Shown: positions 1 through 39,396 of the stretch, piece by piece | How the letters are laid out: each line of letters opens with the position of its first letter | Numbering within the stretch: the stretch's first letter is position 1 | Origin: Burkholderiales bacterium | GTDB lineage: Bacteria; Pseudomonadota; Gammaproteobacteria; Burkholderiales; Burkholderiaceae_C | Direction of reading: 5' to 3' | NCBI GenBank assembly: GCA_017307865.1 | Contig: JAFKGE010000047.1 | Location: forward strand, 1 to 39,396 | Length of the DNA stretch: 39,396 nucleotides | Notes under the pieces: model-generated | The model's database searches: none | Told to the model about the DNA's origin: nothing | What the model saw: only the letters and a program-made list of their open reading frames with translations | Translations under genes and position numbers: made by a program

Positions 1-11
1 CGCCAGCCGCT

Positions 12-27
12 TGGCACGCCCCCTGCA
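12..27 (+). promoter_or_regulatory. sigma-54 (RpoN) promoter of the pilin gene
   Basis: TGGCAC at 12-17, a 5-bp spacer, then CTGCA at 23-27. The invariant GG (13-14) and GC (25-26) are 10 bp apart, as the -24/-12 consensus requires. Transcription would start near 38, leaving a leader of about 80 nt before the pilin gene. Type IV pilin genes are classically driven by RpoN with the PilS/PilR two-component system. The PilR sites would lie upstream of the window. Confidence 0.82.
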
Positions 28-117
28 ACAAACAAGGCGTGCGACGACGCACCTACCCACTCAGGGAGTGTCTCCGAGGGTCTCCAAGGTTCAACCTTAC
101 TTTTGAAGGAAATGAAA

Positions 118-609
118 ATGAAACAGATGAAGAAACTGCAGCAAGGCTTTACCCTGATCGAATTGATGATCGTGGTGGCCATCATTGGCATTCTGGCGGC
201 CGTGGCGCTGCCGGCGTACAAGGACTACACCATCAAGGCGCGCATGTCCGAAGTGGTGCTGGCCGCGTCGCAATGCCGCACCACCATCAGCGAGACGATT
301 CAGACAATGAATCCGACCGCCACCCTTTCTGGCACGAACGCCTTCGGCTGCGATGCGACCAACCCGACCAAGATGGTGGCTTCGATTGTGGCAAACGGCA
401 CGACCGGTCAAATCGTCGTCACTCCGCACGCATCCAACCTCGGAACGACATTGACGACGTCGGATACCATCATGCTGACGCCGTACCTTAGTGGCTCAAC
501 CGCATACAACTTGGCTTCGGCCAACGGAGGGCAGGGAACGCAAGTATTTGAATGGAAGTGCACCTCCAACGGCACTGCGGCGCGGTACGCCCCTGGTTCT
601 TGCCGCTGA
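118..609 (+). CDS. pilA: type IV pilin, major subunit (PilA-like)
   Basis: Structural subunit of a type IV pilus. I chose ATG 118 because AAGGA at 106-110 lies 7 nt before it; the ATG at 112 is too close to that site. The product is 163 aa. It has a 10-residue leader ending in Gly, then the class IVa start FTLIELM with Glu at mature position 5, then a hydrophobic helix used for assembly. PilD would cleave and N-methylate after the Gly. The C-terminal end has two Cys (FEWKC and GSCR) that fit the D-region disulfide, and another Cys pair lies in the middle. The Thr/Ser/Asn-rich surface is a plausible glycosylation target for the ligase next door. Base composition is visibly less GC-rich than most of the window, as is common for variable pilin genes. 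A terminator follows at once. Confidence 0.93.
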
Positions 610-641
610 TCGAGGCACTGCAACTGAATATCCATTTGTGC

Positions 642-669
642 AAAAAGGGGGCTCTGGCCCCCTTTTTTT
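642..669 (+). terminator. Rho-independent terminator of the pilin gene
   Basis: GGGGGC (647-652) pairs with GCCCCC (657-662) around a 4-nt loop and is followed by seven T (663-669). An A-run (642-646) precedes it and could extend the stem. It should separate pilin transcription from the ligase gene, giving a high pilin to ligase ratio. Confidence 0.85.
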
Positions 670-692
670 CGTTGCTGATACGCTGATTCGAC

Positions 693-2393
693 GTGAACCA
701 GTCCCCACCTCCTGCCGCGACACCGCTGATCGGGCTGATGGCCCTCATCCTTTCCGTGTGCTGGCTGCTGCCCAACCACCACGCGCCGTGGACGGATTTT
801 TATTCCGACGCGTTGGCCGCGTTGGTGCTGTGCGTTGTTGGCGCTGCGGTGTTGTGGCACAACCGGCGCACCGCACCGCTGGCTTGGCATATGCTGCCGG
901 TGCTGACACTGGCGTGGGCTGGCGTGGTCTGGATCCAGTATGCAAGCGGGCTTATCCAGACGCTGGGCGTGGCTTGGATCGGCGCGCTATATCTGGCGGG
1001 GCTGACCTTGGCCCTGGTAGTCGGGGCCGCCTGGGAGCGCTGGCGGCCAGGAGAGTGCGCCGACTTCTTGTTCATGGCTGTGCTGGCCGGTGCCACGGGT
1101 TCGTTTCTGATCCAACTCATGCAGTGGCTGGCGCTGGACCCGGGCGCCGCCTTCTGGCTGTTCATCCCCGCGCCGCGCACCAGGTTTTACGCCAACCTGG
1201 GGCAACCCAACCAACTGGCCAGCCTGCTGTGCCTGGGGGTACTCGCCTGCGCCTGGCTGCATGAGCGCAGGTACCTGTCGGGCTGGCTGGCCTGGGCATG
1301 GTCGCTGCCGCTTGCGCTGGGCATCGCGTTGACCGAATCGCGTACTAGTTGGGTGGTGGTTTTCCTTTTCCTGGTGGCACTGCTGTCGTGGCGTCGGCGA
1401 CTTTCCATGGCCCGGACCCTGCTGGCCGGTGTGATCGGCTGGGCCGCAGTGTTCGTGCTGTGCGTCGTTTCACTGCCGCATGTTGACGCCTGGTTGGGCC
1501 GCACGAGCGAATTGCGCCACATTTCGTCGAACGAGATCAGGTTTGAGTTGTGGGCCAAACTGTTGAAAGCTTTGCTGCACCACCCTTGGGTCGGCTACGG
1601 CTGGACTCAAACAAGCTTGGCCCAGTTCACGAGCGATCCGTTTGATGTGCCCACCGGCGGCACCCTGCGGCACGCGCACAACCTGTTCCTCGATCTGGGG
1701 GTGGGCTTGGGCGTCCCGCTGGGGCTGGCGCTGTCGTTGATCCTTACACTGTGGATGCTGCGAGCAGTGTTTCGCGTTCAGCAAATGAAACACCTGCTGA
1801 TGCTGCTGTTCGTGGTGACGTTGGGTGTGCATGCGATGCTTGAGTTCCCGCTGCACTATGCATATTTCCTGCTACCCATTGGGCTGATGGCGGGCGCCCT
1901 GAACGCGGCGCTAGATTTCAAACCCCTTCTGCGTTCGCCGCGATGGGTGGCGGGTGTTGCCATGGCATTGACGGTGCTGGGGCTCGGCATCACGACGCGC
2001 GACTACCTGCGTGTCGAGAATGCGTTTTTTGGGTTGCGGTTCGAACAGGAGCGGTTGGCGCCGTCGGGTTCGCAGGCCATGCCAAAGGTGCTCGCGCTAA
2101 CCCATTTGCAGGACATGTTGTGGCTGGCGCGCGTCGAACCGGCGAAGGCACACTCGGACGAGGACTTGGACAGGGCGCTGCGAACCACCAAACTGCTCCC
2201 CAGCCAGGCCGGCATGTACAAACTGGCAACGATGTACGCTTTGAACCAACAACCGGATCAGGCCGAGTATTGGATCATCGTCATGATCCGGATGAACCGC
2301 TTGACACAAAAAGTCGTCCACGAACTTCGACAGCAGTGGCAGGCGCAAGCCTTGTTGTATCCAGCCATGGCGAGAGTGGATTGGCCATCCTGA
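693..2393 (+). CDS. pglL: type IV pilin O-oligosaccharyltransferase, PglL/PilO type (Wzy_C family)
   Basis: A 566-aa polytopic inner-membrane protein of the O-antigen ligase/PglL family, which moves lipid-linked glycans in the periplasm onto pilin Ser/Thr residues. About ten hydrophobic segments fill residues 10-440. Family signatures seen are the NLGQPNQLASL stretch near residue 165, a TESRTSW stretch near 212, and a large periplasmic loop ending in HAHNLFLD near residue 329, where the family keeps an essential His. The C-terminal soluble part (about 450-566) resembles the Wzy_C_2 domain. Its position right behind the pilin gene supports pilin as substrate. The start is GTG 693 without a clear ribosome binding site. 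A general O-antigen ligase is the alternative, but the pilin context argues against it. Confidence 0.82.
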   Translation: MNQSPPPAATPLIGLMALILSVCWLLPNHHAPWTDFYSDALAALVLCVVGAAVLWHNRRTAPLAWHMLPVLTLAWAGVVWIQYASGLIQTLGVAWIGALYLAGLTLALVVGAAWERWRPGECADFLFMAVLAGATGSFLIQLMQWLALDPGAAFWLFIPAPRTRFYANLGQPNQLASLLCLGVLACAWLHERRYLSGWLAWAWSLPLALGIALTESRTSWVVVFLFLVALLSWRRRLSMARTLLAGVIGWAAVFVLCVVSLPHVDAWLGRTSELRHISSNEIRFELWAKLLKALLHHPWVGYGWTQTSLAQFTSDPFDVPTGGTLRHAHNLFLDLGVGLGVPLGLALSLILTLWMLRAVFRVQQMKHLLMLLFVVTLGVHAMLEFPLHYAYFLLPIGLMAGALNAALDFKPLLRSPRWVAGVAMALTVLGLGITTRDYLRVENAFFGLRFEQERLAPSGSQAMPKVLALTHLQDMLWLARVEPAKAHSDEDLDRALRTTKLLPSQAGMYKLATMYALNQQPDQAEYWIIVMIRMNRLTQKVVHELRQQWQAQALLYPAMARVDWPS

Positions 2394-2611
2394 GGCAGGC
2401 CATCCTGGCGGCGGCGCGCCCGGCCGCCGAGCTGACCCAGCGCTTTGTGCCCGATGCGGCGGCGATCAACGAAGGCATGGCCCAATCGGGGCGCCGTGCC
2501 GATGCGCTGCGCTACCTGCCCATCCAGGGCCGCAAGGGCGTGGTGTGGACGGTGCTGCTGGATGCCCGGACGGCGCAGCCGGTGGGGTTTGTGCCGCTGG
2601 ATTCGTTTTGA
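2381..2611 (+). pseudogene. remnant or C-terminal fragment, possibly a TfpX/TfpZ-type pilin accessory protein
   Basis: An open frame continues past the end of the ligase gene and codes about 76 residues ending in VGFVPLDSF. Its Ala/Arg-rich coding pattern looks like real protein (RYLPIQGRKGVVWTVLLDA), but no start codon with a ribosome binding site precedes it. The only upstream starts are TTG 2381, overlapping the ligase stop, and an internal ATG at 2475. It looks like the tail of a longer gene whose front was lost when the ligase end was joined to it. The link to TfpX/TfpZ accessory proteins rests on pilin context and a weak impression of the C-terminal pattern. Confidence 0.4.
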
Positions 2612-2641
2612 CCCAGTTCGAGAAATTTCGCTGGCTCAGAT

Positions 2642-2679
2642 GATCATTTTCCCTGTCGGGCGACAGGCTGGATATGATC
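2642..2679. repeat. imperfect palindrome of 38 bp
   Basis: CCTGTCG (2652-2658) and CGACAGG (2661-2667) form a perfect 7-bp inverted repeat around GG. An outer pair GATCAT (2642-2647) and ATGATC (2674-2679) flanks it. No T-run follows on either strand, so it is not a typical terminator. It may be an operator or the scar of a lost element. It lies in the gene-free stretch 2612-2887. Confidence 0.5.
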
Positions 2680-2711
2680 GGCTGGGCGCCGGTGGATGGG
2701 TTTTGATTGTG

Positions 2712-2768
2712 GGTAAAACAAGCCGCTGACGCCCGATCAGCATGCGCTGGAAGCTATCAAATCAATAG
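2712..2768 (-). repeat. 60-bp intergenic repeat, copy R1 (degenerate)
   Basis: Minus-strand copy of the repeat found nine times in this window. The AT-rich palindromic head is seen as AGCTATCAAATCAATAG (2752-2768), followed on the minus strand by a diverged GCGC core and the GGGCGTCAGCGGC part. It is the most worn of the copies. Confidence 0.65.
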
Positions 2769-2837
2769 AATTTGGCTGGGTTCGCGAGGCGAAATCCGGC
2801 ATGAACCGGGGCGATGCGACCGATGCAAGGGATGCGC

Positions 2838-2872
2838 CCATGCATGGGTTTCGTGCCTCGACCCATGCATGG
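2838..2872. repeat. 12-bp perfect inverted repeat
   Basis: CCATGCATGGGT (2838-2849) and ACCCATGCATGG (2861-2872) are perfect reverse complements around an 11-nt loop. The repeat lies 15 bp beyond the 3' end of higA. No T-tract follows on the minus strand, so a classical terminator is not evident. A transcript-end stem-loop or an excision scar is possible. Confidence 0.75.
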
Positions 2873-2887
2873 ACGCCCCCGACGAAA

Positions 2888-3184
2888 TCAGGCCAACTCG
2901 TGCTTGCGGATGTGGGCGAGCACGGTCTGCATGGACGACTGGGCGGCGCGCAGGTCGTATTCAGCCTGAAGGTTCATCCAGCTGATGGCATCGGTGCCGA
3001 AGAAGGCCGCCAGCCGCAGCGCGGTGTCGGCCGAGATGCCGCGCTGGCCCTTGACGATTTCGTTGACGCGCCGCGCGGGCACGCCGATGTCCTTGGCGAT
3101 GCGATATTGGCTGATGCCCATCGGTTTGAGAAAGTCCTCCATCAGCACTTCGCCAGGGTGGGGCCATTGGATGCTGCTGCTCAT
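2888..3184 (-). CDS. higA: HigA-type antitoxin (XRE helix-turn-helix)
   Basis: A 98-aa antitoxin of the HigA family. The N-terminal HPGEVLMEDFL motif followed by an XRE helix-turn-helix (about residues 17-65, with GISQYRIAKDIGVPARRVNEI) is diagnostic. It should neutralise HigB and repress the operon by binding the palindrome upstream of higB. The start at 3184 is chosen because GGAG lies 8 nt upstream; longer in-frame starts run into the toxin gene. It lies 14 bp downstream of higB, the toxin-first order usual for this family. Confidence 0.9.
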   Translation of the reverse strand: MSSSIQWPHPGEVLMEDFLKPMGISQYRIAKDIGVPARRVNEIVKGQRGISADTALRLAAFFGTDAISWMNLQAEYDLRAAQSSMQTVLAHIRKHELA

Positions 3185-3198
3185 GCCGGTTGCTCCTT

Positions 3199-3477
3199 TC
3201 AGTGGTAGTCCACGATTTCGACCTGCGTGGCGTTGCCGTCCGCCCAGACGAAGCACAGCCGCCATTGGTCGTTGATGCGGATGCTGTGCTGACCCGATCG
3301 GTCGGCGCTCAAGGCTTCCAACCGATTGCCGGGCGGCAATCGAAGAAAGTCGAGCGATCCGGCAGCATGCAATTGGGCCAGCTTGCGCAGCGCCACCGCC
3401 TCGATGTTGACAAACCGCCGTACGCGCCGCTGTTCAAACAAGGATTGCGTGTCGGAACAGCGGAAGCTCAAGATCAT
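3199..3477 (-). CDS. higB: HigB-type toxin, RelE/ParE superfamily
   Basis: A 92-aa mRNA interferase-like toxin. It has the HigB layout: an N-terminal FRCSDTQSLFE segment, a central LPPGNRLEAL loop and the C-terminal core RINDQWRLCFVW ending in VEIVDYH. Members of this family cut mRNA on the ribosome. The first gene of a two-gene unit with higA, it has a strong promoter and palindrome directly upstream. The length is normal and nothing suggests decay. Confidence 0.9.
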   Translation of the reverse strand: MILSFRCSDTQSLFEQRRVRRFVNIEAVALRKLAQLHAAGSLDFLRLPPGNRLEALSADRSGQHSIRINDQWRLCFVWADGNATQVEIVDYH

Positions 3478-3486
3478 GGGGCGCCA

Positions 3487-3515
3487 ATGATAACGCTAGT
3501 CGTTATTAACGTCAA
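3487..3515 (-). promoter_or_regulatory. higBA promoter with embedded operator palindrome
   Basis: On the minus strand TTGACG (3515-3510), a 17-bp spacer and TATCAT (3492-3487) make a good sigma-70 promoter. The palindrome ATAACG-N5-CGTTAT (3490-3506) fills most of the spacer and enters the -10 box, an ideal place for HigA autorepression. The -10 box is only 9 nt from the higB ATG, so the transcript would be nearly leaderless. Confidence 0.75.
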
Positions 3516-3560
3516 TCGCCCAGGGTGGTGCTGCGGGCACGTAGACTGGGAAAATTGGGG

Positions 3561-3851
3561 ATGAGCATTTCCCCGATGCGCCGTCCAGTGGGTGCGCACC
3601 GGAATGGTCGAGGCCGCGCAGCGGGTGCAGCGCTTTGTCAACGGACGAACCTATTGGGGATTGTCATCAACAAGGACGGCAAGCCCGTCGCCGCGCTGGT
3701 GGATGCCGAGCTGTTCGCGCGCATCCGGCGCATGCGCGAGCGCGTCGATGCGCTGGCCGGACGCATCGGCCAGGCGTATGCCGAACTGCCGGCGGACGAT
3801 GGCATGGCCGAGATCGACGCCGCCGTGACAGCGGAGCGGCAGCGGCGCTGA
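3561..3851 (+). pseudogene. Phd/YefM-type antitoxin with apparently frameshifted N-terminus
   Basis: The frame ending at 3851 codes a convincing antitoxin tail (IVINKDGKPVAALVDAELF, then a Glu/Asp-rich end), but its N-terminal 30 residues from ATG 3561 are Arg/Ala/Gly-rich and unlike any Phd protein. Another frame from about 3592 to 3650 (RTGMVEAAQRVQRFVNGRT) looks like the missing DNA-binding half. Two compensating shifts, near 3585 and near 3650, would join it to both ends. The stop overlaps the toxin ATG (TGATG at 3849-3853), the coupling typical of such modules. It is either a decayed antitoxin, a sequencing error or a gene with an unusual N-terminus. Confidence 0.45.
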
Positions 3852-4261
3852 TGCCGGGCTTGCGCGTGGTGCTGGACACCAACGTGATGGTGTCGGGCCT
3901 GGCCTACCCGGGCAGTGTGCCGGGCCGCATCGTTGATGCGTGGCGCCAGGGCGGCCTGGACGTCGTTCTGTCCCGGTGCGTCCTGGACGAGTTGGCCCGG
4001 GTGCTGCCGCGCCTTGCGCGGATTCGCATGACCGCCGCCGAAATTCGCGACCTGGCCGACAGCTTCATGTTTCTCGCCGATGTGGTCGAACCCGCGGGCG
4101 TGCCCGACGCGAGTCGGCGCGACCCTGCCGATCAGACCGTGTTGCTGACGCTGCTGGCGTCGAAGGCCGATTGCCTGATCACGGGCGACAAGGATTGGTT
4201 GGCGCTGGCGGGTCGATACCCCGTCGTGACGCCGGCTGATTTTTGGGCTCGGCACGGTTAG
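3851..4261 (+). CDS. PIN-domain toxin (COG1569 / TIGR00305 family)
   Basis: A 136-aa PIN-fold ribonuclease of the putative toxin family COG1569. The acidic metal-binding set is complete: Asp9 with Asn11 in LDTNVMVS, Glu47 in VLDELAR, Asp94 in DPADQ and Asp113 in TGDKDW. The start codon overlaps the stop of the antitoxin frame by one base, so the two are translationally coupled. The toxin is intact while its partner looks damaged. This implies that an antitoxin is still made, that the toxin is silent, or that the shift is an error in the sequence. Confidence 0.87.
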   Translation: MPGLRVVLDTNVMVSGLAYPGSVPGRIVDAWRQGGLDVVLSRCVLDELARVLPRLARIRMTAAEIRDLADSFMFLADVVEPAGVPDASRRDPADQTVLLTLLASKADCLITGDKDWLALAGRYPVVTPADFWARHG

Positions 4262-4323
4262 GCGGAAACTGAAAAACCGGGGCAGGTTGAACCTTTCATC
4301 CAGCCCCCATCAAAACCCCGATT

Positions 4324-4896
4324 TCAGGGCTCGAACCGCACATCCTCATACAGCTCGGCCATGGGCAGGCGCAGGCCGACGCTGTCGCACTGAACCTCGT
4401 CGCCGGCCACGAACGGGTAGAGCACCCAGTGGCCGGAGTCGCTGTCGCGGCGAAACAGGTCCACGCTCAGGCGCTCGGTGTCGATGACGGCGTATTCGCG
4501 CAGGCTGGGCAGCTTGCGGTAGGCGGCAAACTTGGCGCCGCGGTCGAAGGCGCTGGTGCTGGGCGACAGCACCTCGGCCACCAGCGTGGGCGCACTTTTG
4601 AAGTGGCTTTGCGCGCGGTCGGCCTCGGCGCAGGTGACGAACACGTCGGGGTAGAAAAAGGCGTTGTCCTCGGCCACCTGCAGCTTCATGTCGGAAATGA
4701 AGACGCTGCAGGGGCCGCCGCGCAGGTGGCGGCGCAGGGCCATGTAGAGGTTGCCGGCAATGGTGACGTGCGCGTCGGACGCGCCGGCCATGGCGAAGAC
4801 TTCGCCATCGACGTATTCGTGCTTGTCGGCCTGCTCGGCTTCCCACGCCAGGTACGCGGGCGCGTCGAAACGGGGTTGGGGCAGAGGCAGCGACAT
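4324..4896 (-). CDS. Uma2 family endonuclease-like protein (DUF820, PD-(D/E)XK)
   Basis: A 190-aa protein of the Uma2/DUF820 family, a restriction-endonuclease-like fold common in cyanobacteria and scattered in other bacteria. Landmarks are the YVDGEVFAMAG strand near residue 28, Asp84 in YPDVFV, Glu108 in AEVLSPST and Lys122 in GAKFAAYRKLP, which fit the D-E-K active site. The cellular role is not established. It is a single gene with its own start, divergent from the CoA-transferase and next to two toxin-antitoxin loci, which suggests an accessory patch. Confidence 0.83.
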   Translation of the reverse strand: MSLPLPQPRFDAPAYLAWEAEQADKHEYVDGEVFAMAGASDAHVTIAGNLYMALRRHLRGGPCSVFISDMKLQVAEDNAFFYPDVFVTCAEADRAQSHFKSAPTLVAEVLSPSTSAFDRGAKFAAYRKLPSLREYAVIDTERLSVDLFRRDSDSGHWVLYPFVAGDEVQCDSVGLRLPMAELYEDVRFEP

Positions 4897-4994
4897 GGCG
4901 GTGTTGAGATAGGGAGGAATCGCATCAAAGCTTACAGGAGATGGTGCGACGTGGCGAGCCGAAGATCGAAGCGGCCGGGTTGCACAATGTCCGC

Positions 4995-6197
4995 ATGAAC
5001 ACCCCCCAAGCCACCCCCCTCGCCGGCCTGCGCGTGATCGAGATGGGCCAGCTGATCGCCGGGCCGTTCGCCGGCAAGACGCTGGGCGACTTCGGGGCCG
5101 AGGTGATCAAGATCGAGCCACCGGGCGCAGGCGATCCGCTGCGCAACTGGCGGCTGCTGCGGCACGGCACCTCGGTGTGGTGGCAGGTGCAGTCGCGCAA
5201 CAAGCGCTCGCTGGCGCTGGACTTGCGCGCGGCCGAGGGGCAGGACATTGCGCGGCGCCTGATTGCCGAGGCCGATGTGCTGATCGAGAACTTCAAGCCC
5301 GGCACGCTGGAGGGCTGGGGCCTGGCGCCCGAGCGGCTGCAGGCGCTCAACCCGGGGCTGATCGTGCTGCGCATCTCGGGCTACGGCCAGACCGGGCCGT
5401 ACCGCGACCGGCCGGGCTTCGGCGTGGTGGGCGAGGCGATGGGCGGCCTGCGCCACCTGACGGCCGAGCCGGGACGCGTGCCGGTGCGCGTGGGTGTATC
5501 CATCGGCGACACGCTGGCGGCGCTGCACGGCGTGATCGGCGTGCTGCTGGCGCTGCACCACCGCACGGCGCACGGCGGCGCGGGGCAGGTGATCGACGTG
5601 GCGCTGCACGAGGCGGTGTTCAACTGCATGGAAAGCCTGATCCCCGAGTACAGCGCCTTCGGCGCGGTGCGCGAGCCCGCGGGCAGCGCGCTGCCGGGCA
5701 TCGCGCCCAGCAACGCCTACCCCTGCCAGGACGGCTGGGTGCTGGTGGCGGGCAACGGCGACAGCATCTTCAAGCGGCTGATGACCGCCATCGGCCGCGA
5801 CGACCTGGGCGCCGCGCCCGACCTGGCCGACAACGCCGGGCGCGTGGCGCGGGTGGCCGAGATCGATACCGCCATCGGCCAATGGACGCAGCAGCGCAGC
5901 GTGCAGGCGGTGCTGGACGCCCTGACCGCCGCGCGCGTGCCGGCCGGCAAGGTCTACACCGCGCGCGATATCGCCGAGGACCCGCACTACCAGGCGCGCG
6001 ACATGCTGCTGGCGCAAACCACGCGCGACGGCGACACACTGACGGTGCCGGGCATCGTGCCCAAGCTGTCGGCCACGCCCGGCGGCGTGCGCGCCAGCGC
6101 GCCGCACCTGGGCGAGGACACCGACGCGGTGCTGCGCGAGCTGGGCTTGAGCGCCGGGCAGATCGCCGCGCTGCGCCAGCGCGGGATCGTGCAGTGA
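4995..6197 (+). CDS. CoA-transferase, CaiB/BaiF family (class III)
   Basis: A 400-aa class III CoA-transferase. It carries the N-terminal GLRVIEMGQLIAGPFAGKTL and LGDFGAEVIKIEPP motifs, NFKPGTLEGWGL and SGYGQTGPY. The catalytic aspartate, which forms the acyl-CoA anhydride, would be Asp172 in VGVSIGDTLAA, matching Asp169 of formyl-CoA transferase. The true substrate cannot be read from sequence; annotation as formyl-CoA transferase would be too specific. ATG 4995 fits the family N-terminus. A CACAAT box 6 nt before it and no ribosome binding site suggest a leaderless mRNA. It converges on kup, with repeat R2 between them. Confidence 0.9.
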   Translation: MNTPQATPLAGLRVIEMGQLIAGPFAGKTLGDFGAEVIKIEPPGAGDPLRNWRLLRHGTSVWWQVQSRNKRSLALDLRAAEGQDIARRLIAEADVLIENFKPGTLEGWGLAPERLQALNPGLIVLRISGYGQTGPYRDRPGFGVVGEAMGGLRHLTAEPGRVPVRVGVSIGDTLAALHGVIGVLLALHHRTAHGGAGQVIDVALHEAVFNCMESLIPEYSAFGAVREPAGSALPGIAPSNAYPCQDGWVLVAGNGDSIFKRLMTAIGRDDLGAAPDLADNAGRVARVAEIDTAIGQWTQQRSVQAVLDALTAARVPAGKVYTARDIAEDPHYQARDMLLAQTTRDGDTLTVPGIVPKLSATPGGVRASAPHLGEDTDAVLRELGLSAGQIAALRQRGIVQ

Positions 6198-6200
6198 GCG

Positions 6201-6268
6201 AATTACTATTTAAATGATAGCTGTCCGCGCTTGATGGACGGGCGATACAGGCCGATTTGGCTCAAATC
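6201..6268 (+). repeat. 60-bp intergenic repeat, copy R2
   Basis: Near-consensus copy: the head CTATTTAAATGATAGC, the core GCGCTTGATGGACGGGCG (6227-6244) and the tail AGGCCGATTTGG. It separates the convergent CoA-transferase and kup genes. Its tail contains the kup stop codon (6262-6264), so the last codons of kup are repeat-derived. Confidence 0.85.
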
Positions 6269-8133
6269 TCGATCTGCGTGCCCAGCTCCACCACCGAGTT
6301 GATCGGCAGCTGCAAAAACTCGGCCATCGGGCTGGCGTTGAGTTGCAGGCGGGTGTAGAGCTTTTCGCGCCACAGCGCCATGCCGCCGCCGGTGTGCGGC
6401 ACGATGGTGGTGGCCGACAGGAAGTAGCTGGTCTTCATGGGGTCCAGCGGTCCCACCGTGTCGACCGCGCCGCGCAGCGCGCCGGGCAGGTCGATGTGGT
6501 CCTTGAAGCCGTAGTGCAGCGTGATGCGCCAGCAGTCGTGGCCCAGCTCGACGATCTCCAGCCGCTCGGCCGGCGCCACCCACGGCACCTCGTGGTTGCG
6601 CACGTTGACGAACAGGTTGCGCGCGTGCAGCACCTTGTAGTGCTTGAGGCTGTGCAGCAGCGCGTTGGGCGTGATGCCGGCCACCGCGCACAAAAACACC
6701 GCCGTGCCGTCCACGCGCAGCGGCGGATGCACGAAGACGGCGTCCAGAAACAGCGGCAGCTCGACCGCGTGGTCGCGGTTGTTGGCGCGCACCAGCTCGC
6801 GCCCGCGCCGCCAGGTGGCCATCACGGTAAAGACCAGCGCCGCGATCAAGAGCGGAAACCAGCCGCCGTCGGCAATCTTGAGCGCGTTGGAGCCGAAGAA
6901 CACCAGGTCCACCAACAGGAAGATCCCGGTGGCGCCCAGCGCCAGCGGCAGCGGGTAATGCCAGCCGTGGCGCACCACGAAAAACGTGAGGCACGTGGTG
7001 ATGACCATCAGCAGGCTGACCGACACGCCGTAGGCCGCCGCCATAGCCGACGAGCTGCGAAACACGCCCACCGTCAGCACCACGCCCGCCAGCAGCAGCC
7101 AGTTGACGGCGCGGATGTAGATTTGCCCGATCTCCTCGGTGGAGGTGTGGTCGATGCGCATGCGCGGCAAAAAGTCCAGCTGCATCGACTGCTTGGCGGC
7201 CGAGAACGCGCCCGAGATCAGCGCCTGCGAGGCGATCACCGTGGCCGCCGTGGCCAGCAGCACCAGGCCCACCAGCGCCCAGGGCGGCGCCAGCAGGTAG
7301 AAGGGGTTGTCCACCGCCGCCGGCTGCGCCAGCACCAGCGCACCCTGGCCCAGGTAGTTCAGCATCAGCGCCGGCATCACCCCCACGAACCAGGCCAGGC
7401 GGATGGGGCGCTTGCCGAAGTGGCCCATGTCGGCGTACAGCGCCTCGGCGCCGGTTAGGCACAAGAAGACCGCGCCCAGCGCGATGAAGGCGATGTGCGG
7501 CTGCTCCCACATGAAGCGCAGCGCGTGGTGCGGCGACAGCGCCGCCAGCACCTGCGGCGCATGCGCGATCTGCCGCGCGCCCACCACCGCCAGCACCACG
7601 AACCACAGCACCATCACCGGCCCGAAAAAGTGCCCGATGCGCGCCGTGCCGTGCTTTTGCACCATGAACAGCAGGGCGAGCACAACCAGCGCGATCGGGA
7701 TCACGTAGGGCTTGGCCTCGGGCGTGGCCACTTCCAGGCCCTCCACCGCCGACAGCACCGAGATGGCGGGCGTGATCACGCCATCGCCGAAGAACAGCGC
7801 CACGCCGAAGGCGCCCACGGCCAGCATGCCGGCGCGCAGGCGCGGGCGCTCGCCCACCGAGCGCGAGGCCAGCGCCAAGAGGGCCATCATGCCGCCCTCG
7901 CCGTCGTTGTCGGCGCGCATCACCAGGGCTACGTACTTGAAGGCGACGACCAGGATCAGCGCCCAGATGAACAGGGAGGTGGCGGCCAGCACGTTGGCCT
8001 GCGAAAAGGGCACGCGCCCGCCGGCGAACACCTCGCGAAAGGCATACAGCGGGCTGGTGCCGATGTCGCCGAACACCACGCCCGTGGCGCCCAGCATCAG
8101 TGCCTGGATACTGGGTTTCGCCGACGCCGTCAT
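6262..8133 (-). CDS. kup: KUP/HAK/KT family potassium uptake transporter (first of two)
   Basis: A 623-aa low-affinity K+:H+ symporter. The N-terminal signature [17 protein letters not shown] (about residues 17-33) is intact, including the Asp of GDIGTS linked to proton coupling in E. coli Kup. About twelve membrane helices fill residues 15-430, with [19 protein letters not shown] and [17 protein letters not shown] as further family motifs. The hydrophilic C-terminal part (about 430-623) is usual. It is the downstream copy of a tandem pair with identical length. The start ATG 8133 begins the family N-terminus. Confidence 0.93.
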
Positions 8134-8223
8134 GCTTGTCCCATGGGCTTTCCGGGCTCGACTCCGTGGCCCGCTCGATCAGTATGGGCAGATGGCTGCC
8201 GGCAAGGCTGCAGCGAGCCCAAT

Positions 8224-8335
8224 GGCCGCGGAGCAGGCCATGCCAGCGATCGCCGTGACCGGGGTTTCCTTGGCCACTGGCGATACCCCCTTCAGGGGGG
8301 AGGCGCAACATCGCGCAGCGAGTGGAGCAACGGGG
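8224..8335. repeat. 112-bp intergenic element, copy A
   Basis: This stretch is almost identical to 25494-25605, with the same length and no gaps. Shared blocks include GCCAGCGATCGCCGTG, CACTGGCGAT, GGGGGGAGGCGCAACATCG and GCAGCGAGTGGAGC. It lies between the two kup genes, just beyond the 3' end of the upstream one. The GCGATCGC-rich first half and the ACCCCCTTCAGGGGG-like hairpin in the middle could fold. A short open frame through it on the minus strand is not a gene. Confidence 0.85.
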
Positions 8336-8339
8336 ATGT

Positions 8340-10211
8340 TCATATCTCCACCTTGCCGCCCAGCTCGACCACCGCGTTGCTCGGCAGGTTGAGGTATTCG
8401 GCCGCCGCCGTCGCCGTGTGGTGCATGTAGGCGAACAGCTTTTCGCGCCAGGGCATCAGGCCGGTGCCGACGGTGGGCGTGACGATGTGGCGCGACAGGA
8501 AATAGCTGGTGCTCATCGGGTTGAGCTTGACGCCGCGCGCGGCCAGCAGGGCCAGCGCCTTGGGCAGGTCGGGGTCGTTCTTGAAGCCGTAGTTCAGCAC
8601 CACCTGCCAGCAGTCGTGGCCCAGGGGTTCGAGCAGCAGGCGCTTTTCCATGCCGATCCACGGCACCTCGTGCTGCTGCACGGTGACGAACAGGTTCTGC
8701 TCGTGCAGCACCTTGTTGTGCTTGAGGTTGTGCAGCAGCGCGTTGGGCACGATGCCGGGATCGGGCGTGAGGAACACCGCCGTGCCGTCCACCCGCGTGG
8801 GTGGCGCCTCGAACAGCGCGGCCAGGAAGTCCTTCAGGTCCAGCGCCGTCTCCTGCAGCGCCTGGTGCAGCAGCGCGCGGCCGTCGCGCCAGGTCACCAT
8901 CAGGATGAAGATGGCGCCGGCGATGGCCAGCGGAAACCAGCCGCCGTGCACCAGCTTGAGCAGGTTGGAGCTCCAGAACAGCAGGTCGACCATCAGGAAG
9001 AAGCCCGTGGCCGCCAGCGCCAGCGCCAGCGACAGCCGCCAAGTGTAGCGCACGACGAAGAAGGTCAGCACGGTGGTGATCAGCATGTCGGTGGTGACGG
9101 CGATGCCGTAGGCCGCCGCCAGGTTGCTGGACGAGCGGAACATGCCGATGGCCAGCACGATGGTGACGAACAGGCCCCAGTTGACCAGCGGCATGTAGAT
9201 CTGGCCCATGTCGCGCACGCTGGTGTGCTGGATGGTCAGGTGCGGCAAAAAGCCCAGCTGGATGACCTGCTTGGTGACGCTGAACGCGCCCGAGATCAGC
9301 GCCTGCGAGGCGATCACCGCCGCCGCCGTGGCCAGGCCCACCAGCGGCAGTGTGGCCCAGTCGGGCGCCATGTGGAAGAACGGGTTCTTGACCGCCGCGT
9401 CGCCCTCGGCCAGCAGCAGCGCGCCCTGGCCGAAGTAGTTGAGCACCAGCGCCGGCATGGCGATGGTGAACCAGGCCAGGCGGATCGGCCGCTTGCCGAA
9501 GTGGCCCATGTCGGCGTACAGCGCCTCGCAGCCGGTCACGCACAGCACCACCGCGCCCAGGGTGATGAAGGTGACGCCCGGATGCTGCGCCGCGAAGGCC
9601 AGCGCGTAGTGCGGCGACAGCGCCCACAAGATGCGCGGGTTGTTGGCGATCTGCAGCACGCCCAGCACGGCGATCACGGCAAACCACAGCAGCATCACCG
9701 GGCCGAAGAAGCGCCCGATGCCGGCCGTACCCTTTTTTTGCACCAGAAACAGCGCGAACAGCACCGCCAGCGTGAGCGGGATGACGTATTCGGTGAAGGC
9801 GGGCGAGACCACCTCCAGCCCCTCCATGGCGCCCAGCGTGGTGATGGCCGGCGTGATCACGCCGTCGCCATAGAACAGACAGGTGCCGAAGATGCCCACC
9901 ATCAGCATGCCGCGCCGCAGCACCGGCTTGTCGGCCACGGCGCGCGAGGCCAGGGTCAGCATGGCCACCAGGCCGCCCTCGCCGTTGTTGTCGGCGCGCA
10001 GCACCAGGGCCACGTACTTGATGGAGACGATGACGGTGAGCGTCCAGAAGATCAGCGACAGCACGCCGTAGACGTTGTTGGGCGTGAACTGCACGTGGCC
10101 GGGGCCGAAGATCTCCTTGACCGTGTACAGCACGCTGGTGCCGATGTCGCCAAAGACCACGCCGATGGCTCCGACCATCAACGTGGGCAACGAGGACTTG
10201 GTTTCGGCCAT
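8340..10211 (-). CDS. kup: KUP/HAK/KT family potassium uptake transporter (second of two)
   Basis: A 623-aa paralogue of the neighbouring transporter, with [17 protein letters not shown] near residue 15, [19 protein letters not shown] and [16 protein letters not shown]. The first signature has Val where the family has Pro (TSVLY instead of TSPLY). ATG 10211 was chosen because it starts the conserved region; upstream in-frame codons are low-quality sequence. There is no clear ribosome binding site. The two copies are clearly diverged, so the duplication is old or the second was acquired. It is probably read from the gshA side, 70 bp upstream. Confidence 0.93.
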
Positions 10212-10281
10212 GGTCGGATGGGCGGGCGATGCATTGTGCGCCGAACGCGGCGGCGCGCCAAACCGGGCGGGGCCCAAGGCC

Positions 10282-11568
10282 TCAGGCGGTGTCGAGCAGT
10301 TCGGGGTCGGTGGCTTCCAACTCGTAGCTGGCGGCCACCATGGCCAGGCGGGCGATCACGCCGTACATGTAGAAGCGGTTGGGCGCGCGCGCCTCGCCCT
10401 TGGCGCCGGGACGCGGCAGATGGGCGTTGCCGGCAAAGGGCAGGGGCACGAAGCGCGCGCCCGGCGCGTTCAGGCTGTTGTCGGCGCCGCGCTCGGCGTG
10501 GATGCGATAAAAGCCCCCCACCACGTAGCGGTCGATCATGTAGACCACCGGCTCGGCCACCGCGTCGCGAATGCGCTCGCCGGTCAGCACGCCTTCCTGG
10601 ATGATCACCTCGCCGGTGGGCACGGGTGCGGCGCCGGCCTTGGGCGCCTTGGCGCCGATGTCGGCCAGGTCTTTCACGTCGCGCACCGTCATGATGCCCA
10701 TGCCGCGCGGGCCGTGGTCGGCCTTGACGACGACGAAGGGCTTCTCGGCAATGCCGTATTCCTTGTACTTGCGCCGGATCTTGGTCAGCAGCGCATCAAC
10801 GTGGGTGCGCAGGCAGTCGCCGCCGTAGGCCTCGTGGATGTCGATCTGCCCGCAGGTGGCGAACAGCGGGTTGATCAGCCAGGGGTCGATGCCGATCAGC
10901 TTGCCGAAGCGCTTGCTCACGTCCTCGTAGCACTGGAAGTGCCGGCTCTTGCGCCGCACCGTCCAGCCGGCCTGCAGCGGCGGCAGCAGGTATTGCTCGT
11001 GCAGGTCTTCCAGGATGCCCGGCGCGCCGTCGGGCAGGTCGTTGTTGAGCAGGATGGTGCAGGGGTCGAAGTGCTTGAGGCCCAGCCGGAAGCGCTGGCG
11101 CTGCGCCGGCTCCAGCGTCAGCTTCTGGCCGTCGGCCAGCGTCATGGGGGTGGCGCGCTTGAGCAGCGGGTCGACCGAGCCCAGGCGCACGTTCAGCCCC
11201 GCCATGCCGAAGATTTCGGCCAGGCGCGCCAGGCTGGCCAGGTAAAAGCTCGACAGCTTGCCGCTCTCGGGCACGATCAGCAGGTTGTGCGCCTCGGGGC
11301 AGATTTTTTCGATCGCCGCCTGCGCCGCCTGCACCGCCAGCGGCAGCGTGTCGGGCGACAGGTTGTGCCAGCCGTCGGGGTACAGGTTGGTGTCCACCGG
11401 CGCCAGCTTGAAGCCGGCGTTGCGGATGTCCACCGCGCAGTACAGTGGCGGCGTGTGCTCCATCCATTCCAGGCGAAACCAGCGCTCGATCACCGGCGTG
11501 GCGTCCAGCAGGCGCTGCTCCAGCTCGTTGATGGGGCCGTTCAGGGCGGTGATGAGGTGGGGAACCAT
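10282..11568 (-). CDS. gshA: glutamate-cysteine ligase, proteobacterial type
   Basis: A 428-aa enzyme for the first step of glutathione synthesis, joining Glu and Cys with ATP. It matches the separate proteobacterial gshA family (TIGR02049 type, found in Acidithiobacillus and many Burkholderiales), not the E. coli type. Characteristic stretches are [53 protein letters not shown] and [11 protein letters not shown]. The start ATG 11568 gives the usual MVPHLITAL beginning. No good ribosome binding site is seen. It sits between proA and the two kup genes on one strand. Confidence 0.9.
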
Positions 11569-11650
11569 GGGGGCGGGGGCGTTGGAGTCCCCGCAGTGTA
11601 ATGGGCCTGCCAATCGGTCTCGGCCGTTCCCGCGCGCCGCGGCCGCTGGC

Positions 11651-12967
11651 TCAGCCGCGCACCTCGCCCTCGCCCAGCACCACCCACTTCAGCGAGGTCA
11701 GCCCCTCGATGCCCACCGGCCCGCGGGCGTGGAACTTGTCGGTGCTGATGCCGATCTCGGCGCCCAGGCCGTATTCGAAGCCGTCGGCAAAGCGCGTGCT
11801 GGCGTTGACCATGACGCTGGCCGAATCGACCTCGCGCAGAAAGCGCTGGGCGTGGCGGTGGTCGCTGGTCAGGATGGCGTCGGTGTGGTGGCTGCCGTAG
11901 TGGTTGATGTGGGCGATCGCCTCGTCCAGGCCCGCCACCACCTTGATGCTGATGATGGGCGCCAGGTATTCCTCGTACCAGTCGGATTCTTGCGCGGGCT
12001 TCAGAAATGCTATGATATCAATAGCTGCTGGCGCTTGATTGGCGGGCGCTACAGGCCGATTTTGCTTGAGAATCGCCAGCGCCTCGGCATCGCAGCGCAT
12101 CTCCACCCCCTTGGCGGCAAACACGGCGCCGATGCGCGGCAGAAAGGCTTGGGCCACGCCGCGCGCCACCAGCAGGCTTTCGGTGGCGTTGCAGGGGCTG
12201 TATTTTTGCGTCTTGGCGTTGTCCACCACGGTGACGGCCAAGTCCAGATCGCAGGGCTCGTCGACGTAGCTGTGGCAGTTGCCGTCCAGGTGCTTGATGA
12301 CCGGCACCCTGGCCTCGCGGCTGATGCGCTCGATCAGGCCCCGGCCGCCGCGCGGGATGACGACGTCGACGAACTCGGGCATGGTGATCAGCAGGCCGAC
12401 GGCGGCGCGGTCGGTGGTGGGCACCAGCTGCACCGCCGCGGGCGGCAGGCCGGCCGCTTCGAGCGCCTGCTGCACCAGGGCGGCCAGCGCGCGGTTGGAC
12501 TCGATGGCCTCGCTGCCGCCGCGCAGGATGGCGGCGTTGGCGCTCTTGATCGACAGGCTGGCGGCCTCGATGGTGACGTTGGGGCGGCTTTCGTAAATCA
12601 TGCCGAACACGCCGATGGGCACGCGCATCTGCCCCACGCGGATGCCGCTGGGCTGCTGCCGCAGGCCCACGACGTCGCCGATCAGGTCGGGCATGGCGGC
12701 CAGCTGCTCGCAGCCCTGGGCGCAGGTCTCGATGATGGGCGGCGTGAGCTTGAGGCGGTCGCGCATCGGTGCGCTCAGTTCGCCGGCGCGCGCCAGATCG
12801 CGCGCGTTGGCGGCCTGCAGCGGCTCGACGTGGGCGCGCAGCAGGCGCGCCAGCTCGCGCAGCGCCTGATTGCGCACGGCAGCGGGCGCGCGCGCCATGG
12901 CGCGCGAGGCGTCGCGGGCCTGGCGGCCCAGGGCTTGCATGGTGAGGGAGACATCGGGCGCGTTCAT
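11651..12967 (-). CDS. proA: gamma-glutamyl phosphate reductase, with repeat-derived insert
   Basis: A 438-aa NADPH-dependent reductase of proline synthesis, longer than the roughly 417 aa of E. coli ProA. Family motifs include [14 protein letters not shown] (about 120-133), IPRGGRGLI, the catalytic Cys259 in SPCNATE and, near the end, [18 protein letters not shown] with the [13 protein letters not shown] tail. Residues about 301-321 are encoded by repeat R3 inserted in frame; they lie just before [10 protein letters not shown]. Start ATG 12967 is preceded 6 nt away by GACAAT and no ribosome binding site. It ends the leuS-lptE-holA-proA series. Confidence 0.93.
12006..12065 (+). repeat. 60-bp repeat, copy R3, inside proA
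   Basis: Near-consensus copy lying wholly inside the proA reading frame, antisense to it. The head is GCTATGATATCAATAGC (12009-12025), then the core GCGCTTGATTGGCGGGCG and tail AGGCCGATTTTG. It has no in-frame stop in proA and adds about 20 residues (around [12 protein letters not shown]). Confidence 0.88.
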
Positions 12968-12973
12968 GCCCCG

Positions 12974-12979
12974 ATTGTC
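12974..12979 (-). promoter_or_regulatory. -10-like box 6 nt before the proA start
   Basis: GACAAT on the minus strand, 6 nt before ATG, with no Shine-Dalgarno sequence. A transcript would start at or next to the ATG. No convincing -35 is seen. Similar arrangements precede leuS, fur, hemB, hemJ, the CoA-transferase and the Nudix gene. Confidence 0.45.
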
Positions 12980-13004
12980 CCAAAAGATGGCGCCGAACGC
13001 CGGT

Positions 13005-14060
13005 TCAGCGCGCCGGCGCGCAGGCACCGGTCAGGCTTTGCGCCAGCCGCTGCAGCGCCTGCCAGGGGTCCTGCGGCCAGCCGGGATGCTGCAGGCCCTT
13101 GACGATGCCGTCCACGCGCCAGGCGGCCTCCAGCAGGGCGTCGAGCTGGCGCTCGGACAAGAGCGGCAGCACGCGCTCGAACAGGCGCTCGCGCAGGCCC
13201 CACACGCGCTCACTGCGCAGCGCCAGCGGCAGCGGCTTGCCGGCGGCCATGGCGTCCTGGATGCGCTTGAGCGCGCGGATGTCCTCGGCAATGGCGTAGT
13301 GCACCAGCACCGGCGCCTCGCCCTCGGCCTGCAGGCCGTCGATCATGCGCTGCACGCGCTCGCGCCGGCCGGCCAGCACGGCCTCGGACAGCTTGAACAC
13401 GTCGTAGCGCGCCACGTTGGTGACGGCCGCCTCCACCTGCTCCAGCGTCAGCTCGCCAGCCGGGTGCAGCAAGCCCAGCTTGCTGATCTCCTGGTGCGCG
13501 GCCAGCAGGTTGCCTTCCACCTGGTCGGCAAAGAACTGTAGCGTGCGCTGCCCCGCCTCGCCCGCCTGCACGCGCTGGCCCTGCGCGGCCAGGCGCTGGG
13601 CGATCCAGGCCGGCAGCTGCGCGCGCTCGACGCTGTCGATCTGGATCGCCACGCCGGCGCCCTCCAGCGCGCTGAACCAGACGGATGTGCGCGTGGCCTT
13701 GTCCAGCCGCGGCAGCAGCACCAGCGTCAGCACCGCGTCGTTGCCCGCCGCCTGCTGGGCGATCTGCTGCAGCGCGGCGCTGCCGTCCTTGCCCGGCTTG
13801 CCCGAGGGCACGCGGATCTCGACGATCTGCTTGTCGGCAAACAGGCTCAAGGATCCGCCGGCCGCCAGCACGGCGCTCCAGTCGTAGTTGGCGCCCGCCA
13901 CGGTGAAGCTGCTGCGCTCGGTGTAGCCCTGCGCGCGCGCCGCCGCGCGGATGGCGTCGGCCGCCTCCTGCGCCAGCAGCGCCTCGTCGCCGTGCAGCAC
14001 GTACAGCGGGCGCAGCGCTTTTTGCAGGTGGGTGGGCAGTTGGGCGGCGCTCAGTTGCAT
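13005..14060 (-). CDS. holA: DNA polymerase III subunit delta
   Basis: A 351-aa clamp-loader subunit that opens the beta sliding clamp. The N-terminal region ([25 protein letters not shown]) and [13 protein letters not shown] fit the delta subunit, with the usual length near 340-350 aa. The start ATG 14060 gives a normal N-terminus. In related bacteria it follows lptE directly. Here 780 bp holding an opposite-strand toxin-antitoxin pair separates them, so holA probably needs its own promoter or read-through across antisense genes. Confidence 0.9.
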
Positions 14061-14181
14061 GGCCCGATTCTCGCCGCTGGTGGCTTTCCTTGCGAAGTCG
14101 GCATGGTGAACACGACGGTGGTCATGCGCGGGGCGGTGTGAATTGTGAGGCCTGTTCCAGATCAATGCATAGCAATTGCAC

Positions 14182-14193
14182 TACAATTGGCTC
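14182..14193 (+). promoter_or_regulatory. promoter and possible operator of the toxin-antitoxin pair
   Basis: TACAAT (14182-14187) lies 6 nt before the antitoxin ATG with no ribosome binding site, so a leaderless transcript is likely. Two CAATTG hexamers at 14173-14178 and 14184-14189 are 11 bp apart, about one helical turn, and one overlaps the -10 box. This suits autorepression by a ribbon-helix-helix antitoxin. No good -35 is visible. Confidence 0.45.
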
Positions 14194-14469
14194 ATGAAAA
14201 CCGCCCAACTGCCCCCGGTGCGTGTCGCCCCCGCCGTACGCGCGCAAATCGAAGCCGTGCTGCAGGCGGGCGAAACGCTGTCGCAGTTCGTCGAGCAGGC
14301 CGCCGTGCAGGCCGCGCAGCGCCGTCAGGCCCAGCAAGCCTTCGTGGCGCGTGGCCGCGCGGCGCTGGCCCGGGCACAGGAAACGGGTGTGCTGCACGAC
14401 GCCGACGACGCCTTGGCCGCCATGCAGGCGCGGCTGGACGCCCGCGTGGCCGCGCTGCGGCGGTCATGA
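14194..14469 (+). CDS. antitoxin, YlcI/YnfO-like (ribbon-helix-helix type)
   Basis: A 91-aa protein with an N-terminal stretch like a ribbon-helix-helix DNA-binding domain (LPPVRVAPAVRAQIEAVLQ, residues 6-24; then GETLSQFVEQAAVQAA) and an Ala/Arg/Gln-rich helical C-terminus that would wrap around the toxin. It is followed 37 bp later by a ParE/RelE-like toxin. The order antitoxin then toxin is standard. The pair stands on the plus strand within a long minus-strand housekeeping operon, suggesting insertion. Confidence 0.72.
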   Translation: MKTAQLPPVRVAPAVRAQIEAVLQAGETLSQFVEQAAVQAAQRRQAQQAFVARGRAALARAQETGVLHDADDALAAMQARLDARVAALRRS

Positions 14470-14506
14470 GGGCCCACGCGGCCGTGCAACGCACGGAGAT
14501 GGCCCG

Positions 14507-14818
14507 GTGAGCCATGCCGTGCGCCTGACGCCCGAGGCGCTGGACGACCTGCAACGGCTGGAAGACTTTCTCATCGAGTCCGCGCTGGCCCACGGGGATC
14601 TCGACCTGCCGGCCCGCGCCATGGCTGCCATCCAGCGCGAATTTCGCATTCTTGCTCGCAACCCCTTCACCTGCCGCATCGCTTTCGACGACCGGCTGGA
14701 GCGCGAATTGGTGATCCCGTTCGGCGCCTCGGGCTACGTGGCACTGTTCCACATCGTCAGCGACAAGGAAGTGATCGTGTCGGCCATTCGCCATCAGCGC
14801 GAGGACGACTACCACTGA
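14507..14818 (+). CDS. RelE/ParE-family toxin
   Basis: A 103-aa ParE/RelE-like toxin. Motifs are the N-terminal VRLTPEALDDLQRLEDFLIE helix pair, an FRILARNPFTCRI segment and the C-terminal RELVIPFGASGYVALFHI strand pair ending in IVSAIRHQREDDY. GTG 14507 is chosen because GGAGA lies 7 nt upstream and the product begins like its relatives. ParE members poison gyrase and RelE members cut mRNA; which applies here cannot be read from the sequence. Confidence 0.82.
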   Translation: MSHAVRLTPEALDDLQRLEDFLIESALAHGDLDLPARAMAAIQREFRILARNPFTCRIAFDDRLERELVIPFGASGYVALFHIVSDKEVIVSAIRHQREDDYH

Positions 14819-14841
14819 TGCTTCGGCCTCACGGACGAGGT

Positions 14842-15345
14842 TCAGTTGAGCTTGACGGTGGCCAGCCGCCGCATCACCTGCTGCACGATGTCGCTCTGCA
14901 TGTTCTGGTAGAGCATCAACGCTTCCTGCTCCTTCGACAGCGCGGCCGATTCGCTGTAGCTCTGGTCGATTTCGCGCAGGATTTCGGACGTCGGCAGCAG
15001 CTCGCGTCCGGCGGGGGTGACGACCCGGAAGGCGAAGCGGATGCGCAGTTGGAACTCGCGCACCTCGCCGGTGGCCGTCAGGCTGACCACGGCGCGCTCG
15101 CGCTGCTCGCCCTTGCTTTCCAGCACCACGTCGGCCTTGGCTTTTTGTGCGGCGTCGGTGATGACCTGCACCTGCCCGGTGCCCTGCAGCTGGCGGCGCA
15201 GCTCCAGCCCCAGGCCTGAGGTGGCGGGCAGCGCCAGGTCGATGCTGTGAAAGCTGAACGAAGGCGCCTTGCGCACCGCAAAGCCGCAGCCGGCCAGGGC
15301 CAGCGGGGCGGCGGCCAGCAGCAGGGCGCGGCGTTGGCGGCGCAC
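14842..15345 (-). CDS. lptE: LPS-assembly lipoprotein LptE
   Basis: A 167-aa outer-membrane lipoprotein that plugs the LptD barrel and helps deliver LPS to the surface. GTG 15345 is proposed as start, 5 nt after the leuS stop. It yields an N-terminus with three Arg and a hydrophobic stretch ending in the lipobox LAGC with Cys20. The mature part (FHSIDLALPATSGLGLELRR, then VLESKGEQRERAVVSLTATG and an MQSDIVQQVMRRLATV tail) fits LptE. Coupling to leuS fits the conserved leuS-lptE-holA order. Confidence 0.88.
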   Translation of the reverse strand: MRRQRRALLLAAAPLALAGCGFAVRKAPSFSFHSIDLALPATSGLGLELRRQLQGTGQVQVITDAAQKAKADVVLESKGEQRERAVVSLTATGEVREFQLRIRFAFRVVTPAGRELLPTSEILREIDQSYSESAALSKEQEALMLYQNMQSDIVQQVMRRLATVKLN

Positions 15346-15350
15346 CGTGC

Positions 15351-18056
15351 TCAGCCCACCACCACGTTGATCAGGCGCCCGGGCACGATCACCACCTTGC
15401 GCACCGTGGCGCCGGCGCCGAACTTGGCGAAGGCCTCGCTGGCCAGCGCGGCCTGCTCGATGGCCTCGCGCGAGGCGCCGGCGGGCACGCGGATGGCGCC
15501 GCGCAGCTTGCCGCCCACCTGCAGCACCAGCTCGATCTCGTCCTGCTCCAGCGCCTTGGCGTCGACGCCGGGCCAGGGCGCGTCCAGCACCTCGCCCTGC
15601 AGCGCGGCAAAGCCCAGCTGTTGCCACAGCTGGTGCGTGACGTGCGGGGTGACGGGGTAGAGCACGCGCAGCAGGATGGAAAAGCCCTCGGCCAGCGCGG
15701 CGGTGTCGCCGGGCGAACCGTCGGGCTTGAACGCCTCAAGAGCATTGAGCATCTTCATCGCGCCCGACACCACGGTGTTGTATTGCAGGCGCTGATAGTC
15801 GTGCTCGACCTGGCCGAGCACGGTGTGGATTTCGTGGCGCAGCGCCTTGGCGGCCTTGCCGAGTTCCAAGCTTTTTTGGCCGCTGTCGCCCATGGATTGA
15901 GCGCTGGCAGCTATGTTTTGAATAGCATTCAGCTTGACGCCGAAGTTCCACACCCGGCGCAGAAAGCGGTAGCTGCCTTCGACGGCGGCGTCGTTCCACT
16001 CCAGCGTCAGCTCGGGCGGCGAGGTGAACATGGTGTACAGGCGCGCGGTGTCGGCGCCGTACTTCTCGATCAGCGCCTGCGGATCGACGCCGTTGTTCTT
16101 GGACTTGGACATGGTGCCCACGCCCTCGTAGTCGATCGGCGTGCCCGCGGGCAGCCGGCCGTCGCCGCTGTCGGCCGGGTTCTTCAGCCGCGCGCCGACG
16201 ATCTTGCCGCCTTCGTCGGTGACGTTTTCCACGTCCTGCGGCCAGAAGTAGTCCTTGCCGCCCTTGGCGGTGCGCCGGCTGTAGATGTGATTGAGCACCA
16301 TGCCCTGCGTCAGCAGGCGGGTGAAGGGCTCGTCGACCTGCACCAGCTTCAGGTCACGCATCACCTTGGTCCAGAAGCGCGCGTACAGCAGGTGCAGGAT
16401 GGCGTGCTCGATGCCGCCGATGTACTGGTCCATCGGCATCCAGTGGCGCGTGCCGACGGCCACCATGGCCTGCTCGTTGGTGGGGTCGCAGTAGCGCATG
16501 AAATACCACGAACTGTCCACGAAGGTGTCCATGGTGTCGGTCTCGCGCCGCGCCGGCTGGCCGCATTTTGGGCAGCTGCAGGCCAGGAAGGCTTCGCACT
16601 TGTTCAGCGGGTTGCCGCTGCCGTCGGGCACCAGGTCCTGCGGCAGCACCACGGGCAAGTCCTTTTCGGGTACCGGCACCGCGCCGCAGTCCGCGCAGTG
16701 GATGATGGGGATCGGCGTGCCCCAGTAGCGCTGGCGCGAGATGCCCCAGTCGCGCAGGCGCCAGGTCACTTTTTTCTCGCCCAGGCCCTTTTGCTCCAGC
16801 GCCTCGGCCACGGCGTCGACCGCGTCGGGGTATTCGAGGCCGCTGAAGACGTCGGAGTTGATGGTCACGCCGCCCTGCTTGTCGGCGTACCAGTCGTGCC
16901 AGTGCGCGTCGTCGTAGTCCTTGCCGTCGACGTGCACCACCTGCTGGATCGGCAGGCCGTACTTGAGCGCGAAGGCGAAGTCGCGCTCGTCGTGCGCGGG
17001 CACGCCCATCACGGCGCCGTCGCCGTAGCTCATCAGCACGTAGTTGCCGACCCACAGCGGCACCGCCTCGCCGGTCAGCGGGTGCGTCACCGTCAGGCCG
17101 GTGGGCATGCCTTCCTTTTCCTTGGCGGCCAGCTCGGCCTCGGTGGTGCCGCCCTGCTTGCACTTCTCGATGAAGGCGGCGAGTTCAGGCTTGCCCCGGG
17201 CGGCGTGCGCGGCCAGCGGGTGCTCGGGCGCCACGGCGCAAAAGGTCACGCCCATGATGGTGTCGGCGCGCGTGGTGAAGACGTACATGCGGCCGCCGCC
17301 GATGGGCTGGCCGTCCGCGCCCGCGATGTCGTGCGTGAAGGCAAAGCGCACGCCCTCGCTCTTGCCGATCCAGTTTTCCTGCATCAGGCGCACGCGGTCG
17401 GGCCAGCCGGTCAGCGTCGCCTTGGGGTTGCCGATCTGCACGTGGTCGAGCAGCTCTTGCGCGTAGTCGGTGATCTTGAGGTAGTAGCCCGGGATCTCGC
17501 GTTTTTCGACCACCGCGCCGGTGCGCCAGCCGCGGCCGTCGATCACCTGCTCGTTGGCCAGCACGGTCTGGTCCACCGGGTCCCAGTTGACGACCTGGGT
17601 CTTGCGATAGGCGATGCCCTTGTCCAGCATCTTCAGGAACAGCCACTGGTTCCAGCGGTAGTAGCTGGCGTCGCAGGTGGCCACCTCGCGGCTCCAGTCG
17701 ATGGCCAGGCCCATGGCCTGCATCTGGCCCTTCATGTAGGCGATGTTGTCGTAGGTCCACTTCGCAGGCGGCACCTTGTTCTTCAGTGCGGCGTTTTCGG
17801 CCGGCAGGCCGAAGGCGTCCCAGCCCATGGGCATCAGCACGTTGAAGCCCTTCATGCGCAGCTGGCGCGTGAGCATGTCGTTGATGGTGTAGTTGCGCAC
17901 GTGGCCCATGTGCAGCTTGCCGCTGGGATAGGGCAGCATGGAGCAGGCGTAGTACTTGGGCTTGGCCGCGTCCTCCGTGACGCGGTAGGCGTCGGCCGCG
18001 CGCCACTGGGCCTGCGCGGCGGCCTCGACCTCCGAATGCGTGTATTGGTCTTGCAT
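15351..18056 (-). CDS. leuS: leucyl-tRNA synthetase, with repeat-derived insert
   Basis: A 901-aa class I synthetase charging tRNA-Leu. Signatures are the HIGH-type HMGH at 49-52 (in [14 protein letters not shown]) and the KMSKS-type TMSKSKNNG at about 648-656. The editing domain lies between them, with CxxC zinc-type pairs in [11 protein letters not shown] and ACSCPKCGQ. It is longer than E. coli LeuRS (860 aa). Residues about 711-729 ([20 protein letters not shown] region) come from repeat R4, inserted in frame between the first helix of the anticodon-binding domain and [18 protein letters not shown] box sits 7 nt before ATG, with no ribosome binding site. Confidence 0.96.
15870..15927 (-). 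repeat. 60-bp repeat, copy R4, inside leuS
   Basis: Same-strand copy within leuS. The head GCTATTCAAAACATAGC (15910-15926), core GCCAGCGCTCAATCCATGG, then GGGCGACAGCGGCC match the repeat with several changes. The changes leave no in-frame stop. The diverged core suggests an older insertion than R3. Confidence 0.8.
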
Positions 18057-18063
18057 GGGGCAA

Positions 18064-18069
18064 ATTGTA
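18064..18069 (-). promoter_or_regulatory. -10-like box 7 nt before the leuS start
   Basis: TACAAT on the minus strand followed by TTGCCCC and ATG, with no Shine-Dalgarno sequence. The flank of repeat R5 offers a weak TTATCG 17 bp upstream as a -35. If used, the leuS message would be leaderless, and R5 would mark the break from exbD. Confidence 0.5.
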
Positions 18070-18088
18070 GGCGGCTCGCGGCCGCCCG

Positions 18089-18150
18089 ATAACTATTAAA
18101 ACAATAGCTGCCAGCGCTTGATGGACGGGCGCCGGAGGCCTGAAACGCTT
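18089..18150 (+). repeat. 60-bp intergenic repeat, copy R5
   Basis: Clean copy between exbD and leuS: head CTATTAAAACAATAGC, core GCGCTTGATGGACGGGCG (18114-18131), tail GGAGGCCTGAAACG. It fills most of the 110-bp gap and is antisense to the transcription of its neighbours. Confidence 0.87.
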
Positions 18151-18166
18151 GAAAACCGCGCCGCGC

Positions 18167-18646
18167 TCAGCGTGCGGTCCCCGCCGCCGGTGGGGCGCCG
18201 GCAGCGGCTGGCGGGGCGGCGCCGGGCGCCGGGGCGGGCGCCTCGGCCACGAAGCCGATGCGGTTCAGGCCCGCCTTTTGCGCCTCGCCCATCACCTCGA
18301 CCACGCGGCCGTAGGGCACGCCCTGGTCGGCGCGCAGCTGCACCTCGGTGTCGGGGTTGTCCAGCTTGGCCTGCTGCAGCGCCACCGACAGCTCGGCCGC
18401 GTCGACCGGCTTGTCGTTGAAGAAGGCCTGGCCCGCCTGGTCGACCGCCACGGTGACGAACTGCGGCGGATCGCCCGGCTTGGCGCCGTCGGTCTTGGGC
18501 AGGTCCAGCCGGATCGAACTGGCCAGCAGCGGCGCGGTGAGGATGAAGATGACCACCAGCACCAGCATCACGTCCACCATGGGCGTGACGTTGATGTCGT
18601 ACATGGGCTCGCTGCCCTTGGTGCGCTCCAGCCTTCCAAAAGCCAT
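18167..18646 (-). CDS. exbD: ExbD/TolR-family biopolymer transport protein
   Basis: A 159-aa inner-membrane protein that with ExbB/TolQ uses the proton gradient to energise TonB or TolA. One helix (about 22-42, VDVMLVLVVIFILTAPLLA) carries Asp25, the essential proton-relay residue of ExbD. The periplasmic domain has VTVAVDQAGQAFFNDKPVD and VQLRADQGVPYGRVVEVMG. A low-complexity Ala/Pro tail of about 25 residues closes the protein. It is 9 bp downstream of exbB, with AAGAGG before the start. No TonB gene lies nearby, so a Tol or a Ton role stays open. Confidence 0.9.
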   Translation of the reverse strand: MAFGRLERTKGSEPMYDINVTPMVDVMLVLVVIFILTAPLLASSIRLDLPKTDGAKPGDPPQFVTVAVDQAGQAFFNDKPVDAAELSVALQQAKLDNPDTEVQLRADQGVPYGRVVEVMGEAQKAGLNRIGFVAEAPAPAPGAAPPAAAGAPPAAGTAR

Positions 18647-18655
18647 GGCCGCCTC

Positions 18656-19297
18656 TTATGTGCGATGTGCGAACAGCTCGCGCAAATCGCGCGCAAAGCC
18701 TTCCAGCTCGGCCTCGATGGCGCCGATGACGCGCCCGAAGCCGTTGTAGGCCAGCACCGCCGGAATGGCGACGGCCAGGCCGGCGGCGGTCATGATGAGC
18801 GACTCGCCCACCGGGCCGGCCACGCGCTCGATCGAGATTTGCCCCGAGCCGGCGATGCTGGTGAGCGCGTGATAAATGCCCCACACCGTGCCCAAGAGGC
18901 CGATGAAGGGCGCGATGGAGCCGGTGGTGGCCAGCAGCACCTGGCCGAACTGCAGCCGCCGCATGACGCCGTGCAGCGCGCCGCGCAGCGTGCGCGTGAG
19001 CTGCTGCTCGCGCTCGCCGGCGCCGGCCAGGGTGCCGCCGTCCGGCGCCTGGGTGGCCTGCACCAGCGGCAGCACCAGCGCGGCGCGGTCGATGCCCTGC
19101 AGCTGCGTGGCGGCGTCCTGCAGCGAGGGCGCCTGCCAGAAGGCCGCCACCGCGCGCGCCACGTTGCCGCCGGCGCGCCGCAGCATCCAGGCCTTCCAGA
19201 CGATGATCACCCAGCTGGCGATGGACATGAGCAGCAGCAGCAGCGCCACGGCCTTGCCGATGGCGTCGCTCTGCGCGAAGACTTGTTGCAGGTTCAT
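18656..19297 (-). CDS. exbB: ExbB/TolQ-family (MotA/TolQ/ExbB) proton channel protein
   Basis: A 213-aa inner-membrane protein with three helices: residues about 11-34 (AVALLLLLMSIASWVIIVWKA), about 100-130 (TTGSIAPFIGLLGTVWGIYHAL) and about 145-165. The motif APFIGLLGTVWGIYHAL and the later GESLIMTAAGLAVAIPAVLAYN are diagnostic. It starts 6 bp after dapB and is followed by exbD 9 bp on. No clear ribosome binding site is seen, so coupling to dapB is likely. Confidence 0.9.
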   Translation of the reverse strand: MNLQQVFAQSDAIGKAVALLLLLMSIASWVIIVWKAWMLRRAGGNVARAVAAFWQAPSLQDAATQLQGIDRAALVLPLVQATQAPDGGTLAGAGEREQQLTRTLRGALHGVMRRLQFGQVLLATTGSIAPFIGLLGTVWGIYHALTSIAGSGQISIERVAGPVGESLIMTAAGLAVAIPAVLAYNGFGRVIGAIEAELEGFARDLRELFAHRT

Positions 19298-19303
19298 GGA
19301 GGT

Positions 19304-20122
19304 TCAGCGCAAATTCAGCACGTCGGCCATGTCGAACAGGCCCGACTTCTTGCCGGCCAGAAAGCGCAGCGCGCGCAGGCTGCCCTGGGCGTAGCCGGCA
19401 CGGCTGGAGGACTTGTGGGCGATCTCGATGCGCTCGCCGGTGCCGGCGAACAGCACCGTGTGCTCGCCCACGATGTCGCCGCCGCGCACGGTGGCAAAGC
19501 CGATGGCGGCGGGGTCGCGCTCGCCGGTGTGGCCATGGCGTTCGTACACGGCGCGGTCGGCCAGGCGCGTGCCCTGCGCCGCGGCGATCACCTCGCCCAT
19601 CTGCAGCGCCGTGCCCGAGGGCGCGTCGACCTTGTGGCGGTGGTGCGCTTCGATGATCTCGATGTCGTAGCCGCTGGACAGCGCCTTGGCGGCCAGCTCC
19701 AGCAGCTTGAGCGTGACGTTGACGCCCACGCTCATGTTGGGCGCCAGCACGATGGGGATGTGCTGCGCGGCGGCCTCGATCTGGGCCTTTTGCGCGTCGG
19801 CAAAGCCGGTGGTGCCGATCACCATGGCCACGCCGTGCTGGCGGCAGGCGGCCAGGTGCGCCAGCGTGGCCTCGGGGCGGGTGAAGTCGATCAGGCAACT
19901 GGCGCCCTGCAGGCCGGCGGCCAACTCGGCCGTCACTTTCACGCCGCTGGCCCAGCCGGCAAAGGCGCCGGCGTCATGGCCCAGGGCGGGGCTGCCGGCG
20001 CGGTCGAGCGCGCCGGCCAGCTGGCAGTCATCGGCCGCGCGCACGGCCTCGATCAGCATCTGGCCCATGCGGCCGGTGGCGCCGGCAATGGCGACGCGGT
20101 GAGGGGCGGAGGCAGCGGTCAT
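19304..20122 (-). CDS. dapB: 4-hydroxy-tetrahydrodipicolinate reductase
   Basis: A 272-aa enzyme of lysine and diaminopimelate synthesis using NAD(P)H. The N-terminal [17 protein letters not shown] is the nucleotide site. [17 protein letters not shown] and the active-site signature [15 protein letters not shown] (His-His and Lys) are all present. The start ATG 20122 gives the usual length. In the bamE-dapB-exbB-exbD string the products share an envelope theme. Confidence 0.95.
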
Positions 20123-20172
20123 GGCAGGGCGGGGGAGGGCGCGGCGCGAGCGAGTGGCGCCGCAAGAAAACG

Positions 20173-20733
20173 TCAGCGCGGGCTGTCGAGCGGGGGGTAG
20201 CCGCCGGCCGGCGGCTCGGGGGTGGGCGCGGTGGCCGCCGCGGCGGCCGAGGCGCCGGGCGCCGGGAACTTGGCGAGCTGCTCCTCGGTGGCCTCCAGCG
20301 GCGGCACCTTGTAGGTCTTGTCGCGGCCGATGCGCTGCACGAACTCGTTTTCGCTGGGCATTTCGTCGCCCTCGAAGTGGTCGAGCGCGTCGCCGTTGAA
20401 GAACAGGGTCAGGCGGTACTGCTGCGGCTTGACGCCCTGGCGCGCGATGGTGAACACGTAGTCCCAGCGGTCGTTGTGGAACAGGCTGGTCATCAGCGGC
20501 GTGCCCAGCAGGTCGCGCACCTGCAGGCGCGTCATGCCCGGCTGCAGCTGGGCCACCTGCTCCTTGGAGACGAAATTGCCCTGCACCACCTCGGGCTTGT
20601 ACAGCGTGATGGCGTTGGCCATGTCGCGCGTGGCGTCGTTGAACGAGCTGCAGGCGCCGACGAGCGCGGCCACGCACAGGGCGAGCGTCACCCGGCCGGC
20701 GTGGCGGACGGGGGGGCGGGGCATCTGGGGCAT
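20173..20733 (-). CDS. bamE: outer membrane assembly factor BamE (SmpA/OmlA)
   Basis: A 186-aa lipoprotein of the beta-barrel assembly machine. The signal peptide from ATG 20733 has Arg/His residues, a hydrophobic stretch and the lipobox VGAC with Cys28. The SmpA/OmlA fold is clear from [44 protein letters not shown] and [19 protein letters not shown]. The Ala/Pro-rich C-terminal tail is longer than in E. coli BamE (113 aa). It is divergent from fur, as in many proteobacteria. Starts at 20724 or 20766 are possible; a TACAAT at 20770-20765 argues for the shorter forms. Confidence 0.9.
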
Positions 20734-20815
20734 CGACGGGGGCTTGGGCACGATACGACCGGGCATTGTAGCCAGCGCGCGGCGCCGGGGCGTGCCGGCG
20801 GGTATGCTGCACGCC

Positions 20816-21268
20816 ATGGACGACACCCTCAACGAGCTGAAGAACACGGGCCTGAAGGCGACCCAGCCGCGGCTGAAGATTCTGGAGATCTTCCAGACGT
20901 CCCAGCTGCGCCACCTGTCGGCCGAGGACGTGTACCGCCTGCTGGTGGCCGAGCATTCCGACATCGGCCTGGCCACGGTGTACCGCGTGCTGACGCAGTT
21001 CGAGCAGGCGGGGCTGCTCAGCCGCAACCACTTCGAGGCCGGCAAGGCGGTGTACGAGCTCAACGACGAGCAGCACCACGACCACCTGGTGTGCCTGGAC
21101 TGCGGGCACGTCGAGGAGTTCTACGACGCCGAGATCGAGCAGCGCCAGAGCGCCATCGCGCGCGAGCGCGGCTTTACGCTGACCGACCACGCGCTGAGCC
21201 TGTACGCGCACTGCGACAAGCCGGTGTGCCCCTACCGCGGCAGCGCGCCGCCGCGCAAGGGGCCTTGA
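20816..21268 (+). CDS. fur: ferric uptake regulator Fur
   Basis: A 150-aa iron-responsive repressor. The winged-helix part has [15 protein letters not shown] and the recognition region [17 protein letters not shown] (51-67). Metal ligands are the HHDH motif (87-90), Cys93/Cys96 (CLDC) and a second pair Cys133/Cys138. ATG 20816 gives the standard N-terminus. A TATGCT box 7 nt before it without a ribosome binding site fits a leaderless transcript. It is divergent from bamE and nearly abuts the end of hprK (13 bp apart, convergent). Confidence 0.95.
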
Positions 21269-21281
21269 GCGCCGCGGCCCC

Positions 21282-22244
21282 TCACGCCGACGAGGCGCCG
21301 CCCTTTTCCATCGCCACGCGGTGGCGGTTGACGAACTCTTCGTAGGTGTCGATGCCGCGCAGCTGCAGGATGTGGTTGCGCACGGCGGCCTCCACCAGCA
21401 CGGCGATGTTGCGGCCGGCCACCACCGGGATCACCACCTTGTGGATCGGCACGCCCAGCACGTCCTGCGACAGCGGCTCGTAGGGCAGGCGCTCGTAGTC
21501 GCGCTCCATGGTCTCGCGGCGCACCAGGTGCACGATCAGGCGCAGGCGCATGCGCCGGCGCACGGCCGCCTCGCCGAAGATGGCGCGGATGTCCAGCAGG
21601 CCGATGCCGCGCACCTCCAGCAGGTTTTGCAGCAGCTCGGGGCAGCGCCCCTCGATGGTGGTCTGGTTGATGCGAAACAGGTCCACCGCGTCGTCGGCCA
21701 CCAGGCCGTTGCCGCGCGAGATCAGCTCCAGCCCCAATTCGCTCTTGCCCAGGCCGGATTCGCCGGTGATCAGCACGCCCAGGCCCAGGATGTCCATGAA
21801 CACGCCGTGCATGGTGGTGCGGTCGGCAAAGTGCTTGGACAGGTAGGTGCGCAGCACGTCGATGACGAAGGCCGCCGACTCGTGGGTGGCGAACAGCGGA
21901 ATCTGCGCGCGCTCGCACATGCTGACCAGCGCGTCCGGTGCCTGCTGGTTCTCGCACAGCACCAGCACCGGCGGCTCCAGCGTGACGATGCGCGCGATGC
22001 GCCGCGCGCCGTCCTCGGGCGAGCATTCGCTGATGTAGCGCACCTCGCGCTCGCCCAGGATCTGCAGGCGGTAGGGGTGGATGTAGTTCAGGTAGCCCAC
22101 CAGGTCGGCACCCGAGCGCGCCTGGCGCACCACCACCTCGTCGAAGCGCCGTTCGGACGCGCCCTGGCCGGCCACCCAGTGCCAGCGCAGCGATTCGCGG
22201 TGGTCCTCGAACAGGACGTCGGCGCTGATGACGGTGGGTTTCAT
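21282..22244 (-). CDS. hprK: HPr kinase/phosphorylase
   Basis: A 320-aa enzyme that phosphorylates and dephosphorylates HPr at a serine. The Walker A motif GESGLGKS is at 161-168, preceded by [16 protein letters not shown]. The [14 protein letters not shown] strand and the [15 protein letters not shown] signature complete the kinase. In betaproteobacteria it serves an incomplete PTS used for regulation, alongside PtsN, here 40 bp upstream. The usual neighbours rpoN and rapZ are absent. Confidence 0.95.
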
Positions 22245-22284
22245 GCCGTCGTGACGCGGGGCGGAGGTGAAGCGGAAGCGGCGC

Positions 22285-22752
22285 TCAGCCGCCCTGGGCC
22301 GAATGCCAGTCGGCGATCAGCGCGTGCAGCTGCTCGGCCGTGGGCGCGGTCTTGATGCGCTCGCGCAGGCTGGCGTCCGACAGCAGCTCGGCGATCTCGG
22401 ACAGGATCTCCAGGTGCTTTTGCGTCGCCGCCTCGGGCACCAGCAAGAAGATCAGCAGGCCCACCGGCTGCTCGTCGGGGGCGTCGAAGCCGATCGGCTG
22501 CGCCAGCTGCAGCACCGCCGCCATCGGCGCCTTCAGGCCCTTGATGCGCCCGTGCGGAATGGCCACGCCATGGCCCAGGCCGGTGGAGCCCAGGCGCTCG
22601 CGCGCGAACAGGCTGTCGGCGATCAGCGCGCGCGACAGCCCGTGCAGGTTCTCGAACAGCAGGCCGGCTTCCTCGAACGCGCGCTTCTTGCTGGTGACCT
22701 CGATGCCCACCAGCACCTGCGCGGCGGGAAGGATGGATGCAAGTCGATTCAT
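22285..22752 (-). CDS. ptsN: PTS IIA-like nitrogen regulatory protein PtsN
   Basis: A 155-aa EIIA-Ntr protein. The phosphorylated His is His67 in [14 protein letters not shown]. The fold is complete, with [23 protein letters not shown] near the end. It links PTS phosphorylation to nitrogen and potassium control; in E. coli PtsN acts on Trk and KdpD, which is notable given two kup genes in this window, though a link is only inference. It lies upstream of hprK and downstream of the hpf terminator. Confidence 0.94.
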
Positions 22753-22869
22753 GAAGGGGTGCGACAGCGTGGAGCGCCCATGTTACGCCAGCCGGCCGGC
22801 GCGCTGTCAAGCCGCGCGGTGCCGCGTGGGCGCTGGCTCATGCATGAGCCCGAGGGCCATCGAGTCATC

Positions 22870-22899
22870 GAAAAGAAAGCCGCCCGAAAAGAGGCGGCT
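22870..22899 (-). terminator. Rho-independent terminator after hpf
   Basis: On the minus strand AGCCGCC pairs with GGCGGCT around an 8-nt loop (arms at 22893-22899 and 22878-22884), followed by TTTCTTTT. It lies between hpf and ptsN. It would limit read-through, making hpf the abundant product and ptsN-hprK a weaker or separate unit. Confidence 0.82.
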
Positions 22900-22940
22900 G
22901 TGTAAGTGGAGTCGGTTGCAGGTGTTTTTATTTGCGAATC

Positions 22941-23270
22941 TTACATCAGATGTTTGCCGGCCACCCGGTCCACCGTCTGGCGCCGGTCCTTGTCGCGCAC
23001 CAGCTGGCGATCGAGCTTGTCCATCAGTTCATCCACGGCGGCGTACAGGTCTTCGTGCGCACTCTCGGCATACAGCTCGCCGCCCTTGACCTTGATGTTG
23101 CATTCCGCGCGCTGGCGTCGGTCCTTTTCCTTCAGGTTGTCCACCGACAACAGCACCCGCACGTCCATCACCTGATCGAAATGCCGCGTGATCCGGTCCA
23201 GCTTGCCAGACACGTATCCGCGCAGCGCCGGGGTCACTTCCAGGTGGTGTCCGCTGATCGTCAAGTTCAT
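22941..23270 (-). CDS. hpf: ribosome hibernation promoting factor (HPF/YfiA family)
   Basis: A 109-aa short HPF that binds the 30S A/P site region and helps form inactive ribosomes in stationary phase. It begins [20 protein letters not shown], continues with [21 protein letters not shown] and ends with the [17 protein letters not shown] stretch typical of the family. ATG 23270 is supported by AAGGAG 7 nt upstream. In many proteobacteria rpoN lies just before it; here corA diverges instead. Confidence 0.93.
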
Positions 23271-23585
23271 ACCAATCTCCTTGCTTGCGATGGGTGGCCG
23301 CCACGGGCACGTGCGGGTGGCGACCACCGGCCCATGCACGACGCCTGGCAGCGCGCCAAGCGAGCCGTGCGATGCCATGATGCCCCCGATCCGCGGCCAG
23401 TGCAATCCCGCGGTGGCGCCCGGGGTGGTGCCATAATCGCCGCCGTTGAACCAAGCCAAGAAAGCACATCGTGGAATCCATTCCCAGTTGGTAGCTTTCG
23501 CCTCCCTGGAACGCTGGCACGGGGGGCCGAAAGCCCGCCCTGACCCATCCGCCAGACGCTTGCACCCCGCTGCAGGGAGAGCCTC
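23271..23585 (+). promoter_or_regulatory. gene-free divergent region with probable corA leader
   Basis: No gene is seen in these 315 bp between hpf and corA. CATAAT at 23432-23437 could be the corA -10, giving a leader of about 140 nt. The leader holds GGAAT-CC-ATTCC (inverted) and a hairpin of GGGC and GCCC around CGAAA near 23524-23534. The corA ribosome binding site GGGAGAG lies 5 nt before ATG. Whether the leader senses magnesium cannot be told, and I recognise no known riboswitch. Confidence 0.4.
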
Positions 23586-24572
23586 ATGTTGAACGTCTTC
23601 ACGCTGTCGAACGGCCGCCTGTTCCAGGAAGAAATCGAATCGCTGGAAGAGCTGTCGCGCTTCCACCCCATCTGGGTCGACCTGGAAGAGCCCACACCCG
23701 AGGAAAAGCGCTGGGTCAAGCAGTATTTCGGCCTGTCGATCCCCGAGGACGCGATCGACGAGGACATCGAGGAGTCGGCGCGCTTTTACGCCGAGGACAA
23801 CGGCGAGCTGCACATCCGCAGCGACTTCCTGGTGGCCGACCCGGACGCGCCGCACCAGGTGCGCGTGGCCTTCATCCTCAACATCGTCAATGAGCAGCTG
23901 CGCAGCCAGGGCGTGCTGTTTTCCATCCACGACGAGACCGTGCCCGCGTTTCGCCTGCTGCGCATGCGCGCGCGCCGCATGCCCGGCCTGCTGACGGACG
24001 CCAAGGAGGTGCTGCTCAAGCTGCTGGACGCCGACGCCGAATACTGCGCCGACACGCTGGAGGGCATCTACGACGACCTGGAGGCGGCCGGCAAGAAGGT
24101 GCTGGACGACAACATCAGCGACGAGATGGCCAGCGAGGTGCTGGCCACCATTGCGCGCCAGGAAGACATGAACGGGCGCATCCGCCGCAACGTGATGGAC
24201 ACGCGCCGCGCCGTCAGCTTTCTGATGCGCAGCAAGATGCTGGACGCCGAGCAGTTCGAGGAGGCGCGCCAGATCCAGCGCGACCTGGACTCGCTGGACA
24301 GCCACACCACCTTCCTGTTCGACAAGATCAACTTCCTGATGGACGCCACCGTCGGCTTCATCAACATCAACCAGAACAAGATCATCAAGATCTTCTCGGT
24401 GGCCAGTGTGGCCCTGCTGCCGCCGACGCTGATCGCCAGCATCTACGGCATGAACTTTCGCAACATGCCCGAGCTGGAGCACCCCCTGGGCTACCCTTTC
24501 GCGCTGGCGCTGATGATCGCCAGTGCGCTGCTGCCGATGTGGTACTTCCGCCGGCGCGGCTGGCTGAAATAG
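23586..24572 (+). CDS. corA: magnesium/cobalt transporter CorA
   Basis: A 328-aa pentameric Mg2+ channel. The cytoplasmic N-terminal domain begins [19 protein letters not shown] and is rich in acids. The long stalk helix leads to two C-terminal membrane helices, with the selectivity motif IYGMNF (GMN near 290) between them. The Arg/Lys-rich end RRRGWLK stays in the cytoplasm. A second, diverged CorA-family gene lies at 38 kb. A terminator-like hairpin follows. Confidence 0.93.
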
Positions 24573-24585
24573 CCCCTGGGTGTTC

Positions 24586-24630
24586 TCCCTCGCCCTCCGG
24601 GAGAGGGTTGGGGTGAGGGCGAGCGTTTTT
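24586..24630 (+). terminator. terminator-like hairpin after corA
   Basis: CTCGCCCT (24589-24596) pairs with AGGGCGAG (24616-24623) around a 19-nt loop and is followed by CG and five T. The inner sequence CCGGGAGAGGGTTGGGGTGAG resembles a common proteobacterial REP-like motif. It therefore may be both a REP unit and the corA terminator. Confidence 0.65.
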
Positions 24631-24685
24631 GGACAAAACGTGGCCCTGGCCCGCGTCCAGCAAGCGCCAACAGCTATGCAAATCA
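24631..24685 (-). repeat. 60-bp intergenic repeat, copy R6
   Basis: Minus-strand copy: GCATAGCTG head, GGCGCTTGCTGGACGCGGG core and GGCCACGTTTTGTCC tail. Its head runs into the end of the nucleosidase gene, whose stop codon is at 24683-24685. It lies right after the corA terminator hairpin. Confidence 0.7.
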
Positions 24686-25444
24686 GAGCGACTGGAAATA
24701 CGCCTCCAGCACCGCCGCGCTGACCGGGCTGGCCACGCGGGCGACGAAGCGGCTGAAGTCGACGTGCGCGCTGTCGTCGGCGCGGTCCGAGATGGTGCGC
24801 AGGGCGGCAAAGGGCAGGCCGTAGTCGTGGCACACTTGGGCCACGGCGGCGCCTTCCATCTCCACCGCCAGCGCGTCGGGCAGGGCGGCGCGCAGCGCGG
24901 CGCTGTCGGCGGCGGCGGCAACGAAGCGGTCGCCGGTGACGACCAGGCCCTGGTGCAGGCGCGCCGCGTGCAGCGCGAACTCGCGCGTCACGCCCGCGCC
25001 CAGCGTGGCCTCGGGCCGCGCCAGCACGGCCTGCGCGGCGCGCGCCAGCGCGTCGGACAACGCGGCATCGGTGGCGAAGCGCGCGCGCCCGTACAGCGGC
25101 ACCTCGTGGCGCGCAAACAGCGGCGAGGCGTCCATGTCGTGCTGCAGCAACTCGCGCGCCAGCACGAGGTCGCCCACGCGCACGTGCGCGGCCAGCCCGC
25201 CGGCGACGCCGGTGAAGACGATGCGGTCGACGCCGAAGCGCTCGATCAGGATCGTGGCCGTGGTGGCGGCCGCCACCTTGCCCACGCGCGCCAGCACCGC
25301 CACCAGCGCGTGCCCGTGCCAGTGGCCGCACCAGAAGTCGCGCCCGGCCACCGGCGCGCGCTGCTCGTCGGGCAGGCGCTGCAGCACGGCCGCCAGCTCG
25401 TCGTGCAGCGCGCTGACGATGCCGATGCGGGGCACTTCGTTCAT
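24683..25444 (-). CDS. mtnN: 5'-methylthioadenosine/S-adenosylhomocysteine nucleosidase
   Basis: A 253-aa purine nucleosidase that hydrolyses MTA and SAH, recycling sulfur and adenine and feeding the quinoline/AI-2 precursor pathway. The start ATG 25444 gives the standard [17 protein letters not shown] beginning, with GGGG just upstream. [18 protein letters not shown], the substrate-binding [12 protein letters not shown] and the catalytic Asp in [11 protein letters not shown] are all there. Substrate preference within the PNP_UDP_1 family is inferred from overall pattern. Confidence 0.85.
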
Positions 25445-25493
25445 CCCCGGCGCTGCGCGCCACCCGCCCCGCATGACACCCACGGAGCCGGGC

Positions 25494-25605
25494 GGCCGCG
25501 GAGCAGGCCACGCCAGCGATCGCCGTGGCCGGGGTCGCCCCGGTCACTGGCGATGCCCCCTGGAGGGGGGAGGCGCAACATCGCGCAGCGAGTGGAGCGA
25601 CGGGG
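25494..25605. repeat. 112-bp intergenic element, copy B
   Basis: Second copy of the element at 8224-8335, same length and same orientation. It lies just beyond the 3' end of the acyl-CoA ligase gene, as copy A lies beyond the 3' end of a kup gene. The central ATGCCCCCTGGAGGGGGG stretch can form a hairpin in both copies despite base differences, which hints at a conserved RNA or DNA structure. Confidence 0.85.
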
Positions 25606-25613
25606 GTGGGTCA

Positions 25614-27287
25614 TCATTTGTCGCGCAGCTCGCGCCGCAGCACCTTGCCGACGGGCGTCTTGGGCAGGTCGGCGCGGAACTCGATGATGCGCGGGCGCTT
25701 GTAGCCGGTGAGGTTGTCGTGGCAGTACTGGCGCACGGCGTCCTCGGTCAGGGCCGGGTCCTTCTTGACGATGACCAGCTTGACCGCCTCGCCCATCTTC
25801 TCGTCCGGCACGCCGACGGCGGCCACCTCCAGCACGCCGGGCATGGCAGCCACCACGTCCTCGATCTCGTTGGGGTAGACGTTGAAGCCGCTCACCAGGA
25901 TCATGTCCTTCTTGCGGTCGACGATCTTGGTGTAGCCGCGCTCGTCCATGATGCCGATGTCGCCGCTCTTGAAGAAGCCGTCGGGCGTCATGACCTTGGC
26001 CGTCTCGTCGGGGCGCTGCCAGTAGCCGGCCATCACCTGCGGGCCCTGGATGGCGATCTCGCCGGGCTGGCCCAGCGGCACCTCGACACCGTTGTCGTCC
26101 AGGATCTTGATGGTCGTGCTGGGCAGCGGCAGCCCGATGGTGCCGGTGAAGGCCTTGGACGTCACCGGGTTGCAGGTGGCCGATGGGCTGGTCTCCGACA
26201 GGCCGTAGCCCTCGCAGATCGGGCAGCCGGTCTTTTCCAGCCACAGCTTGGCCACGGCGCTCTGCACGGCCATGCCGCCGCCCACCGACACCTTCAGGTT
26301 CTTCCAGTCGACGGTGCCGAAGTCGGGGTGGTGCGCCAGGCCGTTGAACAGCGTGTTGACGGCCGGAAAGGTGTGGATGGTCTCCTTGGACAAATCCTTC
26401 AGCACCGAGGGCAGGTCGCGCGGGTTGGGGATCAGGATCAGCAGGCCGCCGGTGCGCAGCGACAGCATCATGCCCACGGTGAAGGCGAAGATGTGATAGA
26501 GCGGCAGCGCGCAGACACAGGTGGACTGCTGGTCCTTGGGCACGGTGTCCATCGCCGGCTGATTCCAGGCCTCGGACTGCAGCACGTTGGCGATGATGTT
26601 GCGGTGCAGCAGCATGGCGCCCTTGGCCACGCCCGTGGTGCCGCCGGTGTACTGCAGCACGGCGATGTCGTCCGGGCCGATGGCCGGCGCCTTGAAGGTG
26701 GCGGCGCGGCCCTGGGCCACGGCGTCGTTGTAGCGCACCGCGCCCGGCAGGCTGAAGGGCGGCACCAGCTTCTTGACCTTGCGCACCACGTAGTTCACCA
26801 GCGTGCCCTTGAGCCAGCCCAGCCGGTCGCCCATCGAGGCCAGCACCACGTGCTTGACGGGCGTTTTGGCGATGCACTGCGCCAGCGTGGCGGCGAAGTT
26901 CTCGATGATGATGATGGCCTTGGCGCCCGAGTCGGTCAGCTGGTGCTCCAGCTCGCGCGCGGTGTACAGCGGGTTGACGTTGACCACCACGTAGCCGGCG
27001 CGCAGCACCGCCGCCACCGCGGCCGGGTACTGCGGCACGTTGGGCATCATCAGCGCCACGCGCTCGCCCTTGGCCAGACCCAGACCCTGCAGGTAGGCGG
27101 CCAGCGCGCGGCTTTGCTGGTCGGTCTCGGCGTAGCTGACGCTGTGGCCCATGAAGCGGTAGGCCGTGCGATCGGCGTACTTGCCGAAGCTCTCCTCCAA
27201 CAGCTCCACCAGCGAGCCGTAGGCCGACGGGTCGATGTCCGCCGGCACGCCCTCGGGGTAGCCACTCAACCAGATGCGCTCGCTCAT
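25614..27287 (-). CDS. fadD: long-chain fatty acid-CoA ligase
   Basis: A 557-aa AMP-forming acyl-CoA synthetase that activates fatty acids for beta-oxidation or lipid synthesis. Motifs in order are the P-loop-like YTGGTTGVAKGAML, the GYGLSETSPSATCNP motif, FFKSGDIG and the KDMILVSGFNVYPNEIEDV hinge region, ending with the TPVGKVLRRELRD Lys motif. ATG 27287 is preceded by GGAGG, supporting it over the longer frame. Length is the same as E. coli FadD (561). It is a single gene, downstream of the pnt terminator. Confidence 0.92.
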   Translation of the reverse strand: MSERIWLSGYPEGVPADIDPSAYGSLVELLEESFGKYADRTAYRFMGHSVSYAETDQQSRALAAYLQGLGLAKGERVALMMPNVPQYPAAVAAVLRAGYVVVNVNPLYTARELEHQLTDSGAKAIIIIENFAATLAQCIAKTPVKHVVLASMGDRLGWLKGTLVNYVVRKVKKLVPPFSLPGAVRYNDAVAQGRAATFKAPAIGPDDIAVLQYTGGTTGVAKGAMLLHRNIIANVLQSEAWNQPAMDTVPKDQQSTCVCALPLYHIFAFTVGMMLSLRTGGLLILIPNPRDLPSVLKDLSKETIHTFPAVNTLFNGLAHHPDFGTVDWKNLKVSVGGGMAVQSAVAKLWLEKTGCPICEGYGLSETSPSATCNPVTSKAFTGTIGLPLPSTTIKILDDNGVEVPLGQPGEIAIQGPQVMAGYWQRPDETAKVMTPDGFFKSGDIGIMDERGYTKIVDRKKDMILVSGFNVYPNEIEDVVAAMPGVLEVAAVGVPDEKMGEAVKLVIVKKDPALTEDAVRQYCHDNLTGYKRPRIIEFRADLPKTPVGKVLRRELRDK

Positions 27288-27407
27288 GCCAGAAATCCTC
27301 CGTGGGGTTGGTCGGGAAAAGGGGGAAATGCAAGCCATTGTGACCGGCGCCGGCGTGCCCGGTGCCGGCCGGGGTCAAAAAGACGACAAATGGAGAAGTC
27401 GACAGGC

Positions 27408-27436
27408 GAAAAAAAGCGAGGCACGCCGTGCCTCGC
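27408..27436 (-). terminator. Rho-independent terminator of the pnt operon
   Basis: On the minus strand GCGAGGCAC (27436-27428), loop GGC, then GTGCCTCGC (27424-27416), followed by seven T. A perfect 9-bp stem with a 3-nt loop, 27 bp after the pntB stop. Confidence 0.93.
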
Positions 27437-27462
27437 CGCTGCGCGCGCGCCGAATGCGCGGC

Positions 27463-28884
27463 TTATTCGATCGCCTTGGTGATCTCTTCCACCACCTTCT
27501 TGGCGTCGCCGAACACCATCATGGTCTTGTCCATGTAGAACAGCTCGTTGTCCAGCCCCGCATAGCCGGCCGCCATGGAGCGCTTGTTGACGATCACGGT
27601 CTTGGCCTTGTAGGCCTCCAGGATCGGCATGCCGTAGATCGGGCTGCCCTTTTGCAGCGCGGCGGGGTTCACCACGTCGTTGGCGCCCAGGATCATGGCC
27701 ACGTCGGCCTGGCCGAACTCGCCGTTGATGTCGTCCATCTCGAACACCTGGTCGTAGGGCACCTCGGCCTCGGCCAGCAGCACGTTCATGTGGCCGGGCA
27801 TGCGGCCGGCCACGGGGTGGATGGCGTACTTGACGTCGATGCCCTTGTCGGTGAGCTTTTGCACCATTTCTTTCACCGCATGCTGCGCGCGCGCCACCGC
27901 CAGGCCGTAGCCGGGCACGATGATCACGCTGTCGGCGTTACCCAGCATGAAGGCCACGTCGTCGGGGCTGCCGCTCTTGACCGGGCGCTGCTCCTGCTTG
28001 CCGCCGGCGGTGGCCGTCTCGCCGCCGAAGCCGCCCAGGATCACGCTCAGGAAGGCGCGGTTCATCGCCTTGCACATGATGAAGGACAGGATGGCGCCCG
28101 AGCTGCCCACCAGCGAGCCGGCGATGATCAGCATGCTGTTGTTGAGCGAAAAGCCGATGCCGGCCGCCGCCCAGCCCGAGTAGCTGTTGAGCATGGAGAT
28201 CACCACCGGCATGTCGGCGCCGCCGATCGGGATGATCAGCGTCACGCCGATGACGAAGCCCAGCAGGCACACCAGCGCGAAGTCCCAGTTGCTTTGCGAG
28301 TGCCAGAAGCCGTAGATGAAGAAGATCGCCGCCAGGCCCAGCAGCAGGTTCAGCCAGTGCTGGCCGGCAAACTGCACCGGCGCGCCCTGGAACAGCCGGA
28401 ACTTGCTCTTGCCCGACAGCTTGCCCCAGGCGATCACCGAGCCGCTGAAGGTGACCGCGCCGATGAAGGCACCCAGCGCCAGCTCGATGCGGTTGCCGCC
28501 CGGAATGGCCTCGCCCACCTGCGCCACGATGCCCAGCGCGTGCGGCTCGATCACCGTGGCTGCCGCGATGCACACCGCCGCCAGGCCGATCATGCTGTGG
28601 AAGAAGGCGATCAGCTCGGGCATCTGGGTCATCTCGACCGTCTTGGCGCGCCAGGCGCCGTAGCCGCCGCCGATGACCAGGCCCAGCAGCACCCAGCCCA
28701 GGCCGGCCATGGAGCCCGAGAGCTTGACGATCAGCGCCGCCGTGGTCAGCACGGCAATCGCCATGCCGACCATGCCGAACAGGTTGCCGCGGATCGACGA
28801 GGTGGGGTGCGACAGGCCCTTCAAGGCCTGGATGAAGCAGACGCTGGCGATCAGGTACAGCAGCGCGACGAGGTTCATGCTCAT
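27463..28884 (-). CDS. pntB: NAD(P) transhydrogenase subunit beta
   Basis: A 473-aa membrane subunit of the proton-translocating transhydrogenase, making NADPH from NADH with the proton gradient. About nine membrane helices fill residues 5-260. The C-terminal NADP-binding domain (about 290-473) has VIIVPGYGLAVARAQHAV and IHPVAGRMPGHMNVLLAEA. GGAG lies 8 nt before ATG 28884; a second ATG at 28878 is also possible. It ends the operon before the terminator. Confidence 0.95.
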   Translation of the reverse strand: MSMNLVALLYLIASVCFIQALKGLSHPTSSIRGNLFGMVGMAIAVLTTAALIVKLSGSMAGLGWVLLGLVIGGGYGAWRAKTVEMTQMPELIAFFHSMIGLAAVCIAAATVIEPHALGIVAQVGEAIPGGNRIELALGAFIGAVTFSGSVIAWGKLSGKSKFRLFQGAPVQFAGQHWLNLLLGLAAIFFIYGFWHSQSNWDFALVCLLGFVIGVTLIIPIGGADMPVVISMLNSYSGWAAAGIGFSLNNSMLIIAGSLVGSSGAILSFIMCKAMNRAFLSVILGGFGGETATAGGKQEQRPVKSGSPDDVAFMLGNADSVIIVPGYGLAVARAQHAVKEMVQKLTDKGIDVKYAIHPVAGRMPGHMNVLLAEAEVPYDQVFEMDDINGEFGQADVAMILGANDVVNPAALQKGSPIYGMPILEAYKAKTVIVNKRSMAAGYAGLDNELFYMDKTMMVFGDAKKVVEEITKAIE

Positions 28885-28896
28885 GCCATCCGCTCC

Positions 28897-29226
28897 TTAT
28901 TTTGCAGCGCCTTGCGCTTGTTCCGCCTTGGCTGGGCGCTCTTTTTTCTTGAACATCTCGAGCATGCGCCGGGTCACCAGGAAGCCGCCGAAGATGTTGA
29001 CCGAGGCCAGCGCCACCGCCGCCACGCCCAGCAGCTTGGGAAACCAGTCGCCGGTCAGCGCGGCGGCCAGCATGGCGCCGACCACGACGATGGCCGAGAT
29101 GGCGTTGGTGACGGCCATCAGCGGCGTGTGCAGCGCCGGCGTGACGGTCCACACCACGTGGTAGCCCACGTAAATGGCCAGCACGAAGATGGTCAGGTTG
29201 ATCAGGGTGTGGGATACGACATCCAT
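28897..29226 (-). CDS. pntAb: NAD(P) transhydrogenase subunit alpha, membrane part
   Basis: A 109-aa membrane piece that corresponds to the C-terminal helices of E. coli PntA, here a separate gene as in Rhodospirillum. Three helices are evident (about 5-27, 33-58, 63-85), with [21 protein letters not shown] as the most conserved stretch. It lies 12 bp before pntB. The split PntA arrangement is common in many proteobacteria. Confidence 0.92.
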
Positions 29227-29270
29227 GGGTGGGCTCCTCGAAATCTCGGGTCGGGCCGCGCGGCGCGGGC

Positions 29271-30113
29271 CTATTGGCGGTCGGCGCGCGGGGCGCGGGC
29301 GGGCGGCGGCGCGGGCGGGTTCACCTGCACGGCGGTGGCGGCGGGCGGCGCCGTCACCACCGCCGGCGCGGCGGCGGGCGCGGGCGTGGCCAGCGGGGCT
29401 GAAAACGGAAACGGCGGCACGCGCAGCGCGCCCCCGGCGGCGGCGGCCTGCGTGGCGTGCGCGAACTGGCGCGCCCAGGCCTGGCCGGTGCCGCCGCTGA
29501 CCAGAAAATCGTAGTTGTTGCGCGTCACCGGCTCCAGCAGCGCCGGGTTGACCAGCGCCACGGCCTCCACCGCGTCGCCGGTGCCCGTGGCGCGGTCGCT
29601 GATCCAGGCACGCGGGCGCGCGGCCCAGCCGCGGGCGTCGATCCAGCGCTCCAGCACCGGGTTTTGCTGCTGCAGCCAGTGGTCGAAGTCGGCGTCGCGG
29701 CGCATGCGCAGGCAGCCGGCGGCGTCCTTCACGTCCAGCCGGCCGGGCGCGGCGCAGCTGCTGCCGCCGCCGGCCACGCGCTGCACCAGCACCAGCGCCA
29801 GCCACTGGCCGTCGGCGCGCTGCAGGCCGGCCACGCGCGTGGGCACGCTGGCGCCGCTGGCGGGCGCGGGGCCCACGCCGGCCAGCCAGGGCGCGTCGTA
29901 GGCGCCCAGGTCGTACCAGCGGCCGATGGCGCTGGGCGGCACCTCGATGGCGGGGGCGGATTCGGCGCCCTGCGGTGCGGCGGCCACGGCCGGGCCGCCG
30001 GCCGGCGCCGAGGCCAGCGGGGCGTTGGCGCAGGCGCCCAGCACCAGCGCGGCGGCCAGCGCCAGGCCGGTGGCGCCGCGGCGAAGAAGAGGGGAGGAAG
30101 CGATCATGGGCAT
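29271..30113 (-). CDS. uncharacterised lipoprotein within the pnt operon
   Basis: A 280-aa protein I do not recognise. The N-terminus has two Arg, a hydrophobic stretch and a lipobox LGAC with Cys28, so it should be an outer- or inner-membrane lipoprotein. The middle (about 60-215) has a globular look with [15 protein letters not shown], a [14 protein letters not shown] segment and Cys residues at GSSCAAP and AGCLRMR. The C-terminus (about 235-280) is Ala/Pro-rich and disordered. It is placed between pntAa and pntAb on the same strand, 16 bp after pntAa and 44 bp before pntAb, so it is co-transcribed with the transhydrogenase. Start 30107 is an alternative. Confidence 0.75.
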
Positions 30114-30129
30114 GGCGCGGGGCGGCGCG

Positions 30130-31293
30130 TCAGGACTTGCGGGTGACGGCGCCCTGGTGCGCCATCAGGCAGGCGGCGACGATGTCGTCTTCCGGGTCGA
30201 TGCGAAAGGCGCTGGCCGGCTCGCCCTTGGGTGCCGGCGGCAGCACCAGCTTGAGAAAGTCGAGCACGTTGCGCGCGTACAGGCTGCTGGCGTCGGCACC
30301 CACCAGCGCGGCCAGGTTGGTCTCGCCGACGATCACCACGCCGTGCTTCATCACGGTCTGGTCGGCCACCGTCAGCGGGCAGTTGCCGCCCACCGTGCCG
30401 TCGGCGTTGGGCGCGCCCTTGCCGGCCGCCATGTCGATGATGACCGAGCCGGGCTTCATGCTCTTGACCATGTCCTCGGTGATCAGCACCGGCGCGGCGC
30501 GGCCGGGGATCAGCGCGGTGGAGATCACCACGTCGGCCTGGGCCACCCGCTTGGCGACCTCGACCTTCTGCCGGTCGAGCCAGCTTTGCGGCATCGGCCG
30601 GGCGTAGCCGCCCACGCCCTCGGCGGCTTCTTTCTCCTCGGCGGTCTCGTAGGGCACGTCGATGAACTTGCCGCCCAGCGATTCGATCTGCTCCTTCACG
30701 CTGGGGCGCACGTCGCTGGCCTCGATGACGGCGCCCAGGCGCTTGGCGGTGGCGATCGCCTGCAGGCCGGCCACGCCCACGCCCAGGATGACCACGCGCG
30801 CCGCCTTCACGGTGCCGGCGGCCGTCATCAGCATGGGAAAGAACTTCTGGTAGCGGTCGGCCGCCATGATGACGGCCTTGTAGCCGGCGATGTTGGCCTG
30901 GGATGACAGCACGTCCATGCTTTGCGCGCGCGTGGTGCGCGGCGCGGCTTCGAGCGCGAAGGCGGTCAGGTTGGCGGCGGCCAGGCGCTGCAGGCCCTCG
31001 GCGTTGAAGGGCTCCAGCATGCCCACCAGCACCGCGCCCGGCTTCATCTGCGCCAGCTCGGCCGGTGCCGGGCTGCGCACCTTCAGCACCATGTCGGCGC
31101 CTAGGGCGGCGGCGCCGTCCACCAGCTGCGCGCCGGCGGCGGCATAGGCCTCGTCGGTCACGCTGGCGCGCACGCCGGCGCCGGCCTGCACGCTCACCGC
31201 ATGGCCCTGCGCCACCAGTTTCTTGACCGTTTCCGGGGTCGCGGCCACGCGGCTTTCGCCGGCGGCCGTTTCGGCGGGGACGCCAATCAGCAT
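30130..31293 (-). CDS. pntAa: NAD(P) transhydrogenase subunit alpha, NAD-binding part
   Basis: A 387-aa soluble NAD(H)-binding subunit (domain I), similar to alanine dehydrogenase. It begins MLIGVPAETAAGESRVAATPE and has the Rossmann motif VVILGVGVAGLQAIATAKRLG with EASDVR at the strand end, and SVIIDMAAGKGAPN. AGGAG lies upstream of ATG 31293. First gene of the operon; divergent from the Nudix gene 171 bp away. Confidence 0.95.
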   Translation of the reverse strand: MLIGVPAETAAGESRVAATPETVKKLVAQGHAVSVQAGAGVRASVTDEAYAAAGAQLVDGAAALGADMVLKVRSPAPAELAQMKPGAVLVGMLEPFNAEGLQRLAAANLTAFALEAAPRTTRAQSMDVLSSQANIAGYKAVIMAADRYQKFFPMLMTAAGTVKAARVVILGVGVAGLQAIATAKRLGAVIEASDVRPSVKEQIESLGGKFIDVPYETAEEKEAAEGVGGYARPMPQSWLDRQKVEVAKRVAQADVVISTALIPGRAAPVLITEDMVKSMKPGSVIIDMAAGKGAPNADGTVGGNCPLTVADQTVMKHGVVIVGETNLAALVGADASSLYARNVLDFLKLVLPPAPKGEPASAFRIDPEDDIVAACLMAHQGAVTRKS

Positions 31294-31464
31294 GAAATCT
31301 TCTCCTCGTACAAGCGCTTGCGCGAAGCGGTCCGGCGCGAGCCCGCGGCCCAGTCCGGCGGGCGGGGCCTCGGCCCACGGTGTCGGGGGGCCATTGTGCT
31401 TGATTTCGGCTGGCCTACCCGGTTACGCCGTGTCGCGCCCGGACGGCTCTGCATAATCGGCGCC

Positions 31465-31947
31465 ATGAGCAAGCCCCGTTGGAGGCCGCGCGTCACCGTC
31501 GCGGCCGTGATCGAGCAGGACGGCCGCTACCTGCTGGTGGAGGAAAACACCGCGGACGGCCTGCGCCTGAACACCCCCGCCGGCCACCTGGAGCCGGGCG
31601 AGTCGCCGCAGGACGGCGCGGTGCGCGAGGCGCTGGAGGAAACCGCGCGCGTCTTCACGCCCAGCGCCCTGCTGGGGGTGTACCTGGCCGCCTCGCCCGA
31701 CGCCCAAGGGCAGCCCACCACCTGGCTGCGCATCACCTACTGCGGCACGGCGGGCGAGCCCCAGCCCGGCCGCGCGCTGGACGCCGGCATCGTGCGCACC
31801 CTGTGGCTGACGCCCGAGGGGCTGCGCGCCAGCCAGGCCCGCCACCGCAGCCCGCTGGTGCTGCGCTGCGTGGAAGACCACCTGCGCGGCCAGCGCTTCG
31901 GCCTGGATGCGGTGCAGGCGCACGCCTCGGCGCTGGGTTTGAAGTGA
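31465..31947 (+). CDS. Nudix hydrolase (NudJ/YmfB-like)
   Basis: A 160-aa Nudix hydrolase. The box starts at Gly40 and reads GHLEPGESPQDGAVREALEE, with Glu46, Arg54, Glu55, Glu58 and Glu59; the usual Gly near its end is Ala61. Family resemblance (VTVAAVIEQDGRYLLVEE at the start and a TAGEPQ segment) is to NudJ, the E. coli thiamine pyrophosphate/HMP-PP phosphatase, but the substrate is not fixed. CATAAT lies 7 nt before ATG and there is no ribosome binding site. The usual mnmA neighbour is missing; a TSUP permease follows. Confidence 0.88.
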   Translation: MSKPRWRPRVTVAAVIEQDGRYLLVEENTADGLRLNTPAGHLEPGESPQDGAVREALEETARVFTPSALLGVYLAASPDAQGQPTTWLRITYCGTAGEPQPGRALDAGIVRTLWLTPEGLRASQARHRSPLVLRCVEDHLRGQRFGLDAVQAHASALGLK

Positions 31948-32003
31948 AATCGGCCCCTGACGCCCGCCGGATGTGCGCGAGCAGCTATCAATATCGTAGT
32001 AAT
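31946..32003 (-). repeat. 60-bp intergenic repeat, copy R7
   Basis: Minus-strand copy filling the gap between the Nudix gene and the permease. Head TATTGATAGCTG, core GCTCGCGCACATCCGGCG, then GGGCGTCAGGGGCCGATTTC. Its ends coincide with the Nudix stop (31945-31947) and the permease ATG (32002). Confidence 0.82.
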
Positions 32004-32760
32004 GGCGGGTGATGTGCTGACCTGGGCCGTGCTGGCGGCGGCGGCGTTCGGCGCCGGCGTGCTCAACGCCATGGCCGGCGGTGGCACCTTTCTGACCTTT
32101 CCGGCGCTGGTGTGGGCGGGCGTGCCGCCGATCGCGGCCAACGCCACCAGCGCGCTGGCGGTGTGCCCGGGCTACTTCGGCAGCGTGGCGGGCTTTCGGC
32201 GCGAGCTGGCGGCCCTGCCGCGCGCGCTGCTGGGGCGCGAAATGGCGATCAGCGCCGTCGGCGGCGTGGCCGGCGCCCTGCTGCTGCTGGTGACGCCGCC
32301 CCAGGTGTTTGCCGGCGTGGTGCCCTGGCTGCTGCTGCTGGCCACCGTGCTGTTCGCCGCCGGCCCGCGCCTGGCGCGCTGGAGCGCGGGCGAGGGCGGC
32401 AGCCGCCTGGCCGCCTGGCGCGCGCCCGGCCTGCTGCTGGCGACGGCCTACGGCGGTTACTTCAACGGCGGCGTCGGCATCCTGTTGCTGGCGCTGTACC
32501 TGCTGGTCGGCGAGACGCGGCTCACCACCGCCAACGCGCTCAAGAACCTCAACTCGTCCGTGCTGTCGGTGCTGTCGGTGGCCGCCTTCGCCCTGGGCGG
32601 CGCCATCGTCTGGGGGCCGGCGCTGCTGATGGCCGTGTTCGCCACCGTCGGCGGCGTGGCCGGCGCCCGCCTGGCCCGGCGCCTGCCGACAGCCTGGGTG
32701 CGCGCCATCGTCATCGCCACGGGGCTGGTGATGAGCGTGCTGTTCTTCGTGCGGGCGTAG
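32002..32760 (+). CDS. TSUP family transporter (TauE/SafE, sulfite/sulfonate exporter-like)
   Basis: A 252-aa inner-membrane permease of the TSUP family with about eight helices. Motifs are GAGVLNAMAGGGTFLTFPAL near the N-terminus and GGYFNGGVGILLLALYLL near the start of the second half, the two half-repeats of the family. VGETRLTTANALKNLNSSVL lies between helices. Substrates of the family include sulfite, sulfoacetate and other organosulfur anions; which applies here is unknown. Start ATG 32002 lies at the edge of repeat R7 and lacks a clear ribosome binding site. Confidence 0.87.
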   Translation: MAGDVLTWAVLAAAAFGAGVLNAMAGGGTFLTFPALVWAGVPPIAANATSALAVCPGYFGSVAGFRRELAALPRALLGREMAISAVGGVAGALLLLVTPPQVFAGVVPWLLLLATVLFAAGPRLARWSAGEGGSRLAAWRAPGLLLATAYGGYFNGGVGILLLALYLLVGETRLTTANALKNLNSSVLSVLSVAAFALGGAIVWGPALLMAVFATVGGVAGARLARRLPTAWVRAIVIATGLVMSVLFFVRA

Positions 32761-32804
32761 GCGCTTCAGCCGATCGGCGCGCCGGGCGCCGGCTCAGCCG
32801 CGGC

Positions 32805-33962
32805 TCACTTGATCCACAGGCGCACGGCGTCCCAGGCGCGGCCCAGGAAGCCCGACTCCTTGACGGCGTCCAGCGCCACCAGCGGCACCTCGGCCAGGGG
32901 CTGGCCGTTCTGCGTGATCTTGAGCGTGGCCACCACCTGGTCCTTCTTGAAGGGGGCGATCAGCGGCTCGGGGCGCGCCACCTCGGTCTTGACCTGGGCG
33001 GCGCTGCCGGCGGGCACCGACACCACGATCGGCGTCAGGCTGCCCAGCTTGAGCTCGCTGGTCTTGCCCTTCCAGACGCGCGGCGTGGCCACGGCCTGGC
33101 CGGCGTCGAACAGCTTGACGTCTTCCCAGGCGGTGTAGCCCCAGTTGAGCAGCTTCTGCGATTCGTTGGCGCGCGCGCTGTCGCTGGTGGCGCCCAGCAG
33201 CACCGACACCAGGCGGCGGCCCTTGAGGTTGGGAAAGTCGCGCGCCGCGGTGGCCACCAGGCAGTAGCCGGCGGCCTTGGTGTGGCCGGTCTTCAGGCCG
33301 TCCACCGTGGGGTCGCGAAACAGCAGGGTGTTGCGGTTGGTGTCGTTGCTGGCCGGGGTGCCGGGGTAGCGGTACTTCTTGATGGCGAAGTACTTCACGT
33401 CCTCCGGAAAGTCCTGCATCAGCCGCGCCGACAGCGCGGCCAGGTCGCGCGCGGTGGTGACGTGGGCCGGGTCGGGCAGGCCGTCGACGTTGACGTAGTG
33501 CGTGTTCTTCAGGCCCAGCGCCTTGGCCTGGTCGTTCATCATCTCGACGAAGCGCTCCACCGTGCCGCCCACGCCCTCGGCCAGGGCCACGGTGGCATCG
33601 TTGCCCGACTGCACCAGCATGCCCTTGATCAGGTCTTCCACCGGCACCTGCATCTTGGGGTCGATGAACATGCGCGAGCCGGGCGTCTTCCAGGCGCGCT
33701 CGCTCACCGGCAGCGTCTGCGTCAGGCTGACCTTCTTGGCGCGCAGGGCGTCGAACACCACGTAGGCGGTCATCAGCTTGGTGAGCGAGGCCGGCTCCAC
33801 CGGCGCGTCCATGTCCTTGCCGGCCAGGATCTGGCCCGAGCTGAGGTCCATCAGCAGGTAGGCCTTGGCGGCGACCTCGGGCGGCTGCGGCGCCTGCGCG
33901 TGCGCCAGCAGCGCGGCGCTGGACAGGGTGAGGACGGCAAGGGAGCGGAGCAGGCGGTTCAT
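32805..33962 (-). CDS. dacC: D-alanyl-D-alanine carboxypeptidase (PBP5/6 type)
   Basis: A 385-aa low-molecular-mass penicillin-binding protein that trims the last D-Ala from peptidoglycan peptides. Signal peptide residues 1-22, ending AHA. Catalytic motifs are complete: SLTK (59-62), SGN (119-121) and KTG (224-226). The C-terminal domain ends with an amphipathic membrane-anchoring helix (FLGRAWDAVRLWIK). It follows the hydrolase by 35 bp. The gene letter among dacA, dacC and dacD is uncertain. Confidence 0.92.
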   Translation of the reverse strand: MNRLLRSLAVLTLSSAALLAHAQAPQPPEVAAKAYLLMDLSSGQILAGKDMDAPVEPASLTKLMTAYVVFDALRAKKVSLTQTLPVSERAWKTPGSRMFIDPKMQVPVEDLIKGMLVQSGNDATVALAEGVGGTVERFVEMMNDQAKALGLKNTHYVNVDGLPDPAHVTTARDLAALSARLMQDFPEDVKYFAIKKYRYPGTPASNDTNRNTLLFRDPTVDGLKTGHTKAAGYCLVATAARDFPNLKGRRLVSVLLGATSDSARANESQKLLNWGYTAWEDVKLFDAGQAVATPRVWKGKTSELKLGSLTPIVVSVPAGSAAQVKTEVARPEPLIAPFKKDQVVATLKITQNGQPLAEVPLVALDAVKESGFLGRAWDAVRLWIK

Positions 33963-33997
33963 CGGTTTGGGCAAGGGGGAAAAAATGTTGGGGTGGT

Positions 33998-34636
33998 TCA
34001 AGCGCGCACGTGGCGCATCACCAGGGACTTGAGCAGCGGCAGCTGCCCGTGAAAAAAGTGGCCGCCGCCGGGCACCACGGTGATCGGCAGGCTTTGCGGG
34101 CGCGCCCAGTCGAGCACGGCGGCCAGCGGCACGGTGTCGTCGCGCTCGCCATGGATGACCAGGGTGGCGGGGTGCAGTTCCGCCACGATCGGCGCCACCG
34201 CGAAGTTCTCGGCCGCCGTGCCGATGAGCACCACGCGCTCGATCGCGCGCCGGCCCTGCAGCGCGGCGACGGCCTGGCTGGCGACGAAGGCGCCGAAGGA
34301 GAAGCCCGCGATCAGCAGCGGCGCGGCGGCCGGCGCCTGCTGCTCGATGGCGGCCAGCATGTCCTGCAGCTCGCCGCGGCCCTCGTCGTAGGCGCCCTGG
34401 CTGGCGCCCACGCCGCGAAAATTGAAGCGCAGCGCGCGCCAGCCGCACTGCACGCAGGCGCGCGCCACGGTCTGCACCACCTTGTTGGTCATGGTGCCGC
34501 CAAACTGCGGGTGGGGGTGGGCGATGACGGCGGTGCCGCGCGGGGCGGCGCCGTCGGCCGGCAGGGGGGTGTCGAGCAGGGCCTCGATCGCGCCGGCGGG
34601 GCCGGGCAGCGTGAGCGATTGGGTCAAGGCGTTCAT
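33998..34636 (-). CDS. alpha/beta hydrolase (COG2945 type)
   Basis: A 212-aa alpha/beta-hydrolase. The nucleophile elbow GFSFG gives Ser113, the acid is Asp166 or Asp167 in HGERDDTVP, and the base His193 in GGGHFFHG. The oxyanion region HPHPQFGGTMTNKVV is the mark of the COG2945 subfamily of predicted esterases with unknown substrate. Small size and lack of a signal peptide suggest a cytoplasmic enzyme. Repeat R8 touches its 5' end. Confidence 0.85.
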   Translation of the reverse strand: MNALTQSLTLPGPAGAIEALLDTPLPADGAAPRGTAVIAHPHPQFGGTMTNKVVQTVARACVQCGWRALRFNFRGVGASQGAYDEGRGELQDMLAAIEQQAPAAAPLLIAGFSFGAFVASQAVAALQGRRAIERVVLIGTAAENFAVAPIVAELHPATLVIHGERDDTVPLAAVLDWARPQSLPITVVPGGGHFFHGQLPLLKSLVMRHVRA

Positions 34637-34637
34637 C

Positions 34638-34697
34638 AGCTATTTAAATTATAGCTACCGGCGCTTGCCACATCCGCGCCAGAACGTGAAAAAGCTT
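34638..34697 (+). repeat. 60-bp intergenic repeat, copy R8 (degenerate)
   Basis: Head AGCTATTTAAATTATAGCT, a perfect palindrome with one odd base, then GCGCTTGCCACATCC and AGAACGTGAAAAAGC. The second half is clearly worn. It fills the 93-bp gap between the ferredoxin and hydrolase genes. Confidence 0.75.
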
Positions 34698-34729
34698 GTA
34701 AACGGCGGGGCGCGGGGCGGCGGCCGGGC

Positions 34730-35074
34730 TCAGCGGCCCACGTCCGGCGGCAGCAGCAGGCGCTCGACCACCTGGCCGTTCTTGAGGTGCGCCTCGATGA
34801 TCTCGTCGATGTCGCTGCTGTCCACGTACGAGTACCAGGTGCCCTCGGGGTACACCACGGCCACCGGCGCGCCGGCGCAGCGGTCCAGGCAGCCCGACTT
34901 GTTGACGCGCACCTTGCCGACACCGGCCAGGCCCTCGGCCTTGACGCGCGCCTTGCAGTGATCGAAGGCGGCCTGGGCGCCGTGGTCGGCGCAGCAGTTT
35001 TCACCGTTGCTGCGCTGGTTCAGGCAAAAGAAGATGTGGCGCTGGTAGTAGGGCGGTGCGGCGGGGGTGCTCAT
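34730..35074 (-). CDS. (2Fe-2S) ferredoxin domain-containing protein (thioredoxin-like)
   Basis: A 114-aa thioredoxin-like [2Fe-2S] protein. Candidate ligands are Cys17 and Cys27 (or 28) in FFCLNQRSNGENCC and Cys62, Cys66 in GCLDRCAGAP, the pattern of this family. The Tyr-rich YYQRHIFFC start and a C-terminal DSSDIDEIIEAHL are normal. Its ATG overlaps the VanZ-like gene stop by four bases (ATGA), so translation is coupled. The partner reaction is unknown. Confidence 0.87.
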   Translation of the reverse strand: MSTPAAPPYYQRHIFFCLNQRSNGENCCADHGAQAAFDHCKARVKAEGLAGVGKVRVNKSGCLDRCAGAPVAVVYPEGTWYSYVDSSDIDEIIEAHLKNGQVVERLLLPPDVGR

Positions 35075-36189
35075 GGCGCGATTTTAGGCACCGGCGTGCG
35101 CGCGAGGGTGCGCGCCGCCAGCCAGGCCAGCAGGGCAAAGGGCCACAGCCAGCCCAGCCACTGGGCCAGGCCGTAGAAATGAATGAAGCGCCCCTGCTCC
35201 CAGTTTTGCAGCGTGGCGGCAAAGTAGACATTGGGCGTGGCGCTGTTGAGCAGCGCCAGCTGGGCCAGCACGGCCAGCAGCAGGACGACGGCGCAGGCGC
35301 GCGGCGGCAGCGCCAGCAGCAGCAGCGCCGCCAGCGCCGCCAGCGGCAGGCCGTGCTGCACCGCCGGCGTCACCCAGGCCCAGGCGTTGACCGGCCCGTA
35401 GGACAGCGCCGTCGACAGGGTGGAGACAGCGATGCCCACGCCCAGCGCGGCCAGGGCAAAGGCGGCGCGCCGCCCGCGCGGCGCGATCACGCAGTAGCCC
35501 AGCAGGCAGGGCGCCAGCGCGCCCAGCGCGACGCTGGCCGCCTCGGCCCACGGCAGCATGGGCTGCAGCTCGATGTCGCGCACCGGCAGCCAGTCCAGGA
35601 AGGGCGTGCCCTGCAGCCAGTCGCCCAGCGCGGCCTCGCTGCGCTCGATCACCTGGCCCATGCCGAAGGCCACCGGCAGCGGAAACAGCAGGCCGATCGG
35701 CCACAGCGCCAGCAGCACCAGCGCGCCGCGCGCATCGCGCGCGAACCAGCGGCGGCGCACGCGTCGCCCGTGCTCGATGGCGCCCAGGCGATCGAGCAGC
35801 GCCGCGCCCAGCGCGCCCAGCAAGCCGCCCAGGGTGTTGAAGCCCAGGTCCACGTTGGAGGCCACGCGCAGCGGCAGGTAGGACTGCAGGCATTCCATGC
35901 TGAAGGACAGCGCCGCCGTGGCCAGGCTGGCCAGCAGCGCGGCCGTCCAGCGCGCGCGCGTGCGCAGCCGCAGCGCCAGCGTCAGCAAAAAGCCCATCGG
36001 CAAATAGCCCACCAGGTTGATCGCCAGGTCGAACCCCGTCCAGTACCGCGGCCAGGGCGCGCGCAGGTAGGCCCAGGGCACGATGCCCTGGTCGCGCCAG
36101 CCGGTGAACGGAAACAGGCTGGCGTAGACGATCAGCGCCGCGTACAGCAGGGTCAGCGGCCAGGCGGTGGAGGGCGGGTGGCGTCCCAT
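35071..36189 (-). CDS. VanZ-like membrane protein
   Basis: A 372-aa membrane protein with a VanZ-like N-terminal domain: LYAALIVYASLFPFTGWRD, then DLAINLVGYLPMGFLLTLAL and SFSMECLQSYLPLRVASNVDLGFNT. About ten helices in all; the C-terminal half (about 170-372) is extra compared with VanZ itself (161 aa) and carries more helices. VanZ contributes to teicoplanin resistance in enterococci, but in proteobacteria the role is unknown. It lies 20 bp after hemJ, with the ferredoxin overlapping its stop. Confidence 0.83.
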   Translation of the reverse strand: MGRHPPSTAWPLTLLYAALIVYASLFPFTGWRDQGIVPWAYLRAPWPRYWTGFDLAINLVGYLPMGFLLTLALRLRTRARWTAALLASLATAALSFSMECLQSYLPLRVASNVDLGFNTLGGLLGALGAALLDRLGAIEHGRRVRRRWFARDARGALVLLALWPIGLLFPLPVAFGMGQVIERSEAALGDWLQGTPFLDWLPVRDIELQPMLPWAEAASVALGALAPCLLGYCVIAPRGRRAAFALAALGVGIAVSTLSTALSYGPVNAWAWVTPAVQHGLPLAALAALLLLALPPRACAVVLLLAVLAQLALLNSATPNVYFAATLQNWEQGRFIHFYGLAQWLGWLWPFALLAWLAARTLARTPVPKIAP

Positions 36190-36209
36190 GGCGGGCGCCT
36201 GGCTCGGTA

Positions 36210-36638
36210 TCAAAACGGCTTGACCACCACCAGGATGACGGCGGCCAGCAGCCCCAGCACGGGCAGCTCGTTGAACCAGCGAAACCACACGTGGCCGGGC
36301 GCGGCCTGCCCGCGCTCGAAGCGCGCCAGCAGACGCGCGCAGGCCACGTGATAGACGATCAGCAGCGCCACCACCCCCAGCTTGGCGTGCAGCCAGCCGT
36401 TGCCCGGCCCCTGGCCGATGCCGTAGCCCAGCCACAGCCACAGGCCCAGGCCCAGCGCCGGCACGGCCAGCATGGTCATGAAGCGCAGCAGCTTGCGCGC
36501 CATCAACAGCAGGCGCGTGCGCTCGGCCGTCGACTGCGGCGGCACCATGGCCAGGTTGACGAAGATGCGCGGCAGGTAGAACAGGCCCGCGAACCAGCTG
36601 ACCACGAACACGATGTGCAGGGCTTTGATCCACAACAT
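36210..36638 (-). CDS. hemJ: protoporphyrinogen IX oxidase HemJ (CopD/UPF0093 family)
   Basis: A 142-aa four-helix membrane protein that oxidises protoporphyrinogen IX to protoporphyrin IX without oxygen addition to the substrate. Conserved features are His8 in WIKALHIVFVVSWFAGLFYLP and His84/Lys86 in WLHAKLGVVALLIVYH. ATG 36638 gives the exact family N-terminus; an in-frame extension to 36755 through a terminator is not credible. TACACT lies 6 nt upstream. Divergent hemB across 300 bp suggests a small heme locus. Confidence 0.9.
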   Translation of the reverse strand: MLWIKALHIVFVVSWFAGLFYLPRIFVNLAMVPPQSTAERTRLLLMARKLLRFMTMLAVPALGLGLWLWLGYGIGQGPGNGWLHAKLGVVALLIVYHVACARLLARFERGQAAPGHVWFRWFNELPVLGLLAAVILVVVKPF

Positions 36639-36644
36639 GGGCTG

Positions 36645-36650
36645 AGTGTA
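36645..36650 (-). promoter_or_regulatory. -10-like box 6 nt before hemJ
   Basis: TACACT on the minus strand, then CAGCCC and ATG. No ribosome binding site. It lies downstream of the sRNA terminator, so hemJ can be transcribed independently of it. Confidence 0.4.
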
Positions 36651-36700
36651 GGCCGCTGCCGCGCAAGTTCCGCCGAACGGGCGGGCGGACAGGTACCAGT

Positions 36701-36802
36701 AAAAAACCCCAGCCGCGAACGGCTGGGGTCGAAAAGCCTGTCTGCTGTCACACATCAAGGCTCCCGCTCAGGGAGGAAAAGCGGGGGGCGACGAATCGCC
36801 CA
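36701..36802 (-). ncRNA. candidate small RNA with four hairpins, hemJ-hemB intergenic
   Basis: Reading on the minus strand: hairpin 1 GGGCGA-UUCG-UCGCCC (36801-36786) at the predicted 5' end; hairpin 2 CCCGCU and AGCGGG (36785-36780 and 36768-36763) around the 11-nt loop UUUCCUCCCUG, which exposes an anti-Shine-Dalgarno UCCUCCCU; hairpin 3 AGCCU and AGGCU (36762-36758 and 36739-36735) with a long loop; hairpin 4 ACCCCAGCCG-UUCG-CGGCUGGGGU (36729-36706) followed by U residues. Stems are almost back to back, leaving few unpaired bases. It does not code a plausible protein. I do not recognise it as 6S, SRP RNA or another known family. A 5' attenuator of hemJ is the main alternative. Confidence 0.68.
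36706..36729 (-). terminator. Rho-independent terminator of the candidate sRNA
   Basis: A perfect 10-bp stem ACCCCAGCCG / CGGCTGGGGT with a TTCG tetraloop on the minus strand, followed by five T (36705-36701). It points away from hemB and toward hemJ. Confidence 0.9.
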
Positions 36803-36807
36803 AATGA

Positions 36808-36816
36808 ACTATACCA
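36808..36816 (-). promoter_or_regulatory. extended -10 promoter of the candidate sRNA
   Basis: TGG then TATAGT (36813-36808) on the minus strand, an extended -10 element. Transcription would begin near 36801, exactly where hairpin 1 starts. No clear -35 is present; TTGTGC 20 bp upstream is too far. Confidence 0.55.
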
Positions 36817-36829
36817 AAAGTGTTCATGA

Positions 36830-37998
<1,169 letters not shown>

Positions 37999-38000
37999 TC

Positions 38001-39098
38001 GTGCACATCGTCGAGTTCACCGCCGGCAGCCTGCGCTTCGTCGACACCGTGCCGGCGCAGGCGCCGGCCGACGGCTTCGTGTGGGTGTACCTGGAGCGCG
38101 CCGAATACGCCGCCACCCTGGCCGAGCAGCAGGCGCTGGCGCAGCGCCTGGGCGGCTCGGCCCTGCTGGACGTGCATGCGCGCGACCTGGCCAACGAGAC
38201 GCACCCGTCCAACTACGACGCCACCTCGGTGTACGACCGCATCGTGTTCCGGCGCCTGCCCACCGCCGACGAGGCGCGACTGGCGCCGCGCGGCGCCGAC
38301 CTGGCGCGCATCGACTCGCGCGCGGTGGCCTTCGCGGTGTTCGACCGCCTGCTGGTCAGCGTGCATCCGCCCGGCTGCCCGACGGCGGTCGCCTTCATCG
38401 GGCGCCTGGCCACCGACGCGCGCCTGAGCGTGGAGGCGCAGGCCGTGCGCTCGCGCCTGCCGCAAAGCCCGGCCGACCTGGCGCTGCAGTTGATCAACCA
38501 GATGGTCGACAGCTACCTGGACCACCGCAAGGAGCTGACGCGCGCGATGGACGGCGTGCAGGACGCGCTGCTGCGCGCCGACGCGCGCGCCGGCACCTGG
38601 CCCGCGCTGATGCGCGCGCGCCAGCGCCTGCACTGGCTGCAGGAGCTGTGCGAGGAGCAGCAGGACGCCATGCAGGAATGGCTGGACACGCTGCGCGAGC
38701 AGCCGCTGTCGGACTACGCCGCCGACGCCACGCAGGCGCTGGCGCGGCGCGACCAGCTGGTGGCACGCGCGCGCGACGTGATGGAGCACATCGACCGCGT
38801 GCTGCACCACGCGCGCCGGCTGGAGCAGTCGGCCGAGACGGTGGTGCAGATCCACTTCAACGCGCAGGGCCAGCGCACCAACGACATCATGCGCACGCTG
38901 ACGGCGATCACGGCGGTGTTCTTGCCGCTGAACCTGTTCACCGGCTTCTTCGGCATGAACTTCGACCACCTGCCGCTCATTCACAGCGGCATCGGCATGT
39001 GGGTGGCGCTGCTGCTGCTGCTGGCGCTGGCCTTGGCCATCGTGGTGCTGTTCTGGCGCCGGCGCTATCTCAGCCACGAGCGCGACGACGAGGTCTGA
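38001..39098 (+). CDS. CorA-family divalent cation transporter, second member
   Basis: A 365-aa CorA-family protein, diverged from the corA at 23.6 kb. The N-terminal domain (VHIVEFTAGSLRFVD) is unlike that of CorA proper, with a ZntB-like impression. The stalk (about 170-300) is helical and Arg/Glu-rich. Two membrane helices at the end flank FFGMNF. GTG 38001 is the only start near the domain beginning; no clear ribosome binding site. Metal specificity (Mg2+, Co2+, Ni2+ or Zn2+ export) cannot be told. Confidence 0.87.
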   Translation: MHIVEFTAGSLRFVDTVPAQAPADGFVWVYLERAEYAATLAEQQALAQRLGGSALLDVHARDLANETHPSNYDATSVYDRIVFRRLPTADEARLAPRGADLARIDSRAVAFAVFDRLLVSVHPPGCPTAVAFIGRLATDARLSVEAQAVRSRLPQSPADLALQLINQMVDSYLDHRKELTRAMDGVQDALLRADARAGTWPALMRARQRLHWLQELCEEQQDAMQEWLDTLREQPLSDYAADATQALARRDQLVARARDVMEHIDRVLHHARRLEQSAETVVQIHFNAQGQRTNDIMRTLTAITAVFLPLNLFTGFFGMNFDHLPLIHSGIGMWVALLLLLALALAIVVLFWRRRYLSHERDDEV

Positions 39099-39133
39099 GA
39101 AGGTGTGAACGAGCCCCTCATGCCCGTCTTGAT

Positions 39134-39222
39134 CGCCAAAACCCGCCCGCTCGGCGTTGCAAATGCTCGCCGTAGCTCTTGCTACGTCTGCGCTTTGCGC
39201 CTTGATCGGACGCGTTTTGACG
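39134..39222. repeat. large imperfect palindrome of about 89 bp
   Basis: The centre is CGTAGC-TCTT-GCTACG (39171-39186). Outward come GCAAA and TTTGC, then GGCG and CGCC-like blocks, and at the ends CGCCAAAAC and GTTTTGACG. It can fold into one long hairpin. It lies between the second CorA gene and the transposase gene. I know similar palindromes as common Burkholderiales intergenic elements, from memory only. Confidence 0.65.
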
Positions 39223-39311
39223 CTCCTTTCGGGCACGCTGGATTCATTCATTCCATTTCCATATCAATAGATCAATAATATCCATGTCACCGATCCCGCA
39301 AGGAGAACGAC

Positions 39312-39396
39312 ATGGCAAGAACAGCCCGAGGTGCCGACAGTCTGGAGTCGGCCCGTCAAATGCTGGCCGGCGCACAGACCGCTGAGCAGCTTCGCC
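39312..39396 (+). mobile_element. start of an IS630-type transposase gene, cut by the window end
   Basis: ATG 39312 with AGGAGA 6 nt upstream begins MARTARGADSLESARQM, then LAGAQTAEQLR. The pattern (ESARQMLAGAQTAEQLRQ) fits the N-terminus of a helix-turn-helix protein encoded by IS630-family elements. Only 28 codons are seen, so function and integrity are open. The left end of the element should lie between 39223 and 39300, but I could not define terminal repeats. Confidence 0.5.

Follow-up and report, generated by a model that had tools for sequence, protein, structure and literature searches.

The RNA gene between hemJ and hemB

The window, that is, the whole stretch of 39,396 nucleotides that was analysed, carries on its minus strand a predicted small RNA (sRNA) gene of about 101 nt (36701..36801), which lies between a hemJ-like gene located downstream on the same strand (36210..36638; Pfam UPF0093, E 6.2e-39) and a divergent hemB gene located on its 5' side (36941..37951, plus strand; Pfam ALAD, E 8.5e-140). 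A Rfam scan of the whole window returned a single match above cutoff, namely RF02837 anti-hemB at 36699-36787 on the minus strand, with 62.2 bits for a gathering score of 49.5, and this match spans the full model (1-81 of 81). The features that define this family are present: as seen in the alignments and in the fold, a hairpin with the CCUCCCUGAG loop is followed by a third stem and then by the terminator, and the gene adjoins hemB, identified by its ALAD domain, on the opposite strand. Only one RF02837 copy of the window genome scores over the cutoff; the weak matches found elsewhere in this genome (L002-L006, 16-20 bits) were set down as noise. An earlier note on this DNA had called the RNA undescribed and had stated that membership of an existing Rfam family would count against it. 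Such a match is what the scan returned, and the window sRNA is thus an already catalogued RNA and not a newly found one, though the same match confirms the RNA itself.

The minus strand folds over 36701-36801 with -53 kcal/mol, as compared with -34.1 +/- 3.6 in 200 shuffles (z -5.2), and four hairpins are distinguished. Hairpin 1 (36786..36801), which is located outside the Rfam model, starts at the predicted 5' end G36801 and reads GGGCGA-UUCG-UCGCCC. Hairpin 2 (36763..36785) bears the conserved UCCUCCCU loop (36770..36777), complementary to the Shine-Dalgarno-like AGGGAGGA, and is followed by hairpin 3 (36735..36762), the inner part of which is of the GUGUGACAGC type. The last one is an intrinsic terminator made of an 11-bp stem and six U (stem-loop 36705..36730, U-run 36701-36706). 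It is the only terminator-like site in 36400-37200, where a shuffled stretch averages 0.6 such sites, so that the terminator, taken by itself, does not exceed chance expectation; the excess over chance lies in the fold and conservation of the sRNA.

Upstream of the gene stands an extended -10 promoter element, TGGTATAGT (TG-G-TATAGT; 36808..36816, minus strand), the TATAGT of which is 7 nt away from G36801. A plain sigma-70 scan of 36400-37200 found no promoter at the sRNA, in our opinion because of a poor -35 region. In the record of Burkholderia cenocepacia NCTC13227, which we take to be strain J2315, a start set 105 nt before the T-run falls 7-8 nt past TATGAT, and the four-hairpin layout resembles that of the window. 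The four hairpins, the extended -10 element and the terminator on the minus strand had been described accurately in the earlier note, as the fold and the reading of the sequence indicate, and the 5' end that it predicted at hairpin 1 agrees with the start spacing of B. cenocepacia.

The B. cenocepacia homologue is known as ncS04, a 105-nt RNA with a start determined by dRNA-seq, a 3' end determined by RACE and an MFE of -52.7 (PMC5688073). Its qPCR levels did not change significantly in biofilm, stationary phase, starvation, glucose medium, osmotic stress, low pH or low iron (Table 2 of PMC5688073), whereas its co-purification with Hfq, as well as a neighbour orientation of <- -> <-, is given in Table 4 of PMC4603805. 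Furthermore, the anti-hemB RNA of B. pseudomallei has been classed as trans-acting (PMC3521395). The window RNA shares with ncS04/anti-hemB the full-length match above the gathering score, the conserved hairpin 2, the terminator, the position on the same side of hemB, the length and the four-hairpin layout. It differs from them by the presence of hemJ instead of engB downstream, by its extended -10 promoter, by a terminator loop UUCG devoid of a C-run and by a 5' hairpin that falls outside the Rfam model. The ends of the window gene are placed by analogy with ncS04 and from the terminator; on the same analogy, the window sRNA would be transcribed in its own genome, and the independent, Hfq-associated expression that others have shown for the B. 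cenocepacia RNA would apply to it as well. In the literature on anti-hemB, we found no function for the RNA.

A CU-rich anti-Shine-Dalgarno stretch combined with a terminator is also encountered in the double-hairpin CU-rich sRNAs (RF02278 toxic sRNA, bdhR1, S17). Membership of RF02278 was rejected for the window RNA, which scores 16.7 bits for a cutoff of 50. Over-expression of ncS27 is reported to slow growth (PMC5688073).

Conservation of the fold and of the hairpin 2 loop

Covariation was examined in an alignment, A1, of 25 of the 58 loci of the window's family that have hemB or hemJ in their neighbourhood, these 25 having been selected visually because their 5' hairpin resembles that of the window; the remaining 33 loci mostly show another register of the 5' stem. 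In A1, 90.3% of the cells pair, as compared with 42-56% when the partners are slid by 1-3 columns. Moreover, 15 of the 28 pairs vary on both sides, which none of 500 shuffles reaches, and the number of further pair types is reached by 12 of 500 shuffles. Compensatory changes in relatives had been put forward beforehand as a check on all four stems, and changes on both sides do occur at 5/6 pairs of hairpin 1, 8/11 of the terminator and 2/5 of hairpin 3, but the six pairs of hairpin 2 are invariant in the 25 sequences. In hairpin 3, the outermost A-U pair is unsupported, being unpaired in 15 of the 22 scored sequences. When all 58 loci are considered, one pair of hairpin 2 takes the form U-A in 30 loci and C-G in the other 28, all cells being paired (100%); this two-state pair may track related groups, and further pair types in this count are not above shuffles (487/500 reach them).

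The UCCUCCC loop does not vary in any of the 72 loci of the window's family that were examined (72/72), and the family alignments display free variation around it. Within the initial 40 nt of the core, CTCCCTGA occurs in 58/58 and 14/14 family loci, in 50/50 loci from elsewhere in the order and in 20/28 loci outside the order, where CCTCCC occurs in 26/28; as the loci used for these counts came from a model that contains the motif, this conservation is partly built in.

Taken together, these data lead us to the following reading, to which we assign a probability of about 0.8: the feature is the anti-hemB copy of the window genome (RF02837; the ncS04 of B. cenocepacia), made from its own promoter as an independent RNA of about 101 nt that stops at the terminator, and its hairpin 2 loop most likely pairs with the Shine-Dalgarno sequences of distant mRNAs with the help of Hfq. 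The identity, structure, covariation, loop conservation, locus and promoter motifs of the sRNA are direct observations. As for the mode of action, the UCCUCCCU exposed by hairpin 2 would most likely pair with G-rich Shine-Dalgarno regions, Hfq would assist the sRNA-mRNA pairing, presumably also in the window organism, and the pairing would block ribosome binding. This occlusion of the ribosome-binding site is proposed on the basis of the loop, of the co-purification of ncS04 with Hfq and of an analogy with sX13, for which both the C-rich loops and the G-rich motifs near the start codons of the target mRNAs were reported to be required for repression (PMC3771888). According to the same source, sX13 does not need Hfq (PMC3771888), and the use of Hfq may therefore not be general among RNAs acting by C-rich loops.

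Potential targets were looked for with seed patterns. The window genome contains 8 sites of the type CAGGGAGG-N4-10-ATG, 3 of which open a frame of at least 100 aa. At the scale of the order, CAGGGAGGAAA-N2-8-ATG occurs in 69 of 300 genomes, with 89 occurrences among the matches listed as against 3 for the reversed pattern, and at least one of these matches (in G091) corresponds to the sRNA's own opposite strand. A search for a shared target, starting from 70 order seed sites that gave 47 ORFs of at least 40 aa, yielded only 4 homologous pairs and no conserved target. A loop that is kept across lineages without a common target gene in the seed search also speaks for a role as a decoy or sponge for a protein or another RNA, instead of an action on the ribosome sites of mRNAs. 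We consider this improbable, since sX13, an sRNA of the polA locus with C-rich loops, represses mRNAs having G-rich motifs near their start codons (PMC3771888), and pairing with mRNAs is the reading that we retain.

Distribution, neighbouring genes and promoters

At E<=0.001, RF02837 matches 208 of the 250 genomes of the window's family, 197 of them above cutoff, and 299 of the 399 genomes of its order, 245 of them above cutoff. Across the class, 106 of 274 sampled genomes give a match at E<=1e-4; 14 are above cutoff, two of those belonging to the window's family. Control genomes match as well (11/14 at E<=1, 3/14 at E<=0.001 and 1/14 at E<=1e-4, none above cutoff), so that matches below the cutoff need other support. 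For the class-level matches, such support is gained from their position beside engB: among the 19 extra-family genomes having a class-level match in the engB search (56 genomes), 13 have a match that points at engB from no more than 400 bp away, while 6 do not, as judged by eye.

Multiple or tandem copies of the sRNA were noticed at L012 (genome G087), L071, L074 and L108. G087 has six RF02837 matches, the maximum per genome (C10:720992-721257, C10:707444, C1:1099291), and pairs of copies separated by about 200 bp are present in G896 and G785. In G806, four tandem copies stand behind polA, and both GGAAC and TCTGAC were recognized by eye upstream of every one of them.

Assignment of the neighbours by tblastn resulted in three arrangements; the loci are mostly the best-scoring ones, and the counts of neighbours and promoters given here are not those of random samples. 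In the window's family, hemB adjoins the sRNA in 56/58 loci and hemJ in 52/58, this group being defined by the presence of hemB or hemJ, while 14 of the 72 family loci have neither gene within the flank examined. In the rest of the order, hemB is found in 42/50 loci, hemJ in 0/50 and engB in 46/50, where it is downstream and convergent in 40, on the 5' side in 5 and overlapping in 1. Outside the order, polA and engB are each found in 18/28 loci, and hemB and hemJ in 0/28. Where engB lies downstream of the RNA outside the family, it points toward the RNA (40/50; 18/28). As a separate observation, an RlmL-like THUMP methyltransferase gene is located upstream, in the same direction, in 11 of the 14 family loci devoid of hemB and hemJ (by eye; L011, L013, L014, L015, L018, L020, L022, L023, L030, L032 and L034), and one of the proteins was confirmed by Pfam.

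The name anti-hemB describes the position of the RNA beside hemB, and the RNA overlaps neither hemB nor hemJ. A main action on hemB or on heme synthesis, at which the Rfam name hints, could account for the divergent hemB adjoining the RNA in most loci of the order (56/58 and 42/50), but 139 bases separate the predicted 5' end of the sRNA from the hemB start codon, without overlap with the gene, and ncS04 showed no significant change in low iron (PMC5688073). The absence of hemB beside the RNA outside the order (0/28, with polA in 18/28) leaves a role in heme synthesis unsupported, and we hold it to be highly doubtful. For the same reasons, and given that hemJ is a neighbour in the window's family only, the link to heme or iron that the earlier note had suggested is not borne out.

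That suggestion had drawn in part on palindromes adjacent to the gene, namely CCCATGAACTTTTCATGGG between the sRNA and hemB (36842-36860) and an ATGAAC...GTTCAT palindrome (36804-36827). No such palindromes were seen in three loci of the same genus, one of which has a lone GTTCAT; among the six loci checked, ATGAAC and GTTCAT co-occur only in the window. The 15-base palindrome CATGAANNNTTCATG occurs at one place only in the window genome, beside the sRNA. The palindromes were not retained.

It is very unlikely that the RNA is a leader or attenuator acting in cis on hemJ, with readthrough, on some signal, of the terminator that separates 36801 from hemJ: although hemJ follows in the same direction in 52/58 family loci of the hemB/hemJ type and begins in the window 61 nt past the RF02837-matched stretch, it is downstream of the same RNA in 0/50 order loci outside the family and 0/28 loci outside the order, the engB gene found downstream elsewhere mostly faces the RNA, which therefore cannot be an engB leader, 14/72 family loci have neither hemB nor hemJ in the flank, and for ncS04 the 3' end was confirmed by RACE and the gene that follows is convergent (PMC5688073, PMC4603805). 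The earlier note's preference for a separate sRNA of some 100 nt, endowed with an anti-Shine-Dalgarno loop, over a hemJ attenuator is supported.

The promoter regions differ between the window's family and the other loci. Upstream of the sRNA, the extended -10 pattern TGnTAnAnT is present in 45/58 family loci of the hemB/hemJ type, window included (shuffle mean 0.86, maximum 3), as against 0/50 other loci of the order and 3/28 outside the order. In these latter two groups, the pattern GGAAC-N16-19-TC occurs in 31/50 (shuffle mean 0.85, maximum 2) and 8/28 loci (mean 0.25, maximum 1), and the pattern GAAC[TC]-N15-17-TC in 23/50 and 18/28 (shuffle means 1.1 and 0.56, maxima 4 and 3). One or the other is found in 38/50 order loci outside the family, 20/28 loci outside the order and 4/58 window-type family loci, these being counts of a union given without shuffles; at 40-62 nt before the core, the counts are 37/50, 19/28 and 3/58, respectively. 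The window locus itself has neither the GGAACTT-type -35 nor the TC-type -10 of such a pattern upstream of the sRNA. Promoters recognized by sigmaE have been described with a -35 element GGAACTTTT and a -10 element GTCAAA (PMC1804206) or, in E. coli, with GGAACTT and TCAAA (PMC2893595), and a different -35 has been reported in Neisseria, so that the motif need not be universal (PMC2893595). The upstream motif found outside the family resembles these promoters, and sigmaE is the factor that it would presumably recruit.

In the window's family, the housekeeping-type extended -10 element indicates that the sRNA is probably expressed constitutively, and the absence of a significant change of ncS04 in any of seven conditions agrees with this. 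This contrast in promoters suggests that an old envelope-stress sRNA was rewired to housekeeping control. If true, the exchange would represent a natural experiment on the passage of an envelope-stress sRNA to constitutive expression. In the Burkholderia group, TATGAT or TATCAT is present upstream in 79/79 readable loci, with a sigmaE pattern in 3/79 and the extended -10 regular expression in 0/79. In Paraburkholderia loci such as L189, L192, L193 and L195, an element of the GAAACTTTT type was seen by eye at about the sigmaE spacing upstream of TATCATA. It is possibly a sigmaE -35 in decay, combined with overlapping -10 elements of the sigma70-like and sigmaE-like kinds, and such loci might represent a midway step in the exchange of promoters.

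Relation to sX13, ErsA and Spot 42

Several known sRNAs have features in common with the anti-hemB RNAs, and the polA-engB neighbourhood of the extra-order loci is the one occupied by ErsA and Spot 42 and, on the polA side only, by sX13. sX13 of Xanthomonadaceae (RF02232) resembles the anti-hemB RNAs by its 115 nt and its hairpins with C-rich loops, but has three C-rich loops, a hypothetical gene on the other side and no dependence on Hfq (PMC3771888). ErsA, or Pseudomon-1 (RF01719), occupies the polA-engB locus and is under control of the envelope-stress sigma22 (PMC8575079); it also has a C-rich terminator loop and, in the one locus found, GAACTT-N17-TCATA upstream (by eye, one base beyond the range of the pattern). 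Spot 42 (RF00021) shares the order polA - sRNA (spf) - yihA (engB) in E. coli MG1655. With the Rfam models, however, RF02232 (gathering score 50) matches neither the window genome at E<=0.001 nor the window RNA at E<=1, and RF01719 (gathering score 50) neither the window genome at E<=1e-4 nor the window RNA at E<=1.

A covariance model, R1, was built from 25 of the 28 loci outside the order (L071, L074 and L175 left out), 22 of the 25 having polA or engB alongside. It contains only 11 pairs and therefore leans on sequence, the variable stems having in our view been aligned poorly by MAFFT, and the extra-order loci had been found with RF02837, so that its match to the window RNA (45.7 bits; 46.1 for B. 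cenocepacia) is not independent evidence. R1 finds two sX13 loci with 26.9 and 24.9 bits (E 1.5e-4 and 4e-4), at the place of sX13 and both beside polA, and gives 18.5 bits (E 0.011) on the one ErsA locus; with Spot 42, taken as a possible sequence relative, it gives no match at E<=1. In a control made of 487 kb of Burkholderia-group DNA (61 of 80 listed loci), it detects the RNA in 61/61 records with at least 43.2 bits, the best other match being at 15.1. Two loci earlier picked as weak anti-hemB matches obtain 12.4 and 13.4 bits, and 3 of the seven engB loci included are matched.

The four G806 copies are recognized by both the anti-hemB model (35.9-41.8 bits) and the sX13 model (28.4-48.3 bits), and two of them by the ErsA model (37.1 and 24.9 bits), all below the cutoffs. 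Of the ten sub-cutoff sX13 matches in the 274 genomes, three fall at anti-hemB places (G806, G718 and G868) and one, L390, between polA and engB; at none of the remaining six is there an anti-hemB match. Against kinship, other models also score on the G806 copies, with up to 38.0 bits for alpha-r14, 34.3 for 6C and 29.5 for a Streptomyces RNA, all sub-cutoff, and C-rich loops on GC-rich stems may have raised the kinship scores by convergence. Furthermore, sX13 and engB are about 69 kb apart in G648, and the two sX13 loci have no sigmaE-like pattern upstream. The authors of the sX13 study noted that sX13 has the polA locus in common with Spot 42 and alpha-r7 but does not resemble them in sequence, and they regarded it as exclusive to Xanthomonadaceae (PMC3771888).

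On balance, we see about even chances that anti-hemB and sX13, and perhaps ErsA too, belong as branches to a single old sRNA lineage of the gammaproteobacteria, the link with sX13 being plausible to likely and that with ErsA only suggestive. In this scenario, the RNA would have been born beside polA and engB as a sigmaE-dependent (envelope-stress) RNA with several C-rich anti-Shine-Dalgarno loops, and a replacement of polA by hemB would have left it with engB. In the window's family, it would have kept hemB as its neighbour, given up the C-rich loops in both hairpin 3 and the terminator and exchanged its stress promoter for a housekeeping extended -10 one. A single RNA would in this way have acquired a new master regulator and new neighbours, the hairpin that pairs with ribosome sites remaining fixed. 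While the Rfam name ties anti-hemB to Burkholderia and sX13 has been described as exclusive to Xanthomonadaceae (PMC3771888), the knowledge acquired on the targets of sX13 and ErsA could, should anti-hemB and sX13 form one lineage, be transferred to the many beta- and gammaproteobacterial genera in which the RNA is present. We found no paper naming both sX13 and ErsA, nor any that joins anti-hemB with any two of ErsA, sX13, Spot 42, polA and engB, in a search that left subscription papers mostly outside, and a published link may exist. As a discovery the window RNA is modest, since it was already catalogued; the change of promoter and neighbour within a member of RF02837 is instructive, and the possible wider lineage merits a proper study.

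Inspection by eye of the extra-order loci L068-L075 and L169-L188 revealed in many of them C-rich loops in hairpins 2 and 3 and in the terminator, as described for sX13; by comparison, the window RNA retains a C-rich loop in hairpin 2 only. Beside engB, L104:2090-2206 (minus strand) and L076:2440-2542 (minus strand) are matched by R1 with 30.4 and 26.3 bits, in the absence of a Rfam anti-hemB match at E<=0.01, and L076 also displays a weak ErsA match of 33.9 bits.
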